A program made the translations under genes and the position numbers. The notes under the pieces are model-generated. The model had not been told where the DNA came from and did not search any database. It saw nothing but the letters and a program-made list of their open reading frames with translations. Source: an uncultured Selenomonadaceae bacterium (GTDB lineage: Bacteria; Bacillota; Negativicutes; Selenomonadales; Selenomonadaceae). From it: a DNA stretch of 64,000 nucleotides. Below, piece by piece: positions 1 through 64,000 of the stretch. Position 1 is the first letter of the stretch; each line of letters begins with the position of its first letter. The stretch spans positions 1 to 64,000 of the forward strand of contig CACYXR010000011.1 in NCBI GenBank assembly GCA_902778455.1. Reading direction: 5' to 3'.

Positions 1-1
1 C

Positions 2-484
2 AAGTGCCTCACTGAGAAGCAGGCTTATGCCGGTATCGACTGGGTCACGATCTTCCTGTTCGCAGGCATGATGCCTGTCTCGACGGCTATGGACAAGACC
101 GGCGCCGGCAAACTGATCGCTGACGCTGCTGTCGGTCTGATGGGCGGCAATCCGAGCCCGTTGGTCGTTACGGCCATCCTGTTCATCCTGTCCTGCGGCC
201 TGACGCAGTTCATGTCCAACACCGCTTCCGCGGCTCTGCTCTGCCCGATCGGCATCTCCATCGCGCAGAACATCGGCGCCGATCCGCACGCTGTTTTGAT
301 GGCTATCGCCGTCGCCGCGTCCTGCGCGTTCGCTACGCCGGTCGGCACGCCGCCGAACACGCTGGTGCTTGGTCCTGGCGGATACAAGTTCTTTGACTAT
401 GTCAAGGCCGGTGTTCCGCTGGTTGTTGTTTCCTTCATCGTTTCCTTGATTGTTATTCCTATCGTTTGGCCGTTCTTCCCGTGA
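2..484 (+). CDS. DASS/SLC13-type anion permease, C-terminal part
   Basis: The gene runs in from the left edge, so its start is outside the window; 160 codons remain. The sequence is very hydrophobic. It carries the conserved C-terminal signature of divalent anion:Na+ symporters (SNTASAALLCPIG, then ATPVGTPPNTLVLGPGGYKF), which forms the second substrate-binding half in this family. Proteins of this type import dicarboxylates, citrate, sulfate or phosphate across the inner membrane; the substrate cannot be told from this half. A strong terminator follows 22 bases after the stop, so it ends its own transcript. Confidence 0.85.
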   Translation, partial: KCLTEKQAYAGIDWVTIFLFAGMMPVSTAMDKTGAGKLIADAAVGLMGGNPSPLVVTAILFILSCGLTQFMSNTASAALLCPIGISIAQNIGADPHAVLMAIAVAASCAFATPVGTPPNTLVLGPGGYKFFDYVKAGVPLVVVSFIVSLIVIPIVWPFFP

Positions 485-506
485 TCGGGCAAAAGGTTAG
501 CCATCT

Positions 507-535
507 AAAAGGCCCCGCAATGCGGGGCCTTTTTG
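507..535 (+). terminator. Rho-independent terminator of the DASS permease
   Basis: AAAAGGCCCCGC-AAT-GCGGGGCCTTTTT: a near-perfect GC-rich stem with a short loop and a T-run, just after the permease stop codon. Confidence 0.9.
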
Positions 536-536
536 C

Positions 537-564
537 TTGACGATATTATGAATTGTAGTATAAT
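537..564 (+). promoter_or_regulatory. Sigma-A promoter (TTGACG-N16-TATAAT)
   Basis: -35 TTGACG at 537-542, 16-base spacer, -10 TATAAT at 559-564. The promoter and the bases after it resemble the antitoxin RNA promoter at 1951-1978, including a shared CTTGACGAT start and ATGAA in the spacer. Transcription would begin near 571, immediately before a hairpin, and could continue into the carrier gene at 663. Confidence 0.75.
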
Positions 565-572
565 GAACAAAC

Positions 573-610
573 AGGAGAGCCACGGTTCAAAGACTCGGCT
601 CTCCTTGCTT
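573..610 (+). ncRNA. Leader hairpin or orphan small RNA
   Basis: Arms AGGAGAGCC (573-581) and GGCTCTCCT (597-605) form a perfect 9-bp stem followed by TGCTTTTT. It lies a few bases after a strong promoter, so it could be a very short RNA, an attenuator for the carrier gene at 663, or both. The following bases resemble those of the antitoxin RNA at 1985-2072 (GGCTCTCC, then TAT..GGCTTTA), which suggests an orphan or repurposed copy. Confidence 0.5.
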
Positions 611-662
611 TTTGGGAAATATCCAGGCTTTACAAACCCTCAGGAAGGAAGCGTCATCATCC

Positions 663-1913
663 ATGGAAATCCTCTCGCTTGCACTGCTGTTTCTCGCTAT
701 CATTCTTGGATTCTTGCGGCATATGAATACGGGGCTTTTGTCTATCGCATTTGCGCTGGTGCTGGCTCGTGTGGCCGGGATTCCGGACAAGGCCGTGATT
801 GCGGGGTTCAATTATTCGCTGTTTTTGATTCTGCTGGGCGTCACGTATTTATTCAGCATCGCGCAGCTGAACGGTTCGTTGGAGCTGTTGGCGGAAAAAG
901 TTGTCGCTTTGACGGGGGAGCATACGGCCTTCGTACCCATCGTCATTTACGTTTTCTCCACGGTGCTTTCGGCACTCGGACCAGGCACCGTGCCGACAAT
1001 CGCCATTATGATGGTGTTCTCGATGACGCTGGCCGCCGAGATGAAAATCCCGCCGGTCATGCTCGCGGCTCTCGTGGTGCTGGGGGCGTCGGGGGGCGGC
1101 GTGTCGCCTTTGGCTGCGACGGGCATCATTGCCAAAAACCTTTGCGGGCAGATTGGACTTTCCGGCGTCGAAATGCCGTTCTTGATGAACGGTGTGCTGT
1201 CCATGACTATTTATGCGGCGGTGGTCTATATCGCGTTTGGCGGCTGGCGGCTCCATTCCGACCATGTCATTCATCTGTTTGAGCTTCCCGCGTTTTCCGC
1301 GAAGCAAAAAATGACGCTGGCGGGCATCGCGGTCATGGTTGTGCTTGTGATGTTCTTTCATTTCAACGTGGGCTTGACGAGTTTCGCGGTCGCCGCCGTA
1401 CTTTCGCTTCTCAAAGTCGCGGACGAAGGAGAGGCGCTGAAAAACGTCCCGTGGGGGACGCTGATCCTGATTGGCGGCGTCAGCGTGCTGATGAACCTGA
1501 TCATCAAGCTCGGCGGCATCGAGCTTCTGTCCGACACGCTGGCGTCGGTCATGACGCCCTCGACGGCAACGGCAATCACGGGCATTACCGCAGGATGCAT
1601 GTCTTGGTGCAGTTCTACCTCCGGCGTTGTGATGCCGACGCTGATTCCGGCGATTCCCGATCTTTTCGAAGATCTCGGCGGCGGTTTCGATCCCATCGAG
1701 ATGGCGACTTCCCTTTCGATGATTTCCCATTGTGCCGGCATCAGCCCGCTTTCTACGGGCGGCGGCCTTGCGCTTGCGGCGTATTCCTCGGCGGCGAAAG
1801 CCTCCGTCCCCGAGCAGCATCGTCTGTTTGTGCGCCTCTTTGCGGTTTCCGCCTGCGGCGTCGTTTTCCTTTCGTTCCTCGCATGGATGGGACTGTTCCA
1901 TTGGCTGCTGTGA
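663..1913 (+). CDS. MatC-like dicarboxylate carrier / anion permease
   Basis: A polytopic membrane protein of 416 aa starting MEILSLALL. The N-terminal third resembles the MatC-type dicarboxylate carrier N domain (MNTGLLSIAFALVLAR). Two re-entrant-like Gly/Ser-rich stretches (SALGPGTVPTIAIMM and SWCSSTSGVVMPTLIP) are typical of ion-transporter superfamily carriers. It probably imports a C4- or C3-dicarboxylate. I chose ATG 663 because it follows AGGAAGGA at 642-649; an earlier in-frame start at 612 would add 17 residues not resembling a membrane leader. The substrate is not known. Confidence 0.75.
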   Translation: MEILSLALLFLAIILGFLRHMNTGLLSIAFALVLARVAGIPDKAVIAGFNYSLFLILLGVTYLFSIAQLNGSLELLAEKVVALTGEHTAFVPIVIYVFSTVLSALGPGTVPTIAIMMVFSMTLAAEMKIPPVMLAALVVLGASGGGVSPLAATGIIAKNLCGQIGLSGVEMPFLMNGVLSMTIYAAVVYIAFGGWRLHSDHVIHLFELPAFSAKQKMTLAGIAVMVVLVMFFHFNVGLTSFAVAAVLSLLKVADEGEALKNVPWGTLILIGGVSVLMNLIIKLGGIELLSDTLASVMTPSTATAITGITAGCMSWCSSTSGVVMPTLIPAIPDLFEDLGGGFDPIEMATSLSMISHCAGISPLSTGGGLALAAYSSAAKASVPEQHRLFVRLFAVSACGVVFLSFLAWMGLFHWLL

Positions 1914-1950
1914 TACAGGGAGACCTTATGGTATTGCGGGTGCTTTTTTC

Positions 1951-1978
1951 TTGACGATTTATGAAATCATGCTATAAT
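1951..1978 (+). promoter_or_regulatory. Promoter of the antitoxin RNA (TTGACG-N16-TATAAT)
   Basis: -35 TTGACG at 1951-1956 and -10 TATAAT at 1973-1978, with a 16-base spacer. No open reading frame follows on this strand; the predicted transcript is short and ends at the hairpin near 2070. Confidence 0.75.
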
Positions 1979-1984
1979 AGACAT

Positions 1985-2072
1985 AGAAAGAGACAGCCGA
2001 TGTTGTCCGCGTCGGCTCTCCCAAAGTTATTGGCTTTAGAAAAAACCGCGCAACATACGCGGTTTTTTCATT
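1985..2072 (+). ncRNA. Candidate type I antitoxin RNA
   Basis: Short non-coding transcript predicted from the promoter at 1951-1978. It contains a hairpin built from GAG-AC-AGCCGA and TCGGCTCTC (about 1992-2019). It ends in a stem AACCGCG...CGCGGTTTTTT (2044-2067) that has A/T runs on both sides and could stop transcription in both directions. The toxin message on the opposite strand would reach this region, so the two RNAs could pair over their 3' parts, as in the txpA/RatA type. The pairing is inference; the promoter, hairpins and lack of an ORF are seen. Confidence 0.55.
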
Positions 2073-2084
2073 TCATCGCTGAAA

Positions 2085-2162
2085 CTATCTCCGGTATGAA
2101 AGGATAGCCACGATGAGAAGTCCGAAGGCAATCATCAAAGACAACGCCTCAAAAACCGTCAT
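2085..2162 (-). CDS. Holin-like type I toxin peptide (25 aa)
   Basis: A 25-residue peptide, MTVFEALSLMIAFGLL..., ending YRR. It matches the holin-like toxin pattern (an initial M-x-V-F/Y-EAL-xLMI-x-FG, one membrane helix, then a basic tail) known from Firmicute type I toxin-antitoxin loci. The start is fixed by a strong GGGAGGTGA ribosome-binding site 8 bases upstream of the ATG; a second ATG two codons earlier would be too close. A -10 TATAAT on the minus strand lies at 2225-2220. It is convergent with the small RNA at 1985-2072. Too short for routine gene callers. Confidence 0.75.
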   Translation of the reverse strand: MTVFEALSLMIAFGLLIVAILSYRR

Positions 2163-2219
2163 GGGCATCACCTCCCTTACGGGAGCAAACCGACGTACAT
2201 CTACTGTCTCTCGTTGGCT

Positions 2220-2248
2220 ATTATATCATAGTTGTTTTTAAAAAGAAA
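2220..2248 (-). promoter_or_regulatory. Probable promoter of the holin-like toxin
   Basis: Minus-strand -10 TATAAT at 2225-2220 with a poor -35 (TTTCTT, 2248-2243) 17 bases away. It implies a 5' leader of about 50 bases before the toxin ATG at 2162. Confidence 0.45.
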
Positions 2249-2260
2249 GGTTTGTTCGGA

Positions 2261-3019
2261 ATGATTTTCGCTGGAATGCTTGCTATGGGGTTTTTGCTCG
2301 GCTTTTGCGGCGCGGGCGGTTCCGGCATGACGATCGCGCTCTTGGTGGCGGGCTACGGCGTGCCGATGCATAAGGCCTTGGCTGTGGCCATCACGGCGAT
2401 GATTTTCACGATGATTTCCGGCACTGTCAGCCACCTCCGCGAGGGGGAGGTCGAGGTGAAGATGGGGCTTGTCATCGGCGGCGCGGGCATGGTCGGCGCG
2501 TTTGTCGGCGCGCATGTCGCGCACAGCCTTCCGACGAATGAGCTCAGCTTCTTTACCGCCATGATGATGTTCCTGTCGGCAGTCATCATGTATATCCGCC
2601 TGTATCACAAGGCGTGGCTTGACCGCCGTATCCATATCCGCACGACGCAGCCCAAGGGGCGGGAGCTTCTTGTGCTTGGCTCGGTGACGGGCGTCGTGAC
2701 AGGCTTCCTTTCCGGCGCCTTCGGTATCGGCGCGACGGCGTTTATCCAGCTTGCGCTGATGATCTTTTTCGGCGTTTCGCTTTTGAAAACTGTCGGGACC
2801 TGCATGCTGGTGATTTTGCCGATTTCGATTGCGGGCAGTGCCGGATATATTTTGAACGGTCACCTGGATATAGGGATTTTTATACAGACCTTTCTCGGTC
2901 TCGTGATCGGCTCCTTTATCGGCGCGAAATTCACGAGCCTTGCGCCGCGCCCTGTATTGCAGGCGGTGGTCACGGCGACGCCGCTGATCGGCGGGCTGGT
3001 GATTTTCTTTTCGCGTTGA
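2261..3019 (+). CDS. TauE/SafE family permease
   Basis: A 252-aa polytopic membrane protein of the TauE/SafE family, whose members export sulfite, sulfoacetate or related anions. Two similar halves are visible: an N-terminal GFLLGFCGAGGSGM and a later GFLSGAFGIGATAF, the paired Gly-rich motifs typical of the family. ATG 2261 is preferred over TTG 2252 because GAAAGG (2245-2250) is 10 bases upstream of it. It is divergent from the toxin gene. The transported compound cannot be deduced. Confidence 0.85.
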   Translation: MIFAGMLAMGFLLGFCGAGGSGMTIALLVAGYGVPMHKALAVAITAMIFTMISGTVSHLREGEVEVKMGLVIGGAGMVGAFVGAHVAHSLPTNELSFFTAMMMFLSAVIMYIRLYHKAWLDRRIHIRTTQPKGRELLVLGSVTGVVTGFLSGAFGIGATAFIQLALMIFFGVSLLKTVGTCMLVILPISIAGSAGYILNGHLDIGIFIQTFLGLVIGSFIGAKFTSLAPRPVLQAVVTATPLIGGLVIFFSR

Positions 3020-3026
3020 AAATTGC

Positions 3027-3055
3027 TTGTGTTTTTCCAAGAGACTCTATATAAT
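3027..3055 (+). promoter_or_regulatory. Sigma-A promoter (TTGTGT-N17-TATAAT)
   Basis: -35 TTGTGT at 3027-3032 and consensus -10 at 3050-3055 with a 17-base spacer, serving the small membrane protein gene at 3088. Confidence 0.65.
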
Positions 3056-3087
3056 AGCATATTATGACAGATGGAGGTGGATTCGGC

Positions 3088-3360
3088 GTGGGGGATGCGG
3101 AGATTGTACGGCGCATGTTCTTTTCCCTGATAAGCGCCTTTTGCATCGTTTTCATGGCGTCGATTTGGATCGGCCCGCAAAAGAAAGCGCAGTGGTTCCG
3201 GCTCCGTGATATGAGCAAGGGCTTTTGGTTTTTCAACCGACGGGGCATCCTGGGCGAGAGCCTGCGCTTCGGCTGGCCGAAGACGAAGGAAGGGTATCAG
3301 GCGGCGGCCTTGATGATAACGGCGATCGCGGTGACCACATACGTTATTTTCATTGTATGA
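3088..3360 (+). CDS. Small membrane protein of unknown function (90 aa)
   Basis: Two hydrophobic segments (about residues 9-25 and 73-89) flank a basic, aromatic-rich middle (WFRLRDMSKGFWFFNRR). I do not recognise the family. A GTG at 3088 is chosen over ATG 3064 because GGAGGT (3073-3078) sits 9 bases before it. It has its own promoter and a terminator right after the stop, so it is a single-gene unit. Confidence 0.6.
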   Translation: MGDAEIVRRMFFSLISAFCIVFMASIWIGPQKKAQWFRLRDMSKGFWFFNRRGILGESLRFGWPKTKEGYQAAALMITAIAVTTYVIFIV

Positions 3361-3379
3361 ACCGAGTTGAATATGGGAG

Positions 3380-3408
3380 TCCTCTTTCCGTGGAAAGAGG
3401 ATTTTTTC
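3380..3408 (+). terminator. Rho-independent terminator
   Basis: CCTCTTTCC-GT-GGAAAGAGG (3381-3400): a perfect 9-bp stem followed by ATTTTTTCTTTTT. Confidence 0.9.
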
Positions 3409-3417
3409 TTTTTCGTC

Positions 3418-3446
3418 TTGTTTTCGACGTTGATTTGTGGTATGAT
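3418..3446 (+). promoter_or_regulatory. Sigma-A promoter (TTGTTT-N17-TATGAT)
   Basis: -35 TTGTTT at 3418-3423 and -10 TATGAT at 3441-3446, spacer 17, upstream of the gene at 3501. Confidence 0.6.
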
Positions 3447-3500
3447 GGCGGTGGTGGAAAAGGAGTTTTTAAGTTTGTATTTGTCAAGGAGGAATGCAAA

Positions 3501-4175
3501 ATGGCTGTCAACAATGTAACCACCAACGCGCAAATGGCGTATGCGTCCGTATCGGCGTCGCTGAAGACGACGCAGGCGCAGAAGAAGGACGAGAAGGTTG
3601 CCGAGAAGCCCGAAAAGACGATGGGCGACGCTTACTCCGTCAACATCTCGGCTGCGGCGAAGGACGCGGCGAAAAATGCCAGGGTTGAAGGCGCGGGCGC
3701 CGAGAAAGCGAAAGGCTTGACCGCGGATCAGGTTCGCCAGCTTCAGGACATGACCGACCAGAGCTACACGATGATGATCCAGGCCATGACCGAGCAGAAC
3801 ATGAAGGTGCAGAACCTGTTCAACGAGGGCATCTATTCGCTGAACTTCGGCGGTACGCAGATCGGCATCGAGAACTTCATGCTCCCGCCGGTAGGCACGA
3901 CGCCGGAAGAAGCGCAGGCCGCAATCTCCGAGGGAGGCGCGTACTCCGTCGAGGCTGTCTCCGACCGTATCTTCGGATTGGCAGAGGCTCTCGCGGGCGG
4001 CGACGCGGGCAAACTGTCCGAGATGCGCGCTGCGGTGGAGGAAGGTTTCCGTCAGGCGGGTATGGTCTTCAAGGACATCACCGGCAAGGACGATATGCCG
4101 CAGATTACCCACGATACCTATGCCGAGATCATGAGCCGCTTCGACAAGAAGACGGCGGAGATGGGCGGCGCCTGA
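3501..4175 (+). CDS. Cytoplasmic protein with a DUF5610-like C-terminus
   Basis: 224 aa, no signal peptide or membrane segment. The N-terminal 60 residues are Ala/Lys/Glu-rich and low-complexity, probably disordered, with YSVNISAAAKDAAKNA resembling the start of several flagellar-associated proteins. The C-terminal half has a helical stretch (RAAVEEGFRQAGMVF..., then TYAEIMSRFD) resembling DUF5610. That family occurs near flagellar or hydrogenase-4 genes in other bacteria, but its function is unknown. The start is set by AAGGAGG at 3487-3493. Assignment to DUF5610 is from pattern memory only. Confidence 0.5.
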   Translation: MAVNNVTTNAQMAYASVSASLKTTQAQKKDEKVAEKPEKTMGDAYSVNISAAAKDAAKNARVEGAGAEKAKGLTADQVRQLQDMTDQSYTMMIQAMTEQNMKVQNLFNEGIYSLNFGGTQIGIENFMLPPVGTTPEEAQAAISEGGAYSVEAVSDRIFGLAEALAGGDAGKLSEMRAAVEEGFRQAGMVFKDITGKDDMPQITHDTYAEIMSRFDKKTAEMGGA

Positions 4176-4207
4176 TTCGCCGTTTCAAACAGTTTTTCCG
4201 TAAAAAT

Positions 4208-4244
4208 ATGCCGCGACCCTGCGCCATGGGGTCGCGGCTTTTTT
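4208..4244. terminator. Terminator between convergent genes
   Basis: GCCGCGACCC (4210-4219) pairs with GGGTCGCGGC (4229-4238), followed by TTTTTT. It closes the gene at 3501 and sits just past the stop of the MFS gene on the other strand. Confidence 0.85.
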
Positions 4245-4250
4245 GTATTC

Positions 4251-5441
4251 TTATGTCCCTTCAATCAGTTTCTTCCGGGATCGCAGGAACAGGGCGAGGG
4301 AAAAAAGCACGCATCCTGCCACATAGAAAACGTATTTCATGCCGAACACCGTTGCCACCACGCCGCCGAGGACTGGGCCGAGGATCGAGCCGATCTGCTG
4401 GACGGCGAACATCATGCCGAAGATGCTGCCCTTGACGTCGGGGGAGGTGTTTTTCGCCAGCAGCGCGTTGATGGAGGGATGGACGGCGCAGAAGAAGACG
4501 CCGCAGACGAACTGCATGGCGGCATAGATATGGAGGTTTGTCACCGAGCCCTGGATGAAGAGACCGACGCCCGCCAGCGGGATCGCGGTCAGAGCGGCGC
4601 GCAAATACCCCTTGTGCTGGCCGAACCAGCCCCAGGCCGGGGCGGCGATGACGCCCGCGAAGCCGCCGAGGGAAAAGATCATGCCGGAGACGAAAATGAT
4701 GTTCGGCAGCTCGCCGGCGAGGGACGTGATATAAGTGGTCATGATCGGCTGAAGGATCAGGATGACCATCTGCATGACTGCCGAGGCGCAGAGCAATGTC
4801 CGCAGCACGGGAATCTTCAGCAGCGCCAGAGGGCTGGGCGCGGGCGCTTTCTCTGCGTTCTTTTTCCGGGACGGGGCCGGCGGTTCCTTGATGACGAAAA
4901 TGAAAATGATGCAGTTCAGCATCAGCGCGGCGGAAGCCACGAAAAATGAGGCGCGCATTCCGAAAGCCTCGGCCAGCACGCCGCCCAAAAGCGGACCGAT
5001 GACGCCGCCGGCGGTCATCGCACTTTGCATGACGCCGAGGCAGACGCCCAGCTTGTCCGGCGGCGCGTACATCGTCATGATCGCGAGATCCATCGGCCAA
5101 AGCCCCGCAGCGAAGCCCTGGAAGATGCGCATTCCGACAAGCTCCAGCGGCGACGAGACGACGCCGCCGAGGAAATAGCTGACGGACAGCAAAAGGCTCG
5201 CGCGGATTGCCATCATCCGCTTGCCGTGGGTGTCCGCCATACGTCCCCAGATCGGCCCCATGATCGCGCTGACCACGAAGCTGGCCGAGAACACGGCGCC
5301 CGACCAGAGATTGACATCCTCCATCGGCACGCCCAGCTCATGGGTCAGATACATCGGTAAAAAGGGAATCAGCATCGTATAGCTTGACGCCATGAAAATG
5401 ACGTTGCCTGTCAAAACGGCGAGCACAACTTTCCAATTCAC
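4251..5441 (-). CDS. MFS multidrug/drug-H+ antiporter-like transporter
   Basis: 396 aa with about 12 hydrophobic segments. The loop 2-3 motif of the major facilitator superfamily is visible as GPIWGRMADTHGKRMM. A drug-antiporter-like motif C region follows (GGVIGPLLGGVLAEAFG), and a second copy of that pattern appears in the C-half (GSILGPVLGGVVATVFG). These features suggest proton-driven export of a small molecule or drug. The start is preceded by GGGAGGGAAG. No linked regulator gene is visible. Confidence 0.85.
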   Translation of the reverse strand: MNWKVVLAVLTGNVIFMASSYTMLIPFLPMYLTHELGVPMEDVNLWSGAVFSASFVVSAIMGPIWGRMADTHGKRMMAIRASLLLSVSYFLGGVVSSPLELVGMRIFQGFAAGLWPMDLAIMTMYAPPDKLGVCLGVMQSAMTAGGVIGPLLGGVLAEAFGMRASFFVASAALMLNCIIFIFVIKEPPAPSRKKNAEKAPAPSPLALLKIPVLRTLLCASAVMQMVILILQPIMTTYITSLAGELPNIIFVSGMIFSLGGFAGVIAAPAWGWFGQHKGYLRAALTAIPLAGVGLFIQGSVTNLHIYAAMQFVCGVFFCAVHPSINALLAKNTSPDVKGSIFGMMFAVQQIGSILGPVLGGVVATVFGMKYVFYVAGCVLFSLALFLRSRKKLIEGT

Positions 5442-5518
5442 GACGCTTCCCTCCCTTCGATGTGTCTTTTCATTTTAGCACTTTTGTGGCGGTTCAGCGG
5501 AAGTTTTTTGCGAAAGAA

Positions 5519-5534
5519 TGTTTCACGTGAAACA
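5519..5534. other. parS: parS site (ParB/Spo0J binding), copy 1
   Basis: TGTTTCACGTGAAACA, a perfect 16-bp palindrome identical to the Spo0J/ParB consensus parS. ParB spreads from such sites and loads SMC to organise and segregate origins. It is in the gap between the MFS gene and the symporter gene. About 45 bases around it are repeated at 7142-7189. Confidence 0.9.
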
Positions 5535-5659
5535 AACGAACGTAACATGAAAATAAAATGAAAATATTTGCCGGGCTTGTGAAATGTTTTGCGGTTTGTT
5601 TCTTGCGGCGAAAAGCATTATAATATGAGGGATTTCTGTGGCAAAAGAGGTGAAACGGT

Positions 5660-7039
5660 TTGGAATTGTCTGCGGCGCATATCGGATTTATGCTGGCGAC
5701 GGTGGCGCTGGTCCTGGGCGGCGGCATTTACGCGGCGCGCTCCGTGAAATCGGCGGAGGGGTACAGCCTCGGCGGGCGCGCGGCGGGCGCGCCGATGGTG
5801 GCGGGCACGATTGCCGGCACGGTCATCGGCGGCAGCGCGACGGTGGGGACGGCGCAAATGGCTTTTTCCGTCGGGCTGTCGGCCTGGTGGTTCACGCTGG
5901 GGTCCGGCATCGCGTTCATCGTCATGGGGCTGTTTTACGCGAAGCGGCTTCGTGCGTCGGGGCTTACGACGATTCCCGAGCTTTTGGTGAAAAACTACGG
6001 CGCGAAGGCGGGCGTCGTCACCAGCGTCGTCGCTTCGATGGGCATTTTTTGCAGCGCGGTATCCACCACGCTTCCCGGCGTCGGCATCCTGTCGGCGGTG
6101 CTGGGAATTTCGCCGTACGCGGCGGCGGGCGTGCTGCTTGCGCTGGTCGTGCTTTACGTCTTTTTCGGCGGCATGAAAAGCGCGGGGGTGGGCGGCATAT
6201 TGAAAATGGCCGTGCTTTGGGCGAGCCTCGCGGCGGCGGGAATCGTCGCTTGCGGCGCGCTGCCGTCGGGCGCGGATTTTTCGGCGGCGTTTCCCGGGGG
6301 CGGCTGGCTGAGCCTGTTCGGGAACGGCGTCGGCAACGGTCTTGCGCATCTGGCGTCCATGCTCGTCGGTATCCTCTGTACCCAGACGTATGTGCAGGCG
6401 ATTTTCTCCGCATCGAATCCGAGAACAGCGGCGTTGGGCGCGTTCCTGGCGGCGCTGATCGTGATTCCCGTCGGGCTTCCCTGCGTCGCCGTCGGTCTGT
6501 ATATGCGCGCCTTTGAGCCGGACGTCTCGCCCCTGCTCGTGCTGCCGATTTATCTCGCCGAGCATTTGCCCCCGTGGCTGGGCGGCGTCGCGCTGGGCGG
6601 CGTCATGCTCTCCATCGTCGGCTCCCTCGGCGGGCTGGCTCTCGGCGTCGGCACGATGATTGCGAAAGATATCCTGGCCCGGGCGTTTTCCGTGGAGGAC
6701 GAAGGCAAAAAACTGCTGCTGCTGCGCATCGTGGTTCTGGTGGTGGTGGTGTGCGCCTGCGCGACGGCCATCGCGAACATGGGGATGCAGGTACTGATTT
6801 TGACTTACCTTTCCATGGCGCTGCGTGGCGGCGGCATTTTCCTGCCGCTGACGCTGGCGGTGTTTCGCCCGAAATGCGTCGCCCCGCGCTGGGCGCTGCT
6901 GTCGATGATAGTTTCCACCGCCGTCGCGGTGCTTTTCTCGACGGTGCTGACGCCCCCCGTCAACCCGCTGTTCATCGGCCTCGCGGTCAGCGCCGTGCTG
7001 CTCGCGCCGGGGCTTATCGCAGCGCAAAAAGTGGAATAA
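5660..7039 (+). CDS. Sodium:solute symporter family protein
   Basis: 459 aa, about 12-13 hydrophobic segments. The N-terminus has the SSS signature (YSLGGRAAGAPMVAGTIAGTVIGGSATVG), followed by the TTIPELLVKNYG loop found after TM3 in these symporters. Members use an Na+ gradient to import sugars, amino acids, nucleosides or vitamins; the substrate is unknown here. The TTG start is supported by AGAGGTGAA 6-8 bases upstream. A remnant of a second copy of its 3' end is at 7578-7652, and its 5' flank with the parS site is duplicated downstream. Confidence 0.85.
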   Translation: MELSAAHIGFMLATVALVLGGGIYAARSVKSAEGYSLGGRAAGAPMVAGTIAGTVIGGSATVGTAQMAFSVGLSAWWFTLGSGIAFIVMGLFYAKRLRASGLTTIPELLVKNYGAKAGVVTSVVASMGIFCSAVSTTLPGVGILSAVLGISPYAAAGVLLALVVLYVFFGGMKSAGVGGILKMAVLWASLAAAGIVACGALPSGADFSAAFPGGGWLSLFGNGVGNGLAHLASMLVGILCTQTYVQAIFSASNPRTAALGAFLAALIVIPVGLPCVAVGLYMRAFEPDVSPLLVLPIYLAEHLPPWLGGVALGGVMLSIVGSLGGLALGVGTMIAKDILARAFSVEDEGKKLLLLRIVVLVVVVCACATAIANMGMQVLILTYLSMALRGGGIFLPLTLAVFRPKCVAPRWALLSMIVSTAVAVLFSTVLTPPVNPLFIGLAVSAVLLAPGLIAAQKVE

Positions 7040-7065
7040 CATTAACAGCCTGAGAAAAAGGAACA

Positions 7066-7112
7066 AAAACGTGCGCTTGACGTCAAAAAGCCGTCAGGCG
7101 CACGTTTTCTTT
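7066..7112 (+). terminator. Terminator of the symporter gene
   Basis: AAAACGTGCGCTTGACG / CGTCAGGCGCACGTTTT stem (7067-7108) followed by TCTTT. A near copy lies at 7685-7728. Confidence 0.85.
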
Positions 7113-7145
7113 ATGGATTTCGTATTACAAAGAAAAACGAAAAAA

Positions 7146-7161
7146 TGTTTCACGTGAAACA
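7146..7161. other. parS: parS site (ParB/Spo0J binding), copy 2
   Basis: A second exact TGTTTCACGTGAAACA palindrome, 1,627 bp from the first. The flanks are also shared with copy 1 (AAAC-AAACGAAC-TAACATGAAAATAA pattern), so it arose by segmental duplication rather than independently. Confidence 0.9.
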
Positions 7162-7230
7162 AACGAACATAACATGAAAATAAGATGAAATGCAAATAAT
7201 CTTCCCATGCCTTGTCCTGCCATACCTTTT

Positions 7231-7497
7231 TCATTCGTCGGCCTCGATCAGTTCATGCTCTTTCAGGACGCTTCGTCCTGCTTCGACGTCTGCGATTGCC
7301 TTTTTCAATCGAGCCATATTGGCTTCGCTGAAAAACGGATCGGCTACGATCTCGAAAGGGATTTTTTGCTCTTGCGTCACTTTTGCCGCGAACATTGTAA
7401 ATGCGGAGGTCATCGTGAGCCCCATTTTTTTGCAGGTCTTTTCCATATTGCTTTTCAAGGCTGCGTCCATTCGGAAATTTACCATTGCTTGTGCCAT
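7231..7497 (-). CDS. RelB/DinJ-family antitoxin, orphan
   Basis: 88 aa. It starts with a ribbon-helix-helix segment (MAQAMVNFRMDAALKSNMEKTCKKMGLTM..., RelB/DinJ style) and ends in an acidic tail of the kind that wraps a RelE/YafQ-type toxin. ATG 7497 is preferred: GAAGGTG lies 6 bases before it. No toxin gene follows on the minus strand; the next features are a parS site and the symporter terminator. It may act on a toxin elsewhere or be a solitary regulator. Confidence 0.8.
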   Translation of the reverse strand: MAQAMVNFRMDAALKSNMEKTCKKMGLTMTSAFTMFAAKVTQEQKIPFEIVADPFFSEANMARLKKAIADVEAGRSVLKEHELIEADE

Positions 7498-7520
7498 GTC
7501 TATCACCTTCTTCCATCGTT

Positions 7521-7549
7521 ATCATACCATGAATGCAAAGCAAAATCAA
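7521..7549 (-). promoter_or_regulatory. Promoter of the RelB-like gene (TTGATT-N17-TATGAT)
   Basis: On the minus strand, -35 TTGATT at 7549-7544, spacer 17, -10 TATGAT at 7526-7521, about 24 bases before the ATG. Confidence 0.6.
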
Positions 7550-7577
7550 TCAAACGCTTTCATTTACTTTACGTATT

Positions 7578-7652
7578 GACCCTCCGTCGGACGGTTCACC
7601 GAGCTGGGCGCTGCTCGCGCCGGAACTGATTCTGGCGCGAAAAGCGGATTGA
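7578..7652 (+). pseudogene. 3' remnant of a duplicated symporter gene
   Basis: Read in frame to the TGA at 7650-7652 this gives 24 residues, DPPSDGSPSWALLAPELILA..., which align with the last residues of the symporter at 5660 (TPPVNPLF...AVLLAPGLIAAQKVE). The homology continues past the stop through the AGAAAAAG.AACAAAAAACGTGCGCTTGACG stretch into the terminator. The rest of this second copy is gone; the RelB-like gene occupies its place. Confidence 0.65.
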
Positions 7653-7684
7653 CCTTATCAACCTGTATATAGAAAAAGAAACAA

Positions 7685-7728
7685 AAAACGTGCGCTTGAC
7701 GTAAAAATACTGTCAGCGCACGTTTTCT
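7685..7728. terminator. Duplicated terminator, shared by vapC
   Basis: AAAACGTGCGCTTGAC / GTCAGCGCACGTTTT stem, a diverged copy of the hairpin at 7066-7112. It overlaps the last codons of vapC and has A-runs on its left side, so it can also end transcription on the minus strand. Confidence 0.7.
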
Positions 7729-8120
7729 TCAGCCCAATCTTCCACGCGCAAGCCGGGAATACGGCAAAATTCTTTCGTATTATGCGTTACGACAACTAGA
7801 TTCCTGGCGACGCCTTGTGCGCCTATCATCGCGTCATAGACCCCAATCGGAGTACCGCGGGATGCAAGCTCTGCCCGCAGCTTACCAAAATAAATAGCGT
7901 CCATTTCGTCAAACGGAATAATCTCGTAATTCGCAAGAAAAGCTTGAAAAATTTGTCTTGTACGCTCTCCCCAGCGACTCTTGGCCGCGCCATATTCCAG
8001 TTCGCCCACAGTAACGGAAGAAACAAAAATCGATTTCTGTTCTTCGAGAAGTCTTTGACCTAATGAAGGGAATGTCCCTTTCATTGCGTAGATGCAAATA
8101 TTTGTATCTATCAAAAACAT
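7713..8120 (-). CDS. vapC: VapC-type PIN-domain ribonuclease toxin
   Basis: 135 aa PIN domain. The acidic pocket residues are visible: Asp5 in LIDTNICIY, Glu in SSVTVGELEYG, and Asp in IGVYDAMIGAQ; the final THNTKEFCRIPGLRVEDW block is typical of VapC. Family members cleave tRNA or rRNA when released from VapB. The 5' end overlaps the vapB 3' end by 10 bases, so the two are translationally coupled. Confidence 0.9.
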   Translation of the reverse strand: MFLIDTNICIYAMKGTFPSLGQRLLEEQKSIFVSSVTVGELEYGAAKSRWGERTRQIFQAFLANYEIIPFDEMDAIYFGKLRAELASRGTPIGVYDAMIGAQGVARNLVVVTHNTKEFCRIPGLRVEDWAEENVR

Positions 8121-8356
8121 CCCATGGCCTCTCTTTCAGGCAGATCGGTCAGCATCGGCTGTTCTCTCTCGAATGGCGTGTCTTTATCCATTTGTCCAAG
8201 GCTCTGTTTTAACAAGGCTTGCGGATCGTCTACCGGAATCAGATAATAGCAGTTTCCGTATTTTTTGATAATGAACTCGGTTTGATCTGTCTGCATCTCT
8301 TTAGGTATGCGTATCGCTTGGCTGTTTCCGCTCTGAAAAACTTTTGCCTTCAACAT
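8111..8356 (-). CDS. vapB: VapB antitoxin (AbrB/SpoVT-fold DNA-binding)
   Basis: 81 aa. The N-terminus MLKAKVFQSGNSQAIRIPKEMQ is the swapped-hairpin AbrB-type DNA-binding domain of VapB proteins. The C-terminus (DKDTPFEREQPMLTDLPERE) is acidic and would block the VapC active site. It is the first gene of the vapBC operon and probably represses it through the palindrome at 8376-8396. Confidence 0.9.
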   Translation of the reverse strand: MLKAKVFQSGNSQAIRIPKEMQTDQTEFIIKKYGNCYYLIPVDDPQALLKQSLGQMDKDTPFEREQPMLTDLPEREAMGCF

Positions 8357-8375
8357 TTTGATCGCCTCACCCTCG

Positions 8376-8396
8376 GTATATACTTAAAGTATATAC
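8376..8396. promoter_or_regulatory. vapBC operator
   Basis: GTATATAC-TTAAA-GTATATAC: two self-complementary octamers 5 bases apart, about 20 bases before the vapB ATG and overlapping the likely -10 region. Binding of VapB or VapBC here for autoregulation is inferred from the family. Confidence 0.7.
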
Positions 8397-8419
8397 TTCA
8401 AAAAAGAATCTGTCAAATA

Positions 8420-8803
8420 TCATCGTGTGTAGACGTTTTTTGTTGTACTCGTTTTTTGCTTCCGTTCCCGTGCGCGTTGCTGGGCATACTCAAAGGAAAT
8501 TTGGTTTTGGATTCGCTCTTTGGCGTCCTCGGAAAGCGTCTGGTATTTCAACATTAAGCTTTCGGCGTCGGCGTTGAGTCCTTTTTGCTTCAAGCGCGCG
8601 TGATCCTCTGTGCAGCCGAGAATATAGTCCGTAGATACGCGAAGCGCGCTCGCAAGTACAACAAGTGTTTCAAAGTCCGGCTCGCGGATACTCGATTCGT
8701 ATTTTGCGAGAGCGTGATATTGAATGTTGGTTCGTTTTGCCAAGTTGTCTCTTGTCAATCCGATTCGTTCACGGGCAGAACGAATCCTTGCCCCAAAGTC
8801 CAA
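8420..8803 (-). CDS. Xre-family transcriptional regulator
   Basis: 127 aa. Residues about 5-62 form a Cro/CI-type helix-turn-helix (RIRSARERIGLTRDNLAKRTNIQYHALAKYE...), followed by LGCTEDH and a helical C-terminal tail rich in Lys/Arg/Gln. The TTG start is chosen because AAGGGGG lies about 9 bases upstream. It is divergent from the 9.0-19.5 kb operon. Two related inverted repeats (8888-8904 and 8969-8987) lie between them, so it is the likely repressor of that operon and perhaps of itself. Confidence 0.85.
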   Translation of the reverse strand: MDFGARIRSARERIGLTRDNLAKRTNIQYHALAKYESSIREPDFETLVVLASALRVSTDYILGCTEDHARLKQKGLNADAESLMLKYQTLSEDAKERIQNQISFEYAQQRARERKQKTSTTKNVYTR

Positions 8804-8881
8804 AAACGGTTCCCCCTTTCTCGAGATACATAAATACCGATAATGGCGACAACTAATTTTGGACGGAATGGCAAATAGAAA

Positions 8882-8910
8882 TTGACTTTAGACGATACGT
8901 CTAATATACT
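8882..8910 (+). promoter_or_regulatory. Operon promoter with an operator in its spacer
   Basis: -35 TTGACT (8882-8887), 17-base spacer, -10 TATACT (8905-8910). The whole spacer, TTAGACG-ATA-CGTCTAA, is a perfect inverted repeat. A repressor bound there would sit exactly where RNA polymerase binds. The promoter faces the ankyrin/zinc-ribbon operon. Confidence 0.75.
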
Positions 8911-8968
8911 ATTTTAATAGAGTGTAATAAATATCGTAGTTCATTTGATTCAGTTTTATTAAGAAGAT

Positions 8969-8987
8969 TTAGACATACCGTCTATTA
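8969..8987. promoter_or_regulatory. Second operator-like inverted repeat
   Basis: TTAGACATACCGTCTATTA shares the AGAC-N5-GTCT core with the repeat at 8888-8904. It lies about 60 bases downstream of the promoter in the 5' leader, consistent with a second binding site for the divergent Xre protein. Confidence 0.55.
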
Positions 8988-9048
8988 TTTACTAAATAGG
9001 TAACAGTGCTTCTTGCATGTCACAAACCATAAAGGAGGCTCTTTGTCA

Positions 9049-10455
9049 ATGAAAAACAATCATCGTAGGTTTTGTGCAGCAACGACGGTTGCTGCTGTTC
9101 TTTTTTCAGCGTCGCCTATCGCGACGCCGGTCGCCCACGCAGGGTGGGGAAGTATTATCGGCGGCGTAATTGGCGGCATACTGAACGGAGGCGGTAGCGG
9201 CGGGAGTAGCGACGGCGGAAACGGCGGTGGAGCGATGGGCGGATTGTCGAATCAACAGCACGCACATCCGCATCCGAACGACAACGAAAAACTGTTTATG
9301 TTGGCAGTGGAAAAGAACGACATTGGCACAGCTAGTGACATGCTAAATGCAGGTGTTGATATAAATGGCGTATATCCTGATGGATATACTGGACAAACCG
9401 CTCTGATTCTCGCTATAAGAAATCGCAATTATGATATGATGCAATTCTTATTAGAAAACGGAGCCAATGTAAACGGTTACTATTCGTATAAAAATCACTT
9501 CATCTCATATATGGAACGTATTACAGATGCACACGGAGAAATAGAGTTACTACAATTCTTTATAAATTGGGGTGCGGATGTTAATTGTGCCTCAGATCGT
9601 AAAGATGGCAGAAAGCGATACCCGATTGATAACAGCACTGAACGTCACGCATGGGATAATGAAGACAGTGTTATCACTCAATTTCTAATAGACCATGGTG
9701 CCTATACTGAAAATAAAGATTCTGATGGTCGTACTCCATTCCTCAGAGTTGTTGGCGGTCGCAAGATAAAACTGATGAATGTTTTGGCGGATGGTGGAGC
9801 CGATATCAACGCCAAAGATAATCGTGGTCAAAACGCCCTGCAAATTGCGCTTGATATGAATGACCTGCAACTCTATAAAGAGGTACAGGACATCATGAAT
9901 CGCGGTCAGCAGCCGTCCCAATATCAGCCATCCAAGCCGCAAACTCAACATCGCACTTCCGAAAACGGCGGCAACGTTTCCGGAGACGACGAGCTTGTAA
10001 CCTTCGAGAACAAATCGAATCAGAACACGCGGATTCAGGAGCTTAACAATTTTAATGACGTCGTCATCAAAGCGATGAGGGCAGAACGGAAAGCAGACGA
10101 AACTCTTGACCAGCATATGAAAGACCATTCCGGTACAATATCCATCGCCGAACGTTCCACGTTCGCAAAGGAATATGTCGACGCCGCGAAAAAAATCAAA
10201 GATTCTTTAGAACCACAGACACTTCTCGGCAATTTGAACCATCTTTCTTTCGACGAGAAAGAACTTTGCAGCGACTTATTGCAAGTCATGAACACTCGAT
10301 ACGATAAACTAATTACTTTGTATAGTCTCCTTGCATTGAATCGCGAATTAACTCCAGAAGAGCAACAGAAAGCAAAAGTCCTAATAGAAGAAACACAAAC
10401 CTTGCGACAAAGCGTAATTGATATTTCGGGACGTGTAGACAAATTACCCCGATAA
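9049..10455 (+). CDS. Secreted ankyrin-repeat protein 1
   Basis: 468 aa. A signal peptide (MKNNHRRF...VAHA, cleavage near residue 32) is followed by a Gly-rich linker (about 33-70) and about five ankyrin-type repeats (about 80-290). Repeat signatures visible include LFMLAVEKNDIGTASDMLNAGVDING, MQFLLENGANVNG and DSDGRTPFLRVV. A linker and a helical C-terminal domain of about 150 residues end the protein. ATG 9049 is chosen over an earlier ATG at 9013 because AAAGGAGG (9031-9038) precedes it and it starts a clean signal peptide. It is first in the operon and paralogous to the gene at 11229. Probably a periplasmic or surface scaffold for protein contacts; the partner is unknown. Confidence 0.8.
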   Translation: MKNNHRRFCAATTVAAVLFSASPIATPVAHAGWGSIIGGVIGGILNGGGSGGSSDGGNGGGAMGGLSNQQHAHPHPNDNEKLFMLAVEKNDIGTASDMLNAGVDINGVYPDGYTGQTALILAIRNRNYDMMQFLLENGANVNGYYSYKNHFISYMERITDAHGEIELLQFFINWGADVNCASDRKDGRKRYPIDNSTERHAWDNEDSVITQFLIDHGAYTENKDSDGRTPFLRVVGGRKIKLMNVLADGGADINAKDNRGQNALQIALDMNDLQLYKEVQDIMNRGQQPSQYQPSKPQTQHRTSENGGNVSGDDELVTFENKSNQNTRIQELNNFNDVVIKAMRAERKADETLDQHMKDHSGTISIAERSTFAKEYVDAAKKIKDSLEPQTLLGNLNHLSFDEKELCSDLLQVMNTRYDKLITLYSLLALNRELTPEEQQKAKVLIEETQTLRQSVIDISGRVDKLPR

Positions 10456-10486
10456 CAAATTCCAGCCATAGAAAGGTGACATAATC

Positions 10487-11191
10487 ATGGAGACGCTTGG
10501 AAATCTGATTTTCATTTTGCTAATTTTGGTAGGCGTTTTTGTCTTTTCTTACAACCGCCTACAGAAAAGTGCGCAGAATGTCAAGAAATGGCAATCGAAT
10601 ATTCTGGCGCTGCTTCAAAAGTATGCGGATTGCATCAACAAATTGCAGGAAATCGTGGCCAATTATGCCGCGCATGAAAAATTGGTTCATTTGACCATTT
10701 CCAGCAACCTCACGGAAATGGTCAAGTCCACAAACAATGCGATGATCAATATCCAGGCATTGGCGCAAAGTTATCCGGCCTTGCAGGCGAATCAGAATTA
10801 TCAATCGTTGATGTGGGAGGTCTCGAATATCCAAACCCAACTACAGCAGTGCCGTTTTACTTACAATGAAGCGGTTTCCGTTTACAATGGGCTGATTTCG
10901 ACCATCCCAGAGGTTCTTTACGCTAAATCGCTCAACTTCAACGAGGCTCCGTATTACAATCCGGAACAGGAAGCGGAATTGCAAACCTTTACGACGGATG
11001 ACGGCACTGCGCTGAAAGAGCTTTTGCATAAGGGCGCAAGCATGACGATGGACGCCGCGCAGAGCGCGAAAAACAGTCTGCAATCCGCTGTTCAGGGGCA
11101 GACGGAAAAGAACACGGACGGTCAGGAGAAAGCTGCGCAAAGGGCTGCGAATAGCGAACAAGCGCAGGGAGGAAACGCTGCGAAAAAGTAA
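10487..11191 (+). CDS. LemA-family protein
   Basis: 234 aa. One N-terminal membrane helix (residues 5-22, out-facing start), then a four-helix LemA-type bundle with the family pattern SYPALQANQNYQSLMWEVSNIQTQLQQCRFTYNEAVSVYNGLI (quoted only in part: YPALQANQNYQSL, RFTYNEAVSVYN). The C-terminal 60 residues are Gln/Ala/Lys-rich and probably disordered. LemA proteins are membrane-anchored with unclear roles in envelope stress or protease systems. It is 31 bases after the ankyrin gene, inside the same operon. Confidence 0.8.
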   Translation: METLGNLIFILLILVGVFVFSYNRLQKSAQNVKKWQSNILALLQKYADCINKLQEIVANYAAHEKLVHLTISSNLTEMVKSTNNAMINIQALAQSYPALQANQNYQSLMWEVSNIQTQLQQCRFTYNEAVSVYNGLISTIPEVLYAKSLNFNEAPYYNPEQEAELQTFTTDDGTALKELLHKGASMTMDAAQSAKNSLQSAVQGQTEKNTDGQEKAAQRAANSEQAQGGNAAKK

Positions 11192-11228
11192 TTTGTATTG
11201 ATTGATAATTTGCAGGGAGGACTCGCCA

Positions 11229-12185
11229 ATGAAAAAAAGGTTTCTTGTTGCGGTGGTTCTTGTGGCGGTTGTAGCTGCGGCCTTGCCTTTCGTGATTCCC
11301 GGCGTTCAAAATACGAGTATTGGCAATATACTGAATGGCGTAATGGGCGGAAGCAAAAACGAAGCGGCAAATACGGAATCGACCAGTGGGATGCCGGCCC
11401 CTTCGCCCGAAGCAAAAAAAGAGACAAACGAGGAAAAAAGCGGCAATACGCAAAGTGATCCCAAAGACATGCTTTCGAATCAAAGCCACGCACACAAAAA
11501 TCCGAACGCAAACGAGAAATTGTTTCTATTGGCTGTAAAAAGCAACGATATAGGCACAGCAGAGCAGATGCTGAAGGCCGGTGTAGACGTTAACGGGGTG
11601 TGGCCCGACGCTAACTCGTATTCAACCAGTGCAACTGCCTTTTCCGTCGCATTGCGCGGGAAAAATTTAGATATGATGCAATTCCTGTTGAAAAACGGGG
11701 CGGACGTCAATGGATACTATGATTACAACAATTATCGTTATTGCTATTTGGAACGCGCAACAAATTCCGAAAAGGATATTGAGATTGTCAAATTCTTGCT
11801 GAACAATGGGGCGGACGTCAATGGCTATACAAGCAGGAATGATGGAGTAAAAACCATGGCAATTGACAACTGTACCAGCAAGTCGTCGGAGCGTCATGCT
11901 GCCGTTGCACAGCTTCTGATAGAACAAGGGGCGTATCTTGAAAACAAAGATGAAGAAGGCTTTACACCGTTCCTTAGAGCAATCAACCAATATAGCAGTA
12001 CGATGATGCGTATCTTTGCCGCTGCCGGCGCCGACTTGAGTGCAAAGGACAAAAAAGGCCGGGATGGTCTCCAAATCGCTATTGACAATAAAGATCTCCA
12101 GCTATACAAAGACGTGCAGGAAGTCATGAACCAAGGGCAAAAGCCATCCAAGTATCGTCCTTCCGACGCGTCGCCGCAACGCTGA
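11229..12185 (+). CDS. Membrane-anchored or secreted ankyrin-repeat protein 2
   Basis: 318 aa. MKKRFLVAVVLVAVVAAALPF is a signal peptide or anchor; a Glu/Lys/Ser-rich linker (about 40-90) leads to about five ankyrin repeats. The opening SNQSHAHKNPNANEKLFLLAVKSNDIG closely follows the corresponding SNQQHAHPHPNDNEKLFMLAV of the protein at 9049, and the order of repeats is the same, so the two are paralogs. This copy lacks the C-terminal helical domain. The start follows AGGGAGGA by about 9 bases. Confidence 0.8.
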   Translation: MKKRFLVAVVLVAVVAAALPFVIPGVQNTSIGNILNGVMGGSKNEAANTESTSGMPAPSPEAKKETNEEKSGNTQSDPKDMLSNQSHAHKNPNANEKLFLLAVKSNDIGTAEQMLKAGVDVNGVWPDANSYSTSATAFSVALRGKNLDMMQFLLKNGADVNGYYDYNNYRYCYLERATNSEKDIEIVKFLLNNGADVNGYTSRNDGVKTMAIDNCTSKSSERHAAVAQLLIEQGAYLENKDEEGFTPFLRAINQYSSTMMRIFAAAGADLSAKDKKGRDGLQIAIDNKDLQLYKDVQEVMNQGQKPSKYRPSDASPQR

Positions 12186-12261
12186 TTTATTGCAATACCA
12201 TTGCTTCGGCAGTAACGAAAGATGGATTACAAAATATAACCAAGAAAGGCGGTAAACCATC

Positions 12262-13260
12262 ATGGAAAACGAGAATAATAAACTGATTTGCGCAAAATGC
12301 GGCGCAGAGTTGGAATCGGACGCAATGTTTTGCTCGGAATGCGGCGCGCCACGGATAAATAATGAGAACGGGTCACAGGACGGAGTTCCCCAAGAAGGAA
12401 TTGCAGATGTATCGCAACCTGAAGCCTCGAAAGAAGAAGCCGTGATAATCGAAGCCCCACAGGACGAATTACTGACAGAAGCATCTAAACCGGAAATGCT
12501 TGCTTCTGAAACGGATAAATCAAAAGAAAACACACCTGCCGATGAATTACCGGCAGTGGAACTGCAAAATGAAGAAATGACAAACGTTGAGCCACCTGCG
12601 GAAAACCCGATAACAGCGGAATCTCAAAAGGAAGAGGCTTCTATCGCGGAACCGTCAAAAAACGAAAAATCGCCAGACGAAGAAGCGCAAAACGAACCGT
12701 CGCAAACAGCACCGCCTGCGCCTGCGGTTTCATCACAACCTGCGCATAAATTTTGTCTCCACTGCGGCGCGACACTTCCGCCGGATGCGCTCTTCTGCTT
12801 ATCGTGCGGCACAAAGCAGGACAGCGCGGCGCAACCCCAAGTCGTTACTCCGCCTCACGCTATGGCTCTGCAAATGCACCAGCAACCGCAACAGCAAATT
12901 CCGCCACAGCCGCAGGGCTATCCGCAACAACCGTTCCAACCAGGGTATCCGAGGCAAGGTTATCCGCAACAGCCGATGCAACAAGGCTATCCACAGCAAC
13001 CGCAAATGATCATTGCACAAACACCAAAAAGTATGCCGCTGGCGCTCATTCTCACGTTCTTTTTCGGGCCCTTGGGGCTTTTATACGCAAGCGTTCGCGA
13101 TGGATTGATTTTGATCTGTATTTCCATCGCGGTCGCATTTCTGACTTTGGGCTTTGGATTGATTTTTGTTTGGATTGGCTCGATGGTATGGGCTTATATG
13201 GATGTGGAAAAATACAATCGGGCGCTACTGAGCGGACAGATACCACCACAGGATTTTTGA
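12262..13260 (+). CDS. Zinc-ribbon membrane protein A (two zinc ribbons)
   Basis: 332 aa. Two CxxC...CxxC zinc ribbons: residues about 10-29 (CAKCGAELESDAMFCSECG) and about 168-187 (CLHCGATLPPDALFCLSCG), separated by a Glu/Pro-rich acidic linker. A Gln/Pro-rich stretch of about 60 residues follows. At the C-terminus are two membrane segments (about 258-305) around FFFGPLGLLYASV, ending AYMDVEKYN. The two paired helices resemble those of the protein at 13294. Function is unknown; zinc ribbons of this type commonly sense or scaffold at the cytoplasmic face. Confidence 0.75.
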   Translation: MENENNKLICAKCGAELESDAMFCSECGAPRINNENGSQDGVPQEGIADVSQPEASKEEAVIIEAPQDELLTEASKPEMLASETDKSKENTPADELPAVELQNEEMTNVEPPAENPITAESQKEEASIAEPSKNEKSPDEEAQNEPSQTAPPAPAVSSQPAHKFCLHCGATLPPDALFCLSCGTKQDSAAQPQVVTPPHAMALQMHQQPQQQIPPQPQGYPQQPFQPGYPRQGYPQQPMQQGYPQQPQMIIAQTPKSMPLALILTFFFGPLGLLYASVRDGLILICISIAVAFLTLGFGLIFVWIGSMVWAYMDVEKYNRALLSGQIPPQDF

Positions 13261-13293
13261 GATTCATAGAAACATCAGGAGGCGGAAAATATC

Positions 13294-13836
13294 ATGGACC
13301 CTAATGAAACAAAAAACAATGTTTGTATCAAGTGCGGTGCGGAATTGGAGGCGGAATCGCTGTTTTGCTCAGTCTGCGGCGCGAAACAGGAACCACCGAA
13401 AGAGGGCGAAGACGTTGCGAATGTACCCGCTGTCGCCCCTATGGCAGTAGCAAGTGTGCAGCAACCGCAGGAAGCGCCTTCGCAACAGCAACAGTCCGCG
13501 CCGCAGCAACCGCATATTCCCCCGCAACCGCAAACGCAAGCGCAACCGCAGCCCCAAATGATTGTCGCGCAAGCTCCGAAAAATATGATACTGGCGTTGC
13601 TGCTCGCGGCGCTCTTCGGCCCGTTGGGGTTGTTCTATGCGACAATCCCCGGCGGATTGATTATGTTGTGCGTTTTTATTGTTCTCTTCGTTATTATCAC
13701 GATCTTTACATTGGGGTTTGGCTTCTTTTTGCCATTCTTTATCATTTCTCCCACTTGTGTATTATGGGCATATATGGCGACCGAAAAATACAACGAACGA
13801 TTGATGAACGGGCAATCGCCGGCGCAAAGATTATGA
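13294..13836 (+). CDS. Zinc-ribbon membrane protein B (one zinc ribbon)
   Basis: 180 aa. One N-terminal zinc ribbon (CIKCGAELEAESLFCSVCG, about 11-29), a Gln/Pro-rich linker, and two C-terminal membrane helices with LFGPLGLFYATIPGGLIM and AYMATEKYNERLMNGQ. The C-terminal half aligns well with the protein at 12262, so this is a shortened paralog. It starts 33 bases after that gene, with CAGGAGG upstream. Confidence 0.75.
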   Translation: MDPNETKNNVCIKCGAELEAESLFCSVCGAKQEPPKEGEDVANVPAVAPMAVASVQQPQEAPSQQQQSAPQQPHIPPQPQTQAQPQPQMIVAQAPKNMILALLLAALFGPLGLFYATIPGGLIMLCVFIVLFVIITIFTLGFGFFLPFFIISPTCVLWAYMATEKYNERLMNGQSPAQRL

Positions 13837-13863
13837 TCCCGGAATTGCGAAAGGAGTAGTCGC

Positions 13864-15501
13864 ATGGAAACCAACGAGAAAAGGGTCTGCCCTCAATGCG
13901 GGGAGGAACTGGAAGAAGACGCGCTCTTTTGTACTGAATGCGGCGCTTCGTTGACGAAGAAAGAGGAACAGTCGCAAGCGGAACCTCCGAAGGCGGAGCC
14001 GCCCATCGAAGAACCGCCTGCGGAGCATCAAAAAGAAGAACTGCCGAGCGCGGAATCTCCGAAGGAAGAAGCGCCGACGGAGATTCCGAATGAGAATATA
14101 CCCGTGGGGGAAGCGCCGAAAGAGGAGAACGCCGCGCAGGAAGAACCTTCACAAGCGACAGAGGCCACTGTGGAAAGCGCGTCGCCGACCATGAACGAAG
14201 AAAAAACGGCTGGCTCGGGACAGCCGGACGTTCCCGCTGCTCCCATCCCTGCGGCGAAGCCAGAGAGAAAATTTTGTTTCCGTTGTGGCGCGTCGATTGC
14301 AATGGAAGCTGTGTTTTGCAATAAATGCGGCGCTCCGCAGGGAGCGCAACAACAAATTCAGCAGCCCCAGTCGACGAAATCACAGCCGCAATTCGCTGCG
14401 ACGCAAATGGGGCAAGCGCCATTGCCAAACAGCATGAATATCGACACAGCGGCCTTGAAATCTTGGATCAACAATGGCGGTCTAGGTCATATCCTGCTGG
14501 TCGTTTCCGTAATCTTAGCAGGCTCTGTTTTCATGCCGTTTGCGAAAGGCGACGGTTCGGGAAGCCTGAAGCTGATGGACATTAGCGTCCTCCTTTCCGT
14601 CGCGGTCCTGCTCATTGCCGCAGGGAGCGCTTTCGCGTCCCTGCGTGGAAAATATGAAATTCCCGTTATTGCGGGGCATAGCCTGTTCATTGTTTATGTG
14701 TGCGGCGTATTCAAATACCAAAGCGCAATGAAATGGGGCGGTTTTCTCCTGATCCCCGTCATTATCGGCTTGATTGTCGTCGGACTGATGGCAGCCCTCC
14801 AGCGTGATGGGAAAACTTTTGATTCGCATCTTTTAGGTGAAAAGTGGAAACAAATCATGGTTCAGCCGGTGCAAATTCACACGCTGAAATTGCAAGGTAT
14901 CTTTGGCGTTGTGGTGCTCGCGGTCTTGATGATTTGCATGCCGATGATTGGCAGCGTCGGCGATGTGATTGGATTAGATAAGTTTGAAGGAAGCTGGTAT
15001 CACATCAAGACAGGCGAGACGCCGCGCTTTATCAAAATTAAAAAAGTGGATGATGGAAAATACGCTTTTGCGGATTGTGCCTTATTCATTGCCTATCATA
15101 AAGACAATGGTGGCTATTATTTTACAACGGGTGAGTACGGCGGGATATTCTCTGGACTTACGATTAAGGAGCACCATATCTTTGAGTACGCAAATGAAAA
15201 AAAGAATACGATAGTCAATAAAAAACTTGGGCGTAATCCTGATTCATGGGAAAAATATTATTTTGACACTGAGCATAATGCGTTGTTGGACAATACGGAC
15301 GAGCAATATCTGCCAATGCACGAAGGGGATGAAGCGTTAAAAATGGCGTATGACGCATTGATTGATGATCTGAAGAAACAGGAAAAAGGCAAATTAAAAG
15401 GCGGGTTGCCTCCATTTGAAGATTATAAAAATGCTACAAAGCGCATTTTGGATGAAAAGCTAAAAGAAGAGGAGCAATATTATAAGCGGGAAACGCGGTA
15501 A
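13864..15501 (+). CDS. Zinc-ribbon membrane protein C with an extracytoplasmic domain
   Basis: 545 aa. Two zinc ribbons (about 9-27, CPQCGEELEEDALFCTECG; about 138-157, CFRCGASIAMEAVFCNKCG) are joined by an acidic Pro/Glu-rich linker. Several hydrophobic helices (about 212-375) follow. The last 170 residues form a polar domain with Trp/Tyr-rich beta-like segments (EGSWYHIKTGETPRFIKI) and a charged helical tail. The ribbon module is shared with its neighbours; the C-terminal domain is not recognised. It starts 27 bases after the previous gene. Confidence 0.75.
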   Translation: METNEKRVCPQCGEELEEDALFCTECGASLTKKEEQSQAEPPKAEPPIEEPPAEHQKEELPSAESPKEEAPTEIPNENIPVGEAPKEENAAQEEPSQATEATVESASPTMNEEKTAGSGQPDVPAAPIPAAKPERKFCFRCGASIAMEAVFCNKCGAPQGAQQQIQQPQSTKSQPQFAATQMGQAPLPNSMNIDTAALKSWINNGGLGHILLVVSVILAGSVFMPFAKGDGSGSLKLMDISVLLSVAVLLIAAGSAFASLRGKYEIPVIAGHSLFIVYVCGVFKYQSAMKWGGFLLIPVIIGLIVVGLMAALQRDGKTFDSHLLGEKWKQIMVQPVQIHTLKLQGIFGVVVLAVLMICMPMIGSVGDVIGLDKFEGSWYHIKTGETPRFIKIKKVDDGKYAFADCALFIAYHKDNGGYYFTTGEYGGIFSGLTIKEHHIFEYANEKKNTIVNKKLGRNPDSWEKYYFDTEHNALLDNTDEQYLPMHEGDEALKMAYDALIDDLKKQEKGKLKGGLPPFEDYKNATKRILDEKLKEEEQYYKRETR

Positions 15502-15525
15502 TAAGATTGTCGGGAGGGGTTGGAT

Positions 15526-16047
15526 ATGAAAAAGATTTTGATGATTTGCTTTGCGGTTTTGGTTCTTTGCCAAGCGACGGTGTTTGCAGCCGATTTTATC
15601 CCAAAAGAAGAATTATGTATCGGCGGTATTAATCTTGATTGTACACTGGGATATGTAAAAGAAATATATGGGGAACCCAAGGAAGTAATTAGGGAAGAAA
15701 GAGGAAAAGCTGGTACAAAAGTTGGGATTATTTACTATATAACCTATAAGTATTCGGATGCGTTTTTTGTTACAGGAAAGCTAAGTGAACGAGAATCGCA
15801 AGGAGAGGATGGTGCACGAATTGTCAGCATCCTTATTAAAGATAATTCTTTAGCAACTCCAAGCGGATTCACTGTCGGGATGCCATATTCGGCGGTGGTT
15901 GAAATGTTTGGAGAAAGACATAAAACAACATATAAAGATGTATCATTTTATAGTTATTCGCCAGATAGAGGCGGTAATAGAATAATAAGTTTTTATGTTA
16001 ATGATGCGGAAACAATAACGGAAATTAATGTATATAGCCAACATTAA
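15526..16047 (+). CDS. Small secreted protein, triplet member 1
   Basis: 173 aa with a clear signal peptide (MKKILMICF...TVFAA). The mature part has two similar halves: GGINLDCTLGYVKEIYGEP and TPSGFTVGMPYSAVVEMFGE. This G-x-x-x-x-V-...-G-x-P pattern resembles half-units of BamE/SmpA-like folds, by eye only. ATG 15526 follows GGAGGGG by about 8 bases. It is a paralog of the next two genes. The DNA here is noticeably more AT-rich than the flanking genes. Confidence 0.7.
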   Translation: MKKILMICFAVLVLCQATVFAADFIPKEELCIGGINLDCTLGYVKEIYGEPKEVIREERGKAGTKVGIIYYITYKYSDAFFVTGKLSERESQGEDGARIVSILIKDNSLATPSGFTVGMPYSAVVEMFGERHKTTYKDVSFYSYSPDRGGNRIISFYVNDAETITEINVYSQH

Positions 16048-16079
16048 CAAAGATTCCTTGCAAACTGGAGGCATTGAAA

Positions 16080-16589
16080 ATGAAACGGATTTTGATGCTT
16101 TGTTGCGCTGTACTGTTGTTTTGTCAAACCGTAGCTTTTGCACATGAGATGCCGGATGAGGAAATGTATATAGGCGGAATCACTGTAGGAGATACACTTG
16201 GATATGCAAAATTGATTATGGGCGCTCCAGAACAGATAATACGACAAAAATATACTGAAAAGCGAGATGTAGAATATCTGTATTCGCATGAAAAACTTTT
16301 GGTTCGTGGTGAGATGGAATGGGAGAAAAAGGTTGAAGAAGATGATTTAATTATTTGGAACATATCTATTCACGATAATCAATGGACAACCCCAAGCGGC
16401 ATAACGACAGGAATGCCGTATGCAGAAGTTGTTGCATTGTTTGGGGAAAGTTCAAAAGTGCATCGTACAATGAAACATGAAATGCATTTATACAAAGGGC
16501 AGAAAAGAAATATGTCGTTTTTCGTTGATTCGCAAACTGGACTAATTTCGTCCATTGGTGTTATTTCCCCATCCTTCCAAGGAATCTAA
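16080..16589 (+). CDS. Small secreted protein, triplet member 2
   Basis: 169 aa. Signal peptide MKRILMLCC...VAFA, then the same two-half layout: IGGITVGDTLGYAKLIMGAP and TPSGITTGMPYAEVVALFGE. ATG 16080 is set by GGAGG at 16067-16071. Between the halves the sequence differs from member 1, so the pair is an old duplication. Function unknown; probably periplasmic. Confidence 0.7.
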   Translation: MKRILMLCCAVLLFCQTVAFAHEMPDEEMYIGGITVGDTLGYAKLIMGAPEQIIRQKYTEKRDVEYLYSHEKLLVRGEMEWEKKVEEDDLIIWNISIHDNQWTTPSGITTGMPYAEVVALFGESSKVHRTMKHEMHLYKGQKRNMSFFVDSQTGLISSIGVISPSFQGI

Positions 16590-16679
16590 GCGATGAACAA
16601 ACAGAAAAGGAACTTCAAAAATGGCAAAGTTTTGAAAGCATTGCAATACATTTATATTTTGCAAGAAAGGTGAATGAAA

Positions 16680-17156
16680 ATGATGAAAAGAACTATAATG
16701 CTTACGCTAGGAATCCTTTTTGTGTTGTCGACAGTTTGCTTCGCGGATTATTTACCCGATTCTGAATTTGCCCTTGGCGGCATTTCAGTAAAAGATAATG
16801 TAACAATCGACTACGTCCGAAGTATTTATGGCGAACCACAACTTATATCAAAGAATGATTCTTCGGCAGAATACAGCTATGGGAACACAGTCAAAATTAA
16901 GGTGCATACATTCGGAAGAAAAAATGTGTTTTTCATAGAAACCACCGCCAATAACGGTTTTTCTACACCGTCTGGTCTGTCTGTCGGCATGACCGCAGAC
17001 GATATGATGGATATGTACGGTTCTCCACGAAGCGAAAGAGAAACGAAAGATGGAGGAACGCGTTATATTTATGGAGATAAATACAGAAGCGGAGGAAATG
17101 GAATATTTATAGAAACCAATGAACAGGGGATTATCATTATGATTCAAGTGCATTAA
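16680..17156 (+). CDS. Small secreted protein, triplet member 3
   Basis: 158 aa. Signal peptide MMKRTIMLTLG...VCFAD, then GGISVKDNVTIDYVRSIYGEP and TPSGLSVGMTADDMMDMYGSP, the same two motifs as the two preceding genes. ATG 16680 is preferred to 16674 because AAAGG lies 9 bases before it. It ends the AT-rich block; a 98-base gap with no visible gene follows. Confidence 0.7.
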   Translation: MMKRTIMLTLGILFVLSTVCFADYLPDSEFALGGISVKDNVTIDYVRSIYGEPQLISKNDSSAEYSYGNTVKIKVHTFGRKNVFFIETTANNGFSTPSGLSVGMTADDMMDMYGSPRSERETKDGGTRYIYGDKYRSGGNGIFIETNEQGIIIMIQVH

Positions 17157-17254
17157 AAAATGTCGCTTAATCGTTGCTCCACTATCCGTAGCAGAATGGC
17201 ATTTTGAATTAATGTTTTTAGTGAGTCCTTAAATCATAACAGGAGCGTGATCCA

Positions 17255-18760
17255 ATGGCGAAGTTTTGCAAGCATTGTGGCAGCGAATTGAAAGAAGGAA
17301 AGAAGTTCTGCGCGAAGTGCGGCACGCCGACGGGGGACGCAGTCGGTGCCTCGCCGAGCGCTTGGATTTGCCCTGCCTGCGGGCATGAGAACGCGAAGGG
17401 GAAATTCTGTGCCAAGTGTGGCGGCGGAAAGCCGGAGGAAGCTCCGGCTGCGTCAGTGGAAGAGCCCACGCCGCAAACGGACGAACGTAAAGCTGTAATT
17501 GCTCAACCGAGTGGTTCACCGAACACTTGGATTTGCCCCGCCTGTGGGCATGAGAACGCGAAGGGGAAATTCTGCGCCAAATGCGGCGGGGGAAAGCCGG
17601 AGGAAGCTCCGACTGCTCCGGCGGAATCTCCTGCGATTGAAGACGCGCCCACACCGTCTAAGGAAAGCGACGCTGTGCCGACGCCTTCCGGTTCACCGCC
17701 GGAAAGATTGGTTGCTCCTCCTTCGCCAACGAAAAGTATAGAGGCTGCACCGACGCCGAACGTACAAAACGACGTCCTGCCACTGTCCCCCGAGCAATCG
17801 CCAAAACTGAGCAATAAAAAATTGCCGATCCTTCTCGCGATCCTCGTTGTGGTGGCAGTAGCGGCCTTTTTCGGCAGCGGGAAGCTGGCAGATTCTTATT
17901 ATGCGTCGAAAGCGGAGGAATGCGCCGCCGTTTTGACGGAGAGCAAGACGCTGTTGGACAATCTTGCCGAGACGCCCGCAGATGCCGCGTCGGACGATGT
18001 GAAAAAAATCGCGGATGGACTCGCAAAAAACGCGGAAAAGCTCGAATCCATCAAAAGCGGCATTATGAGCAAACTGCCCAGAAAACCGCATCAAGAAAAA
18101 GTTTGGAACGCCATCGGAAAGAACGCGGAGATGCTTTCCAAGGCGGCAGCTATGGTGCAGTCGCAGGAACGCGCGTTTAATCCGGCGAGCATCAAGCGTT
18201 TCAACGCGCTTGGCGACGAGTGCATGGTCAAATGGGACGAGGCGAACGCGGCGGCTTCGGAAACGACGGTCAAGAACCGGCCGCTTACGGATTTGGTTCC
18301 CTATGCGGACATCAAAAAGGATTTGCAGGCGTTCCGCAGGAATAAGCAGGCATTTGACGCAAAATATGCGCAGGACAAATATAACGAACGCCGGAAGGAA
18401 CGGCAGGCCGCGCAGGAAGAGCTGAAAAAGAAACCCGAAGTCGTATTCCTTGCGGATAACGCTTATAAAAACGGAACCGAGCTCGTTTTAGAGGGGCGCT
18501 TTTACAATGGGACGCCCGATCTCGTGACCGGCGTTATCGATATGGAAGTGGATGTGAAGCTTTCCCTGTGGGACGCGGAGGTACAAAGCCTGACGAACGA
18601 GCCTTGCGCCTTGAACCTGACAGGGCTGCAGCTTGCACCGCAGCAAGCGACGGGCGCTGTGCAGCTCCGGTTGCAGGGGAAAGCGCCGGAAGGGGATTTC
18701 AACGATTTTGAGGATCATGTGCATAAAATCCGTTGGAGCCGGATGAAGGCTCGTTCATAA
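17255..18760 (+). CDS. Zinc-ribbon membrane protein D (three zinc ribbons)
   Basis: 501 aa. Three zinc ribbons: about 5-23 (CKHCGSELKEGKKFCAKCG), then two near-identical CPACGHENAKGKFCAKCGG units about 55 residues apart, encoded by a DNA direct repeat. A Pro/Ser-rich linker, one membrane helix (about 190-208, LLAILVVVAVAAFFGSG) and an extracytoplasmic domain of about 290 residues follow. That domain is helical and Lys/Ala/Glu-rich, ending in a beta-rich FxRRF-like part (LVLEGRFYNGTPDLVTGV). It resembles other zinc-ribbon/YvbJ-like membrane proteins in layout. Partner and role are unknown. Confidence 0.75.
   Translation: MAKFCKHCGSELKEGKKFCAKCGTPTGDAVGASPSAWICPACGHENAKGKFCAKCGGGKPEEAPAASVEEPTPQTDERKAVIAQPSGSPNTWICPACGHENAKGKFCAKCGGGKPEEAPTAPAESPAIEDAPTPSKESDAVPTPSGSPPERLVAPPSPTKSIEAAPTPNVQNDVLPLSPEQSPKLSNKKLPILLAILVVVAVAAFFGSGKLADSYYASKAEECAAVLTESKTLLDNLAETPADAASDDVKKIADGLAKNAEKLESIKSGIMSKLPRKPHQEKVWNAIGKNAEMLSKAAAMVQSQERAFNPASIKRFNALGDECMVKWDEANAAASETTVKNRPLTDLVPYADIKKDLQAFRRNKQAFDAKYAQDKYNERRKERQAAQEELKKKPEVVFLADNAYKNGTELVLEGRFYNGTPDLVTGVIDMEVDVKLSLWDAEVQSLTNEPCALNLTGLQLAPQQATGAVQLRLQGKAPEGDFNDFEDHVHKIRWSRMKARS
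17361..17618 (+). repeat. Direct repeat encoding duplicated zinc ribbons
   Basis: Bases 17361-17453 and 17526-17618 are about 93-base direct repeats, 165 bases apart, differing at only a few third positions. Each encodes one WICPACGHENAKGKFCAKCGG unit. It is a recent in-frame duplication. Confidence 0.85.
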
Positions 18761-18773
18761 GGGAGGATGCTGT

Positions 18774-19514
18774 ATGAAGAAAACGCGATTACTGTTGCTG
18801 ACTCTTGTTTGTCTGTTGACTTTCTGCGTTTCCACGGCTTTCGCCGGTTCGTTTTCCATGTTGGCGTCCACGGGAACATTGCAGCTTTCCAACAACCAGG
18901 CGTGGAAGCAGGAATATAAGACGGACATCGGGAAATTCAAGATCAGTTTCCGCAAGATGTGGAACAGCTCCGACAAGAAGAAATACCATCTGTTTATCGA
19001 GTGGGACGGCAAACGCATTGCCGACGGTTATTGTCCGACTAACAACACCGGTTACAGCTTCAAGATTTTCCAGGATCAGCAGACCAGCCGCATTTTCGTC
19101 GCGCTGGAGACGCGTGACCGCATTGTGTTAATGGGCTATGATCCAGTTGCTAATCGGCTGGAAAAGTATGTGGACAGCAGGGACTATCGAAGCAGGCGAG
19201 GAAATCCGCGAATCTTGGTGGATAAGGACAAGGATTTGGTGTTGTCCTTTATCGGGGACGGGCACGGGATTCCGACGGAGTACAAGTTGTTTTGGGACGC
19301 CGAGAATAATTGGTTCGGCTACAAGGACGTTACCGCCCATCCTCCTGCGTCTGAAACGGACGAATCGGAGTACGAGCCGGGAGATGAGGCGGAATATGAA
19401 CCGGAATATGAGCAGCATTACGAGCCTCAAGCCGTAAGCAGCGCTGAGAGCGCATCTGCCACAGCGACTGACGAGCTTTTCTACTACGAGGAAGAGATCG
19501 TGGTCGGCAGCTGA
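18774..19514 (+). CDS. Secreted protein, last gene of the zinc-ribbon operon
   Basis: 246 aa. Signal peptide MKKTRLLLL...TAFAG, a mature domain of about 165 residues rich in aromatic and charged residues (FKISFRKMWNSSDKKKYHLFIEWDGK), and a very acidic Glu/Tyr/Ser tail (SEYEPGDEAEYEPEYEQHYEP). I do not recognise the family. The start follows GGGAGG, 14 bases after the previous stop. A terminator follows, so this ends the operon. Confidence 0.7.
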   Translation: MKKTRLLLLTLVCLLTFCVSTAFAGSFSMLASTGTLQLSNNQAWKQEYKTDIGKFKISFRKMWNSSDKKKYHLFIEWDGKRIADGYCPTNNTGYSFKIFQDQQTSRIFVALETRDRIVLMGYDPVANRLEKYVDSRDYRSRRGNPRILVDKDKDLVLSFIGDGHGIPTEYKLFWDAENNWFGYKDVTAHPPASETDESEYEPGDEAEYEPEYEQHYEPQAVSSAESASATATDELFYYEEEIVVGS

Positions 19515-19530
19515 ATCGGCAGAGGAGGGG

Positions 19531-19572
19531 AGAGCGGGAAGACGCGACTGCGTTTTCCCGCTCGTCTTTTTT
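19531..19572 (+). terminator. Terminator of the zinc-ribbon operon
   Basis: GAGCGGGAA...TTCCCGCTC stem (19532-19563) followed by GTCTTTTTT. Confidence 0.85.
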
Positions 19573-19714
19573 GGACATCGTGTTTTTTGAATTGAAGCGC
19601 CGAGCTTACAATATATTCATCGACAATAACGATACGAAAGAAATTGATTTTGCGCCTTTGCCTTGTGCGGGGCGCTATTTTTTCGCTTTATTCAGAGCAC
19701 GGACGTCGCTGCTA

Positions 19715-19742
19715 TTGCAAAACCTGGTCATTGTATTATAAT
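19715..19742 (+). promoter_or_regulatory. Promoter of the TetR-family gene
   Basis: -35 TTGCAA (19715-19720), spacer 16, -10 TATAAT (19737-19742). The AT-rich bases after it (TAGTATTAATATTATGATAA) contain short palindromes that may be the autoregulatory site. Confidence 0.55.
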
Positions 19743-19791
19743 AGTATTAATATTATGATAAGTACAAGAGAAATGCTAAGGAGACGATAGT

Positions 19792-20448
19792 ATGCGAAAT
19801 TTGGAAAAAGACGCCGTTGAGATGGCCAAGCGCCGGGAGAAAATGCTGAAGGTGGGCTTCCGCCTGTTTTCCGAAAAGCAGATTGAACCTGTCGCTATGC
19901 AGGAAGTAGCGAAGGAGTGCAGGTTGGGCATCGCGACGGTTTACCGCTATTTCCACACGAAACTGGTCTTCGCCATCGCCATTGCGACAAAGAAATGGGA
20001 GGACTATTATGTCAAGGTAGAGAAAATGTACAAAAAGCACGGCGGCAGCAAGATGACCGCCGCCAGGGAACTGGAATTCTTCCTCGATTGTTTCATCGAT
20101 CTTTACAGAAACCATAGGGACGTCCTTCGCTTCAACCGAAATTTCGACACGTATATCCGCCATGCGGGACCTACCGAGGAAGAAATGCGCTCTTACAACG
20201 AGGCCGTGGAGGTCTTTGCGAAAAAATTCCACGTGGTTTATGAAAAGGCGCAGACGGACGGCACGCTGAAGGTCGATATGCCGGAGAGGAAATTTTTCCT
20301 GTCGTCCCTTTACATCATGCTTTCCGTTGCCGGGAAATACGCCGAGGGCCTGATTTATCCGCTGGGAATGGAGGAGGAAGAGGACATGACCGAGGAACTG
20401 CTCCGGCTGAAGAAAATGATTCTTGACGAATACCAGGCAAAACTGTAA
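19792..20448 (+). CDS. TetR/AcrR-family transcriptional regulator
   Basis: 218 aa. The N-terminal helix-turn-helix is visible at about 15-60 (MLKVGFRLFSEKQIEPVAMQEVAKECRLGIATVYRYFHTK, quoted in part: IATVYRYFHTK). The C-terminal ligand-binding helices are not similar to a named subfamily. ATG follows AAGGAGACG. It is a single-gene unit between two terminators; the nearest candidate targets are the efflux genes at 20.9-27.1 kb, but linkage is only positional. Confidence 0.85.
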   Translation: MRNLEKDAVEMAKRREKMLKVGFRLFSEKQIEPVAMQEVAKECRLGIATVYRYFHTKLVFAIAIATKKWEDYYVKVEKMYKKHGGSKMTAARELEFFLDCFIDLYRNHRDVLRFNRNFDTYIRHAGPTEEEMRSYNEAVEVFAKKFHVVYEKAQTDGTLKVDMPERKFFLSSLYIMLSVAGKYAEGLIYPLGMEEEEDMTEELLRLKKMILDEYQAKL

Positions 20449-20495
20449 GAGGGAACAAAATTACGGTTTGAAATCTTTGATTTCGTTATAAACGG

Positions 20496-20538
20496 AAAAT
20501 GTGCGTCTGCTTCAAGCAATGGCAGACGCACATTTTTT
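20496..20538. terminator. Bidirectional terminator
   Basis: AAAATGTGCGTCTGC / GCAGACGCACATTTTTT stem (20497-20537) between the convergent tetR-like and universal stress protein genes; A/T runs flank both sides. Confidence 0.85.
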
Positions 20539-20965
20539 ATCGCACGATCAGTACGGGAATGGCGGCGTAATGCAGTACATAGTGGCTGACGCCGCCGAGG
20601 ACGACCGTTTCCATGGGGCTGAGTCCTCGGCTGCCCATAACGATGACGTCGGCGTCTTCGTGCTTTGCCACTTCGAGGATCGTATCCGGCGGAGCGCCGA
20701 CTTCGACGACGCTGGACATTTGGATTTCCGGCGGCACGCGGCGGGCGTGTTCCGCGAGGATGGCATAGCCCTTTTCTTTCATTTCCGGCGGCACGCCGCC
20801 TCCTGTCCATGCCCGCTCCAACAGGGACATTTTCCGGTTCAGATCCGCGACGTGCAGCAGGCACAGTGAAGCGCCGCTGAGCTTCGCGAGGTAGACGGCG
20901 TGGTCCAGCGCGCGGCCGCCCTCCGCCGAGCCGTCCACCGGCACGAGGATTTTTTTGTATTCCAT
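20537..20965 (-). CDS. Universal stress protein (UspA family)
   Basis: 142 aa, a single USP domain. The ATP-binding signature is present: ILVPVDGS at residue 6 and GSRGLSPMETVVLGGVSHYVL near the C-terminus (G-x2-G-x9-G-S/T layout). Family members act in stress survival; their exact role is variable. It begins just after the permease gene stop with AAGGAGA upstream, so it may be co-transcribed with the ABC remnant genes. Confidence 0.9.
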   Translation of the reverse strand: MEYKKILVPVDGSAEGGRALDHAVYLAKLSGASLCLLHVADLNRKMSLLERAWTGGGVPPEMKEKGYAILAEHARRVPPEIQMSSVVEVGAPPDTILEVAKHEDADVIVMGSRGLSPMETVVLGGVSHYVLHYAAIPVLIVR

Positions 20966-20983
20966 AGATTTCTCCTTCTTTCG

Positions 20984-22117
20984 TCACGCTTCCGCAAGGG
21001 AGGCGTGATTTTCATTTTCCGTCAGCTTCTTCCTGTCGGTGTAGAATCGATGGCAGAAGAACAGGGCGACGACGGCGATATAGACGAGGAACAGCCCGAA
21101 AAGCCGCGCGCAGTCCCAGAAGCCCGCGCCCCTTGTCACGAAGTCGCGCACGAGATGGAATTCCCATGTCAGCGGGAAGAAGTGGGACAGCACCAGCACC
21201 CATTTCGACAGGATAGGCACCGGACCCGTGGCTCCGCCAAGGATGAAGCCCCCCGGCAGGAACAGGATCATTCCGCTGGCGGCGACGCCGGGATTCAGCG
21301 CGTACCAGCCGAAGAGCAGCGACATCATGCCCAGCACCCAGATGTAGAAGAACTGGGACAGGAAGAACCAGATCATGCGTCCGCCGATGACCATGTCGCC
21401 CCAGACGCGGAGGATTGCCATGCCGACGAAGAAAGCGACCAGCAGGCAGATGCCGTAGGGAACAAGCCGGAGCATCAGGTCGAAGGGCGAGCCGTTTTTC
21501 AGCAGCGGTTCCCATTTGTGCTCGAGCCTGAGTCGCGGCACCATGCCGATGGTGGCGAATACGAAGAACATGGACGAGAAAAAGAACAGGAAGCCCTGCG
21601 TCTCGCCGTTGGCCGTGGAGGCGGCGGGATTGAACAGGCGGCGGCTGTAAAGCTGGATGCCGCCTTCCGCGCCGCCGGAGGCCATTGCGTTTTCCGTGGC
21701 GACGATTTCCGGCAGCGCCTCCATAATGTCGGCGTGCTGCGCCGTGTTCGTGTAGTCGTAATAGACGCCGATGCTGCCCGACGCGCCGTCGGTGTAGCGC
21801 GCTTTTTCGAGGCCCTTCGGCAGGCAGATCACTGCAATGGCCTGATCCTGATAACAGAGGGCTTTCGGATCGGCGGGAGTGTTGAGGATCGCTGTGACGT
21901 GCATGAAGGGCGACGCGTCGATTTTTTGCGCCAGCTCATGGCTGTATTTCGAGTTGTCGAGGTCGATGATGGCCACGCGGGCGTCGCGGATGCTGTTGTT
22001 GTAAAGCGCCAGCGTGAAGAACACCGCGACGACTATGGCGACGACCAAAGAAACCTTTTGATAGGGCATTCCTTTTCCCGACAACAGGAACTCGATTTCG
22101 TCCTTAACGGAATCCAT
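20984..22117 (-). CDS. ABC-2 type transporter permease (YbhR/YhhJ-like)
   Basis: 377 aa. The layout is typical of ABC-2 exporters partnered with HlyD proteins: one N-terminal helix (about 24-40), a periplasmic domain of about 130 residues (RVAIIDLDNSKYSHELAQKI), then five more helices with FSSMFFVFATIGMVPRLRLEHK and the SKWVLVLSHFFPLTWEFHLVRD block near the end. It overlaps the HlyD gene by 14 bases. No ATPase gene is present, so the exporter is probably incomplete unless it borrows one. Confidence 0.8.
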   Translation of the reverse strand: MDSVKDEIEFLLSGKGMPYQKVSLVVAIVVAVFFTLALYNNSIRDARVAIIDLDNSKYSHELAQKIDASPFMHVTAILNTPADPKALCYQDQAIAVICLPKGLEKARYTDGASGSIGVYYDYTNTAQHADIMEALPEIVATENAMASGGAEGGIQLYSRRLFNPAASTANGETQGFLFFFSSMFFVFATIGMVPRLRLEHKWEPLLKNGSPFDLMLRLVPYGICLLVAFFVGMAILRVWGDMVIGGRMIWFFLSQFFYIWVLGMMSLLFGWYALNPGVAASGMILFLPGGFILGGATGPVPILSKWVLVLSHFFPLTWEFHLVRDFVTRGAGFWDCARLFGLFLVYIAVVALFFCHRFYTDRKKLTENENHASLAEA

Positions 22118-22604
22118 TGGCGTCCACTCCTATCGTCATGCCCGGCAGTACACCATCTGCCGGCTCGGTGTAGACGCGGACCTGGAATGCGGTGAGGTCC
22201 GCCTGTCCTTTCTCGCGCGACATCTTCAGGTCGGCGAAGCCCGGCGCCTGGGCGATCAGCCGGATCGTGCCGTCCACTTTCCTGTCTCCTGCCACAGTCT
22301 TGCCCGTCAAAGTGTCGCCTTCGCGCAGGTTTACGATCTGTTTTTCGCTCAGATAGATATCGTAATAATAGCGGGTGCTTTCCAGCAGGATTACCGGCAC
22401 GTTCGGCGCAATCATCTCGCCCTGCTTCGCGATGATCTTCAGGATACGCCCGTCCTCCGGCGCCCGGAGCGTCAACCGCTCCTTGGAAACTTCCAGTTCC
22501 TTCAGCTGGACTTCCAGCGCTTTTTTCTGCTGGCGAAGGGCCTCCACGTCGTTCTCCCGGTTCCGCGTTTCACTCCGCGCCTGTTCGATGGTGGGCAGCG
22601 CCAT
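22104..22604 (-). pseudogene. HlyD-family adaptor, 5'-truncated
   Basis: 166 aa corresponding only to the C-terminal half of an HlyD/YbhG adaptor: the end of the coiled coil (EALRQQKKALEVQLKELEVSK), the lipoyl-like strand (LTLRAPEDGRILKI..GEMIAPNVPV) and the beta-barrel (FQVRVYTEPADGVLPGMTIGVDANG). The N-terminal membrane anchor and first lipoyl half are missing; an in-frame stop lies about 25 codons upstream. The break is near 22.6 kb, close to the RND operon's promoter region. It probably cannot be exported or anchored. Confidence 0.7.
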
Positions 22605-22764
22605 CGCGTCGGTGTTTCCCGTGTCCGCTGCGCCGGAAAAAGGAAAAAATGTGCGTTTTGTTTATTTAACTTGATATATTATCATTGTTATATTATTATT
22701 ATACATTATGAAGCAGATTTTTTCATGCTGATGCGTGGAATGACAATAGGAGGCAACGAATCTT

Positions 22765-23943
22765 ATGACGAACGGAAAGAAAAAGCTTTTGGGCGCGGCG
22801 CTGTCGGCGATGCTGGCGGCGGGAATCTTCGCAGGCTGCGGAGGCCAGCAGGCGCAGCAGGCGCCGCAGGGGACGCCGGTCAAGGCAATGAAGGTCCTGA
22901 AGCAGGATACGCCGCTGACTTCGGAGTTCGCGGGGCAGGTGCGCGGCAAGGAAGAGGTCAAGATCCTGCCGCGGGTTTCCGGCGCGATCGTGGAGAAATA
23001 TGTGCATGGCGGTCAGTTCGTCAATGAGGGGCAGCCGCTTTACCGCATCGATCCGCGCCAGTATGAGGCTGCGGTGCTTTCCGCGCAGGCCACGCTCGCC
23101 CAGTCCCAGGCGACGCTGGACAACGCCATCATCGATTTGCAGCGCGACGAGGAGCTTCTCGCTTCTGCGGCGATTTCCGAGCAGACTGTGACGACCCAAA
23201 GGGCGCGGGTTAACGAATACGGGGCCGTGGTGGAGGCAAACGCTGCGCTGCTGCAAAGGGCGCAGGACAACCTTGACGACACCGTGGTTTACGCGCCGAT
23301 GTCTGGGCGCCTCGACGTCAACGACGTGGCGGTCGGTACTTACGCGACCAGCGGCCAGACTGCGCTGGTCACCATCGGCACCGTGGATCCGGTCTACGTG
23401 CAGTTCAGCATTTCCGAGACGGAATACCTGAAAGTTATGAACATCCCGGCGCAGTCCACGGGTTCGGTAGAGGATGTTATTGTCAGCATTACGCTGACGG
23501 ACGGCAATATGTATCCGCAGAAGGGGCGGATCGTGCAGGCCGACCGCGCCCTTTCCGAGAACACGGGCACGTTGACCATGAAGGCGCTGTTTCCGAATCC
23601 CAGCGGCATCCTGCTTCCGGGTATGTTCGCCCGGGTGCGCCTGAGCGGCGAGACGGTGCCGGGGGCGCTCCTTGTGCCGCAGCGCGCGGTCCAGCAGGTG
23701 TTGGACAAGACCTTCGTGCTGGTGGTCGGCGACGACGGCAAGTCCCAGGCACGCAGCGTCGAGCTGGGGCCGAAGGTCGGCAGCTACTATATTATCACGA
23801 GGGGCATCACGGAGAGCGACAACGTGATTGTCGAAGGCCTGACCAAATTGCAGGACGGCATGGATCTGCAGGTCACGGCGGTGACGCCGGATCAGATGGG
23901 ATTCACGCTGGTGGCCTCGCCTTCCGTTTCGGACAGGAAGTAA
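22765..23943 (+). CDS. RND efflux periplasmic adaptor (AcrA-like lipoprotein)
   Basis: 392 aa. Lipoprotein signal with the lipobox region AAGIFAGC (Cys about residue 27). The AcrA order follows: lipoyl half (KILPRVSGAIVEKYVHGGQFVNEGQPLYRID), coiled-coil hairpin (about 95-165), second lipoyl half (VYAPMSGRLDVNDVAVG), beta-barrel (FPNPSGILLPGMFARVRL) and membrane-proximal end. It joins the inner-membrane pump at 23963 to an outer-membrane channel. Start follows AGGAGG. The pump follows 20 bases later. Confidence 0.95.
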   Translation: MTNGKKKLLGAALSAMLAAGIFAGCGGQQAQQAPQGTPVKAMKVLKQDTPLTSEFAGQVRGKEEVKILPRVSGAIVEKYVHGGQFVNEGQPLYRIDPRQYEAAVLSAQATLAQSQATLDNAIIDLQRDEELLASAAISEQTVTTQRARVNEYGAVVEANAALLQRAQDNLDDTVVYAPMSGRLDVNDVAVGTYATSGQTALVTIGTVDPVYVQFSISETEYLKVMNIPAQSTGSVEDVIVSITLTDGNMYPQKGRIVQADRALSENTGTLTMKALFPNPSGILLPGMFARVRLSGETVPGALLVPQRAVQQVLDKTFVLVVGDDGKSQARSVELGPKVGSYYIITRGITESDNVIVEGLTKLQDGMDLQVTAVTPDQMGFTLVASPSVSDRK

Positions 23944-23962
23944 GGGATAAGGAGAATAGACA

Positions 23963-26900
23963 ATGTCAAGATTCTTCATAGATCGTCCGATTTTCGCCAT
24001 CGTCGTCGCACTCTTGCTGGTCATTATCGGCGCCATTGCGGGCTTTAGCCTGCCAATCGCGCAGTATCCGCAGATCTCCCCGCCGACGGTCAGCGTCCAG
24101 ACGACCTACACGGGTGCCAGCGGCAAGGTCGTCAACGACACGGTTGCCCAGGTCATCGAGCAGCAGGTCAACGGCACCCAGGGCATGGACTATATGTCCT
24201 CCACCTCGGACGACAGCGGCGCTTATACGCTGAACGTCTATTTCGAGCTCGGGACGAACGGCGACATGGACTCGGTGCTGGTGCAGAACAACGTTTCCAT
24301 CGCAACGTCCAGCCTGCCTTCCGAAGTCACTGCCTACGGCGTCACGACGAAAAAATCGTCCCAGGACATGACGCTGGTCGGCGCGGTTTCTTCGCCGAAC
24401 GGAAGCTACGACCGGAATTTCATCAAAAACTACCTCGACATTTACCTGATCGACCAGATCAAGCGCGTACACGGCGTCGGCGACGTCAACGTCTTCGCCA
24501 CCAATTACACGATGCGCGTCTGGCTGAACCCGGACAAGATTGCCGAGCTGGGAATCACGATTTCCGACGTGGTGAACGCCATCAGGGACCAGAACGTGCA
24601 GGCTCCCGGCGGCACGGTGGGCATGATGCCCGCCCCGGATACGCAGGAACGTCAGTACACGGGCATCGTGCAGGGCCGCCTCGAGACGCCGGAGGATTTC
24701 CAGCGCGTCATCGTCAAGGCCGGGGAGAGCGGTTCCTTCGTGCGTCTCGGCGACATTGCCCGCATCGCGCCCGGTCAGCTGCAGATTGCCACCGAGACCT
24801 CGACGAACGGTGAGGCTTCCGTCGGTTTTGCGGTCATGCTGACCGACGACGCCAACGCGCTGGAGACCGTCAGGGAGGTCAAGAAGGTTATCGAGTCGGC
24901 GAAGAAAGACTTCCCGCCGGACATGGCCTATACCGAGATCGTCGACAACACGAAGTTCATCACCGCATCGCTGGCGGAGGTCGTAGAGACCTTTGTCGAG
25001 GCGCTTTTGATCGTGCTTGTCGTCGTGTTCGTCTTCCTGCAGAACTGGCGCGCGACGCTGATTCCGATGCTGGCCGTGCCCGTGTCGATGGTCGCGACCT
25101 TCATTTCCTTCGTTCCTTTTGGTTTTACCATCAATACGCTGACGCTTTTCGCGATGGTGCTCGCCATCGGCCTCGTCGTCGACGACGCCATCGTCGTCGT
25201 CGAGAACGTCGAAGAGCACATGGAGAAGGACAACCTCGGTCCGAAGGAGGCGACGCAGGTCGCCATGGACGAGGTGCAGGGCGCGGTCCTCGGCACGACC
25301 TTCGTGCTGGTAGCGGTGTTCGTGCCCGTGGCGTTCCTCGGCGGCATGACGGGCGTGCTCTATAAGCAGTTCGCGCTGACCATGGCGGTTTCCGTCTGTT
25401 TCTCGACTTTGACGGCGCTGACGCTGACGCCGGCGCTTTGTGCGACATTGCTGAGACGTCATGAACCGAATGCGAAAAAGAACGGCGTCCTGGACAAATT
25501 CTTCGGCACGTTCAACGATTGGTTCGAGCGCGTGAAGAATATCTACACGGACAAGGTCTCCTGGTTCATCGCGCACGAGAAGCTGGCCGCCGTTATCCTC
25601 GCTGTGTTCCTGGGCGGTTTTTATGTAATGAACAACCTGGTTCCGACCACTTTCGTGCCGGATGAGGACCAGGGGTATTTCGTTACCTATGTGGCCATGC
25701 CGGAAGGCACCTCGCTGAACCGTACCGAGGAAACGGTGAACCGTCTGGGGGAGGAAATAAAGAAACTGACGGGCGTGGAAAGTGTCATGACCGTTTGCGG
25801 TTATGACATCACCACGTCGGCGACGAAGTCCAGTGCGGGCACGATTTTTGTCGGCCTTACGGACTGGGAGAAGCGAGAGTCCAAGGAACTGAGCGTCAAT
25901 GCCCTCATCGGCAAGATTTTCCGACTGGGTGCGGTGAACTACCCCGAGGCGTCGGTCATCGCATTCAACCCGCCGTCCCTTCCGGGTCTCGGCAACGTCG
26001 GCGGCTTCTCGCTTCAGCTTCAGGATATGTCCGGCCATACGGACGAAGAGCTGAATGCGCTCGGCCAGAAGATCGCCATGGCGGCGAACCAGCGTCCGGA
26101 GCTGCAGGGCGTCTATACCACCTTCAATATCAATTCCCCGCGCTATAACTTCGACATCGACCGTGAGAAGGTAAAGACGCTGGGCGTCAACCTTTCCGAC
26201 GTCTTTACGGCGCTGCAGGTGAATTTCGGCGGCACGTCGGTCAACGATTTCAACCGTTTCGGCCGGACCTACAAGGTCATGCTCCAGTCGGACACGACCT
26301 ACCGCAACGAGGTCGAAGCCGCGAAATTCGTTTACGTGCGGAATAATATCGGCACGATGATCCCGCTGGACGCGCTGATCAATCCGCGCGTCAATACGGG
26401 CGCGTCGATTATCTCGCGCTTCAACGCATCCCGCTGCATCACGTTCCAGGGCAATTCGGCGCCCGGCTACAGCTCCGGTCAGGCGCTGAACGCCATCGAG
26501 GAGGTCGTGCGCGAGAACGCGCCCTCGGGCTTCAATATCGACTGGTCGGGGCAGAGCCGACAGGAGAAGAAGGCCGGCAGCAAGATGAGCCAGGTGCTCA
26601 TGATGTCCCTGCTCTTCGTGTTCCTGTGCCTTGCCGCGCTCTATGAGAGCTGGAGCGTTCCGTTCTCGGTGCTGATGACGGTGCCCACGGGCGTTTTCGG
26701 TGCGTATCTCGCCGAGTTTGCCTTTAATCAGGCGAACAGTGTCTATATGCAGATCGGTCTGATCATGATCATCGGCCTTGCGGCGAAGAACGCGATCCTG
26801 ATCGTGGAGTTCGCGAAGGCGGACAAGGACAACGGCATGGATATCGTGGAGGCCGCGGTCAAGGCGGCGGGCATGCGTCTCCGTCCGATCCTGATGACGA

Positions 26901-27112
26901 GCTTCGCGTTCATCCTCGGCTGCTTGCCGCTGGCAGTAGCCACGGGCGCGGGCGCGGGCTCCAGAAACGGCATGGGCATCGCCGTCGTCGGCGGCAGCCT
27001 TTGCGCGACGGCCATCGGTATCTTCCTGATTCCTGTTTATTACATCATCGTCGAAAAGATTTCGGATGCGCTGAACAAGAAGCAGAAAGCAATGGTGGAC
27101 GACAACGTGTAA
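23963..27112 (+). CDS. RND multidrug efflux pump, HAE1 family (AcrB-like)
   Basis: 1,049 aa, full family length. MSRFFIDRPIFAIVVALLLVIIG opens the protein; the TM4 proton-relay segment has GLVVDDAIVVVENVEEHM (two Asp), and the C-half has the matching Lys region (GLAAKNAILIVEFA). Large periplasmic porter/docking loops sit at about 40-330 and 560-860. It takes up drugs, bile acids or solvents from the periplasm and outer leaflet and expels them with proton motive force. No TolC-like gene follows in this operon, so the outer channel must come from elsewhere. Confidence 0.95.
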   Translation: MSRFFIDRPIFAIVVALLLVIIGAIAGFSLPIAQYPQISPPTVSVQTTYTGASGKVVNDTVAQVIEQQVNGTQGMDYMSSTSDDSGAYTLNVYFELGTNGDMDSVLVQNNVSIATSSLPSEVTAYGVTTKKSSQDMTLVGAVSSPNGSYDRNFIKNYLDIYLIDQIKRVHGVGDVNVFATNYTMRVWLNPDKIAELGITISDVVNAIRDQNVQAPGGTVGMMPAPDTQERQYTGIVQGRLETPEDFQRVIVKAGESGSFVRLGDIARIAPGQLQIATETSTNGEASVGFAVMLTDDANALETVREVKKVIESAKKDFPPDMAYTEIVDNTKFITASLAEVVETFVEALLIVLVVVFVFLQNWRATLIPMLAVPVSMVATFISFVPFGFTINTLTLFAMVLAIGLVVDDAIVVVENVEEHMEKDNLGPKEATQVAMDEVQGAVLGTTFVLVAVFVPVAFLGGMTGVLYKQFALTMAVSVCFSTLTALTLTPALCATLLRRHEPNAKKNGVLDKFFGTFNDWFERVKNIYTDKVSWFIAHEKLAAVILAVFLGGFYVMNNLVPTTFVPDEDQGYFVTYVAMPEGTSLNRTEETVNRLGEEIKKLTGVESVMTVCGYDITTSATKSSAGTIFVGLTDWEKRESKELSVNALIGKIFRLGAVNYPEASVIAFNPPSLPGLGNVGGFSLQLQDMSGHTDEELNALGQKIAMAANQRPELQGVYTTFNINSPRYNFDIDREKVKTLGVNLSDVFTALQVNFGGTSVNDFNRFGRTYKVMLQSDTTYRNEVEAAKFVYVRNNIGTMIPLDALINPRVNTGASIISRFNASRCITFQGNSAPGYSSGQALNAIEEVVRENAPSGFNIDWSGQSRQEKKAGSKMSQVLMMSLLFVFLCLAALYESWSVPFSVLMTVPTGVFGAYLAEFAFNQANSVYMQIGLIMIIGLAAKNAILIVEFAKADKDNGMDIVEAAVKAAGMRLRPILMTSFAFILGCLPLAVATGAGAGSRNGMGIAVVGGSLCATAIGIFLIPVYYIIVEKISDALNKKQKAMVDDNV

Positions 27113-27128
27113 AATCGAAACCAAATAA

Positions 27129-27170
27129 AAATGGCTCCGGTTGGGAAATCCCGATCGGAGCCATTTTTGC
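27129..27170 (+). terminator. Terminator of the RND operon
   Basis: AAAAATGGCTCCG / CGGAGCCATTTTT stem (27129-27168). The minus-strand AAA gene stop lies close by, so it may serve both strands. Confidence 0.85.
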
Positions 27171-27175
27171 GGTCA

Positions 27176-28624
27176 TCATGAGCTTTCTTGAAAGGCTGTC
27201 TGCTCCGCGTGTCCTAAAAGGTACAGGAATGCGAAGGCGGGGATTCGGAGCAGGGGGGCGCCGGACGGCGCTTTTTGGACGCCGAAATCCTCTGCGCGTC
27301 TCGTAATGATAAAAGAGGCGGCTGCCGAGTCCGCGAGCTTGCTGATTGCATCCCGATCCGATACTGCCGCCTGTTCCCGGTATTTCACTTCAATCAATAA
27401 GGGGCGGATGCGCGGATACTCCACGACAATATCGATTTCATGGCCTTTGCCGCCGTCTCGGAAATATCCGATGGACGCAGCCTCGCGGTAATAGAAGGCA
27501 GCGACATGCTTGTAGACGGAGGTTTCCACGATTTTTCCCAGTTCTGCCGGATTGCTCATCAAAGACTCGTCCATCAACACTGCGTTCCGTATCGCGGCGT
27601 CGGCGATATACACCTTGGCGCGCGCCTTCAGAATGCGTTTGCCCGCGAGCTGTACCGGCCAGCTCCGGTAGATCAGGTTCGCGCTTTCCATATATTGGAT
27701 ATAATTTTCCACGGTCTGACGCGATACACCGTTCAGTTCTTTCGCAATGGCGTCAATGGAGACGATATCGGAAGACACAGTGCAGAGATAAAGGAAAATG
27801 CGCTCCAGCTCCGTCGCGTTCCGGATGTTGTACAGCGACGGCAAATCGCGCTTCAGCACCTTGTCCACTACATCCTCGCGCATCAGACGCTGCGCTGTCA
27901 TATCGTCGTTTGCCAATGCCAGCTCGGGGAAGCCTCCAATCCGCAGGTAGCGCATAAAATGATTTTGCACTGCGGAGAGCTGCAACATGATTTTCGTGCG
28001 TTCCTTTGCCGTCATCTCGGGAAGAGTCGACGCCTTGACGTTTGGCGCGAGATTAGGACGAGGCGTTCCGACCAACGCGCAGTATTCGTAAAAGGACAGC
28101 GTGGGAACCGGGAGCACGGACCAACGCCCGACGCCGCTTTCCCGATTACCGTGCATGAGGACGGGACTTGCTGAACCGGTTGCCACAACTTTCGTTTCCG
28201 GCTGCGTGTCATAAATGGTTTTCAGCCACTGATCCCAATCCGGCGCATACTGCACTTCGTCGAAAAAATAATAGGCGTCTTGCCCGGTATGGATGTTTTC
28301 ATGGTAGCACGAAAGGATGTATTCGATGCCGCCGAGCTTCAGCATTGGATGATCGAGGGACACGTAAAGGATTTGCTCTGCCTTTGTTCCTTCCTTGAGC
28401 AATGATTCGATGATTTGCTGTTGGATGGTCGTCTTGCCTACGCGTCGAACCCCGGTCAGGACAATAGTGCGGCGCAGGTCTGTCTTCCCCAACAGCTTCA
28501 TCGTTTCAAAAAAAGCGAGCCGACGGTACGGTTTTGTCATTGCTGAAGGGAAAACGCCGGATTTCCACCATGGATTAAAAGAAGATAACACCTTCATAAT
28601 ATTGTCCGTATTGATAATTGACAT
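27176..28624 (-). CDS. AAA-family ATPase with DUF4143 domain
   Basis: 482 aa. Walker A is GVRRVGKTT (about residue 58) and Walker B is YYFFDEVQ (about 120), followed by the arginine/sensor region ATGSASPVL. The C-terminal half is the DUF4143 domain, with the ending ...EIDIVVEYPRIRPLLIEVKY, which resembles a PD-(D/E)xK nuclease-like core (E, D, E-V-K). The role of this widespread family is not established; nucleic-acid or defence functions have been suggested. Start follows AAGGAGG by 8 bases. A 17-bp inverted repeat lies upstream (28680-28735). Confidence 0.9.
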   Translation of the reverse strand: MSIINTDNIMKVLSSFNPWWKSGVFPSAMTKPYRRLAFFETMKLLGKTDLRRTIVLTGVRRVGKTTIQQQIIESLLKEGTKAEQILYVSLDHPMLKLGGIEYILSCYHENIHTGQDAYYFFDEVQYAPDWDQWLKTIYDTQPETKVVATGSASPVLMHGNRESGVGRWSVLPVPTLSFYEYCALVGTPRPNLAPNVKASTLPEMTAKERTKIMLQLSAVQNHFMRYLRIGGFPELALANDDMTAQRLMREDVVDKVLKRDLPSLYNIRNATELERIFLYLCTVSSDIVSIDAIAKELNGVSRQTVENYIQYMESANLIYRSWPVQLAGKRILKARAKVYIADAAIRNAVLMDESLMSNPAELGKIVETSVYKHVAAFYYREAASIGYFRDGGKGHEIDIVVEYPRIRPLLIEVKYREQAAVSDRDAISKLADSAAASFIITRRAEDFGVQKAPSGAPLLRIPAFAFLYLLGHAEQTAFQESS

Positions 28625-28679
28625 AGCATAATCCTCCTTGCCCCAAGAATATCATGGATTTTCGCACTTGTAAAGCCAA

Positions 28680-28735
28680 AATGCAATATATAGATTACAT
28701 TTTTTAACATAAAAGTGCAATCTATATATTGCATT
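28680..28735. promoter_or_regulatory. Long inverted repeat upstream of the AAA gene
   Basis: Perfect 17-bp arms AATGCAATATATAGATT (28680-28696) and AATCTATATATTGCATT (28719-28735), 22 bases apart, very AT-rich. It lies 56 bases upstream of the AAA ATPase start, so it is probably an operator or promoter region for that gene. From 28740 to 28862 I see no gene or other signal. Confidence 0.6.
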
Positions 28736-28862
28736 TCATATTATTTTCATCGGCCCCTCGTCCTGCAAAGGATTTCAACCTTCCTGCTTTTGCCGTTCAT
28801 GGATGGGGGTGATTTTGCGGCAAAATTACAAGCTTTTTTATCCGATAAGGGAGTTTCGATAA

Positions 28863-28891
28863 TTGACAAACTCCCGCGTCCGTTTTAATAT
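28863..28891 (+). promoter_or_regulatory. Sigma-A promoter of mbl (TTGACA-N17-TAATAT)
   Basis: Consensus -35 at 28863-28868 and -10 TAATAT at 28886-28891, 17-base spacer, about 50 bases before the mbl ATG. Confidence 0.75.
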
Positions 28892-28896
28892 TATAA

Positions 28897-29967
<1,071 letters not shown>

Positions 29968-29968
29968 G

Positions 29969-30079
29969 CCTTCCCCTCTGGGGAAGGTGGCAGCCGCAGG
30001 CTGACGGATGAGGTTTTTGGGCGTTTCTGGAAACCTCACCCACCGCTGACGCGGTCCCCCCTCCCCAGAGGGGAGGGCA
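29969..30079. repeat. REP-like palindromic element, copy 1
   Basis: Starts CCTTCCCCTCTGGGGAAGG then GTGGCAGCCGCAGGCTGACGGATGAGGT and ends ACCTCACCCACCGCTGACGCGGT...CTCCCCAGAGGGGAGGG (first 19 bases and key blocks only). The two halves are imperfect complements that fold into a long hairpin. It sits between mbl and flgF. A second, closely matching copy is at 47813-47940. Confidence 0.8.
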
Positions 30080-30102
30080 ATATGAGATTGAGGTGAAGAA
30101 AT

Positions 30103-30906
30103 ATGTGGCGCGGACTTTATACCGGGGCAGCGGGCATGATGACGCAGCAGAACCGCACGTCGGTCATTGCGAACAATCTGGCGAATGTGAATACGACGGG
30201 CTATAAGCGCGACCGGGCGTTGGATGCGGAGTTTCATCCGATGCTGATCCGGCGCATCAATGACGATATGCCGATCAAGGTAACGGATTTCAAGGGGTTT
30301 TCCCTCGACCGCCGTCCACCGGCTGTGGGAACGCTGGGACTGGGCGCGTACACCTCGGAGATTGCGGTGGATCATGCGCCGGGGGCTTTCATGACGACGG
30401 GCAATCCGCTCGATCTTGCCATCAGCGGCAACGGCTTTTTCGTCATTGATACGCCGCAGGGACTCCGCTATACGCGGAACGGGAATTTTTACCGGACGCC
30501 GACCGGCGACCTTGTGACGTCGGACGGACAGGCGGTGCTTTCCCGACAGGGCCGTCCCATCAATATCCCTGAAAATGCGACGCGCATTGTTGTGACTCCG
30601 CAGGGAGACATTTTCGCCGACGGCGCGCAGGTGGCTACGCTGGGCTTTGTCGAGTTCGGCGAAGCCGCGGATCATCGTGCGATGCTGAAGCAGGGAAACA
30701 GCCTCTTTTATCCGCAGGAGGGCGCGGAGGCGCAGCCGGCGACGGGCACGATTGAGCAGGGCGTCCTGGAGCGGTCGAACGCAAACGTCGTCAGCGAGAT
30801 GGTGGATTTGATCGACAACTATCGCATTTATGAGGCGAATTCCAAGGCGGTCACGACGCAGGACACTATGCTCGATCATTCCGTGAACGAGGTCGGACGG
30901 CTTTAA
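30103..30906 (+). CDS. flgF: Flagellar proximal rod protein FlgF
   Basis: 267 aa. The N-terminal rod/hook signature is MWRGLYTGAAGMMTQQ, then NLANVNTTGYKRD; the core has LDLAISGNGFFVI and the C-terminus NVVSEMVDLIDNYRIYEANSK. The C-terminal helix pairs with the N-terminal helix in the rod tube. Corresponds to flhO of Bacillus. Start follows GAGGTGAAG. It forms the rod between the inner membrane and the P/L rings together with flgG. Confidence 0.9.
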   Translation: MWRGLYTGAAGMMTQQNRTSVIANNLANVNTTGYKRDRALDAEFHPMLIRRINDDMPIKVTDFKGFSLDRRPPAVGTLGLGAYTSEIAVDHAPGAFMTTGNPLDLAISGNGFFVIDTPQGLRYTRNGNFYRTPTGDLVTSDGQAVLSRQGRPINIPENATRIVVTPQGDIFADGAQVATLGFVEFGEAADHRAMLKQGNSLFYPQEGAEAQPATGTIEQGVLERSNANVVSEMVDLIDNYRIYEANSKAVTTQDTMLDHSVNEVGRL

Positions 30907-30943
30907 TCAGGAAGGATTTTAGCCCTAATTTTTGCCGGGGCCT

Positions 30944-30970
30944 TAAGTTTTTCAGATGATTTTCCGATAT
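30944..30970 (+). promoter_or_regulatory. Candidate sigma-28 (FliA/SigD) promoter
   Basis: TAAGTTTT (30944-30951), 11 bases, TCCGATAT (30963-30970). This matches the flagellar sigma-28 consensus TAAAGTTT-N11-GCCGATAA/T closely. It lies 60 bases before flgG and would let flgG to flgJ be transcribed as late flagellar genes. Confidence 0.6.
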
Positions 30971-31030
30971 ATAGGACAGAGATAAGTTTGACCATTTTTA
31001 CTATTTTATCACGTTAGGAGCGGATGTATT

Positions 31031-31819
31031 ATGATGCGAGCCCTTTGGTCTGCGGCATCAGGGATGAAGACGCAACAAGACAACATGGACGTGGTGGCGC
31101 ATAACCTCGCGAACGTCAATACGTTTGGCGCGAAGAAGGTGCGCGCGGAGTTTCATGATTTGCTGTATCAAACCCTTCGTCCTGCGGGCGCGGAAAGCGG
31201 CGCGGATTCCCAGTATCCGACCGGGCTCCAGATCGGCCTCGGCGACCGTCTCGCGGCGACCCAGCGCATTTTCACGCAGGGCAATTTGCAGTCCACGGGG
31301 CATCCGCTGGATGTGGCAATCGAGGGCGACGGTTTTTTCCGCGTCGAGATGCCTGACGGCACGATCGCGTATACGCGCGACGGTTCGTTCAAGCGCGACT
31401 CGAACAATCGCCTGGTGACGACCGACGGTTATCCGTTGGCCGACAATATCACGTTTGATGAACAGGTGCCGAACGACGGAATCACGATCTCGAGCGACGG
31501 ACGAGTTTCGCAGATTATCAATAATGTGCAGGAACAGGTGGGGCAGATCACGATTACGCGGTTTGTCAATCCCGCCGGACTGATTTCCCGCGGGCACAAT
31601 CTCTTTTACGAGTCCGACGCGTCGGGCGGCCCGGTGGAGGGCAATCCCGGCGAGGAAGGGCGCGGGACGCTGGTGCAGTCGGTTATCGAAATGTCGAATG
31701 TGCAGGTCGTCGAGGAAATGGTCAATATGATCGTTGCGCAGCGCGCTTATGAGTCGGACGCGAAGGCAATCACGACGTCGGATTCGATGCTTGAGATTGC
31801 CAACGGTTTGAAGCGGTAA
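31031..31819 (+). CDS. flgG: Flagellar distal rod protein FlgG
   Basis: 262 aa. [36 protein letters not shown] is the FlgG N-terminal signature (quoted in part: [12 protein letters not shown]); the core has [18 protein letters not shown] and the end [19 protein letters not shown], the FlgG form of the C-terminal helix. It builds the distal rod that passes through the P- and L-rings. Start follows TTAGGAG. flgA begins one base after its stop. Confidence 0.95.
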
Positions 31820-31820
31820 G

Positions 31821-32564
31821 ATGCGTCGGCTGTGCGTCCTTTTCGCGGCGTTTTTCCTTTGGGCGGCGGCATCCGTTGCCTGCGCTTACGGCAAGACGGC
31901 AGCGGATATTTATCCGCAGGAGATTTCCCTCGAGGAAATGCAGCGGCAGGCAATCGCTTTTATCGACGAGGCCATGCAAAAGGCCGGCGATACCCGCCGC
32001 TATACGGTGGAAAAGGCGTCCATGCCGCGCATTGTGCGCGCGCCGGAAGGGGACGTCACTTTCGTACCGTCGCTTCCCTATGGGGTGCGCTTTTGGGGGA
32101 ATACTGCGGTCTATATGGACGTGCTGGTGGACGGCGCACCGTTCCGCACGATCAAATGCCAGTTCAGGGTGCATGTGTTTGACCGTATCGCGGTGGCGGC
32201 GCGTCCGATTATGGCGGGACAGCTGCTGACGGAGGGGGATTTCCGGTTCGAGGAGCAGGAAGTCGGCTCTCGGGCAAAGTTGTTCCTGACCGAGACGGAC
32301 GAGATTGTCGGCAAGACGCTTTCGCGTTCGCTGGGCATCGGGGCGCCGCTTATTCGGACATTGCTGAAGACCCCGGATATTTTGAAAGCGGGGGCTCCCG
32401 TGACATTGATCTCGCGGGTGAACGGCGTCGAGGTTAAGATTGACGGCGTCGCATTGGAGGCGGGGCATGCGGGCGAGATTATCCGCGTGCGAAACACGAC
32501 TTCGCGGAAGGTGCTTCGGGGACGGATCTTGGACGAGGCTACGGTGGAAATCGTACACAGTTGA
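31821..32564 (+). CDS. flgA: Flagellar P-ring assembly chaperone FlgA
   Basis: 247 aa with a signal peptide (MRRLCVLFAAFF...ACAYG). The C-terminal SAF-like domain is visible: VAARPIMAGQLLTEGDFRFEE, then IRTLLKTPDILKAGAPVTLISRVNGVEV. FlgA is a periplasmic chaperone that helps FlgI form the P-ring; flgI is two genes downstream. The spacing to flgG is one base, so translation is probably coupled. Confidence 0.9.
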   Translation: MRRLCVLFAAFFLWAAASVACAYGKTAADIYPQEISLEEMQRQAIAFIDEAMQKAGDTRRYTVEKASMPRIVRAPEGDVTFVPSLPYGVRFWGNTAVYMDVLVDGAPFRTIKCQFRVHVFDRIAVAARPIMAGQLLTEGDFRFEEQEVGSRAKLFLTETDEIVGKTLSRSLGIGAPLIRTLLKTPDILKAGAPVTLISRVNGVEVKIDGVALEAGHAGEIIRVRNTTSRKVLRGRILDEATVEIVHS

Positions 32565-32584
32565 CGGAAAGGACGAGGAAAGGT

Positions 32585-33196
32585 ATGAAAAAACAAGGGC
32601 GGTTTTGGGTGGCCGCGGGGCTTTCGGCGTTGCTGCTGGCATCGCCGCTTTCCGTGTCGGCGCAGTCCCTTTGGTCGAACAGCGACGGGCATGGCGGAAT
32701 CGATTATTTTTCCGACAGCAAGGCAAAGAACGTCGGCGATATTTTGACCATTGTCATCAGTGAATCGGCGTCGACTTCCGCGACGAAATCCGGCAGTAAT
32801 TCCAAGTCTGGCAATGTCTCCGTGGGGGCGGGGCTCGGCGTCTTTGATTTTCTGAATGCTCTTCGCCTTCCGGCGTCCATGAGCGGCTCGGACAGCTGGA
32901 AAGCGGACGGCTCGGCGTCCAGCACGAACCGCGCAAACGGCCGTGTGACGGTTACGGTGGTCGATGTGGAGCCCAACGGCAATATGGTCGTCGAGGGAAC
33001 ACAGTCCATCTGGCAGAACAAGAACGAGCACAAGATTACGCTGCGGGGCGTCGTGCGCCGCGACGATGTGACTGCGAACAATACCGTTTCTTCGTCGCAG
33101 GTGGCGGACGCGACCATCCGCTTCGACGGCAAGGGCCCGTTGAACTCGAAGCAGCGGCAGGGCATCCTGACGCAGATATTCAATATCCTGTTCTGA
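32585..33196 (+). CDS. flgH: Flagellar L-ring protein FlgH, without lipobox
   Basis: 203 aa. The FlgH core is clear: NVGDILTIVISESASTSATKSGS and DVEPNGNMVVEGTQSI, ending LNSKQRQGILTQIFNILF. It forms the outer-membrane L-ring. The signal peptide MKKQGRFWV...SVSAQS has no cysteine, and I see none in the mature protein, so it is not a lipoprotein, unlike enterobacterial FlgH. ATG 32585 is preferred to 32561 because AGGAAAGG precedes it and it begins the signal peptide. Confidence 0.9.
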   Translation: MKKQGRFWVAAGLSALLLASPLSVSAQSLWSNSDGHGGIDYFSDSKAKNVGDILTIVISESASTSATKSGSNSKSGNVSVGAGLGVFDFLNALRLPASMSGSDSWKADGSASSTNRANGRVTVTVVDVEPNGNMVVEGTQSIWQNKNEHKITLRGVVRRDDVTANNTVSSSQVADATIRFDGKGPLNSKQRQGILTQIFNILF

Positions 33197-33217
33197 TTTG
33201 AAATTGGAGGAATTGGG

Positions 33218-34333
33218 ATGTCTATGAAAAAATGGATCGCGCTTTTTGCGGCGGTCCTTTGCATTGCCGTTTCGGGGCTTGCCTTCGCGGAGTCCCCGGT
33301 CACGCGCATCAAGGATATCGCGAAGGTGCAGGGCGTGCGGGCCAACCAGCTCGTCGGCTACGGGCTCGTCATGGGCCTCAACGGGACCGGCGACTCGAAC
33401 AAGACGCTGGAAGTGCTGCAGTCTGTGACGAATATGCTCCGGCGATTCGGCGTGACAATCGATGCGGCTTCGCTGAAAACGAAGAATGTGGCGGCGGTGA
33501 CGGTGACCGCGACACTCCCGCCTTTCGTGCGCGAGGGCGACACGATCGACGTGACTGTTTCGTCCATGGGTGACGCGAAGAGCATCCAGGGCGGCACTTT
33601 GGTGCAGACGCCGCTTTTAGCGGGTAACGGAGAGGTCTACGCGGTGGCGCAGGGCGCTGTCTCAACGGGCGGCTTTACGGCGGGCACCGGCGGCGGCAAC
33701 ACGCGGCAGAAGAATTTCCCGACGGTGGGCTTGACGCCGAACGGCGCTATCGTTGAGCGCACGGTGGAAGAAGATCTCGGCAAGGACGGCACGATTTCCC
33801 TGTCGTTGGCGAAACCTGATTTCACGACGGCTGCGCGGATTGCCCAGACCATCAATATGCGTTACGCGGGCGTCGCTACGGCGGCCAATCCGGGGCGTGT
33901 GGATATCACTATTCCGCCGCATTTCCGCAACAACCTCGTCAGTTTTGTTGCGGGCATCGAGGAGCTTCCGATTATGCCGGACAATATCGCGAAAGTTGTA
34001 GTCAACGAGCGTACCGGAACCATCGTCATGGGCGGCGACGTTTCGGTGGACAGTATCGCGATTGCGCAGGGCGGCATTTCCATCAGCATCGAGAAAGAAG
34101 ACGATGTGAGCCAGCCGACGCCGTTCAGCGTGGGCAGTACCGTCGTGACGAAGAACGCAAGCGTCGACGTCAACGAGGAACGTGCGAACACCATCGTGCT
34201 CGACGCGACGGCGAATGTAAGCGATATCGTGGGCGCATTGAACAGCGTGGGCGCGACGCCGCGCGATATCATCTCCATCCTGCAGGCGATCAAGGCTGCG
34301 GGCGCGCTCCATGCGGAGCTGGAGATTATCTAA
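33218..34333 (+). CDS. flgI: Flagellar P-ring protein FlgI
   Basis: 371 aa, normal for the family. Signal peptide MSMKKWIALFAA...GLAFAE is followed by the FlgI opening VTRIKDIAKVQGVRANQLVGYGLVMGLNGTGD (quoted in part: GYGLVMGLNGTGD) and the ending NSVGATPRDIISILQAIKAAGALHAELEI. It polymerises around the rod in the peptidoglycan layer. GGAGG lies 7 bases before the ATG. Confidence 0.95.
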   Translation: MSMKKWIALFAAVLCIAVSGLAFAESPVTRIKDIAKVQGVRANQLVGYGLVMGLNGTGDSNKTLEVLQSVTNMLRRFGVTIDAASLKTKNVAAVTVTATLPPFVREGDTIDVTVSSMGDAKSIQGGTLVQTPLLAGNGEVYAVAQGAVSTGGFTAGTGGGNTRQKNFPTVGLTPNGAIVERTVEEDLGKDGTISLSLAKPDFTTAARIAQTINMRYAGVATAANPGRVDITIPPHFRNNLVSFVAGIEELPIMPDNIAKVVVNERTGTIVMGGDVSVDSIAIAQGGISISIEKEDDVSQPTPFSVGSTVVTKNASVDVNEERANTIVLDATANVSDIVGALNSVGATPRDIISILQAIKAAGALHAELEII

Positions 34334-34355
34334 AACATAAAGGCGGAGGCTTGTC

Positions 34356-34799
34356 ATGGTAAATGGAGTCGGTGGAATCACGAATTGGAACATGACGAAC
34401 ACGACGCAGGAGATTTCGCAGGCGCGTGCCGACGCTTCGCGTTTCCAGGAGTCGCTGGATCGCGCGACGAAAGCCCTGGAGGATGCGAGAAAAGCTGCTG
34501 TCGATACGTCGGGTATTTCGGCCGAGCAGGAGTCGAAGCGGCTGCGCGAGGCATGCGAGGGATTCGAGGCCATGTTCCTCGATATCATGTTCAAGGAAAT
34601 GCGGAAAACCGTGCCGGAGAATACGCTGTTCGGTGAGAGCCAGGGCGAAAAAATCTGGCATTCGATGCTCGACACCGAGCTGATGCAGAATGTGGCAAAA
34701 TCGGGCGGCGTCGGTATCGCGGATATGATGTACGACAACCTGATCGATCAGGTGACGTCGCAGACGCTTGCCGCGAAAGGGAAGCTGAGCAAAGGATAA
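34356..34799 (+). CDS. flgJ: FlgJ-like rod-binding protein (no muramidase domain)
   Basis: 147 aa. The C-terminal 85 residues match the FlgJ N-terminal rod-binding domain (CEGFEAMFLDIMFKEMRKTVPE...SQGEKIWHSMLDTELMQNVAKSGGVGIADMMY, quoted in part). The first 60 residues are helical and polar. The muramidase domain of enterobacterial FlgJ is absent, as in many non-proteobacteria, so another enzyme must open the wall. It ends the rod/ring operon. Confidence 0.85.
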   Translation: MVNGVGGITNWNMTNTTQEISQARADASRFQESLDRATKALEDARKAAVDTSGISAEQESKRLREACEGFEAMFLDIMFKEMRKTVPENTLFGESQGEKIWHSMLDTELMQNVAKSGGVGIADMMYDNLIDQVTSQTLAAKGKLSKG

Positions 34800-34807
34800 G
34801 AAGCAAT

Positions 34808-34847
34808 CAAAAAAGCTTCCGGGGAGGAAACTCTTCGGAAGCTTTTT
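34808..34847 (+). terminator. Terminator of the flagellar rod operon
   Basis: AAAAAAGCTTCCG / CGGAAGCTTTTT stem followed by CTG, 9 bases after the flgJ stop. Confidence 0.85.
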
Positions 34848-34861
34848 CTGTGGGTGGGATT

Positions 34862-34907
34862 ATACGAATCGCAGTTAAGATTATTTTCTCTTTACTGTGA
34901 TTCGTAT
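34862..34907. repeat. Inverted repeat between convergent flgJ and gpsA
   Basis: ATACGAATCGCAGT (34862-34875) and ACTGTGATTCGTAT (34894-34907) are imperfect complements around a T-rich loop. It touches the gpsA stop and is probably a weak terminator for the minus strand. Confidence 0.5.
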
Positions 34908-35878
34908 TATTCGCTTTTTCGTTTGCGGAGGAAAAGCCGGGAAAGTGCGTCGCGCGGATCGGCTTTTTCCCGGATGACGTTGTGGACAGTCTGTGTGATC
35001 GGAAGCTCAGTGCCGTATTGTTTGCCGAGCACGAGCAGCGCGTCGGCGGTGGAGACGCCTTCGGCGAGTTTTTCCGACGGCAGGCCGCGCACGAGGTTTT
35101 CGCCGAATCTTCGGTTGTTGCTGTGCGGGGAAAACAGCGTTGCTTCGTAGTCGCCGAGATGGGACAGCACGTAGACGGTCATCGGGTCACCGCCCATCGC
35201 TCCGACAAGACGGGAAAGCTCCGCCGCGCCGCGGGCCATCAGCGCGCCTTTCAGGCTCGGGAGACCGAGCCCGTCCAGCATGCCCGCCGCGAGACCGACA
35301 ACGTTTTTCGCCGCTGCGCCGATTTCCACGCCCAAGAGGTCGGCACCGTAATAAAAGCGGATCAGCGGGCTTTCCAGAAGGTCGGCGAGGCGCGGCGGCA
35401 GTGTTTCGTCGTCGGAGGCGAGCAGCATGCAGTTCGGGATATTCGCGAGAAAATCCTGCACATGGCCGGGACCGACCCAGACCGCGGCGCCCGGTGTGCT
35501 GCCGAGTTCCTCGCGCAGCACGACGGAAAGTCGTTTGCCGCTTTCAAGCTCCAGACCCTTCATGCAGAGCACGAAGGTTTTCGTTTCCCAAAGCGCTTTT
35601 GACAGGGAGGCAATCTCGCGGCAAAGCGTTCGGAGTCCCTGAGAGCCGATGGAAATGATGACGAGGTCCGCGTGATTAAGGGCTTCCGGCAGGGAATCGG
35701 AAAGACGGACGCTTTCGGGCAGCGTCAGATAGTCATTTTTTCGTTTGTTTTTGAGCTTTGCCAGCCGTTGGGAGCCGGGGCGTCCCCAAAGCAGGGCGTC
35801 GCAGCCGATATGATCGGCATGCCAGGCGTGGAAGGAGCCCCAACGCCCGCAGCCCAAGACGGAAATCTTTGTTTTCAT
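34907..35878 (-). CDS. gpsA: NAD(P)H-dependent glycerol-3-phosphate dehydrogenase, divergent
   Basis: 323 aa. Interconverts dihydroxyacetone phosphate and sn-glycerol-3-phosphate for phospholipid synthesis. Rossmann start ISVLGCGRWGSFHA (instead of the usual GAGSWGTA), the catalytic-lysine block AAKNVVGLAAGMLDGLGLPSLKGALMARG and the C-terminal DYEATLFSPHSNNRRFGENL are visible. ATG 35878 is used because GGGAGTG precedes it. The first glycine motif is atypical, so a related hydroxyacid-type reductase cannot be excluded; no other gpsA is in the window. Confidence 0.8.
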   Translation of the reverse strand: MKTKISVLGCGRWGSFHAWHADHIGCDALLWGRPGSQRLAKLKNKRKNDYLTLPESVRLSDSLPEALNHADLVIISIGSQGLRTLCREIASLSKALWETKTFVLCMKGLELESGKRLSVVLREELGSTPGAAVWVGPGHVQDFLANIPNCMLLASDDETLPPRLADLLESPLIRFYYGADLLGVEIGAAAKNVVGLAAGMLDGLGLPSLKGALMARGAAELSRLVGAMGGDPMTVYVLSHLGDYEATLFSPHSNNRRFGENLVRGLPSEKLAEGVSTADALLVLGKQYGTELPITQTVHNVIREKADPRDALSRLFLRKRKSE

Positions 35879-35936
35879 AGTCGTTTCACTCCCGATAGAG
35901 ATTGCGATGAAATCCAACTAAACTTGCCTTCCTTTA

Positions 35937-36074
35937 GCCCCCCACCACCGCTTCGCGGTCCCCCGCCCCCCAAGGGGCGGACAAAGATCGGTGCTTCGAC
36001 GCCTCCTTGGAATAGGAATTAAAAATGTCCGCCCCCTTGGGGGCGGGGGACCGCCGCAGGCGGTGGTGGGGGGG
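35937..36074. repeat. REP-like palindromic element, type 2
   Basis: Left arm GCCCCCCACCACCGCTTCGCGG (35937 on; first bases) with CCCCCGCCCCCCAAGGGGCGGAC, right arm GTCCGCCCCCTTGGGGGCGGGGGACCGCC...CGGTGGTGGGGGGG (36027-36073). The arms of about 45 bases are nearly complementary around a 45-base spacer. It lies between gpsA and tcdA. GC content is far above the neighbourhood. Confidence 0.8.
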
Positions 36075-36085
36075 ATTCCGCTATA

Positions 36086-36799
36086 TTAATCCACACGCCC
36101 TAACAGATCCCGGACGACTTCGCCCGCGAGAATCAGTCCCGCCACCGACGGGACGAAGGAAACCGAGCCGGGGGTTTGCCGTCGCGTATCTTCAGGCTCG
36201 GGGGGATCGGGGCGGAGCGGCGGCTCTTTGGAATAGACGACTTTCAATCGGGGGACGCCGCGTTTTTTCAGCTCTTTCCGCATGACCTTCGCCAGCGGGC
36301 AGACGCTTGTCCTGTAAATATCCGTTACCTCGAAGCGCGTCGGGTCGAGCTTGTTGCCTGCGCCCATTGCGCTGACAATCGGGATGTTCCTTTTTTCGGC
36401 TTCGACGACGAGGCTGATTTTTGCCGTCACCGTGTCCACCGCGTCGACGATATAGTCCAACGGTTCGGTGAAAAACGCTTCCGCGCGGCTTGGCTCGTAG
36501 AATTCACATTTCGTGCGGACGTCGGCGTTCGGGTTGATTTCCAGCATCCGGGCGCGCATGACGTCCGTTTTTTTCAGCCCGACAGTTCGTGTCGTTGCGT
36601 GGATTTGGCGGTTGATATTGGAGACGTCAACCGCGTCGGAATCGACGAGCAGGAAATGACCGATCCCGGCGCGGCAAAGAGCTTCCGCGGCAAAGGAGCC
36701 GACGCCGCCGATCCCGAAGACCGCGACACGTGCCGCCGTAAGCTTTGCGAGTCCGTCCTCACCGAGGAGAAGCCTGGTCCGTGAAAATGCGTCCGTCAT
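36086..36799 (-). CDS. tcdA: tRNA threonylcarbamoyladenosine dehydratase
   Basis: 237 aa, a ThiF/MoeB-type E1-like enzyme that uses ATP to cyclise t6A37 of tRNA to ct6A. The nucleotide motif is VAVFGIGGVGSFAAEALCRAGIG; the family pattern DVSNINRQIHATTRTVGLKK and the conserved YSKEPPLRP block near the end identify TcdA/YgdL. Cys in YRTSVCPLAKVMRKEL fits the conserved region. It overlaps the RNase H gene by 4 bases and is probably co-transcribed. Confidence 0.9.
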   Translation of the reverse strand: MTDAFSRTRLLLGEDGLAKLTAARVAVFGIGGVGSFAAEALCRAGIGHFLLVDSDAVDVSNINRQIHATTRTVGLKKTDVMRARMLEINPNADVRTKCEFYEPSRAEAFFTEPLDYIVDAVDTVTAKISLVVEAEKRNIPIVSAMGAGNKLDPTRFEVTDIYRTSVCPLAKVMRKELKKRGVPRLKVVYSKEPPLRPDPPEPEDTRRQTPGSVSFVPSVAGLILAGEVVRDLLGRVD

Positions 36800-37491
36800 A
36801 AGAACTTCGCCGCCTCGCTGCGCGCCAGTTCATCGCACCGTTCGTTCCAGCGGTTGCCCGTGTGCCCCGGAACCCAGCGAAAACGTACCGTATGAAGGGA
36901 AAGCACTTCGTCCAGCGCGCGCCATAAATCCTGGTTCTTGACCGGTTCGCCCTTCGCCGTCTTCCAGCCGTTTCGTTTCCAGTTTCGCAGCCAGTAGTTT
37001 GTGAAACCGTTTTTCATGTATTGGCTGTCCGTGCAGAAGCTGACAGTCGAATGGGGAGGAAGGGCGCGGAGCGCTTCGATGCCCGCGCGAAGCTCCATGC
37101 GGTTGTTGGTTGTCGATGGCTCGCCGCCGGTAATCTCCCGGATTTCTCCGTCCTGCGTGGAGATGATTACCGCCGCGTAGCCGCCGGGACCGTCGGGATT
37201 CCGGAGGCAGGAGCCGTCCGTGTAGACCGTGTAGTCAGCGGGCGGCTTGTCTTCGGCGGCAGGGGCGGGGGAGTCCGAGTGCGGAGCCGGTTTCGCCGTT
37301 CCCGCGTCATCAGGGAACAGTGAGACGGATTCCGGCACGCCGGAAAGCCAAGCCCTTGCTTCCTCTTCGGTCGGGAAGCTTTTGAATATCGCGCCGGGGA
37401 AGCCAAGCACCTGCTTGCCGCATTCCTCCCATGTGTTGAACAGCCCTGTCAGACGCCCCTTCTTGACCGCGTAAATTTTAGTATTCGCCAT
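36796..37491 (-). CDS. rnhA: Ribonuclease H with N-terminal viroplasmin-type domain
   Basis: 231 aa. Residues 1-45 are the viroplasmin/RNase H1 RNA-hybrid-binding domain (KIYAVKKGRLTGLFNTWEECGKQVLGFPGAIFKSF, quoted in part: GLFNTWEECGKQV). After a Pro/Ala linker comes RNase H: YTDGSCLRNPDGPGG, NNRMELRAGIEAL, FCTDSQYMKNG and NERCDELAR carry the active-site D-E-D-D. It removes RNA from RNA-DNA hybrids. ATG 37491 is chosen because AAGGAAAA precedes it; a GTG/ATG 6 codons earlier lacks one. Confidence 0.9.
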   Translation of the reverse strand: MANTKIYAVKKGRLTGLFNTWEECGKQVLGFPGAIFKSFPTEEEARAWLSGVPESVSLFPDDAGTAKPAPHSDSPAPAAEDKPPADYTVYTDGSCLRNPDGPGGYAAVIISTQDGEIREITGGEPSTTNNRMELRAGIEALRALPPHSTVSFCTDSQYMKNGFTNYWLRNWKRNGWKTAKGEPVKNQDLWRALDEVLSLHTVRFRWVPGHTGNRWNERCDELARSEAAKFL

Positions 37492-37522
37492 TGTGATTTT
37501 CCTTTCCAATCATAAAACAGCA

Positions 37523-37557
37523 AGGCGGCACACGAAATCATTTCGTGTGCCGCCTCC
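37523..37557 (-). terminator. Terminator of the SRP RNA gene
   Basis: GGCGGCACACGAAAT / ATTTCGTGTGCCGCC (37525-37555) hairpin; on the minus strand it is followed by TTGCTGTTTTAT. Confidence 0.75.
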
Positions 37558-37571
37558 TTTATGCTTTTCAA

Positions 37572-37697
37572 CGTCGGGCCGCAGCCCCCAGGCGCCCCCG
37601 CGGCACATGAAACGATTCGTTTACCGCTGCTCCCTTCCGGGCCTGACGGGGTTCGCGAGGCTCCATTGCGCGGGACCCAGACACTGCGGTCCGACCT
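37572..37697 (-). ncRNA. ffs: Signal recognition particle RNA (small, bacterial 4.5S type)
   Basis: On the minus strand the RNA contains the universally conserved SRP RNA apical loop GTCAGGCCCGGAAGGGAGCAGC (quoted: GGCCCGGAAGGGAGCAGC). The ends pair as GTCGGACCGCAG with CTGCGGCCCGAC, giving the long hairpin of about 125 bases. It binds Ffh to target membrane proteins. A tRNA-Ser gene lies just upstream on the same strand, a common arrangement in Firmicutes. Confidence 0.9.
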
Positions 37698-37755
37698 TGA
37701 AAAGCCTTATTTAGAATAGATAAGCGCATCGCAATGCGGTGCGCTGCAGATTTCA

Positions 37756-37847
37756 TGGCGGAGAGTGAGAGATTCGAACTCTCGGTACAGTGTTCGCCGT
37801 ACACACGCTTTCCAGGCGTGCTCCTTCAACCACTCGGACAACTCTCC
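37756..37847 (-). tRNA. tRNA-Ser (anticodon GGA)
   Basis: Minus strand: acceptor GGAGAGT pairs with ACTCTCC, discriminator G, and CCA is encoded. Anticodon arm CACGC-CTGGAAA-GCGTG gives GGA, reading UCC/UCU. A long variable arm (GTACGGCGAACACTGTAC) and GTTCGAATC T-loop confirm a class II serine tRNA. Confidence 0.95.
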
Positions 37848-38053
37848 AAGGCTTGAATGACATACCCTACTCGGTAGTGCGTCATTGGTATGTGCAGAGG
37901 ATTCTCAGCGTCCCCGTACACAACAACATATAATGTACCATACTTGAACTTCCCTGTCAATGCTTTTGCGCAGGTTTTATAGTCAGATTGCTTGCGTCGT
38001 TGTATATGGAATGATATAATGATATAAAAACGTATCACGGCGGGAGGAATACG

Positions 38054-38326
38054 ATGGAGCTCAAAAATCAGATGGAAGAGCTCGTTTTGGAGCAGCTTGA
38101 CAGTGTGCTGGCACAGTACCCGGATTGCTGCAAATGCGAGCATTGCCGTCAGGATATTGCCATTATCGCGCTGAACCATCTGCCGCCGAAGTATGTTTCT
38201 TCGCAAAAGGGATGCGTGTTTGCGAAGGTGGATGCGATGGCGATGGACGCAAAAATCGAGATTGTTGGGCAGATCGCGAAGGCGGTGGAGATTGTCAAAA
38301 GAAATCCGCATCATGAAACGGAATAA
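38054..38326 (+). CDS. comFB: ComFB-family late competence protein
   Basis: 90 aa. The family signature is DCCKCEHCRQDIAIIALNHLPPKYVSSQKG (residues about 25-53; quoted in part: CCKCEHCRQDIAIIALN), with four cysteines that may bind zinc or a nucleotide. ComFB sits in the Bacillus comF operon; cyanobacterial members bind cyclic di-nucleotides. It stands alone here. Start follows CGGGAGGAA. Confidence 0.85.
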   Translation: MELKNQMEELVLEQLDSVLAQYPDCCKCEHCRQDIAIIALNHLPPKYVSSQKGCVFAKVDAMAMDAKIEIVGQIAKAVEIVKRNPHHETE

Positions 38327-38342
38327 GGCGTATTGCGGCTAT

Positions 38343-38376
38343 AAATCCCGAAGGACAAGTACTTTCGGGATTTTTT
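38343..38376 (+). terminator. Terminator of the comFB gene
   Basis: AAATCCCGAA / TTCGGGATTTTTT stem, 17 bases after the stop. Confidence 0.85.
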
Positions 38377-38445
38377 CATGCAAATCACAGGATTTGACGG
38401 TATATTTTCAAATATAGGATTATGTTTGTTTACGGGAGGCTGTTT

Positions 38446-39888
38446 ATGCTTTTTCAGGGAAGTCGGATTTTTCGGCGCGCGGCGGGATTAGCGCTCGCGC
38501 TGTTTTTCTTTTTTTCGGCGGCGGCCCTCGCTGCGGGGGCGCCCACGATTACCAACGTGCGGTTCGGCAAAGGGGACGACCATGACCGTATCGTTTTCGA
38601 CGTCTCTGCCCTGCCGAAATACTCGACGAGGACGGAAAAGGACGGCAGGCAGATCATACTGGAACTGACCGGGATCGGCGACTCGGCGAAAGTAAAGCCG
38701 GTCATTCACAGCGACGTCATTCATCGCGTCTATTTCACGAAGCTCAAAAACAGCATCGTTGTCACCATCGATCTCGAAGAGCCCGCGGAATTCGTCGTCA
38801 AGACGCTGAAAAATCCCGACCGCATCTTTATCGACATCCAAAAGGAATTTGAATACGAGCAGAAGTCGGAGCCGGCGCCGGGGCTTCTGGAAACGATCTA
38901 CACGCGGCGTGACGGGCGGGGGCGGTTCCGGGCGTTCCTGCTTGACGTCGATCTGAAAAAATACGATCTTGTGCCGGTTCTTGCCAACGGAGAGGTACTC
39001 GGACGGACGACGGTCTCGCGTATGTCCGACGAGGTGGACGCGGTGGCGGCCATCAATTCCAATTATTTCGCGACGTCGGGGGAAATCCTCGGCATGCTGC
39101 GGATGGATGGGACGGTGGTGGGCACAACCTATTTCACCCGCAGCGCGCTGGGCGTGAAGCAAGACGGCGCGCCTTTTGTCGATCAAGTCTATTACAGCGG
39201 TAAGGTGACCATCGGGAAGAAGTCGGCGCTCGTTTCCGGCGTCAACGCGGAACGGGGCGAGAATACGCTGATTATTTACAACCGGGCCTATGACGTCCGC
39301 ACAAACACGAACCAGTACGGGAAGGAATTCGTGGTACAGGACGGGAAGGTCGTAAAGATCAATCAGGGGAATTCGATCATCCCCGATAAAGGGTATGTCA
39401 TTTCGGTGCACGGGACGGCGAAGAATACCTTCGCGCGAGTGCGCGTCGGGGACAAGGTGACGCTGGAGGAAGAGCTGGGACCGGTGTTCCAGGACGTGCC
39501 GATGATTGTCGGCGCGGGGCCGACGCTGGTCAAGGGCGGAAAAGTCAAGGTCACGGCAGAGGAAGAAGAGTTCCCCGGCGACATTGCTCGCGGCCGGGCG
39601 CCGCGCACCGGCGTCGCCGTGCTGCCGAACCGTCATGTGCTGCTCGCGGTGGTGGACGGGCGGCAGGAGGCGAGCATCGGCGCGACGCTGACGGAGTTCG
39701 CCGAGCTTTTCGTCAAATACGGCGCGAAAGAGGCCGTCAATTTTGACGGCGGCGGCTCCAGCGCCATGGTCGTAGGCGGCAAGCTGCAAAATTCGCCGTC
39801 GGACGGCGAGGAACGCCGCGTCGGCAGCGCACTGGCGGTCATGAAGAAGAAAGATTCGCCGACGGGAAAACCTTCCAGAAAAAAGTGA
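38446..39888 (+). CDS. AMIN-domain phosphodiester glycosidase (NAGPA family), secreted
   Basis: 480 aa. Signal peptide (to about residue 35, SAAALAAGA). An AMIN-type beta domain (ITNVRFGKGDDHDRIVFDV, about 38-140) probably binds cell wall. The C-terminal NAGPA domain (about 180-470) has AVAAINSNYFATSGEI, RAPRTGVAVLPNRHVLLAVVDGR and AVNFDGGGSSAMVV, the last being the family hallmark. Members cleave N-acetylglucosamine-phosphodiester or related cell-envelope links. Start follows GGGAGG. Exact substrate unknown. Confidence 0.85.
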   Translation: MLFQGSRIFRRAAGLALALFFFFSAAALAAGAPTITNVRFGKGDDHDRIVFDVSALPKYSTRTEKDGRQIILELTGIGDSAKVKPVIHSDVIHRVYFTKLKNSIVVTIDLEEPAEFVVKTLKNPDRIFIDIQKEFEYEQKSEPAPGLLETIYTRRDGRGRFRAFLLDVDLKKYDLVPVLANGEVLGRTTVSRMSDEVDAVAAINSNYFATSGEILGMLRMDGTVVGTTYFTRSALGVKQDGAPFVDQVYYSGKVTIGKKSALVSGVNAERGENTLIIYNRAYDVRTNTNQYGKEFVVQDGKVVKINQGNSIIPDKGYVISVHGTAKNTFARVRVGDKVTLEEELGPVFQDVPMIVGAGPTLVKGGKVKVTAEEEEFPGDIARGRAPRTGVAVLPNRHVLLAVVDGRQEASIGATLTEFAELFVKYGAKEAVNFDGGGSSAMVVGGKLQNSPSDGEERRVGSALAVMKKKDSPTGKPSRKK

Positions 39889-39895
39889 TACTAAT

Positions 39896-40022
39896 CTTCG
39901 ACCAAAATTTTAAATCAAATTTTGACCGAAGATACGCACGCTATGCGTGCTACACCCGAGCCTGCGGCTCGTGTGACGTCTCATGCACTCTCTGTAAAGA
40001 TTTAAAATTCTTAACAGAGAGT
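39896..40022. repeat. Array of four hairpins between genes
   Basis: Consecutive hairpins: CTTCGACCAAAATTT/AAATTTTGACCGAAG (39896-39931), GCACGC-TAT-GCGTGC (39936-39950), ACACCCGAGCC/GGCTCGTGT (39952-39974), and ACTCTCTGT/ACAGAGAGT (39987-40022, perfect 9 bp). Also AATTTTAAATC (about 39907) is complementary to GATTTAAAATT (about 40000), so the whole region may fold into one cruciform. The bases beyond, to 40116, show only a weak -10 (TATAAT, 40101-40106). Confidence 0.55.
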
Positions 40023-40134
40023 AGTATGAACCCATATCTGCCGCTTGTTGAAACGTCGAAGTAGGAGGTTTGGCCTACGGCAAAACTGGGACGAAGGCGT
40101 TATAATGGAAGGGTAAATGAGGGGGCGGCGCGGC

Positions 40135-40428
40135 ATGAACAAAAAAATGGTTGCGGCGGCCGCTTTCGTTGTGTTGGCGTTGTGCGGGCTGTTCCTTGAC
40201 GATGCTTCGAGCGTCCAGCGGGCGGCCATCGGCGGCGAGGTCACTTGGGTGATTGCGCCGGGAACGAGAGTCGAGGAAGGCAGCGCGCTTGTGCGCGTCG
40301 CGGCGCTTTCCGGCGGGGAAGCGGTGGCGGCGAGATCAGCCGTTCGCGGCGTCGTGCGTGAGACGACTGTGACCGTCGGCGAGCAGGTGAGGAAGGGCGC
40401 TTCGGTAGCGAAGATCAGGAAGGAATAG
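40135..40428 (+). CDS. Small membrane-anchored biotin/lipoyl-like protein
   Basis: 97 aa. One N-terminal helix (about 5-20, MVAAAAFVVLALCGLF), then a domain of two beta hairpins resembling a biotinyl/lipoyl barrel (GGEVTWVIAPGTRVEEGSALVRV, then RGVVRETTVTVGEQVRKGASVAKI). No biotinylation lysine (MKM) is present; it looks like the lipoyl half of an HlyD-type adaptor standing alone. ATG 40135 follows GAGGGGG. The next gene begins 2 bases after the stop. Confidence 0.6.
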   Translation: MNKKMVAAAAFVVLALCGLFLDDASSVQRAAIGGEVTWVIAPGTRVEEGSALVRVAALSGGEAVAARSAVRGVVRETTVTVGEQVRKGASVAKIRKE

Positions 40429-40429
40429 G

Positions 40430-42580
40430 GTGGACGGATTGCGTAAAATGTTCAATCGAATTAAATATATGTTGGCGGCGATGGCGGCGGGAACGGCGTT
40501 TTTCGGGGCATCGCCTGAGGTACGGGCCATGGATGAGATCATGCCGCTGGGGGAAGTGCAGGCGGGCATGACCGGTGAGCTTTATACGGTGGCCGACGCT
40601 TCCGGCGAAATCAGCAGTTTTGACGTTACGATTCTCGGCGTCATGCAGAACGGGAAATCCATGCCTTATATCATCGCTCGCAGCGAGGGGGCTTTTGCCG
40701 ATACGGACGGCGGGCTGATGCAGGGGATGAGCGGCAGCCCAGTTTATGTCGACGGGAAGCTGATCGGCGCCGGTTCCGCGACGGTGAAGGAAATGGACCC
40801 GCATACGTTTTTGATTACGCCGATCGAGGAAATGCTTCCCCTTTGGGATATGCCCGATACGAAAAACCAGAACCGTCCAAAGACCGTTGACCTCAAAAAG
40901 AAGACGGAGGAAGAGAAATCACAGGACGAAAAAGCGGCTGCGCCGGAGGAAGGCGCGAAGACGCCGGGTACTGAAAAGGATGCGAAGGCGAAGGAAGAAA
41001 CGAAGGACGGTAAGCAAACACCGGCAGCTTCCTCGAAAGACGCGGACGCCGGGAAGGAAACGCCTGCGGCGGCAGAGAAGATTTCGGAGGAAAAGAAGGA
41101 TAATCCCGCTCCCCAAAAGAAGGAAACGGGAGACGGGCAGGAAGCGCGCGGCGCGGATAAAATGCAGGACGCGAAAGACGAACGTCCTCAAAATGATACA
41201 CGGAAGCAGGCGAAAGACAAGGAAAGGGAAGAATACGCAGACAAGGGAGACGCTACGAAGGACGGCGCCGGAGTACAGGAAAAATCCCTGTTCTATGCCT
41301 CGGGCTTTGGCGATGCGGGTATGAAATTCCTGCAGAAGAAGCTGGAGCCGCTGGGACTTTCGGCGTCTTCCTTCGGGGGACTTTCCGGCGCGAGCTATAC
41401 GACGGACTACGAGGCTGAATTGTATCCGGGCAGCACGGTGGGCGCGGCACTGGCTTACGGTGATTTTTCTTTTGCGGCCACGGGCACGGTTACGGCGATT
41501 GAGGAAGACGGACGTATCCTGGCTTTCGGTCATCCGTTCCTGCATCGCGGCAACGTCAATTATTTCATGACGGACGCTTCGGTTTTCGCGATGGTCAACG
41601 GCATGACCGACGGCATGAAGCTGGTCAACACCGGCAGCATCATCGGCCGGATCAGCCAGGATCGGACAGCGGGCATCGCCGGGACGGTGGGAACATTCCC
41701 ATCGGTGGTGCCGATTCGCCTGACGGTGGAGGATAAGACACTGGGAAGGCAGGATTCCTACGCGGCGACGATGGCATATGACGAGGCGTTTGTTCCGGTT
41801 TTGACACAGGCAATCGCTTACGCGGCGCTGGGGCGTACGGTGGACAATATGAGCGAAAGCACCGTCAAGGTGGATTTTGCTATCCGCACCGACGCGGCGG
41901 AGGACGGCGTCTTCAAAAGGACGAATCTGTTCTACGCGGCGGCGGACACCGGCCAGATCGCCTTCGCGGAGCTGGTACAGGCGCTGGCGTTGATTTCCGG
42001 CGACATGAAGGATGAAGCGGGGCTCTACGACATCAAGGTCGGCATCTCTTCCGAAGCGGAGCGGCGCACGGCGTCCCTGGTTTCCGCGACGCCGGACAAG
42101 CCGACGGTGAAGCCCGGTGAAACGGTGAATTTCAAGGTTACGCTCCAGCCGTACCGTTCGAAAACGGTGACGGTGGACGTGCCGTTCACTGTGCCGAAGA
42201 TGCAGCGCGATGGGACGATGCACCTGGACGTCCACGGCGGCGGGCTGGTTTCCCTCGAAAAGCTCCTTGCGGCGGCTCAGTCGGAAATGGGCGTTGTCAC
42301 CTCCGACGATCAGGAATCCTCGAAAACGGCAAAGGAACGTTTGCGCGAGATGGGAGAGACCGACGCGAACCATGAGATTGTGATCGAGCCGGGGGCGGGG
42401 CCGGTGCTCAGCGAAAAAGAACAGAAAAAGGAAATCGAGGCTGCAATCCGCTGGCAGGAGGAAATGCAGGCCAGCGGCCAGAAAGCGGAGTCTTCCAAGC
42501 CGCCGAAGGCGAAGCAGGCGACATCCTATGTGATTGACAATGTGATTCATACGGCGGTTGAGGTGTCACGGAAGGAATAA
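40430..42580 (+). CDS. SpoIVB-type S55 peptidase-like secreted protein
   Basis: 716 aa. Probable signal peptide (about residues 7-33). The S55 domain is visible: GEVQAGMTGELYTVADASGEISSFDVTILGVM, and the catalytic serine motif GLMQGMSGSPVYVDGKLIGAG (Ser about 106). A Lys/Glu-rich insert of about 130 residues (about 150-285) interrupts the protein before SSFGGLSGASYTTDYEAELYPGSTVG. The C-terminal half has long beta-rich segments and a charged tail. In spore formers SpoIVB cuts SpoIVFA; here a signalling or surface protease is more likely. GTG start, translationally coupled to the preceding gene (AGGAAGGA 6 bases upstream). Confidence 0.75.
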   Translation: MDGLRKMFNRIKYMLAAMAAGTAFFGASPEVRAMDEIMPLGEVQAGMTGELYTVADASGEISSFDVTILGVMQNGKSMPYIIARSEGAFADTDGGLMQGMSGSPVYVDGKLIGAGSATVKEMDPHTFLITPIEEMLPLWDMPDTKNQNRPKTVDLKKKTEEEKSQDEKAAAPEEGAKTPGTEKDAKAKEETKDGKQTPAASSKDADAGKETPAAAEKISEEKKDNPAPQKKETGDGQEARGADKMQDAKDERPQNDTRKQAKDKEREEYADKGDATKDGAGVQEKSLFYASGFGDAGMKFLQKKLEPLGLSASSFGGLSGASYTTDYEAELYPGSTVGAALAYGDFSFAATGTVTAIEEDGRILAFGHPFLHRGNVNYFMTDASVFAMVNGMTDGMKLVNTGSIIGRISQDRTAGIAGTVGTFPSVVPIRLTVEDKTLGRQDSYAATMAYDEAFVPVLTQAIAYAALGRTVDNMSESTVKVDFAIRTDAAEDGVFKRTNLFYAAADTGQIAFAELVQALALISGDMKDEAGLYDIKVGISSEAERRTASLVSATPDKPTVKPGETVNFKVTLQPYRSKTVTVDVPFTVPKMQRDGTMHLDVHGGGLVSLEKLLAAAQSEMGVVTSDDQESSKTAKERLREMGETDANHEIVIEPGAGPVLSEKEQKKEIEAAIRWQEEMQASGQKAESSKPPKAKQATSYVIDNVIHTAVEVSRKE

Positions 42581-42603
42581 TGAAAATCAAAAGATACTTT
42601 TTC

Positions 42604-42632
42604 TTTTCAGCCAACATGAAGTATGATATAAT
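42604..42632 (+). promoter_or_regulatory. Promoter of the cheY-like operon (TTTTCA-N17-TATAAT)
   Basis: -35 TTTTCA (42604-42609), spacer 17, -10 TATAAT (42627-42632), about 60 bases before the CheY-like gene. Confidence 0.5.
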
Positions 42633-42694
42633 AAAGTCGCATAGTATGGGAAACGGGGAATGAAACCGTTTCCGGGTGCTGGGAGGCGTTCCAA

Positions 42695-43138
42695 ATGGGA
42701 GAAAACAACGAAATGGAAAAAGCGCAGGATAGTACAGCAGAAAAGATTGAGTTGGACGGAAGACCCCTGCGGATATTGGTGACGGACGACTCGAAGCTGC
42801 TCAGAAAGAAGCTCCGTTTGGAGCTGGAAAAACACGGCTGCGAGGTTTTGGAAGCGGAAAACGGGAAAGAAGCGGTCATGAAGACGTTGCAGGATAAGCC
42901 GGACGGCGTTTTCCTCGATATCGTCATGCCCGAGGTCGGCGGCATTGAAGCCCTTCGTGTGCTTAAGGAGGTGTCCCCCGATCTGCCGGTCATCATGCTT
43001 TCTTCCGCGGGTACGCCGCAAAAACTGATGGAAACGCTGAAGCTCGGCGCGCTTGACTTTATCCAAAAGCCGTATACGGCGGTACAGATAAAAAAAGCGC
43101 TTGACAGCATTCGAAAGAAGGCGGCGAGCAATGAATAG
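42695..43138 (+). CDS. CheY-like single-domain response regulator
   Basis: 147 aa, one receiver domain after a 25-residue polar extension. Phosphoacceptor Asp75 (GVFLDIVMPEVGG), DDS acidic pocket at about 31-33 (LVTDDSKLLRKK), the Ser/Thr switch in IIMLSSAGT and Lys in FIQKPYT are present. It would relay phosphate to the motor or another target. It overlaps the CheX-like gene by 8 bases, so the two form an operon. Confidence 0.9.
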   Translation: MGENNEMEKAQDSTAEKIELDGRPLRILVTDDSKLLRKKLRLELEKHGCEVLEAENGKEAVMKTLQDKPDGVFLDIVMPEVGGIEALRVLKEVSPDLPVIMLSSAGTPQKLMETLKLGALDFIQKPYTAVQIKKALDSIRKKAASNE

Positions 43139-44009
43139 TCTGTATTTTGCGCAGTACCTGATTAATGAGGATGTGCTGGACCCGCAAGAGGCCAAGGATA
43201 TTTTGAAGGCCGCCGAGGAAACGGTTCCCGGTCTCGCGGTCGTCGCGTTGGCCGAGGGAGCGGTTCCCGCGTCCAGGCTGGCGGAACTTGCGCCTTTTGA
43301 GAAGGAGGCGTTCCCGAAGCTGGCGATGGCCGAAGGGGTCCTGTTTGCTTCGCAGCTTGAAAAATTGCAGGCAGTCCATGCGTCGGACGCTCTCCGTCTC
43401 GCGCAGGCGCTCCTTGACAGCGAGAAAATGGATTTCGTGGAGCTGGGGAAGCATATGGCGGCTTGCGGCGCGAAGGAAGGAAGCCCGATCAAGGAAGCTG
43501 TCCGCCGTCTTGCGTCGGACAACGAGGAGCTCGCGGCGGAATTGGAATCCTACGCCGAATTCACAGAGCTTTTCATGCGCTCGTTCGTGCGCTTTATGGA
43601 TACGCCGGCCATTATCAACTACTGCGAGCCGGACTATGAGGGGATGTTCGCGTCCCATATCGTTTCCCAGCGTCTTTCCGGACAGATCAGTTTCGTTTCG
43701 GGCATTTACGCCAGCGACAAGATATTTGTGGAGATAGCGAAACGCTACAGTCGCGAGGAAATCGACGACGCGGACGAGATGGCCGAGGACAGCATCTCGG
43801 AATTCCTGAACGTGGTCAACGGCCTGTTCGTGGTCGACCTCGGAAAGCGGGACCTCGATCTTGACCTTGAGGCGCCGCGCATCGGGCAAAACAAGCATCC
43901 GCAGGGGAGCAAACAGCTCCAGCTCTGCATTGATACCGGCTTTGGTTCTTTCACGCTGGTCATGGCGGCGGATGAGTTCTCATTGACGGAAAAACCGCCG
44001 ACGGATTGA
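43131..44009 (+). CDS. CheX/CheC-like chemotaxis protein
   Basis: 292 aa. Residues 1-140 are helical and unknown. The C-terminal 150 residues resemble the CheX-type phosphatase fold, with the helix ADEMAEDSISEFLNVVNGLFVVDL matching the E-x2-N motif that removes phosphate from CheY. It overlaps the CheY-like gene by 8 bases, which fits a partner that dephosphorylates it. Similarity is by pattern only. Confidence 0.55.
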   Translation: MNSLYFAQYLINEDVLDPQEAKDILKAAEETVPGLAVVALAEGAVPASRLAELAPFEKEAFPKLAMAEGVLFASQLEKLQAVHASDALRLAQALLDSEKMDFVELGKHMAACGAKEGSPIKEAVRRLASDNEELAAELESYAEFTELFMRSFVRFMDTPAIINYCEPDYEGMFASHIVSQRLSGQISFVSGIYASDKIFVEIAKRYSREEIDDADEMAEDSISEFLNVVNGLFVVDLGKRDLDLDLEAPRIGQNKHPQGSKQLQLCIDTGFGSFTLVMAADEFSLTEKPPTD

Positions 44010-44041
44010 CGCCGGCTGACAAAAGATAATGAAAAGAATAG

Positions 44042-44084
44042 GAGGGATGACGCAAGTGTCGTTTGCTTGCAGCATCCCTTTTTT
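44042..44084 (+). terminator. Terminator of the cheY/cheX-like operon
   Basis: AGGGATGACGCAAG / CTTGCAGCATCCCTTTTTT stem (44044-44082). Confidence 0.8.
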
Positions 44085-44179
44085 GTTTGATTGCCGCTGC
44101 TTAAGTTTTGATTGGTTCTTGCTAAACTTGATCTCCCCTTTCAGGGGAGGCTGATTGAGGCGCAGGGGAGGAAAGACGG

Positions 44180-47100
44180 ATGGAACCGGGGGCACACAAG
44201 AGCATAGTGCGGGAGGCCGTTATCGGCAGTGTCATCGTCGCCGCTATTCTTTTGTTCGGTACGATTATCACGGGCAGGAACGCCAGCGAGGACACGGAGG
44301 CCGCTGTTCACGCGGTGAGCCTGATGTACCTTGACGAACTGGCGGAGCGGCGCGAACAGGTCGTTTCCTCCACACTGGCAGGCTACATCAACAATATGGA
44401 CGTCGCTATCGGGCTGCTGGAGCCGGGGGATTTGTCCAGCGTGGCTGCGCTGCGGGCATACCAGGCGCGCATGAAGCAGCTTTACGGGTTGGAGAAGTTC
44501 GCGTTCGTGGACAGCGATGGGCTGATCTATACTTCGCGAGGTACGCGGACGGATATCGACGCTTACCGCTTCGACTACAATAAGCTGACGGGGCCCGAGA
44601 TCTCGCTGAAAAATGTGGAGGGCGGCAAAAAAACCGTTATCGCCGTGCCGGTGGACCGCCTGCCGCTGGAAGGGAAAACGCTGGTCGCCTGCTTCATGGA
44701 AATCGACATGAACCGCATGCTGCGGAATCTTTCCCTGCAGTCGGACAACAACAATACTACCTTCTGCAACATCTATACCCGCAAGGGCGCGGCGCTGACC
44801 AACGTGGTGCTCGGCGGCCTTGCCAGCGAAAGCAATCTTTTGGAGGCGCTGGTCCACGCCGATTTTGAGCGCGGGTCCTCGTTCCAGTCGTTGGCGGCTG
44901 ATTTCGAGGAGGGCAAGGAAGGCGTAAGCTCTTTTACTTACAACAATATACAGGAGACGCTTTGTTATGTGCCGATCAAGGGCACGGACTGGATGCTGAC
45001 CTATCTTGTGCGGGAAAGCGTGATCAATGAGCAGATTAGCTCGATTGCCGACGGGATCGCCCGGCGGAGCCTCGTGCAGTCAACGCTGACGGCGTTTGCG
45101 CTCATTGCCTTGTTTGCCGTCTTGTTCCTGCAAACGAGGAGAGCTGCCCAAGCCACGCTGGAAAAAGAGGTTTCCGAGGCTGAGAACAGGGGCAAGCAGC
45201 AGGAACTGGAAGAGCAGCTCGCGCTGCAGGAGGAGCTTTTGGCGCAGGAGCAGCTGAAGGCGCAGCAGGAAAACATGATCAATTCCCTTTCCGCCGATTA
45301 CCGCAGCGTCTATTATATCAACCTTGACGACGATGAAGGCATTTGCTACCGCAAGGGGGAGATGCCGGGCGCGCCGGACGTGGGCGAGCATTTCCCGTAC
45401 CTCGAAAAATTCCGGCAGTATGCCGAGATGTTTGTGAATCCGGAGTACCGGGAAGAATTTCTGCGGCTGATCGAGCCCGCGGAAATTCGCCGGCGTCTTG
45501 CCGAGACCCCGATCCTGACCTATCGCTTCCTGACGGAATACGAAGAAAAAGAGCACTACGAGAGGCTGCGCTTTTCGAGCGCGAATTCCGAGACGGGCGA
45601 AACTGACCCGAAAATCAAAGCCGTTTGCGTGGGATTCGCGGACATCGATACGGAAATGCGCAGTTCCATGCAGAAGAGCAAGGCGCTGAAAGACGCGCTG
45701 CAGGCGGCGGAGGATGCGAACAAGGCCAAGACGGCGTTCCTTTCCATGATGAGCCATGAGATCAGGACCCCGATCAACGCGGTCATCGGCATGAACGAGA
45801 TGATCCTGCGGGAAAGCAGGGACGAGAACGTGCTGACTTATGCGGAGAACGCGCGCGCCGCTTCCATGAGCCTGCTTTCCATCATCAACGACATCCTCGA
45901 TTTCTCGAAAATCGAGGCGGGCAAGATGGACATTCTCCCCGTGGAATATGAGCTGGCGTCCCTCGTGAACGACCTTGTGAATCTTATACGTCTGCGGGCG
46001 GAGGAGCGCGGCCTCGCGCTTTACGTGCGGGTCAGCCCCGAGACGCCGCACAGTCTCATAGGCGACGAGGTGCGTATCAAGCAGATCATCACGAACATAC
46101 TGACAAACGCGGTGAAATATACGGAGAAGGGATCGGTTTCATTCTCCGTCGGCTTCCACCAAAAATCGCAGGACGAGATCGCGCTGGACGTTTCCGTCAC
46201 CGATACCGGACGCGGCATCAAAGAGGAGGATATGGAGAAGCTCTTTGCCGCCTTTGACCGGCTGGACGCGGAAAAGACGAGAAAGATCGAGGGGACCGGC
46301 CTTGGCCTCAACATTACCCGGCAGCTTTTGCAAATGATGGGGAGCCGCCTCGAGGTGCGGAGCGTTTTCGGGGAAGGCTCGACCTTCTCGTTCTCGCTGG
46401 TGCAGAAGGTGGCGGACTGGAAAGGGATCGGAGACCTCACCGAAGCGTTGAAGCGCGTCGAGAACAAGCACGTCGGACGCCGCGCGGGTTTCACCGCGCC
46501 CGAGGCGCGCATCCTCGTGGTGGACGACGCGCCCATGAATATCGCGGTCGTTTCCGGATTGCTGCGGCGCACGAAAATTTTCGTCGATACGGCTGCGAGC
46601 GGCGAGGAGTGCGTCGAGAAATTCGGCGAGAAACAATACGACCTCGTGCTTCTCGATCATCGGATGCCGGGAATGGACGGCATCGAGACGCTGGAAACAT
46701 TGAGATCCCTCTATCCCGGCAAGTTCAAGAGTACGCCGATCATCTCCCTGACGGCCAACGCGATTTTCGGCGCGAGGGAAGAATATATGGCCGCCGGATT
46801 CGCGGACTATCTCGCCAAGCCGGTCATGTCGAACGAGCTGGAGGCGATGCTTTTGAAGCACCTGCCGCCCGAAAAAATCATCCTGGCCGAAGAGAGCGGG
46901 GCGGAGCCGGAAACGGAGACGGATACGCCGCTGCCGGACTGGCTGGGCGACATTCCGTTGATTTCCACGCGCCGGGGCGTCGAATTCTGCGGCGGCAACC
47001 TGGAATATCTCGAAGCGCTGAAGATTTTCGCTTCCTCGATCGAGGAGCGTGCCGACGAGCTGGAACGCCTTTACAAGGAACACGATTACGCGAATTACAC

Positions 47101-47713
47101 GGTGAAGGTCCATGCCCTTAAGAGCATGGCGAAGTCCATCGGCGCGGTGGAGCTTTCGGAGATGGCGGCGGAGATGGAGGAGGCGGGCAAGAAACGCGAC
47201 CTCGCCGCGCTGACGGCGGGAGCGGACGTATTGCTCATGCTCTATCGGAGTCTTTCGGAGCCGCTGAAGCGGCTGACGGAGCCTGCGCCCGAACCGGAAC
47301 CGCCTGCGTCGGCGGTGAGCACGGACGCGGGGAAGGCGCTTGTAACCCAGCGGCGCCATACGCTGCTGCTGGTGGATGACGACGAGGATTTTCTCGCGCT
47401 TTCCAAGCGCTGGCTTAAGAACGACTACGCGGTTACGGCAGTGAACTCCGGCAAGAAGGCGCTGCAATATCTGAAAGACAACCGTCCCGACCTGGTGCTT
47501 CTCGACTACGAGATGCCGGAAATGAATGGGCCCGCCGTGCTGGAGACCATACGCAAGACGCCGGGGCTGGAGAACCTTCCCGTCGTGTTCCTGACGGGCA
47601 CGGAGGACCGCGAAAACGTAAAACGCGCCGAAGGGCTGCGCCCCGAAGGCTTCCTGACGAAAGCGATGGGGAAGAAAGGCCTGCTCATGGGCATTGAAGC
47701 GTTTTTCGACTGA
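44180..47713 (+). CDS. Hybrid sensor histidine kinase with two receivers and HPt
   Basis: 1,177 aa. Order: membrane helix (13-33), extracytoplasmic sensor of about 260 residues, second helix (about 300-317), coiled coil, a PAS-like region (about 365-500), HisKA with H526 (MMSHEIRTPINAVIGM), HATPase (IKQIITNILTNAVKYTEKG, GTGLGLNITRQLLQMMG), receiver 1 with D826 (LVLLDHRMPGMDG), HPt with H978 (TVKVHALKSMAKSIGA), receiver 2 with D1109 (LVLLDYEMPEMNG). This is a full His-Asp-His-Asp phosphorelay in one chain. It is first of a signalling cluster through 51.9 kb. The stimulus is unknown. Confidence 0.9.
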   Translation: MEPGAHKSIVREAVIGSVIVAAILLFGTIITGRNASEDTEAAVHAVSLMYLDELAERREQVVSSTLAGYINNMDVAIGLLEPGDLSSVAALRAYQARMKQLYGLEKFAFVDSDGLIYTSRGTRTDIDAYRFDYNKLTGPEISLKNVEGGKKTVIAVPVDRLPLEGKTLVACFMEIDMNRMLRNLSLQSDNNNTTFCNIYTRKGAALTNVVLGGLASESNLLEALVHADFERGSSFQSLAADFEEGKEGVSSFTYNNIQETLCYVPIKGTDWMLTYLVRESVINEQISSIADGIARRSLVQSTLTAFALIALFAVLFLQTRRAAQATLEKEVSEAENRGKQQELEEQLALQEELLAQEQLKAQQENMINSLSADYRSVYYINLDDDEGICYRKGEMPGAPDVGEHFPYLEKFRQYAEMFVNPEYREEFLRLIEPAEIRRRLAETPILTYRFLTEYEEKEHYERLRFSSANSETGETDPKIKAVCVGFADIDTEMRSSMQKSKALKDALQAAEDANKAKTAFLSMMSHEIRTPINAVIGMNEMILRESRDENVLTYAENARAASMSLLSIINDILDFSKIEAGKMDILPVEYELASLVNDLVNLIRLRAEERGLALYVRVSPETPHSLIGDEVRIKQIITNILTNAVKYTEKGSVSFSVGFHQKSQDEIALDVSVTDTGRGIKEEDMEKLFAAFDRLDAEKTRKIEGTGLGLNITRQLLQMMGSRLEVRSVFGEGSTFSFSLVQKVADWKGIGDLTEALKRVENKHVGRRAGFTAPEARILVVDDAPMNIAVVSGLLRRTKIFVDTAASGEECVEKFGEKQYDLVLLDHRMPGMDGIETLETLRSLYPGKFKSTPIISLTANAIFGAREEYMAAGFADYLAKPVMSNELEAMLLKHLPPEKIILAEESGAEPETETDTPLPDWLGDIPLISTRRGVEFCGGNLEYLEALKIFASSIEERADELERLYKEHDYANYTVKVHALKSMAKSIGAVELSEMAAEMEEAGKKRDLAALTAGADVLLMLYRSLSEPLKRLTEPAPEPEPPASAVSTDAGKALVTQRRHTLLLVDDDEDFLALSKRWLKNDYAVTAVNSGKKALQYLKDNRPDLVLLDYEMPEMNGPAVLETIRKTPGLENLPVVFLTGTEDRENVKRAEGLRPEGFLTKAMGKKGLLMGIEAFFD

Positions 47714-47812
47714 TGGAGCGATCATATTTCAAGCAAGCCTGTCTTATGATATAATTTTTATGATATAAGGGATACAGGCCCAAATTTAATTTACTAATAT
47801 ATCTTGCCTTCC

Positions 47813-47940
47813 CCTTGAGGGGAAGGTGGCGCGCGAAGCGCGACGGATGAGGTGTTATGGCGTAACGATTCATGTTAACGCAACCATGCAACGCTTCACC
47901 CACCGCCAACGCGGTTCCCATTCCCTTGAGGGAGGGCAAG
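47813..47940. repeat. REP-like palindromic element, copy 2
   Basis: Starts CTTGCCTTCCCCTTGAGGGG then GGCGCGCGAAGCGCGACGGATGAGGTG and ends CTTCACCCACCGCCAACGCGG...CCCTTGAGGGAGGGCAAG. It has the same end sequences and layout as 29969-30079 (GACGGATGAGGT / CACCCACCGC..ACGCGGT). A weak promoter (TTTCAA-N17-TATAAT, 47727-47755) lies just before it. Confidence 0.8.
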
Positions 47941-47963
47941 AAAAAAGGAAGGCGGTCTATACA

Positions 47964-48794
47964 ATGGAAATGAATCCGCAGCCCTGCGTGTTGATTGTTG
48001 ACGATATGCGCGTCAACCGCACAATTCTCTCGTCCCTGCTCGCTTCCAGCGGAATCGCTTCGGACCTTGCGACGAGCGGGCGGGAGTGCCTCGACCTTTG
48101 CAGGGAGAACGATTATGACCTCATCCTGCTCGACCATCGGATGCCGGATATGGACGGCGTCGATACGCTGGTCCTGCTCAAGGATTTGTTCCGGGAGAAA
48201 GGGAAAGAAGTCCCTGTCATCTGTCATACGACGGAGGACGCACGGGACAATATCAATCTCTATAAGGCGGCGGGCTTCGTGGAAGTGCTTATCAAGCCCA
48301 TACAGACGCAGCAGCTTCTCGATATGCTCGCCAGGTATCTGCCGATAGGCAGCGTCCGTACGGCGGAAAAGGCGCAGGAGGATCGTACGAATCTGGACAA
48401 GGAGCTCAATGAGCTTCCGGAGTGGACGAGAACTCTGCCCGGCATAGACCTCGCCGTCGGCGTGGAGAACTGTGAGACGGCGGAGGATTATCTCGACGCG
48501 CTGGCGGTTTTCGCGGCCTCGATCGGAGAGAAATCCGACGAGATCGAGCGTCTGTGGAATGAAGGGGACTATGAGACGTACACGCTGAAGGTCCATTCCC
48601 TGAAAAGCATGGCGCGGCTCATCGGCGCAAACCTGCTCTCCAGCCTTGCCGCCGATTTGGAGTATGCGGGCAAGCACGGGGACACGGAGACGATAAAAGA
48701 AAAGACCCCGATGCTTCTCTCGAAGTACAGGGTCTATGCCAAGTATCTTTCACGCCTTATGGACGACGACGCGGATGGGGAGGATCGGGCATGA
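47964..48794 (+). CDS. Receiver-HPt phosphorelay protein
   Basis: 276 aa. N-terminal receiver with D57 (LILLDHRMPDMDG), Lys in VLIKPIQ, then a linker and a C-terminal HPt domain with H211 (TLKVHSLKSMARLIGA). No kinase or DNA-binding domain, so it is a phosphate intermediary. The HPt and receiver resemble those of the kinase at 44180, which probably feeds it. ATG 47964 follows AAGGAAGG by 11 bases. It overlaps the next gene by 4 bases (ATGA). Confidence 0.85.
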   Translation: MEMNPQPCVLIVDDMRVNRTILSSLLASSGIASDLATSGRECLDLCRENDYDLILLDHRMPDMDGVDTLVLLKDLFREKGKEVPVICHTTEDARDNINLYKAAGFVEVLIKPIQTQQLLDMLARYLPIGSVRTAEKAQEDRTNLDKELNELPEWTRTLPGIDLAVGVENCETAEDYLDALAVFAASIGEKSDEIERLWNEGDYETYTLKVHSLKSMARLIGANLLSSLAADLEYAGKHGDTETIKEKTPMLLSKYRVYAKYLSRLMDDDADGEDRA

Positions 48795-49573
48795 AGGAAA
48801 GGATCATCTATATCAGCCGCGGGAAGCACCTGATCAACAAGGGCGTGGAAAATCGGCTGACGGAGGCCGGGTTTGAGGTGTTGATGCTGGAGGACAATAT
48901 CGACATTGTCAACCGCCATCGCTATGACGCCAACATTTTCCTCTACTATCCGGAATTCGGTGATTCCCAGACGGAGCTTCTGCTCCATTACCTTTCCGAC
49001 CTCTGCGTGGACAACCGCAAATCTCTCTGCCTGCTCGGGGACAGCTCCTTCATTGCCCGCCTGAAGCAGTCCGGCGCCGCCGGGCGCGTGGCCCATGCCT
49101 ATGCCCGTCCTCTCGATATCAACGTGATTGTCGCGGACATGGTCGAGCTGGCCGAGGCGCATAAGGAGCTTCGCCGCAGGAAGTCCATTCTCGTGGTGGA
49201 TGATGATTCCGATTTCCTGACCATCATGGAGCACTGGCTCAAGAACACGTATACGGTGGACGGCGTGCGTTCGGGCGCGAAAGCGCTTTCCTATCTCGAA
49301 CTGAAGCACCCCGATCTCATCCTTCTCGATTACGAGATGCCCCAGCTCGACGGTTACGAGGCTATGGAAAAAATCCGCAGCAATCCGCTCACGGCGCGAA
49401 TTCCCATTATCTTCCTGACAGGCGTCAACGAACGCGAGAGTGTCATGCGGGTCATCAGGCACAAGCCGGACGGCTATCTTTTGAAGAACATGAAGAAAAG
49501 CGAGCTGCTCGATTTGCTTGAACGCTTCTTCACCGAAACGATCCTCAATCAAAAAAGGCAGCAATCCCCATGA
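48791..49573 (+). CDS. Response regulator with degenerate plus intact receivers
   Basis: 260 aa. Residues 1-120 have a receiver-like pattern without the phosphoacceptor (GFEVLMLEDNIDIVNRHRYDANIF). Residues about 130-245 are an intact receiver: VVDDDSDFLTIMEH, D180 (LILLDYEMPQLDG), IPIIFLTG and LLKNMKK. There is no output domain. It is the second gene of the operon with the REC-HPt protein. Its 3' end overlaps that of the FIST protein gene on the other strand by 29 bases. Confidence 0.8.
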   Translation: MKERIIYISRGKHLINKGVENRLTEAGFEVLMLEDNIDIVNRHRYDANIFLYYPEFGDSQTELLLHYLSDLCVDNRKSLCLLGDSSFIARLKQSGAAGRVAHAYARPLDINVIVADMVELAEAHKELRRRKSILVVDDDSDFLTIMEHWLKNTYTVDGVRSGAKALSYLELKHPDLILLDYEMPQLDGYEAMEKIRSNPLTARIPIIFLTGVNERESVMRVIRHKPDGYLLKNMKKSELLDLLERFFTETILNQKRQQSP

Positions 49574-51863
49574 GAAGCACGCTTTTTCCCATCGTCTTCG
49601 TCAGGAAGCCTTCGGGCCGCAGCCCTTCCGCTCTCTTGACATTTTCCCCGTCGTCCGTTCCCGTCAGGAAGACCACGGGCAAGTCCGCGAGCCCCGGCGT
49701 TTCGCGGATGATCTGCAGGACGTCCGCTCCGTTCATTTCGGGCATTTCATAATCCAGCAGCATCAGCTCCGGCCGCTCGGTTTCGAGATATTCGAGGGCT
49801 TTTTTCCCGGAGTTGACGGCAGTCACGGCATACTTTCTTTTCAGCCAGCGGCTGACGAGGGTGAGGAAATCTTCGTCGTCGTCCACGAGAAGGATAGTAT
49901 GCCGTTTTTCTGTTGCCGCGTCGTTTTGATCGGTTGTGTCGGAGCTGTCCGCGAGCCGCGCCAGCGGAGCGGCAAACCCGCGGTAAACGGCGAGAAGCGT
50001 GCCCGTGCCTGTCCGGATGGCTTCAATGTCTCCGGCTTTGCCCGCCGCTTCCATTTCCGCCGCGAGGGCGGAGAGCTTTGTCGCGCCGAGGGCTTTCGCC
50101 ATGCTTTTCAGGGAGTGGACCTTGATCGTATAGTTCTCGTAGTCCGCTTTCAGATACAGGCGCTCGAGTTCGTCTGTCCGCGACGGGATGGACGCGGCAA
50201 AGAACGACAGGGCGTCGAGATATTCCTGCGGCCCGCCGCAGAACAGCAGGCCCATTTCCGTATGGAGCGTCGGCACTTTGCGCAGCCAATCGGGGAGCGG
50301 GGATTCCGTCGTTTCCGCCGTTTCCCTCGGGAACTCCTCATCATATCGCGTTTTCAAATACGGGGCCTGCCGCGTGATATTGGGCCCGGACTCCGTGCTT
50401 TCGTTCTTGCTGAAATCGAGAAGCTTGTTGATGACGCCGAGAAGGCTCAGACTGGCCGTTTGCACGTTCTCTGCGTAAGTCGGCACGTTTCCGCCGGCGT
50501 TTTCCCGCAGGATCATCCCGTTCATGCCGATGACGGCATTGACGGACGTCACCATCTCGTGAGCCATCATGGAGAGAAATTCGGACTTCGCGGCGTTGGC
50601 GGCATTGGCCTCCAACGCCATATCCTCCAAATCCTTCGCCGTCTTTTCAAGGAGCATGGCCAGCCGCCGCTCCAACGGGATTACTCCCTTAGCGGGCGTG
50701 TCAGATGGAATGGTTGTCGGGCTCTCTGCGTCGCCGCGATTTTGCGATCCTTCCCTGAACCCTACGGACACGATGGCGGAATTGACGACGCCTCCGCCTT
50801 TCCTGTCGAGCAGGATTGCCGTGCGTCCCCGAATCCATGAGGCTTGGGGCATGAAGCTTCGGTAGGCGGCGACGTCGGAGACGGCCTGCTCCTTCAGGAC
50901 AAGCAGGCGGTTTTCACAGACGACGAGGAAAAGCGCCTGTGGGGCGAATCTGTACATGGAATCGACATAGAGCCTCGTATTTTCCATGAGCCGCTTCGGG
51001 TTGGCGTAAGAGAGGCGTACTTTGTCGCCTTCCTTGAATTTCGCGATGAAATCCAGGCTGCCGTCTTTCCCGCAGGCTATCGGCGTCCTGACCACTTCGC
51101 GCTCGCTCCGCAGAGTGATGAACGGGAATTCGCGGACGTTTTCCGTGAAGTATTCATCCGGCTCCACGCCGAGGTATTCGCGGTAGAGTTCCGTCGGCGG
51201 CATATGGTCTATGCCTGTCACGCGGTTTCCGCCGTCGGTGCCGGTGACGGTCATCTCCTTGCCGATTGCTTTCCAGCCTATGTCATAATTGTAACGGATG
51301 TTGAGACCGCGTCCGCGGAACACGACCGCCGCGACGCCGCGCTCCGACGTCCTGCCGTTGAAAAAGCTGCCGCAGAGGGCGCCGGATTGCGCGCCGAGAA
51401 TCGGCACGTCGGATGTGCCGCCGTCGACTGCCGTCATGATGAATTGCTCGATTTCGCATTCCGGTCCTGCCGCAAAGACGAGGATACACGCCGCATCCTC
51501 TGTGCCTCGGATGGTTCGGAGGAATTGCCGCCCCGCATCCTCCGCGAGCATCTCTCCGCAGTCGTAGAAAAAGACGTCTGCCTTCGCACGATCCATGAGC
51601 AGGAAGGAATAGCTCTCCTCTGCCGGAATGTCGGCAGCGTCGTCGTCGCTTCGTTCTTCCGTCGTCATGCCGATGATTTTCGCGTCGGGCATGGAATCGG
51701 AAAGGAGCGCGTTTCGCCGTTCGATATCCTCGGCAGCATTCAAGGGGGCGCTGAAGAGGACCAGTTTTTCGCCGGAGGCTTTATATTCGGGCGTCTCTTT
51801 AAGACCCTGCACATATTCCAAAAGCTTGCCCGTGCTGCCGGTTATCAGTGTTTTTTGTATCAT
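49545..51863 (-). CDS. FIST-sensor kinase-like protein lacking an ATPase domain
   Basis: 772 aa. N-terminal FIST_N/FIST_C sensor domains (about 1-350), a coiled segment, a HisKA-like segment with H435 but MMAHEMVTSVNAVIGM in place of the usual HE-x-RTP-x-N. After KLLDFSKNESTESGPNITRQ the sequence jumps over the whole HATPase domain straight to a linker, HPt with H583 (IKVHSLKSMAKALGA) and receiver with D704 (LMLLDYEMPEMNG). A remnant of the lost domain is NITRQ. FIST senses small ligands such as amino acids. ATG 51863 is used because an earlier ATG (51902) lies in a terminator stem. It cannot autophosphorylate alone. Confidence 0.8.
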   Translation of the reverse strand: MIQKTLITGSTGKLLEYVQGLKETPEYKASGEKLVLFSAPLNAAEDIERRNALLSDSMPDAKIIGMTTEERSDDDAADIPAEESYSFLLMDRAKADVFFYDCGEMLAEDAGRQFLRTIRGTEDAACILVFAAGPECEIEQFIMTAVDGGTSDVPILGAQSGALCGSFFNGRTSERGVAAVVFRGRGLNIRYNYDIGWKAIGKEMTVTGTDGGNRVTGIDHMPPTELYREYLGVEPDEYFTENVREFPFITLRSEREVVRTPIACGKDGSLDFIAKFKEGDKVRLSYANPKRLMENTRLYVDSMYRFAPQALFLVVCENRLLVLKEQAVSDVAAYRSFMPQASWIRGRTAILLDRKGGGVVNSAIVSVGFREGSQNRGDAESPTTIPSDTPAKGVIPLERRLAMLLEKTAKDLEDMALEANAANAAKSEFLSMMAHEMVTSVNAVIGMNGMILRENAGGNVPTYAENVQTASLSLLGVINKLLDFSKNESTESGPNITRQAPYLKTRYDEEFPRETAETTESPLPDWLRKVPTLHTEMGLLFCGGPQEYLDALSFFAASIPSRTDELERLYLKADYENYTIKVHSLKSMAKALGATKLSALAAEMEAAGKAGDIEAIRTGTGTLLAVYRGFAAPLARLADSSDTTDQNDAATEKRHTILLVDDDEDFLTLVSRWLKRKYAVTAVNSGKKALEYLETERPELMLLDYEMPEMNGADVLQIIRETPGLADLPVVFLTGTDDGENVKRAEGLRPEGFLTKTMGKSVLLMGIAAFFD

Positions 51864-51887
51864 AAGCTTCGCGACCTCATCATCAGA

Positions 51888-51932
51888 AAAAGGGCTGCCC
51901 ATGAAGCTTTGTCTTCATGCGGCAGCCCTTTT
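51888..51932 (-). terminator. Terminator of the FliD-C-like gene
   Basis: GGGCTGCC-CATGAAG / CTTCATG-CGGCAGCCC hairpin (51892-51928); on the minus strand it is followed by TTTTTC. It separates the FliD-like gene from the FIST gene. Confidence 0.85.
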
Positions 51933-51941
51933 ACAACCTAT

Positions 51942-52754
51942 TTAGAAGTACATGTTCAGCAGCGAGCCGAGGCTTTCGTAAGCCATCGAGCGATTCACCG
52001 TGTTTGCCGAGTACATGCGCTTCGCGTCGGAGACGGAGGAGCCCATCATCGAGGAGACGGACGGGAACATCTTGTCGCTCTGGCGCTGGGCGTTTTCCGC
52101 CTTCTTCTCGGTGCGTCCCGCGAAGCCGTCCTTGCCGAGGATGTTCTCCACCGACTTCGGGTCGTCCTTTAGCGCCTTCGTCAGACGATCGGTGTCGACG
52201 GAAAGTTCGCCGGAGGCTTTGACCGTGACGCCGACCTTGGACAGAGAGCCAGCGAAATACCCCGCGTCGTTGAAGGAATTGGAAAGCGCGGAGACGCGGT
52301 TTGAGACGTCCTTGTTGTCCTTCAGGAACGAGACTGTCTCGTTGTATTTCTTCGCGAAATCCTGTACCGCGCCGACCGCGGCCTTCGTATTTTCCTCGAT
52401 CTTGTCCGTATCCGCCGTGCCGCCCTCGGACACATTGAAGTTCGTGTTCTTCAATGTCTTCGCAGCCTTGGAGAGATCGCCCATCGCCGAGTCGTATTCG
52501 GTGGTGAACTTCTTTTTCGTCGAGTCGTATTCGGAAAGCAGGCTCGAAAGCGAAGTGCGGTTCGACGCGACGGCGTTCGCGTACGAAAGCCCGCTGCCCG
52601 CGGCGCTGGTGATGTTCGACCAGGCAGAATTCGACGAGGAAAGTCCCCCGAGAAGTCCCTGCATCGAACGGTTCGACGTGTTGCCGTTCATCGATTTTGC
52701 CGCGAACTGATACATCATCCCTGTGTTCCTTGCAGTTGCGCTGACAGTTGCCAT
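51942..52754 (-). CDS. FliD C-domain-like protein
   Basis: 270 aa. Residues about 100-230 match the FliD C-terminal layout: VGAVQDFAKKYNETVSFL, then a Gly..G-x-L-x-V/I-D block (GVTVKASGELSVDTDRLTKALKDDPKSVENIL) (quoted in part: SGELSVDTDRLTKALK). FliD is the filament cap; here only a C-terminal-like part is present, preceded by a Ser/Asn-rich N-terminus (MATVSATARNTGMMYQFAAKS) with no Sec signal. Export by the flagellar system is plausible. A full fliD is expected elsewhere. Start follows GGGAAGGGAG. Confidence 0.6.
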   Translation of the reverse strand: MATVSATARNTGMMYQFAAKSMNGNTSNRSMQGLLGGLSSSNSAWSNITSAAGSGLSYANAVASNRTSLSSLLSEYDSTKKKFTTEYDSAMGDLSKAAKTLKNTNFNVSEGGTADTDKIEENTKAAVGAVQDFAKKYNETVSFLKDNKDVSNRVSALSNSFNDAGYFAGSLSKVGVTVKASGELSVDTDRLTKALKDDPKSVENILGKDGFAGRTEKKAENAQRQSDKMFPSVSSMMGSSVSDAKRMYSANTVNRSMAYESLGSLLNMYF

Positions 52755-52986
52755 AAGTAAGACTCCCTTCCCATAATTCCAGCACAAACATAAACTATTC
52801 CTGCCTATATTATATAGGAAGTGAAGGGAAAAGGAAAGAGACTTCGCGAAAATTATGGACAAAAATTTTGTTCCGTGTGATGTTGTTTTCTTCCGCAAGC
52901 ATAGATTTTCATTCTTTAACATGATATAATCATTCATGGATTTTGTATTTTGAATTTTGAATCTATAATGAAGGGGAGAAGCGTCA

Positions 52987-54573
52987 ATGAAAGTTTTGGC
53001 AGCAGACGGCGTCTCGGCGCGCGGTATCGAAATTTTGCGGGAGGCGGGCTTTGAGGTCGACGTCAAGGACAAGATTTCGGCGGACGAACTGGTGGCGACC
53101 ATCGGGAACTACGACGCATTGATCGTGCGTTCGGCGTCGAAGGTGACGAAGGACGTATTGGCGGCGGCGAAAAATTTGAAGATTATCGGCCGCGCCGGTG
53201 TCGGCGTGGACAATATCGACGTGCCGGAGGCGACGAACCGCGGCATTATCGTCATCAATTCCCCGGGCGGCAATACGACGGCCGCCACCGAGCACACGAT
53301 GGGCATGATGCTGGCAATGGCGCGGCATATCGCGGTGGCCAACGAGACGACCCAGAAGGGCGAGTGGAATCGCAAGAAGTACACGGGCGTTGAGCTGATG
53401 GGCAAGACTCTCGGTATCGTCGGTCTCGGCCGCATCGGCAGCGGCATCGCGAAGCGGGCGGCAGCCTTCGGCATGACGGTCATCGGCTATGATCCCTATG
53501 TGAACGAGGAGCGCGCGCAGGCGATGGGCCTGGAGCTCGTCGATCTCGACGGCATCATCCAGCGCTCGGATTTCGTCACGGTTCATATGCCGCTGACGAA
53601 CGAGACGCGGGATATGTTCAACAAGGACAACATCGCCAAGATGAAGAAGGGCGTGCGCTTCGTGAATTGCGCCCGCGGCGGCATCATCAACGAGCAGGAT
53701 CTTGCCGACGCGGTGAAGAGCGGACAGGTCGCGGGCGCGGCCATCGACGTGTTCACCAGCGAGCCGCTGGCGGAGGACAATCCGCTTCGCGGCGTGCCGG
53801 GCATCACGCTGACGCCGCACCTTGGCGCGTCCACGGTGGAAGCCCAGATCGGCGTCTCGATTGACGTTGCGGAAGGTATCGTCGCTGCGCTGAAGGGCGA
53901 GCCGGTGATGACGGCGGTGAACATGGCGCCGGTTTCCGCGCAGGCGATGAATGTCATCAAGCCGTTTTTCGACCTGGCCGAGCGTCTCGGCTGCATGGCG
54001 ACGGCTCTGGCCGAGGGCGCTGTCACGGCTGTCGAGGTCGAGTACACGGGCGAGATTACCGACGTCAATACGAAGTTGCTGACGACGGCGGTGCTGAAAG
54101 GCATGCTGACGCCGATCCTCGAGACGAACGTGAATTTTGTCAACGCGCCGGGGCTCGCGAAAGAGCGTAATATTTCCGTGCGCGAGGTCAAGAGCAAGGA
54201 GACGGCGGACTACGCGAACACGATCCGCGTAAAGGCAACGGCGGAGAAGAAGAGCGTCGTACTGGCGGGCGCGCTGTTCGGCTCCGAGGGCCGCATCGTG
54301 GAAATCGACGGTTATCGCGTCGACCTCGACCCGCACAAGCATATCATGATCTGTCCGCACATTAACCGGCCCGGCGTCATCGGCACGGTGGGCTCGATCA
54401 TGGGCAAGGCGAACATCAATATCAGCGGTATGCAGGTGGGCAACACCGACAAGGAAGGCACGAACCTGATGGTGCTGACCGTGGACAACGAAGTCCCGGC
54501 GGACGTGCTGAAAGAGGTTACGGCGCTGGACGGCATCTTCGGCGCGAAGATGATCAACATGAACGTGATCTGA
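52987..54573 (+). CDS. serA: D-3-phosphoglycerate dehydrogenase
   Basis: 528 aa. Catalyses the first step of serine synthesis, oxidising 3-phosphoglycerate with NAD+. The substrate domain starts [17 protein letters not shown]; the NAD motif is [22 protein letters not shown]; catalytic residues are in [15 protein letters not shown] (Arg), a Glu, and LTPHLGAST (His). The C-terminal intervening and ACT domains ([28 protein letters not shown]) are the long form found in Bacillus and mycobacteria and bind serine for feedback control. GAGAAGCG precedes the ATG. Confidence 0.95.
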
Positions 54574-54595
54574 CAGAGATTTTTATACGAACGGC

Positions 54596-54628
54596 GGCGG
54601 CTTTCCGTTTTCGGGAAGCCGCTTTTTG
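54596..54628 (+). terminator. Terminator of serA
   Basis: GCGGCTTTCCG / GGAAGCCGCTTTTT stem (54597-54626). Confidence 0.85.
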
Positions 54629-54652
54629 TATGGGAAAAAGCCATTTTTTTTC

Positions 54653-54681
54653 TTGACATGGATTGGCGAAAAATGGATAAT
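54653..54681 (+). promoter_or_regulatory. Promoter of the MCP gene (TTGACA-N17-GATAAT)
   Basis: Consensus -35 TTGACA (54653-54658), spacer 17, -10 GATAAT (54676-54681). A sigma-A type site, not sigma-28. Confidence 0.75.
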
Positions 54682-54724
54682 AAATATGAATTATTCATTT
54701 CATACGAAAAGGAGTGGACATGAC

Positions 54725-56701
54725 ATGGGGGTACGGCAGAAGTTTTTCGCGCTTTCAGGGCTGGCCGGCCTGATCATGGCGATTGTTTCGGTCGTCGGAT
54801 ATTTTACGGCGTCGGAAGCGGTGGAGAACACGACGGAGAAGCAGATCGGAGCGGTGATTACGGCCGCTTCCAGCGAAGCGGAGGGCTGGCTGCTCAAAAA
54901 GGCGCAGTACGGCGAAGCGACGGCCCGGATGCTCAGCTCGTTTTCCGCGCAGGACAACGCGATCGTGCGGCGCAAGGAAATGACGGCAACCTACAAGGGC
55001 GACAAGGACATCATCGACATCACCCATGCGACGGACAGCGGCTATTGCGTGTCCTATGCCGAAGGCGACATCACCAAGGACGCGGAATGGACGAAGCGCG
55101 ACTGGTTCGTGGACGCGAAAAAAGCGGGCAAGCTGATTTTCACCGACCCGTATATTGATACCTCGACGAAGAAGCTCTGCATCACAGCGGCGGTGCCTTA
55201 CTCCCGGCAGGGCGCCGAGGGCGGCGTCATCTGCGAGGACCTCGAAATGACGGCCATCGGCGAGCTGGTCAAGAAGCTGAAGTATGAAGGCGAGGGCAAG
55301 GGCATGATCCTGAACCCGACGACGGGCGTCATCGTCGCGTCGGCCAATGAAGAGGAGACGCTGAAGAAGATCTCGGAGAACGCGGTGCTGAAGGACAAGA
55401 TTGCGGAAATGGCGCAGCAGAAGAAGGGCTATTTCCTGTCGAACGCCAACGGACAGGAGCGCGTGGTCGCTTATGAGACCATGGAATCGACGGGCTGGAT
55501 TTCGGCGATTTCCGTGCCGACGGATTTCGTCTTTGCGGAGATCGTGAAGCTCAAGCTCATGTACGGCGTGCTTACGGCGGTGGGCGTGGTGCTGATCGCG
55601 GCGGCGCTGATCTTCTTCTCCAACGGCATCGTGAAGAAGGTCGTCGCTCTGACGGGGCATATCAATGAAATGGCCAACGGCAACCTGCGTCTGGAGCCGC
55701 TGACGGTAGATTCCGACGACGAGTTCGGCCAGATGGCGACGGGCTTCAACAGTATGTCGAAGCATATCCGCGACCTGATCACGAAGATGATGCACAGCGC
55801 CGAGCAGGTGGCGGCCTCCAGCCAGGAGCTGACGGCCAGCTCCCAGCAGGCGGCGGAAGCGGCGACCCATGTGGCGCAGACCGTCACGGAGGTCGCGGGG
55901 GGCATGGACAAGCAGCTGGAGAGCGTCGATCAGGCGAAGCAGAGCATTGACGCGGCATTCATTGATATCAACGCCATGACGGAAAAAGCGGCGACAGTCA
56001 CCGAGAACACCGAGAAGATGGCGGGCGCCGCCGACCACGGCGCGCAGCTGATGCAGAACGCGATGGAAAAAATGAACGGAATCGAGCAGAGCGTTTCGAA
56101 CTCGGCGCAGGTGGTCCGGAAGCTGGGCGAGAACTCGAAGCAGATCGGCGCGATTGTCGAAAGCATCTCGGCGATTGCCGACCAGACGAACCTCCTGGCT
56201 CTGAACGCGGCCATCGAGGCGGCGCGCGCAGGCGAGGCGGGCCGCGGATTCTCTGTGGTGGCCGAGGAAGTCCGAAAGCTGGCAGAACAGTCCCAGCGGT
56301 CGGCAGAGGAAATCAAGCAGCGCATTTCCGTAATCCAGGGCGACACTGAGGAAGCGGTGGTCGCTATGGAAGCCGGGACCAACGAGGTCGCATTGGGCAC
56401 ACAGGCCATTCGTGAGGTGGGAGAGCAGTTCCAGGACATCACGACTCGCGTTACGTCCATCAAGACGGAGATGGAAGAGATCAACCGCGAGGTGCAGACG
56501 GTTTCCAGCGGGATGCAGAACGTGGTCGGCGCCATGGACACCATCGACGAGGTCAGCCGCTCGACCAACGAGGAGACCCAGACCATCTCGGCGGCAGCGG
56601 AGGAGCAGTCGGCTTCCAGTGAAGAGATCGCCTCGGCGTCCCATTCGCTGGCGGATCTCGCGCAGGAGCTGCAGGACGCCACGGGAACCTTCAAGGTGTA
56701 A
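54725..56701 (+). CDS. Methyl-accepting chemotaxis protein with dCache-type sensor
   Basis: 658 aa. Membrane helix 1 (about 8-28), a periplasmic domain of about 250 residues with Cache features ([42 protein letters not shown]), membrane helix 2 (about 285-305), HAMP, and a signalling hairpin with [30 protein letters not shown]. It probably binds amino acids or organic acids outside and drives CheA. ATG 54725 follows GGAG; the in-frame starts further up have no ribosome-binding site and lie inside the promoter. Confidence 0.9.
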
Positions 56702-56721
56702 TAACTAAAAAATCAACGGCA

Positions 56722-56772
56722 TAAAAAGGCTATCGCAAGAAGGTGTTTCTTCCTGTGATAGCCTTTTTTGTG
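56722..56772. terminator. Terminator between MCP and diguanylate cyclase genes
   Basis: AAAAAGGCTATCGCA / TGTGATAGCCTTTTTT stem (56724-56771); runs on both sides suit both strands. Confidence 0.85.
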
Positions 56773-56781
56773 CCGTTGCCT

Positions 56782-58014
56782 TTACACCTGTAGCTGATTG
56801 TTCTCCGCCTGTCGTTTCAGATGCCGCTTGCGCAGGTACATTTCGTGATCCGCGCGGGAGAATACATGATGAAAGGTGTGGTCTTCCTGTTCATCGTATT
56901 CCGACATGCCCATGGAGATAATCAACGTATTCCTCTGACGGTTGGCCTCGTCCATCATGTTGTCGAAGCTGTGCTGCAGGGCGTCCCTGTCCTCGTAATC
57001 TCTTCCCTCCAATAAGGCGACAAATTCGTCGCCGCCGATCCGGAATATGGGGCTGTGCTTGAAATGGTCGCAAATTACGCGGGAAGCGCGTATGATGTAT
57101 TGGTCGCCCGCCTTGTGGCCGAAACAGTCGTTGATCGCTTTCAGGTCGTTCAGGTCGAAGACCGCGACCGCAAAGGGCGGGGCGGAATGGTTCGCAATCA
57201 GGACGTCCTTCTGTTCTTCCGTTTCTATATAGGCCAGCTTGTTTTTCAGTCCGGTCAGTGAATCGGTATAGGCGACATTCCATGCGGCTTTCAGCTCGCT
57301 GTGGTGGGACTGTTCCCGTTGCAGGGCGTCTTCCAGCCCCTTCTTGTACTCGTCCTTGGCGTCGATGATCACGAAGGTGTGCAGCAGGGAGGTGCCCAGC
57401 ATATATCCGATGGTATACAACGGGAGCAGAGGATAGCTCCATTGGAAGGAAAGAAAGATTGCCATTACCAGTCCGAACAGGCAGACTGTCCGATAACGTT
57501 TGCGGAGCGAGTCCTGGGCTTGCGGCATGCCGCGAAACGTATAGACGGTTGACAGCAGGAACAGAAGAATCTGGGCCAGCAGCAGCGCGTATCGGGCGAC
57601 GCTGGCGTGATAGCTTCCGTCCTCGTCGATCCAGAACAGCAGCGGCGAGAAGCAATTCAGGATAACGAGCGCCAGCACTGCTGCGAAAAAAATATGACCC
57701 GCATAGAAAAGGAAGCGGCTGAATGCGTTTTCCTCGGACAGATAGGCAATCACGAAGCGCGTCCAGAACAATACGCCCGAAGCCAGCGCGACAAAATAAA
57801 TCGTAGTATCCGCGAACAGCAAGGCAATAAGATGCAGGCTGTCGAACACGCCCCAGAGCGCGTCGACGGCGTAATAGATCAGGACGATAAACAAAAAATT
57901 CCTGTATATTTTCCTGACGGGAATATTTCGGGTTGTGCTGCCGTCGAACAGGATATCGTGATTCTCGATCAACAGGATGGCGGCGGCCAACAGTACGATA
58001 GATGTATAATACAT
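56782..58014 (-). CDS. Membrane-bound diguanylate cyclase (GGDEF)
   Basis: 410 aa. About seven hydrophobic segments (residues 1-240) form the membrane part; a short coiled coil leads to a GGDEF domain (about 255-395). The active-site motif is intact (RIGGDEFVALL), as is the DSLTGLKNK start. It should make c-di-GMP and so affect motility and attachment. ATG 58014 is chosen because GCGAGGG precedes it. Confidence 0.9.
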   Translation of the reverse strand: MYYTSIVLLAAAILLIENHDILFDGSTTRNIPVRKIYRNFLFIVLIYYAVDALWGVFDSLHLIALLFADTTIYFVALASGVLFWTRFVIAYLSEENAFSRFLFYAGHIFFAAVLALVILNCFSPLLFWIDEDGSYHASVARYALLLAQILLFLLSTVYTFRGMPQAQDSLRKRYRTVCLFGLVMAIFLSFQWSYPLLPLYTIGYMLGTSLLHTFVIIDAKDEYKKGLEDALQREQSHHSELKAAWNVAYTDSLTGLKNKLAYIETEEQKDVLIANHSAPPFAVAVFDLNDLKAINDCFGHKAGDQYIIRASRVICDHFKHSPIFRIGGDEFVALLEGRDYEDRDALQHSFDNMMDEANRQRNTLIISMGMSEYDEQEDHTFHHVFSRADHEMYLRKRHLKRQAENNQLQV

Positions 58015-58215
58015 AGCAATCCCTCGCAGGGTGGAGATTGATAATTCGAATCCAATAAAAAAAGTATACAAAAAACATATTGGAATTTTCCGATATTATA
58101 CCACGATTTATCAGCTTTCTCAATACGGAACTATCGGTGCTTCTCCAACAAATTCTATGATTTTTTCACTCCGATGTAAGTTTGCCATTTTAGTGATAAT
58201 TGCAACAGAAAAGTC

Positions 58216-58243
58216 TTGACAATGAGTTTTACGAATATAATAT
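58216..58243 (+). promoter_or_regulatory. Promoter of the Nif11-peptide operon (TTGACA-N16-TAATAT)
   Basis: -35 TTGACA (58216-58221); -10 TAATAT (58238-58243) with a 16-base spacer. The leader to the first precursor start is about 100 bases and holds no gene. The region is strongly AT-rich. Confidence 0.7.
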
Positions 58244-58349
58244 ATAAAGTAAATAGAAAATTTTCAAAAAGCGTCAATTTAGGGAGGCATGCCTTGTATT
58301 TATGAGTAGAAGGCAATGAAACATATTATTATACGAAGGAGGAATCATT

Positions 58350-58634
58350 GTGGCGGAAAAATCCAAAGGGACAAAATTCACAAAGGAACAGATCGAGAAG
58401 GCGATGCAGTGCAAGGACGCCGACGAACTCCTGGCGCTGGCGAAGTCCGAACTCTATGACATGACACGGGACGAGGCTGAGGCGTACATGGCGGAGATAC
58501 AGGACATAGAGCTGGACGGCGAGATGCTGAAAAAGGCGGCCGGAGGCGTTTGCTGGGATAATTGCCCAACCGAGGGAAGCTGTTCCCACCATGTCTGCGG
58601 GACCGTGGGCTGGGAAAATTTCAAGGGGTGTTAA
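58350..58634 (+). CDS. Nif11-leader RiPP precursor peptide 1
   Basis: 94 aa. Residues 1-66 are a Nif11-like leader: KEQIEKAMQCKDADELLALAK, MTRDEAEAYMAEIQDIELD, ending KKAAGG, the double-glycine site where leader peptides are removed. The core (67-94) has 28 residues and five cysteines at 68, 72, 78, 83 and 94, with the start VCWDNCPTEGSC and aromatic, Gly and His residues between. GTG start with AAGGAGG upstream. This is a ribosomal peptide destined for modification by enzymes of the locus. Confidence 0.8.
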   Translation: MAEKSKGTKFTKEQIEKAMQCKDADELLALAKSELYDMTRDEAEAYMAEIQDIELDGEMLKKAAGGVCWDNCPTEGSCSHHVCGTVGWENFKGC

Positions 58635-58652
58635 GGAAAGAAGGTTTGCACC

Positions 58653-58889
58653 ATGTCGATCAACAAGAACGAACTCACTAAAGCACAGGTCGCGAAGGCT
58701 ATGCAGTGCAAGACTGCCGACGAGCTGATGGCGCTGGCGAAGGGCTCGGGATTTGACATTACCAAAGAAGAAGCCGAGGCGTATATGGCGGAGCTGGCCG
58801 ACGTCGAGCTGGACGAAGCGCAGCTGCAGAAGGCGGCCGGCGGCGGATGCTACCCGGACTGCAAAAACGATTACTGCTTCGAAAACTGA
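58653..58889 (+). CDS. Nif11-leader RiPP precursor peptide 2
   Basis: 78 aa. The leader (1-64) is clearly paralogous to the first (AKAMQCKTADELMALAKGSG, KEEAEAYMAELADVELD, QKAAGG). The core is only 14 residues, GCYPDCKNDYCFEN, with cysteines 66, 70 and 75. Both cores open with C-x3-C containing an aromatic residue and an acidic or amide residue (CWDNC; CYPDC). It starts 18 bases after the first gene. Confidence 0.8.
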   Translation: MSINKNELTKAQVAKAMQCKTADELMALAKGSGFDITKEEAEAYMAELADVELDEAQLQKAAGGGCYPDCKNDYCFEN

Positions 58890-58898
58890 TAACACCAT

Positions 58899-58941
58899 GG
58901 AAAAGGGCCATGCAGGCGATTTCTCTGCATGGTCCTTTTCC
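58899..58941 (+). terminator. Hairpin after the precursor genes, possible attenuator
   Basis: GGAAAAGGGCCATGCAG / CTGCATGGTCCTTTTCC stem (58899-58941) without a true T-run (GTGTGTT follows). It may partly stop transcription or stabilise the precursor mRNA, giving more precursor than enzyme. Confidence 0.5.
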
Positions 58942-59033
58942 GTGTGTTATAATGGAAATTGCAGGCACTGCGGCGTAAGATGCAGGCGCGCTTATCCCAA
59001 CCGTTGGAAGTATGGAAAGAGGGGATGGGACCC

Positions 59034-61013
59034 ATGAAAAGCAAGGAAAAACGCGAAATCTATTTCTTCAGCCGTTTGGCGAAGTCGATTTACGAGGACG
59101 CCGAAGCGCTGGACGCGCTGCACTATTGCCGCCGTTTCACCGACATATTGAGGACTTTGCAATATTACGGCTATCTGGCGGACATGACGCTGAACGAATA
59201 TGTCGAGACCGCGCTGAAGGCGGCCGACGACCTCAAATACTTCCTCGACCCGGATACGGGCGATTTTTCCGAGGACGCGGTGTCCAACGCGGACGAGGCG
59301 GCGTTCAAAGGATCCTTTCAGCAGCACCACGACCTGATCCTGCAGCTGATAGGCATTTCCGACGGCCCGGCTCTCTTTCCCCTGATCGTGGAAGTGGAGA
59401 ACGGAAAGGTTCGCGGCAATCTGGAGCGCCTGCACCGTGTAGCGCAATGGTTCGGCATACCCTACGCCGCGTCCGCGTCGGGCGAAAACCGCTGGCGCAA
59501 GCCGCAGCCTGCGCCGCGGATCGAGCGCGTGCTGAACTGCACGAAGCCCGGCGAGCGGAACCTCCAAATCGCGTACGGCAAAACGGTCGGCGCAGAGGGC
59601 AGGCTGACCCTCAATATCTGCCGCCGCAATTCGCCGGATCGGGGACTGCCTGTCATGGTGTACTTCCATGGCGGCAATTTTCAGACCGGGCAGGCGGAGG
59701 AATGGCTGGGCAACAAGTTCAGCGAGTCGCTGAACGTCGTCCACGTCAGCGTGGAGTACCGTCTGGGGGCGCTGGGCTTCAATCCGCTCCCCGCGCTTCG
59801 GACCGGCGACGCGGAAGAGGACAGCGGCAATTTCGTGCTGCTGGACATGATCGCTGCGCTGCGGTGGGTGCAGCGGAATATCGCGGCCTTCGGCGGCGAC
59901 CCCGGCAACGTGACTGTCAGCGGTTATTCCGCCGGAGGACGCGCGATCGCGGTATTGTTGACCAGCCGCCTGGCCCGTGGGCTTTTTCATCGGGCCGTCT
60001 GCTTCAGCGCCGGCTTCCTGGTCTGCGAGCCGGAGCCTTCGCGCAGGATTTTCGCGGAGCGCTTCGCCCCTCTGGCGGTGGAGGACGGCGTAAAGAAATC
60101 AAAAGAGGAAGCGGAGGCATGGCTGCTTTCCGAAGCCGAGGAAGACCTGAAAACGGCGCGTCAGTGGCTTTACGGTCTGCCCGGCGCCCGCCTAGCCGGC
60201 ATTTTCCCGCCCGCGTGGGGGCGCATGGAGCTGTTCCCGATTTTCTTCCGGGACGGAACCGTGGTGCCGTCGGCGTCCTTTGACGATCCCGATATGAACC
60301 ACGTTCCGGTGCTCGTCTTTTACAGCACGGACGAGTTCAGCCTCCTGGCCGACGCCGATACCTGGTTCCGGCAGCGGCGGAAAGCGCAGACGCCGGAAAA
60401 TCCGGATGCGACGCTGGAACAGGATAAGGCCTTCAGTATAAAATACGGCAGCCTGATCTGGGGGGATTTCAATTCCCACCGGCTGGCGGAGAGCCTGTAC
60501 CCTCATCTGGGCGCGCCCATCTATATCGGGAAGTTCCATTACGGTCATGAGGCCAAGGATTTCGGCGAGGAATTTACCCGTCGGTACGGCGCCCTGCACG
60601 GCGTGTACCTGCCGTTCCTGACAGACCAATACAAGAGCCCGTGGAAGCGGGGCAACGATTTTTTCGAACATGCGGGGGCCGAGTATCTGGGCTCGCAGCT
60701 TTTCAGCTATATCGGCCAGTTCATGGATACCGGCGACCCGAACTTCGATGAAAGGGAAACGCAGTGGAAGGCGTGGACGCCGGAGCAGCAGTTTGAACTG
60801 TTTTTCGACGGCGACAGGCAGCGCGGCTATGTGAAGCCGGGCATGAACGAGTACAGCTTCGAGGAAGTGGCGGCCCGGTTTGACGCCGATACGTCGGTCT
60901 CGGATGAAAGCAAGGCGTTCATCGCCGGCCATGTTTTCAATCACCGCATTTTCAGCCGCGCGTGGGACGCCCGCTACGGGAATCCGCCCGATCCGATGCT
61001 GAGCAAACCGTGA
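59034..61013 (+). CDS. Type-B carboxylesterase family protein, cytoplasmic
   Basis: 659 aa alpha/beta hydrolase. An N-terminal extension of about 180 residues (helical, not part of the family) precedes the catalytic domain. Oxyanion loop VYFHGGNFQTG, nucleophile motif VSGYSAGGRA (GxSxG), a Glu in FYSTDEFSLL and His in ALHGVYLPFL complete the triad pattern. No signal peptide. ATG 59034 is used because GAGGGGA lies about 9 bases upstream. Its gene follows the two precursor genes, so it may act on the peptide or its product; that is inference. Confidence 0.75.
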   Translation: MKSKEKREIYFFSRLAKSIYEDAEALDALHYCRRFTDILRTLQYYGYLADMTLNEYVETALKAADDLKYFLDPDTGDFSEDAVSNADEAAFKGSFQQHHDLILQLIGISDGPALFPLIVEVENGKVRGNLERLHRVAQWFGIPYAASASGENRWRKPQPAPRIERVLNCTKPGERNLQIAYGKTVGAEGRLTLNICRRNSPDRGLPVMVYFHGGNFQTGQAEEWLGNKFSESLNVVHVSVEYRLGALGFNPLPALRTGDAEEDSGNFVLLDMIAALRWVQRNIAAFGGDPGNVTVSGYSAGGRAIAVLLTSRLARGLFHRAVCFSAGFLVCEPEPSRRIFAERFAPLAVEDGVKKSKEEAEAWLLSEAEEDLKTARQWLYGLPGARLAGIFPPAWGRMELFPIFFRDGTVVPSASFDDPDMNHVPVLVFYSTDEFSLLADADTWFRQRRKAQTPENPDATLEQDKAFSIKYGSLIWGDFNSHRLAESLYPHLGAPIYIGKFHYGHEAKDFGEEFTRRYGALHGVYLPFLTDQYKSPWKRGNDFFEHAGAEYLGSQLFSYIGQFMDTGDPNFDERETQWKAWTPEQQFELFFDGDRQRGYVKPGMNEYSFEEVAARFDADTSVSDESKAFIAGHVFNHRIFSRAWDARYGNPPDPMLSKP

Positions 61014-61038
61014 GATTAGACTATATCGTATAAGTATC

Positions 61039-61069
61039 AGCGCAGGGCTTCGGCTCTGCGTTTTTTCTT
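61039..61069 (+). terminator. Rho-independent terminator after the esterase
   Basis: CGCAGGGC-TTC-GGCTCTGCG stem (61041-61060) followed by TTTTTTCTTTTT, 26 bases after the esterase stop. Confidence 0.8.
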
Positions 61070-61143
61070 TTTGGGGAAGGAACCCGGGAACCGGGTGTAG
61101 AATATCTCATTGTCTATATGATGGGAAAGGGGATAAACGGTTT

Positions 61144-61740
61144 ATGAAAACGATGTCGGGAATGGCGGGCGCGGTCATATTGTGCGCGGGGATGCTGCTT
61201 TCTTTTTCCGCTTACGCAAACGGCGGCGAATATGAGGACAATATCGCTGCCGTGGATGCGTTCAAGGCGGCGGCTGTCAAAAACGTCGGGCACGGGAAGA
61301 AGGTTTATTTTGCAAGCCCGATGTTTAATCACGCGGAAAAGGAGTTCAATCTGAAAGTTACAAGAGTGCTTGAAGATTATGGCTATCAGGTCTTCCTGCC
61401 GCAGCGCGACGGCATTGAAGCCGCGACGCTGGAGGGCAAGTCGGAAGAAGAGATGATAAAGATGATTTTTGCGTTGGACTCCACAGAGGTAAAGAATGCG
61501 GATATCGTCTTTATGAATATCGACGGCCGGGTGCCCGATGAAGGGGCTTGCGTCGAGCTCGGCATGGCCTACGGTATCGGCAAGCGGTGCTATGGTTTCA
61601 AAACAGATACCCATTCCGTGGAATTGGGGCTGGACATGAATCCGATGATCAGCGGCTGCATGATCAAGTTTTTCAAGAATTATGACGGTGATCGGCTGAT
61701 AGAGGAAATACAGCGGTACTTGTCCGAGAACGCGCTTTAA
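61144..61740 (+). CDS. Secreted nucleoside 2-deoxyribosyltransferase-like protein
   Basis: 198 aa. A signal peptide (about 1-25, ending SAYANGG) precedes a deoxyribosyltransferase-type domain: VYFASPMFNHAEKEF, LEDYGYQVFLPQRDGI, ADIVFMNIDGRVPDEGACVELGMAYGIGKRCYGF. The Asp-Gly and Glu in ACVELGMAY match the catalytic Asp/Glu of the family, which swaps bases between deoxynucleosides. A secreted member is odd. It could instead be an exported sugar-nucleotide or peptide-acting relative. Start follows AAAGGGG. Confidence 0.7.
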   Translation: MKTMSGMAGAVILCAGMLLSFSAYANGGEYEDNIAAVDAFKAAAVKNVGHGKKVYFASPMFNHAEKEFNLKVTRVLEDYGYQVFLPQRDGIEAATLEGKSEEEMIKMIFALDSTEVKNADIVFMNIDGRVPDEGACVELGMAYGIGKRCYGFKTDTHSVELGLDMNPMISGCMIKFFKNYDGDRLIEEIQRYLSENAL

Positions 61741-61787
61741 GAGGTATTTGTATTGGCGAATTGATTCCAACAAAGGGAGGTATTTTG

Positions 61788-63608
61788 ATGAATCGTTTGA
61801 AATTTTCAGGATCGTGGAAGAAAAGGCTGGCGGCGTCCTTGCTGCCTCTTTCCGTGCTGTTGGCGGCGCCTGCGGACGTCCTTCCTCAGACCGGGCAGAG
61901 TCTCGTCAGTGCCGCAGCGGCGATGGAACAAGAGACGGAGGGACGGGAATTGAGTGCGACGGAAGAGCAGCCGAAGGCGATCCATGAGGCGAAGGAACTG
62001 TTGAGAGCGCAATACGGCGAGAACAGACAGATCACCGACGGAAATTATGACAAAGCACTGGCCGTCAAGTGCGTAAACGGCACCTTCGTCGGCAGGAAGA
62101 CGGAGAATATCATCGCGTACAGGGGCATTCCCTTTGCCGGCAAACCGCCCGTCGGGGAACTGCGCTGGAAAGCGCCGGTGGACGTCGTGGCCGACGACGG
62201 TATATATGAGGCGTATTACAATGCGAAAAGCGCTTACGGGAATGAGCAGTTGGAAACAGGTTCTCTTTTCTATCAGGATGAAGACTGCCTGTATCTGAAT
62301 ATATGGAAGGCGGATGAAGCGTCTTTGTCGGCGGACGCAAAAGCGGCGCATCCGGCGCCTGCGTCCGCACTAGCGCATCCATGCGCGTCGAAGAAGCCGG
62401 TCATGGTTTGGATCCACGGCGGCGCTTTTGAGGCGGGCGGGACGGTGGACCCGATGTTCGACTGCCACGATTTCGTGAAAGAGAACCCGGACGTCATCGT
62501 CGTCACCATCGCATATCGGCTCGGACCTTTCGGTTTCCTGCACCTGTCCCACCTGCCGGACGGCAAAGATTACCCGGACGCGCAGAACCTGGGGCTCATG
62601 GATCAGATGATAGCTTTGAAGTGGGTGCATGAAAACATCGCGGGCTTCGGCGGCGATCCCGGCAATGTGACCATCTTCGGCGAGTCCGCCGGCGCCGCAA
62701 GCTGTACCCTGCTTCCGCTGATGAAAGGCTCCCATGCGTATTTCAAGCGGGTCATTGCCCAGAGCGGTTCCCCGAACCAGACGAGATCCGCCGAAGAAGC
62801 CGCCGGCTGCACGAATGAACTGATGGAAATCCTCGGCTGCAAGACCGCTGCCGATTTGCAGAAGGTCGACGCCCGGAAGATTTTCGAGGCGTCAGCCGTG
62901 CTTTCGATGCGTCAATTCCCGGAAAGGGACGGAAGCCATTTGCCTTTGGATACCTATGAGGCATACGCGAACGGCGCAGCGAAGGATATAAATATTCTTC
63001 AGGGCTGCAACAAAGATGAATTTGACTTTTTCGTGAGCGGCTTCGGCGTGGAAGGGTTCCAACAGTGGGCCGCCGAACGCAAGGCGAGGGGGCTTGGCAA
63101 GCTGTCGGATGAGGAGAAAAAGCTTATCGAGAGCTTCCAAAGTGATATCAAGGGAGAAAGCTGGGAACGGGACAGCCGTCTGTTCAGCCAGGTCTGGTTT
63201 ATAGCGCCGGTATTCAGGCTGTCGGAGGCCCAGACGAAGGCCGGCGGTAAATCGTACACCTATTATTTCACGCCGGAATCTTCGGTTCCGATCATAAAAT
63301 GCGGACATTCGATCGAGCTTGCGTCCGTATTCAATCACCCGGAGATGACCGGCGACACGGGGAGAGTCTTTGACGCAGCCTTCTCAAAGACCATGCGCAG
63401 GATGTGGGTCCAGTTCGCCAAGACTGGCAATCCGTCGCTGAGCGCGGACATCTCCCCGGACGGCAAGGCGAAGGAGTGGCCGCTTTACGACTTGAAGGAC
63501 AGGAAGGTGATGGTGTTGGACGAGTTCAACATCCATCCCGAAAAAGAATCCGAGAGAAAGATCGTGGATTGGGACAGAACCTATTTCCTGACCAAAACGA
63601 TGTTCTGA
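61788..63608 (+). CDS. Secreted type-B carboxylesterase (PnbA family)
   Basis: 606 aa. An N-terminal signal peptide or anchor (MNRLKFSGSWKKRLAASLLPLSVLLAAP) is followed by a helical linker and the esterase domain from about residue 75. Catalytic Ser is in TIFGESAGAASC, Glu in CNKDEFDFF, His in IIKCGHSIELASVF; the oxyanion loop is VWIHGGAFEAG. It hydrolyses ester bonds outside the cytoplasm. ATG 61788 is fixed by GGGAGGT about 9 bases upstream. It shares fold but little sequence with the cytoplasmic esterase at 59034. Confidence 0.85.
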   Translation: MNRLKFSGSWKKRLAASLLPLSVLLAAPADVLPQTGQSLVSAAAAMEQETEGRELSATEEQPKAIHEAKELLRAQYGENRQITDGNYDKALAVKCVNGTFVGRKTENIIAYRGIPFAGKPPVGELRWKAPVDVVADDGIYEAYYNAKSAYGNEQLETGSLFYQDEDCLYLNIWKADEASLSADAKAAHPAPASALAHPCASKKPVMVWIHGGAFEAGGTVDPMFDCHDFVKENPDVIVVTIAYRLGPFGFLHLSHLPDGKDYPDAQNLGLMDQMIALKWVHENIAGFGGDPGNVTIFGESAGAASCTLLPLMKGSHAYFKRVIAQSGSPNQTRSAEEAAGCTNELMEILGCKTAADLQKVDARKIFEASAVLSMRQFPERDGSHLPLDTYEAYANGAAKDINILQGCNKDEFDFFVSGFGVEGFQQWAAERKARGLGKLSDEEKKLIESFQSDIKGESWERDSRLFSQVWFIAPVFRLSEAQTKAGGKSYTYYFTPESSVPIIKCGHSIELASVFNHPEMTGDTGRVFDAAFSKTMRRMWVQFAKTGNPSLSADISPDGKAKEWPLYDLKDRKVMVLDEFNIHPEKESERKIVDWDRTYFLTKTMF

Positions 63609-63670
63609 GACATTATTTGCTGAAGCAACCTGGCGCAAGCGCCCTCGGGGGAAGGCAAGATGAGCGAATT

Positions 63671-63838
63671 TTAAGGAAGCACTGATTAAGTCAAGTCGTG
63701 GCCCTGTCGAGGGATTTTTTCGTCAGGCAAGGAAAAGTGCTCGAAGTCGTAGCAGAGCTACGTCGAGAGCACTTTGACGCAGCATGACGGAAAAAGACCC
63801 GTCAGGGGCGCGGCGGGACTTATTCAGTGCTTCCTTAA
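63671..63838. mobile_element. 168-bp palindromic MITE-like element
   Basis: Ends are perfect inverted repeats, TTAAGGAAGCACTGA...TCAGTGCTTCCTTAA, and the inner sequence is complementary almost throughout (AAGTGCTCG..GTAGCAGAGC region near the middle; GACTTA/TAAGTC near the ends). The whole folds into one long hairpin. It codes for nothing. This is the form of a non-autonomous transposable element; a partner transposase would be elsewhere. Between 63609 and 63670 is only a half of a GC-rich palindromic repeat. Confidence 0.75.
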
Positions 63839-63936
63839 TGGTCGAAGAAATAAACAGGAAGGATTCGTCTTGGGTTATACATTTGGGAAGTTTGAGTATC
63901 TATATTTGACAAAGTTTGAAAAAAGGAGACGGATGT

Positions 63937-64000
63937 ATGCAAGAGTCAATGATAGACGTCTGTTTCGTTTCGATGCCGTTCTCCGACGTCACGATGCCTT
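63937..64000 (+). CDS. Start of a RiPP-maturation radical SAM protein (partial)
   Basis: Only the first 21 codons are in the window: MQESMIDVCFVSMPFSDVTMP. The VCFVSMPFSDVxxP pattern matches the start of radical SAM enzymes of the RiPP maturation family with an N-terminal B12-binding-like domain. ATG is set by AAAAAGGAGAC upstream. Its position after Nif11-leader genes makes it the likely peptide-modifying enzyme. The CxxxCxxC motif is beyond the edge. Confidence 0.55.
   Translation, partial: MQESMIDVCFVSMPFSDVTMP

Follow-up and report, generated by a model that had tools for sequence, protein, structure and literature searches.

A dispersed, lineage-specific and probably mobile parS-bearing repeat in a Schwartzia-like genome of the Selenomonadaceae

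Two perfect copies of the centromere site parS lie on either side of a symporter gene, which raises the question of whether they form an ordinary pair near the replication origin or belong to something else. They are found in the first 64,000 nucleotides of contig C11 (C11:1-64000, hereafter the window) of a 2.6-Mb draft genome, in 34 contigs, from a Schwartzia-like rumen bacterium of the Selenomonadaceae. The reading that we favour, and consider fairly probable, is that a dispersed, lineage-specific and probably mobile repeat bearing parS has spread candidate ParB-loading sites chromosome-wide. The features of the locus are as follows (G008, G009 and G010 are relatives of the window's genome):

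4251..5441, - strand: MFS transporter, divergent neighbour of the symporter
5511..5564, + strand: dispersed parS repeat element, copy 1 (parS plus AACGAACGTAACATGAAAATAAAATGAAAA)
5519..5534, + strand: parS preceding the symporter, a perfect 16-bp palindrome and one of the genome's 52 exact copies
5660..7039, + strand: sodium:solute symporter (Pfam SSF), between two direct parS elements
7065..7112, + strand: hairpin resembling a terminator, behind the symporter and with a T-rich tail (GTGCGCTTGACG...CGTCAGGCGCAC), read directly and conserved in G008 and G010
7138..7190, + strand: dispersed parS repeat element, copy 2, at the same site in G008, G009 and G010
7146..7161, + strand: parS beyond the symporter terminator, likewise a perfect 16-bp palindrome
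7231..7506, - strand: gene for a RelB-family antitoxin, an insertion that separates parS copy 2 from the symporter remnant
7597..7733, + strand: remnant of a second symporter 3' end and terminator, without parS
7713..8120, - strand: PIN-domain toxin (VapC-like)
8111..8356, - strand: antitoxin to the PIN toxin, matching the MazE/AbrB type weakly and under the Pfam cut-off

The two parS sites of the symporter locus

As the original prediction stated, the parS sequence, TGTTTCACGTGAAACA, matches the consensus without a mismatch at both 5519-5534 and 7146-7161, and the parS-type specificity residues of the genome's sole ParB (see below) support these being true parS sites. No third site was found in the window at up to three mismatches. 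Both sites lie inside a 53-bp direct repeat (5511-5563 and 7138-7190, 94% identity) and, when their flanks were run against the genome with BLAST, 49 related places sharing the extended sequence were recovered. The similarity around the two sites is thus explained by a genome-wide repeat family, and gives no evidence that the site at 7146 came with a duplication of the symporter, as had been proposed. Part of that proposal stands, since a decayed symporter tail with its terminator is indeed found at ~7597-7733 (78% identity to the first copy, 82% to the G008 relative); however, neither parS lies within this remnant, which abuts the PIN toxin directly.

The presence/absence pattern of the two sites also differs among relatives, and a common origin through the symporter duplication is therefore not supported. 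The region between the MFS and symporter genes has no parS in G001, G003, G007 and G010; G006 has a related parS there, and in G009 the site is broken up by an inserted hairpin. The downstream site, at 7146, is common to G008, G009 and G010, and the counterpart of element copy 2 is the sole non-origin exact parS of G008. It is plausible that the remnant arose by unequal crossing-over between the direct elements flanking the symporter and then decayed, in which case the duplication would result from the repeats, and not the repeats from the duplication.

The suggestion that the locus displays the multiplication of parS was right in spirit, as an element is doubled around a cassette in G010, although the mechanism put forward for it finds no support. 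Where G008 has a single element, G010 has an element, toxin/antitoxin genes and a second element, with the left and right flanks of G008 kept outside; either the cassette and the second element were gained, or they were lost in G008 by recombination. The bracketed genes (L237:2330-3122), RelE-like and Phd-like by eye, lie exactly between two direct parS elements, a possible cassette exchange point. In addition, this part of the window is 90-93% identical to G008 against a background of ~81%, which suggests that the segment may have moved between lineages, carrying parS along. As a separate observation, the carboxylesterase-like genes at 58638-63611 of the window are 87-94% identical to the parB-adjacent genes of G008 (L267:823-6277) and, given an identity well above the same ~81% background, were likely exchanged recently.

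A repeat family spread along the chromosome

Genome-wide, 52 exact copies of parS are present, where ~0.0004 would be expected by chance, and 34 clusters are obtained when one-mismatch copies are included. About eight copies form the ordinary origin cluster beside parAB, and the other ~44 are dispersed, mostly in an intergenic repeat of ~50 bp with the consensus (cgaaaaaa)-TGTTTCACGTGAAACA-NNN-GAACATAACMTGAAAA-NNNN-ATGAAAA. Aligned on parS, the copies show high information from about -9 to +30 and approximately zero beyond, and GAACA is found exactly 3 bp from parS in 47 of the 52 exact copies. Besides single copies, the family includes composite pairs in direct orientation, spaced by ~131 bp and separated by a hairpin, pairs in inverted orientation (56-57 bp apart), and tight pairs at a distance of 34-36 or 48 bp. 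The single copies, when aligned, have no terminal inverted repeat, and the empty sites in relatives are too diverged for a target duplication to be read. A search with the extension alone gave 42 close matches (0-1 mismatch), nearly all adjoining an intact parS; at C9:70594, seemingly without parS, the site is split by a hairpin of ~56 bp. The degree of conservation is about the same for parS and for the extension, so that selection on ParB binding and recent copying cannot be told apart. None of the 26 scored elements of the window's genome lies inside a gene, and copies occur between co-directional, convergent and divergent genes, with no preference for promoters.

The hairpin at C9:70594 is not an isolated case. 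The same ~56-bp structure (TTAGARRCTGTTGAAAGCG..AGCTTTTTACAGYCT..TTATGCAGGTGCAGCCT) repeatedly splits parS directly after TGTTTCACGTGA, as seen at L229 (G009, near 1350, - strand), L033 (the C9:70594 case), L052 (C24:72883), L055 (C27), L107 and L272:15602. It folds well as single-stranded DNA (z -3.9) and may be a second, very small element with parS as its target.

To place the copies on the chromosome, the complete relative G078 was used as a position map (2.568 Mb, with parB at 2.553 Mb and a change of skew near 1.28 Mb); the mapping, through orthologues, assumes that gene order is conserved between genera, so the distances are approximate. On this map, the 24 mappable clusters lie 12-1,206 kb from the origin, and the origin-proximal 20% of the chromosome holds six of them, about what a uniform or random placement would give. 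Contigs free of sites are somewhat closer to the terminus (p=0.048). Confinement of parS to the origin domain (~20% of the chromosome), a usual though not absolute feature of these sites, is thus absent here. The median distance between the window's genes and the origin is 400 kb, on arms of 1,284 kb, and the predicted origin-proximal position is not supported. The SRP RNA and tRNA-Ser genes that had been taken as pointers to the origin are real, but the orthologue mapping lends them no such meaning, and with 52 exact copies in the genome the parS pair is useless as an origin marker. In practice, exact parS cannot serve to locate the origin in this lineage.

An ordinary origin-proximal pair, with a second site from tandem duplication of the symporter segment, would fit two exact sites in direct orientation, 1.6 kb apart and followed by a true remnant of the symporter tail and terminator. 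Against it stand the genome-wide copy number, the distance of ~0.4 Mb from the origin, the lack of parS in the remnant and the unequal distribution of the two sites among relatives, and we consider it very improbable.

The ordinary origin cluster can be recognized by comparison with G008, whose exact sites number four, and where parB-parA is accompanied by sites at 11109, 12896 and 12930, and by a one-mismatch parS at 17457. The counterparts of these sites in the window's genome are found at C9:145486, C27 and C31, about eight copies, with the same parS-NNN-GAACA architecture as the dispersed ones. At C27:1553-1602, C9:145486 and C31:23924-23973, the palindrome GAACAWATGTTC, or a variant of it, lies after or between the origin sites; it resembles a Bacillus SOS box. 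The assignment of GAACATATGTTC, between origin parS sites, as a LexA/SOS box was rejected, because the regions upstream of recA in G008 and in the reference G078 have no such box.

Orientation with respect to replication

The leading strand was read from local GC skew over 6-8 kb, and leading-strand coding fractions of 0.77-0.80 support these strand calls. In the window's genome, the extension runs along the leading strand in 22 of 25 independent clusters (p=1.6e-4), and in other genomes at 48 of 56 loci (p=5e-8; these are related species and not all independent), an orientation bias of the kind that marks IS200/IS605- or REP-type elements. The polarity is kept between flanking genes of mixed direction (10/11 in the window's genome and 21/28 in the others) and therefore tracks replication and not transcription. 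As a control, a 165-bp MITE-like repeat in the same DNA was unbiased (8/13 and 6/19), whereas the elements recomputed in the same way gave 19/22 and 40/49. Strand inference from orthologues only is weaker (12/19), with 8/9 where the orthologue and skew methods concur. The control repeat, found in the window at 63674-63838 with terminal inverted repeats AAGGAAGCACTGATTAAGTC / GACTTATTCAGTGCTTCCTT, has many copies here and in G008, and adjoins parS elements at C9:88862, C19:40257 and C22:5763.

The palindrome could also be the operator of another regulator, with a regulon of ~35 loci and GAACATAACMTGAAAA as the second half. The intergenic position and the fixed parS-NNN-GAACA spacing would be in line with this; however, there is no preference for promoters, the orientation follows replication, the ~50 bp of shared sequence exceeds an operator, and the genome's ParB would be expected to bind the palindrome anyway, so that we regard such a role as highly unlikely.

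A preferred direction relative to the replication fork suggests one of two things. New copies of the parS-bearing repeat may arise on the single-stranded lagging-strand template, via some transposase or annealing process, or else only one direction of the element may be tolerated. In the explanation that we favour, a ~50-bp non-coding, intergenic repeat with a perfect parS core would have dispersed over most of the chromosome in the Schwartzia-like lineage, adding to the ordinary origin cluster next to parAB, and its direct copies would recombine, gaining or losing the genes between them, such as toxin-antitoxin cassettes. Both the mobility and the recombination are inferred. If the repeat is mobile, a centromere site would be copyable like a transposable element.

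A related explanation, which we consider possible but less probable, is that the repeat is selfish and MITE- or REP-like, and that its palindrome functions in transposition, as a hairpin end in single-stranded DNA; the identity to parS would be a by-product, or captured once from the origin, and the host would merely tolerate the binding of ParB. The extended copies, the composite ~131-bp tandem units and the inverted 57-bp pairs would agree with this, as would the patchy copy number, the hairpin inserts within the same palindrome, and a replication polarity like that of IS200/IS605 elements, which target the lagging-strand template (PMC6006769). On the other side, a Y1 (IS200/REP-type) transposase, sought as PF01797, had no match in the window's genome, and was rejected as the mobilising partner. 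Moreover, the origin copies share the parS-NNN-GAACA architecture, and the element therefore looks derived from a working centromere. In comparison with known IS200/IS605 derivatives, REP sequences and MITEs, the parS repeat is likewise short, non-coding, intergenic and palindrome-bearing, with a copy number that varies between close relatives, and its polarity is similar to that of lagging-strand-targeting elements; it differs in the lack of a Y1 transposase in the genome and in having a perfect centromere site as its core, with the target duplication unread. A phage or plasmid source was also rejected, as the extended pattern had no hit among IMG/VR viral contigs and the element none among PLSDB plasmids.

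ParB, SMC and the numbers of parS sites in other genomes

The genome encodes one ParB-family protein (a single TIGR00180 match), and a second ParB or Noc behind the extra sites was rejected on this basis. In its alignment (IGRSRSHIANFLRL...LTMGQAK), R and G are found at the equivalents of R173 and G201 in Caulobacter numbering. The protein also contains the GERR motif of CTP binding. The residues R173 and G201 mark parS-type specificity of ParB (PMC7383237). SMC is full length in the window's genome, and complete or nearly so in most of the genus; its loss was therefore rejected as the reason why dispersed parS would be tolerated. With nearly all cores being exact parS, and with a standard parS-type ParB and SMC, loading of ParB at the dispersed copies seems likely, and would create many ParB/SMC loading points. 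A polycentric chromosome, in which the polar repeat has put ~44 working loading sites from origin to terminus, the extension and parS act jointly, and ParB loading along the entire chromosome is used or tolerated by the cell, goes further and seems to us possible but doubtful.

The system agrees with chromosomal ParABS of the parS/Spo0J class (Bacillus subtilis, Caulobacter crescentus) in the 16-bp parS, the recognition residues of ParB, the parA-parB-parS cluster at the origin, and SMC. In the literature, parS numbers range from 1 to 20, with most sites in the origin-proximal 20% of the chromosome (PMC10197239, PMC7022226), whereas here 52 exact sites are present, five times the ten of B. subtilis (PMC7022226), with ~44 outside the origin cluster and mostly in a dispersed, polar repeat. 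Scattered parS sites have been noted in few lineages (PMC8357415); those of Bacilli are alike in that several sites are spread widely around the origin, but the ones described here share ~50 bp of sequence and reach into the terminus region. A literature search, of incomplete coverage, did not turn up any description of dispersed parS repeats for this group. In experiments, parS far from the origin carries a strong cost, especially mid-arm in Caulobacter (PMC5815017), and SMC that loads at scattered sites is believed to run into collisions (PMC8357415). Close relatives that range from 4 to 52 exact sites offer a natural experiment on chromosome organisation by ParB and SMC when loading points are many.

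The extended pattern was found in 80 stretches, nearly all from other Selenomonadaceae or Selenomonadales assemblies; the labels of the relatives that carry the element read Schwartzia sp., Selenomonadaceae or Selenomonadales, and many of these relatives come from rumen samples. Within the genus, the number of exact parS is patchy, from 0 to 52 per genome. Most of the 107 genomes of the family have 0-7, the exceptions being the window's genus (up to 52), G070 (40), and two other genera (10 and 14). In G070, the 40 sites include tandem arrays of 5-9 exact parS, spaced by about 40 bp (~35-75 bp), on contigs C31 and C179 (L295). Among 398 genomes of the phylum, more than eight exact parS occur only in the window's genome and in two genomes of one unrelated genus, G340 and G473 (family f47, genus g199), with 69 and 30 sites, respectively. 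In G473, most sites are concentrated on one contig, and the shared extension is missing from the few flanks that were read, which points to a separate route to many parS in that genus.

Follow-up and report, generated by a model that had tools for sequence, protein, structure and literature searches.

Results

Gene content of the locus

The window, by which we mean the whole 64,000-nucleotide stretch of an uncultured Selenomonadaceae genome analysed here, holds eleven genes (A–K) that run along the + strand from 9049 to 19514 with a longest intergenic gap of ~98 bp. The original prediction had counted a ten-gene operon; its common strand and short gaps hold, while the gene number is eleven. 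The features of the locus are listed below.

7713–8356, − strand: VapBC-like toxin-antitoxin pair, a neighbour in the same inserted island and not an operon member
8420–8803, − strand: Xre-type regulator, divergent from the operon (HTH_3, 43.1 bits against a cut-off of 23)
8882–8910, + strand: operon promoter TTGACT-17-TATACT, whose spacer is the operator palindrome at 8888–8904
8969–8985, no strand assigned: second Xre operator, 81 bp downstream of the first
9049–10455, + strand: A, exported ankyrin protein (Pfam) with a glycine-rich N-terminal stretch; middle hypervariable relative to genome G068
10487–11191, + strand: B, membrane-anchored LemA-family protein (PF04011; matches the solved LemA structure 2etd)
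11229–12185, + strand: C, ankyrin protein (Pfam), exported or anchored, paralog of A
12262–13260, + strand: D, two zinc ribbons (Pfam) and two TM helices
13294–13836, + strand: E, zinc ribbon (Pfam) and TM helices, paralog of D
13864–15501, + strand: F, two zinc ribbons (Pfam), about five TM helices and a C-terminal extension
15526–16047, + strand: G, exported, member of the G/H/I family by paralogy
16080–16589, + strand: H, exported, member of the G/H/I family by paralogy
16674–17156, + strand: I, exported, member of the G/H/I family; start ATG at 16674 or 16680
17255–18760, + strand: J, three zinc ribbons, one TM helix and an ectodomain (Pfam, structure prediction)
18774–19514, + strand: K, exported beta protein following J, with a conserved C-terminal ELFYxEEEIVxGS tail (sequence, model)
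19532–19563, + strand: intrinsic terminator, 14-pair stem with 9 GC pairs and a T run

The promoter was the best + strand match at the operon head in a promoter scan (10/12) and the terminator has the longest stem of the region, in agreement with the single promoter and single terminator originally proposed. Weak promoter matches inside the operon were somewhat more frequent than expected from shuffled sequences (26 versus 15.6 ± 3.9), and a single transcript covering A–K is likely.

The zinc ribbons of D, E, F and J exceeded the Pfam cut-off, with eight CxxC-CxxC ribbons in total by motif, and gene B matched PF04011 with 71 bits (cut-off 26.2) and 2etd with an E-value of 9e-17. Together with the Pfam assignment of A and C, this bears out the four zinc-ribbon membrane proteins, two ankyrin proteins and one LemA protein of the original prediction; its four signal peptides have to be raised to six proteins with an N-terminal export signal or anchor (A, C, G, H, I and K), as read from the sequences. 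Gene B is a LemA-family member by sequence, but differs from the ordinary lemA gene of the same genome (28% identical) in lying within an ankyrin/zinc-ribbon operon. The operon contains three sets of paralogs: G/H/I, D/E and A/C.

The model of the J ectodomain (pLDDT 88, good confidence) shows five helices in a bundle and then a beta-sandwich; that of K (71, moderate confidence) has 13 strands, similar to a portion of a propeller, and a disordered tail that ends in the ELFYxEEEIVxGS motif. A fold search of both against the PDB gave no convincing relative, a result that says nothing firm about the novelty of the folds; the top Z-scores (12.7 for a helical bundle and 8.2 for a beta arc) are within the range of merely common arrangements, and no fold identity was assigned. 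For the G/H/I family, an identity with BamE is doubtful, the BamE-like profile PF04355 scoring below its cut-off (gene I, 15.0 versus 23.2 bits; a weak match in one of eight family members). A putative beta-lactamase inhibitor protein was also matched weakly (E 0.25).

Two further features of these proteins extend beyond the operon. A glycine-rich stretch of the G-x-I-I-G-G type directly behind the signal peptide is common to otherwise unrelated exported proteins, namely ankyrin, M48 peptidase and carboxypeptidase-regulatory-like proteins (window 9049–9240; L063 12796–13428; L068 1459–3231; L106 12193–13047), and is perhaps a common membrane-associating segment. Outside such operons, many genomes of the family carry a shorter paralog of K (~200 residues, ~35% identical), one example being G000:C19 (L107 6354–6974).

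Conservation of the operon

The gene order is retained in two relatives from the same genus. Genome G035 carries A-B-C-D-(X)-F-(Y)-G-H-J-K on a single contig. In G068, whose symporter protein is 98% identical to that of the window, the genes are split between two contigs, A-B-C-D-(X)-F and (Y)-G-H-J-K. The additional genes X and Y encode a small exported protein and a lipoprotein similar to LppM (match below cut-off), respectively; the window has neither at these places, and E is an extra D-like gene there. More distantly, G009, from another genus, has a D/J fusion followed by K, a lipoprotein, A and G, and J-K is kept in Schwartzia succinivorans (G020) and in an Anaerovibrio genome (G105). 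Other genera of Selenomonadaceae thus repeatedly show a J-K(-A-G) core. Wherever the upstream side of an operon-type K locus is visible, K comes directly after a J-family gene; at G101 the contig ends too early to show that side. Scattering of the genes in relatives, named in the original prediction as an argument against it, was not seen in the near relatives; the distant genera have subsets only, and the eleven proteins therefore need not all act together.

The K profile matched in 7 of 398 genomes of the phylum, all seven from the same class. The J ectodomain profile gave a clear match only in the window's own genome within a 299-genome phylum sample, which by chance includes few of the relevant genera. 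J-like genes also stand beside a tubulin-like protein and a 1,100-residue protein with an MreB-like region (L061 1424–6304, from the Anaerovibrio genome G105, where the J-like gene occurs with K; L067 27–4807, from G011), a neighbourhood that is a different, larger system sharing the J module. Clusters of zinc-ribbon membrane proteins without J-K ectodomains were observed as well (L058 5048–7209 and 11725–17104 in G005; L059 6543–11661; L069 6418–10760 in G072), two of them behind recombinase switches.

Two chromosomal sites

In the window and in G068, the block follows vapBC-Xre. The window's island has a sodium/solute symporter on one side and a universal-stress-protein gene on the other. 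These two genes adjoin directly in G035, forming an empty site that lacks the vapBC island, and the operon of G035 lies instead between a PLP-dependent decarboxylase and an ordinary lemA gene. These latter two genes adjoin in the window's own genome, where the second site is thus empty. Beside the same decarboxylase, G055 has Xre and gene A, and G077 has Xre and a J-like gene. The symporter was taken as site marker in place of the flanking TetR gene, which was discarded since elsewhere only ~60% identical paralogs were found.

Transport by phage or plasmid was considered and rejected: K was not found in viral contigs, neither J nor K was found in plasmids, and gene A matched only generic ankyrins of Wolbachia phages among phage sequences.

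Probable control by an Xre-type regulator

In the operon promoter, the −35 and −10 boxes are separated by precisely the palindrome TTAGACGATACGTCTAA, which takes up the whole 17-bp spacer. Sites with up to two mismatches to the operator occur only at 8888 (no mismatch) and 8969 (one mismatch) in the 64 kb. The divergent Xre gene and operator repeats originally described at the operon head are real. The position of the palindrome within the spacer suggests that Xre would repress the operon promoter. The vapBC and relB-like neighbours are likewise real according to Pfam; the PIN domain of the VapBC-like pair exceeded its cut-off and the VapB (MazE-like) match fell below. The RelB-like antitoxin gene (window 7231–7506) has no obvious adjoining RelE-type partner.

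Six of the 11 genomes of the genus have the promoter-operator layout, once per genome and beside an Xre gene, and a reversed control pattern gave no match in the same 11 genomes. The second operator, located 81, 80 and 79 bp downstream in the window, G068 (three mismatches) and G055, respectively, was seen only in these three, where the cargo starts with gene A; a search in G006 and G106 found none. In the latter two genomes, the same vapC-Xre island and promoter drive a single hexapeptide-repeat transferase-like (acyltransferase-like) gene unrelated to the operon (L123 6735–7679 in G006; L131 4550–5494 in G106). Given this cargo and the single promoter copy per genome, Xre is probably a single-target local regulator coupled to more than one cargo. 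Between the window (8628–8803) and G068 (L055), the DNA encoding the N-terminal, DNA-binding half of Xre is ~65–70% identical and that of the C-terminal half ~85%; the main operator is nonetheless conserved.

A predicted recombinase switch in relatives

The Xre operator is absent ahead of gene A in G035. Here, a resolvase-family recombinase gene (Resolvase, 109.7 bits) ends ~226 bp upstream of gene A, and the intervening DNA contains two 26-bp sites, GTTCAAAAAAGC-AC-GCTTTTTTGAAC and GAACAAAAAAGC-GT-GCTTTTTTGAAC, the core dinucleotide of the second being inverted relative to the first. The sites are identical at 24 of 26 positions when inverted (core AC/GT), and site 1 doubles as a terminator-like hairpin. 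A resolvase-family recombinase with paired inverted 12-2-12 sites flanking a promoter, as in Hin/Gin-type systems, is thus found at G035, with a weak promoter match inside the segment (P 0.13); the single orientation represented points away from the operon. The decarboxylase site accordingly carries alternative switches, Xre with operators in G055 or the serine recombinase with its inverted sites in G035.

Relatives of the recombinase were present in 48 of 121 genomes sampled from the family. Downstream sequence was sufficient at 42 recombinase loci; 28 of these had a significant site pair, beating all 100 shuffles, and each of the ten pairs with an asymmetric core was inverted, none direct. 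At another locus, G066 and G053 carry the DNA between the two sites in opposite orientations (91% identical), with a collinear recombinase gene (L166 versus L169); the TATAAT box inside this segment points toward the cargo in one genome and away from it in the other. The site-pair statistics and this inversion argue that the recombinase modules are a family of promoter-inversion switches, among whose cargo the window-type operon would count in G035; inversion at G035 itself is predicted from its sites. Named by eye from translations, the cargo of such modules includes the J-K-A-G operon of G009, glycosyltransferase operons, flagellin and hook genes, double-glycine peptides, ABC/HlyD exporters and zinc-ribbon clusters. 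The modules were observed in regions 3' of the recombinase genes in L052, L059, L069, L106 and L162–L201.

Mosaic divergence

Between the window and G068, its closest relative, LemA and the flanks are ~97–98% identical and the exported parts mostly 55–89%. Along the island, nucleotide identity is 98–99% in vapBC, 63–87% in Xre and the operon head, 55–89% in A, 92–99% through lemA and 63–81% in C; in J it is 92–94% for the zinc ribbons and mostly 70–86% for the ectodomain, and most of K is at 87–96%. Synonymous divergence follows, with dS values of 0.15 for the symporter, 0.08 for VapC and 0.14 for LemA, against 0.94 (A), 1.9 (C), 1.3 (D), 2.3 (F), 1.4 (G), 1.5 (H), 0.51 (J) and 0.42 (K), those of G and H being upper bounds since the pairings are perhaps not strict orthologs. 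Residues 1–226 of A are 92% identical to G055 and 68% to the much closer G068.

The dN/dS ratios of the operon genes (0.07–0.4) demonstrate purifying selection on every operon gene measured. Rapid positive selection was rejected, as dS is raised as much as dN and dN/dS is at most ~0.4. Divergent functional alleles, mainly of the exported or outward parts, appear from these comparisons to have been exchanged around a LemA gene that is nearly unchanged in the middle. The raised dS could partly stem from one old replacement of the whole block rather than from repeated exchange.

Discussion

The mobility of the operon as a unit, its two kinds of switch and its divergent exported alleles together point to a probably variable cell-envelope structure. 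Judged by sequence comparison, the operon as a unit, its operators, its mobility, the alternative switches, the mosaicism and the inversion of the switch family at another locus are fairly secure. The regulated unit of membrane and exported proteins in the original prediction stands, with gene order kept and an operator in the promoter; that its products form an envelope-spanning assembly, are exposed at the surface and act outward is what we infer. We see about an even chance that the locus is a mobile envelope operon encoding an inner-membrane-anchored assembly with exported partners and LemA, placed under Xre or an invertible promoter and variable in its outward parts.

A possible model is that the products form or service an assembly with D, E, F and J as its inner-membrane anchors and the exported A, C, G, H, I and K and LemA as partners. 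Transcription would normally be blocked by Xre bound to the palindrome inside the promoter spacer, aided by the second operator ~80 bp downstream, and some signal, or the loss of Xre, would switch the whole block on. At the decarboxylase site of relatives, the invertible promoter of a local serine recombinase may replace Xre, and only a fraction of the cells would then express the operon. Exchange of divergent alleles would affect the exported ankyrin region, G/H, F and the J ectodomain, whereas LemA, the J zinc ribbons and most of K remain alike; the outward parts therefore probably meet something variable, such as phages, protists, competitors or partners.

The original prediction had also offered a defensive or stress-related role, and neither half of this suggestion found direct support. 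In an envelope stress or maintenance system, modelled on TcaA-type proteins or on PSP/Lia, the zinc-ribbon proteins would sense damage or the metal/redox state, the exported partners would stabilise the membrane, and derepression of Xre would be the response. The membrane topology, zinc ribbons, LemA and dedicated regulator would all suit such a system. In broad outline, the operon has in common with PSP/Lia (PMC11237479) that several membrane-associated proteins are encoded together with a regulator of their own; it differs in that Pfam scans of the eleven proteins detected no PspA, PspC, LiaF or Toastrack domain, nor another named stress family. TcaA/YvbJ-type proteins combine an N-terminal zinc ribbon, one TM helix and a large ectodomain. 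J has the same layout, but with three ribbons and an ectodomain of its own; it did not match the TcaA model NF053815, for which the best score was 12.8 bits (gene F; cut-off 550). A housekeeping system, moreover, needs neither a stochastic switch nor mosaic outward alleles, and the combination of topology, mobility, switchable control and variable outward parts agrees better with an envelope structure that is costly or recognisable; we regard the stress reading as unlikely.

Defence against phages or competitors, induced on attack, would account for a mobile island marked by toxin-antitoxin genes, for Xre control and for the allelic diversity. The operon nevertheless encodes no nuclease, NTPase or known effector, no specific defence model of PADLOC-DB matched (generic ankyrin and HTH matches only, in a scan covering the operon proteins other than E, H and I), which led us to reject a known anti-phage system, and the lack of viral or plasmid copies described above also counts against a defence operon, making it quite improbable. 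The acyltransferase-like gene behind the Xre promoter in G006 and G106, and the gain and loss of genes (X and Y in G035/G068, the extra E in the window), could instead indicate a hot spot for surface loci in which cargo is swapped behind one promoter and no single machine exists. Against such a loose collection stand the order conserved at two sites, the J-K(-A-G) core recurrent in other genera and the purifying selection on each operon gene measured, and we find it distinctly improbable.

A mobile surface-type locus under switch control is of a known sort, and its cargo is unnamed: searches of the literature and of family libraries yielded no name for such a gene set and no matching system. 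Invertible promoters near surface genes are an established idea, as treated in a gut inverton survey (PMC11892184), and DNA inversion in Bacteroides fragilis (PMC4747536) is a named comparison for such promoters. The G035 operon resembles invertons in being preceded by a recombinase gene and inverted sites, and the recombinase family controls surface-type cargo elsewhere in Selenomonadaceae; the differences are that the window copy uses an Xre operator and that inversion in G035 is a prediction. As a speculative and rather doubtful extension of the mobile envelope operon, the locus may represent a class of envelope machine in diderm Bacillota that has not been described before. Its core would be J-K, a zinc-ribbon membrane anchor and an exported beta protein whose C-terminal tail is conserved, while the exported ankyrin and G-type modules would be exchangeable; expression of one and the same surface structure would be controlled in some lineages by a signal, through Xre, and in others stochastically, by an invertible promoter.

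The analysis adds to the original prediction an Xre regulator shared with other cargo, a predicted invertible promoter as its replacement, mobility and an allelic mosaic, and thereby describes an unnamed operon that keeps together as a unit, changes chromosomal site, differs in its exported parts and comes under either of two very different switches. One species has this cargo under a repressor and another has it at the same place in the chromosome under a DNA-inversion module, so that signal-driven control can be compared with random control in a natural setting. The recombinase-plus-site modules provide a ready list of candidate phase-variable loci in the family, covering flagellin, polysaccharide and peptide export, and the operon itself, if confirmed, would be a new phase-variable envelope structure for rumen Selenomonadaceae.

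Follow-up and report, generated by a model that had tools for sequence, protein, structure and literature searches.

Which enzyme would mature the two small peptides encoded near the end of the window is the question that this locus raises. The window is the whole stretch of DNA analysed here, 64,000 nucleotides corresponding to bases 1-64000 of contig C11 (78,772 bases), in the 2.6 Mb genome (34 contigs) of an uncultured Selenomonadaceae bacterium. The initial annotation described its end as one compact RiPP pathway, composed of two Nif11-leader peptides, two esterases, a deoxyribosyltransferase-like protein and the first codons of a radical SAM enzyme.

Our analysis confirmed the two paralogous open reading frames with a common leader ending in AAGG at 58350-58634 (precursor 1, plus strand) and 58653-58889 (precursor 2, plus strand). 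Precursor 1 has a GTG start and 94 aa, the last 28 of which form the core VCWDNCPTEGSCSHHVCGTVGWENFKGC; precursor 2 has 78 aa with a 14-residue core, GCYPDCKNDYCFEN. The ORF and translation check gave these core lengths and the Cys positions (68, 72, 78, 83 and 94 in precursor 1) as claimed. In the proposed Nif11 profile check, precursor 2 passed both models, with 35.9 bits against TIGR03798 (cut-off 32.3) and 23.9 bits against PF07862 (just above the cut-off of 23.8), but precursor 1 alone stayed under both cut-offs (20.9 and 17.6 bits, respectively). Precursor 1 aligns over the whole leader with other family members, and these relatives make its homology clear despite the sub-threshold scores. 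Both peptides show the Gly-Gly leader end (AAGG) followed by a variable core that characterizes Nif11-leader precursors. The NHLP leader (TIGR03793) of proteusins was not found in the window peptides, which match TIGR03798 instead.

The core of precursor 1 was identical in three genomes including this one (the others at G006:C2 and G035:C11), with a variant at G101:C149. That of precursor 2 was unchanged in seven copies from six genomes, and one further copy reads GCYPDCDKDYCFEN. Pairwise codon differences, given as synonymous/nonsynonymous, were 33/14 in the cores and 181/254 in the leaders of the GCYPDC group, and 51/18 and 70/90, respectively, in the VCW group; all the nonsynonymous core differences came from a single variant copy per group. 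These opposite ratios indicate that the core is under tighter conservation than the leader, a pattern at odds with cores that vary freely. Judged from sequence, both peptides are genuine Nif11-leader RiPP-type precursors under selection, and the earlier claim of such precursors with Cys cores is supported by family homology and by core identity across species.

By their leaders, the window peptides are also members of a dispersed family, with about 20 precursors in this genome, in a genus of rumen Selenomonadaceae. Searches of 11 genomes of the genus with precursor 2 gave 109 matches, nearly all via the leader, and 21 of the 109 were in this 2.6 Mb genome. Many family precursors are orphans without an adjoining enzyme, and some family cores have no Cys (e.g. 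KAPGGGDKSIPPESRY). In the collection of papers searched, there was no report of Nif11 with Hint domains and none of rumen Selenomonas RiPPs with radical SAM.

Upstream of the two precursors, a sigma-70-like promoter match, TTGACA-16-TAATAT, is present at 58216-58243 (plus strand; a consensus match only). It is followed by a conserved promoter-like element of about 58 bp (58257-58314, plus strand) that is common to other dispersed Nif11 precursors. The element has the pattern GTCAATTT-N9-TG-NN-TTGTATTTAT at 58273-58303, and an alignment of 27 copies revealed an invariant GTCAA-TT block at a fixed spacing to a nearly invariant TG-NN-TTGTAT block. Allowing up to 2 mismatches, the pattern occurred six times in the whole 2.6 Mb genome, and each of these matches is immediately 5′ of a Nif11 precursor. 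Across the 11 genus genomes there were 39 matches, from 8 genomes, and the examination of those outside this genome covered all but a few (e.g. G101:C37 and G006:C40). The reversed pattern, used as a control, gave no match. The element is absent at the C11 array (68.7-71.4 kb). Its position suggests a putative promoter or operator. The region 58193-58297 is 94% identical to the DNA 5′ of a SPASM maturase gene in G068:C104; the idea that the window had lost such a gene was dropped, as the element also lies 5′ of many other precursors.

The three genes that follow were real by profile match, as annotated: a cytoplasmic-looking type-B carboxylesterase of 659 aa (esterase 1, 59034-61013, PF00135), a nucleoside 2-deoxyribosyltransferase-like protein with a signal-peptide-like N terminus (61144-61740, PF05014) and a secreted-looking type-B carboxylesterase of 606 aa (esterase 2, 61788-63608, PF00135), all on the plus strand. 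The start of esterase 1 is probably the ATG at 59034, because a longer 5′ reading hits stop codons in two relatives. A terminator-like hairpin of 20 bp with flanking A4/T4 (58897-58943, plus strand) lies between precursor 2 and esterase 1 and is kept in all five genomes compared (this one and four relatives); as it has no long T run, it can only be called a putative terminator.

Neighbours conserved together in relatives had been expected, and this held for esterase 1 with precursor 2 but not for the deoxyribosyltransferase or the radical SAM gene. Esterase 1 adjoins precursor 2 in all five genus genomes with a full-length esterase 1, the orthologues in G006, G035, G055 and G068 being 93-95% identical. 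Precursor 2 also occurs without an adjoining esterase, in a second copy at G006:C2, and no Nif11 leader was seen in the up to 1.5 kb examined around more distant relatives of esterase 1 (58-63%) from other genera. Esterase 1 is a conserved neighbour of precursor 2 beyond the hairpin that may or may not take part in the peptide system, and the shared order across five genomes of the same genus may reflect common descent alone. Esterase 2 lies beside esterase 1 in G006:C25 and G068:C104, and not in G035 or G055 (two of four relatives). The deoxyribosyltransferase gene was present as a remnant in G068 and was not found in G006, G035 or G055; its product probably stands outside the peptide system.

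The last gene begins in the window (63937-64000, plus strand; the start may be 63937 or 63916) and continues to G000:C11:65832. It encodes a B12-type radical SAM protein that scored 500.8 bits against TIGR03975 (cut-off 281.85), and the predicted RiPP-type radical SAM gene past 64,000 is therefore present. A C-x3-C-x2-C motif had been predicted as well; the protein has C-x7-C-x2-C instead (GCWWGRNKPCTFCG). Nor was the predicted ABC peptidase/exporter found at the locus, the C39 peptidase exporters of the genome being on contigs C1, C14 and C19. No solved structure matched the protein by sequence.

A compact pathway, in which this enzyme matures both peptides and the esterases tailor them, would agree with the common strand and the spacing of the genes within 5 kb, with TIGR03975 as a RiPP-maturation family, with a divergent TIGR03975 paralogue beside Nif11 precursors on C1, and with the synteny of esterase 1 and precursor 2. 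However, in other genomes of the genus the relatives of the C11 radical SAM gene (70-80%) are part of proteusin clusters, which also encode NHLP precursors, a PoyD-type epimerase and NHLM exporters. In the TIGR03975 tree the C11 gene groups with these proteusin-cluster enzymes, apart from the C1 paralogue; support is good for the C1 clade and weak for some inner forks, and the outgroup branch is long. Among the genomes seen, a C11-type gene was near these precursors in this genome only. In G006, which is listed as 100% complete, no full-length TIGR03975 gene was found, though both cores are unchanged there; all that is left in G006 is a C-terminal remnant, which resembles the C1 type more closely, at another locus beside a dicarboxylate transporter. 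The TIGR03975 gene as maturase of the window peptides was downgraded after this presence check in relatives. Furthermore, between esterase 2 and the radical SAM gene lies a MITE-like repeat of about 170 bp (63672-63842), an imperfect palindrome matched 42 times across the genome. The C11 enzyme is probably of proteusin type and not the maturase of the window peptides. That all genes of this locus form one pathway is not supported, in view of this proteusin-type enzyme, the non-conserved deoxyribosyltransferase, the intervening repeat and the terminator-like hairpins between the genes, and we regard the compact pathway as very unlikely.

A better candidate was found by tblastn on contig C1, where a radical SAM/SPASM maturase gene lies between C1 precursors (G000:C1:181573-183261). 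It is the single copy in this genome, and the predicted protein carries the CX3CX2C motif (residues 112-119) together with a complete SPASM Cys pattern. Long antisense ORFs mask the gene in ORF lists, and tblastn detects it. The SPASM enzyme was present in 28 of 189 genomes of the family, belonging to six genera, and in 10 of the 11 genus genomes, including G006, which has no full-length TIGR03975 gene. A synteny scan of 30 loci in six genera, covering up to 1.5 kb per side, found a Nif11 leader or precursor within 1.5 kb of the SPASM gene at 26 of them. By chance about 0.04 precursors per locus would be expected, according to our own estimate from the 21 matches in 2.6 Mb.

Core types of the window were among these neighbours. 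In G068:C104 the GCYPDCKNDYCFEN core lies directly 3′ of the SPASM gene, behind the same promoter-like element; the N-terminal part of this SPASM gene is affected by a frameshift. In G101:C149 a precursor-1-type core, VCWTNCPKEAECPGHVCGTVGWENFKGC, is beside the SPASM gene, and related core copies, some with in-frame stops, are beside it in G029 and G051. It is mainly this synteny with precursors, including the window core types, that leads us to name the SPASM enzyme a maturase. Its best NCBIfam matches were Cys-rich peptide maturases, all far under cut-off (best 126 of 600 bits), and two SPASM members scored 84.7 and 94.4 bits against the PapB family NF047865 (cut-off 340). A CX3CX2C radical SAM and SPASM maturase linked to precursors, one mark of SPASM-matured RiPPs, is found here by synteny. 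The window precursors are probably substrates of the C1 SPASM enzyme in trans, with the enzyme on another contig.

Other maturases may also act, as the C1 TIGR03975 paralogue adjoins C1 precursors too. If both C1 enzymes worked on Nif11 cores in two steps (cross-link and C-methylation), this would agree with the occurrence of the two genes together in the precursor cluster on C1 and in G106:C74, and with a degraded TIGR03975 remnant 3′ of the SPASM gene in G055:C60. But precursors persist in G006 and G055 despite loss or decay of the TIGR03975 gene, and in G035 and G101 this gene and the precursors are found at separate places. We consider this two-step scheme the least probable of the readings.

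The cores give some indication of the chemistry. In 62 non-redundant Cys cores, Asp or Glu was found at Cys+3 in 37 of 145 cases, against 21.7 expected, and none of 1000 shuffles that held Cys positions and core composition was as high; aromatic residues and Pro at Cys+1 were also enriched. Since the cores are not wholly independent, shared ancestry being not fully accounted for in the shuffles, these motif statistics should be taken as no more than an indication. The related SPASM enzyme PapB joins Cys to Asp/Glu and forms Cys-Xn-Asp thioethers with n = 0-6 (PMC9413430). Given the Cys+3 enrichment and this precedent, a ranthipeptide-like Cys-to-Asp/Glu thioether is our best guess for the modification, a possible one that must be regarded as rather doubtful. 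No match to a LanC-like protein (PF05147) or a YcaO protein (PF02624) was found in the genome, and the lanthipeptide (LanM/LanC) and azole/TOMM routes were ruled out on these grounds.

The same data bear on whether the peptides are modified at all. Gly-Gly-leader peptides that are only disulfide-bonded and secreted, as class II bacteriocin-like peptides or signals, through an NHLM C39 exporter would be consistent with the C39 exporters present, with the many orphan precursors and with the Cys-free cores of some family members. However, the frequent location of the SPASM maturase gene next to precursors with Cys cores and the specific enrichment of acidic residues at Cys+3 and aromatic residues at Cys+1 speak against unmodified peptides, and this reading seems unlikely to us.

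We therefore favour, as fairly likely, a reading in which dispersed Nif11 precursors in small units are matured in trans by the C1 SPASM enzyme and exported by an NHLM transporter. At the sequence level it is supported by family membership, core conservation, the shared element, maturase-precursor synteny and the presence of exporters; we infer the substrate relation in trans, the cross-link chemistry, the export and the promoter function. Each precursor locus would be a small transcription unit, many with a dedicated promoter-like element. The leader would be recognised by the SPASM maturase from C1:181573-183261, which would modify core Cys residues, most likely by forming Cys-to-Asp/Glu thioether rings with C-x2-[DE] or nearby spacing. 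The exporter pair at C1:192667-197649 and the one on C19 both satisfy the NHLM models, and some 9 kb separate the former from the precursor cluster on C1. The C39 peptidase of this C1 exporter would cleave after Gly-Gly and the core would be exported, with the twin NHLM exporter on C19 as an alternative. Neither the deoxyribosyltransferase gene nor the radical SAM gene at 63937 would be a partner, only a neighbour. A wider reading, that about 20 scattered peptides with distinct, conserved cores form one regulon under one promoter signal, served in trans by one unplaced SPASM family, is tentative and somewhat short of an even chance.

The proposed system resembles the prochlorosins and N11P expansions of cyanobacteria (PMC2887384; PMC10783134) in its many paralogous Nif11-leader precursors with a Gly-Gly site, in the location of precursors at a distance from the modifying enzyme and in the expectation of one enzyme for many cores. 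Unlike prochlorosins, which depend on a LanM lanthionine synthetase, the genome has no LanC-like protein and the linked enzyme is of the radical SAM/SPASM type. Moreover, each core is kept among orthologues from different species, and many precursors have a promoter-like element in common. If the regulon reading is true, the system would parallel the prochlorosins with a radical SAM enzyme, and its cores would be conserved rather than freely varying.

Ranthipeptide and Cys-rich SPASM systems (PapB NF047865, CefB NF038107, TIGR04463 and Clo7bot TIGR04334, the best NCBIfam matches, all far below curated cut-offs) are similar in having a SPASM maturase and substrates containing Cys and Asp/Glu. 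The present peptides differ from them in their Nif11 leaders, in Cys-x2-Asp/Glu instead of Cys-x3-Asp/Glu and in a maturase that is often distant from the precursor. The system appears comparable to prochlorosins and SPASM-matured peptides in layout and enzyme type, respectively, and is not a demonstrated member of either. If the SPASM enzyme does serve about 20 unlike cores, it would be a cross-linking catalyst of natural promiscuity for which a panel of substrates already exists, and the conserved cores would point to a defined role of the peptides in rumen bacteria.

With proteusin clusters (TIGR03793, PoyD TIGR04517, TIGR03975 and NHLM) the locus shares the proteusin-type radical SAM gene at 63937, but neither an NHLP precursor nor a PoyD gene is present in the window, and the window peptides carry Nif11 leaders. 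Cluster-based genome mining would probably pair these peptides with the wrong enzyme, and the shared element together with synteny in relatives offers a route to orphan RiPP precursors and their remote maturase. The relatives of the C11 radical SAM gene belong to rumen Selenomonadaceae, several of them labelled Schwartzia.

A gene joining a Nif11 leader and a short Cys core to a putative Hint domain was identified on the minus strand of G000, the window's own genome (G000:C1:183970-184674, equal to 11970-12674 of stretch L014). Its Hint part matched PF01079 (31.8 bits) and PF13403 (28.8 bits), both barely above the cut-off. Fusions of the same make-up, Nif11 leader, short Cys core and putative Hint part, were also found in relatives' genomes (G035:C28, G055:C60, G006:C77, G090:C112, G096:C43, and G106:C112). 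The first Cys of the putative Hint part is conserved; the His of TxxH, usual in Hint, is replaced by Ser or Gln in all seven fusions, and no C-terminal His-Asn was seen in the seven copies inspected. Our literature search found no paper pairing Nif11 with Hint.

A second SPASM radical SAM gene lies with Nif11 precursors at G000:C19:19045-22411 (minus strand), close to the C19 NHLM exporter. The adjoining precursors are longer and full-length, with cores ending in a GGS-x-GP motif. The window's contig carries about nine further ORFs with Nif11 leaders, set in one array (G000:C11:68683-71357, minus strand; L011). Some of these ORFs overlap or are truncated, their cores are mostly Cys-poor and differ from one another, and the array has no upstream promoter-like element.

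The gene at C11:63937 was the sole proteusin-type radical SAM found in G000, which also carries an orphan NHLP-leader precursor (G000:C29:13498-14025, minus strand). Proteusin clusters of rumen Selenomonadaceae (stretches L028, L031, and L034; G035:C25, G096:C106, and G106:C8) contain TIGR03975, a PoyD epimerase, NHLM exporters, and NHLP precursors with Val/Ala/Thr-rich cores, a layout like that of polytheonamide.

The window also holds a MITE-like imperfect palindrome of about 170 bp (63672-63842), with 42 matches in G000. In G006, similar repeats are placed between upstream element and precursor.
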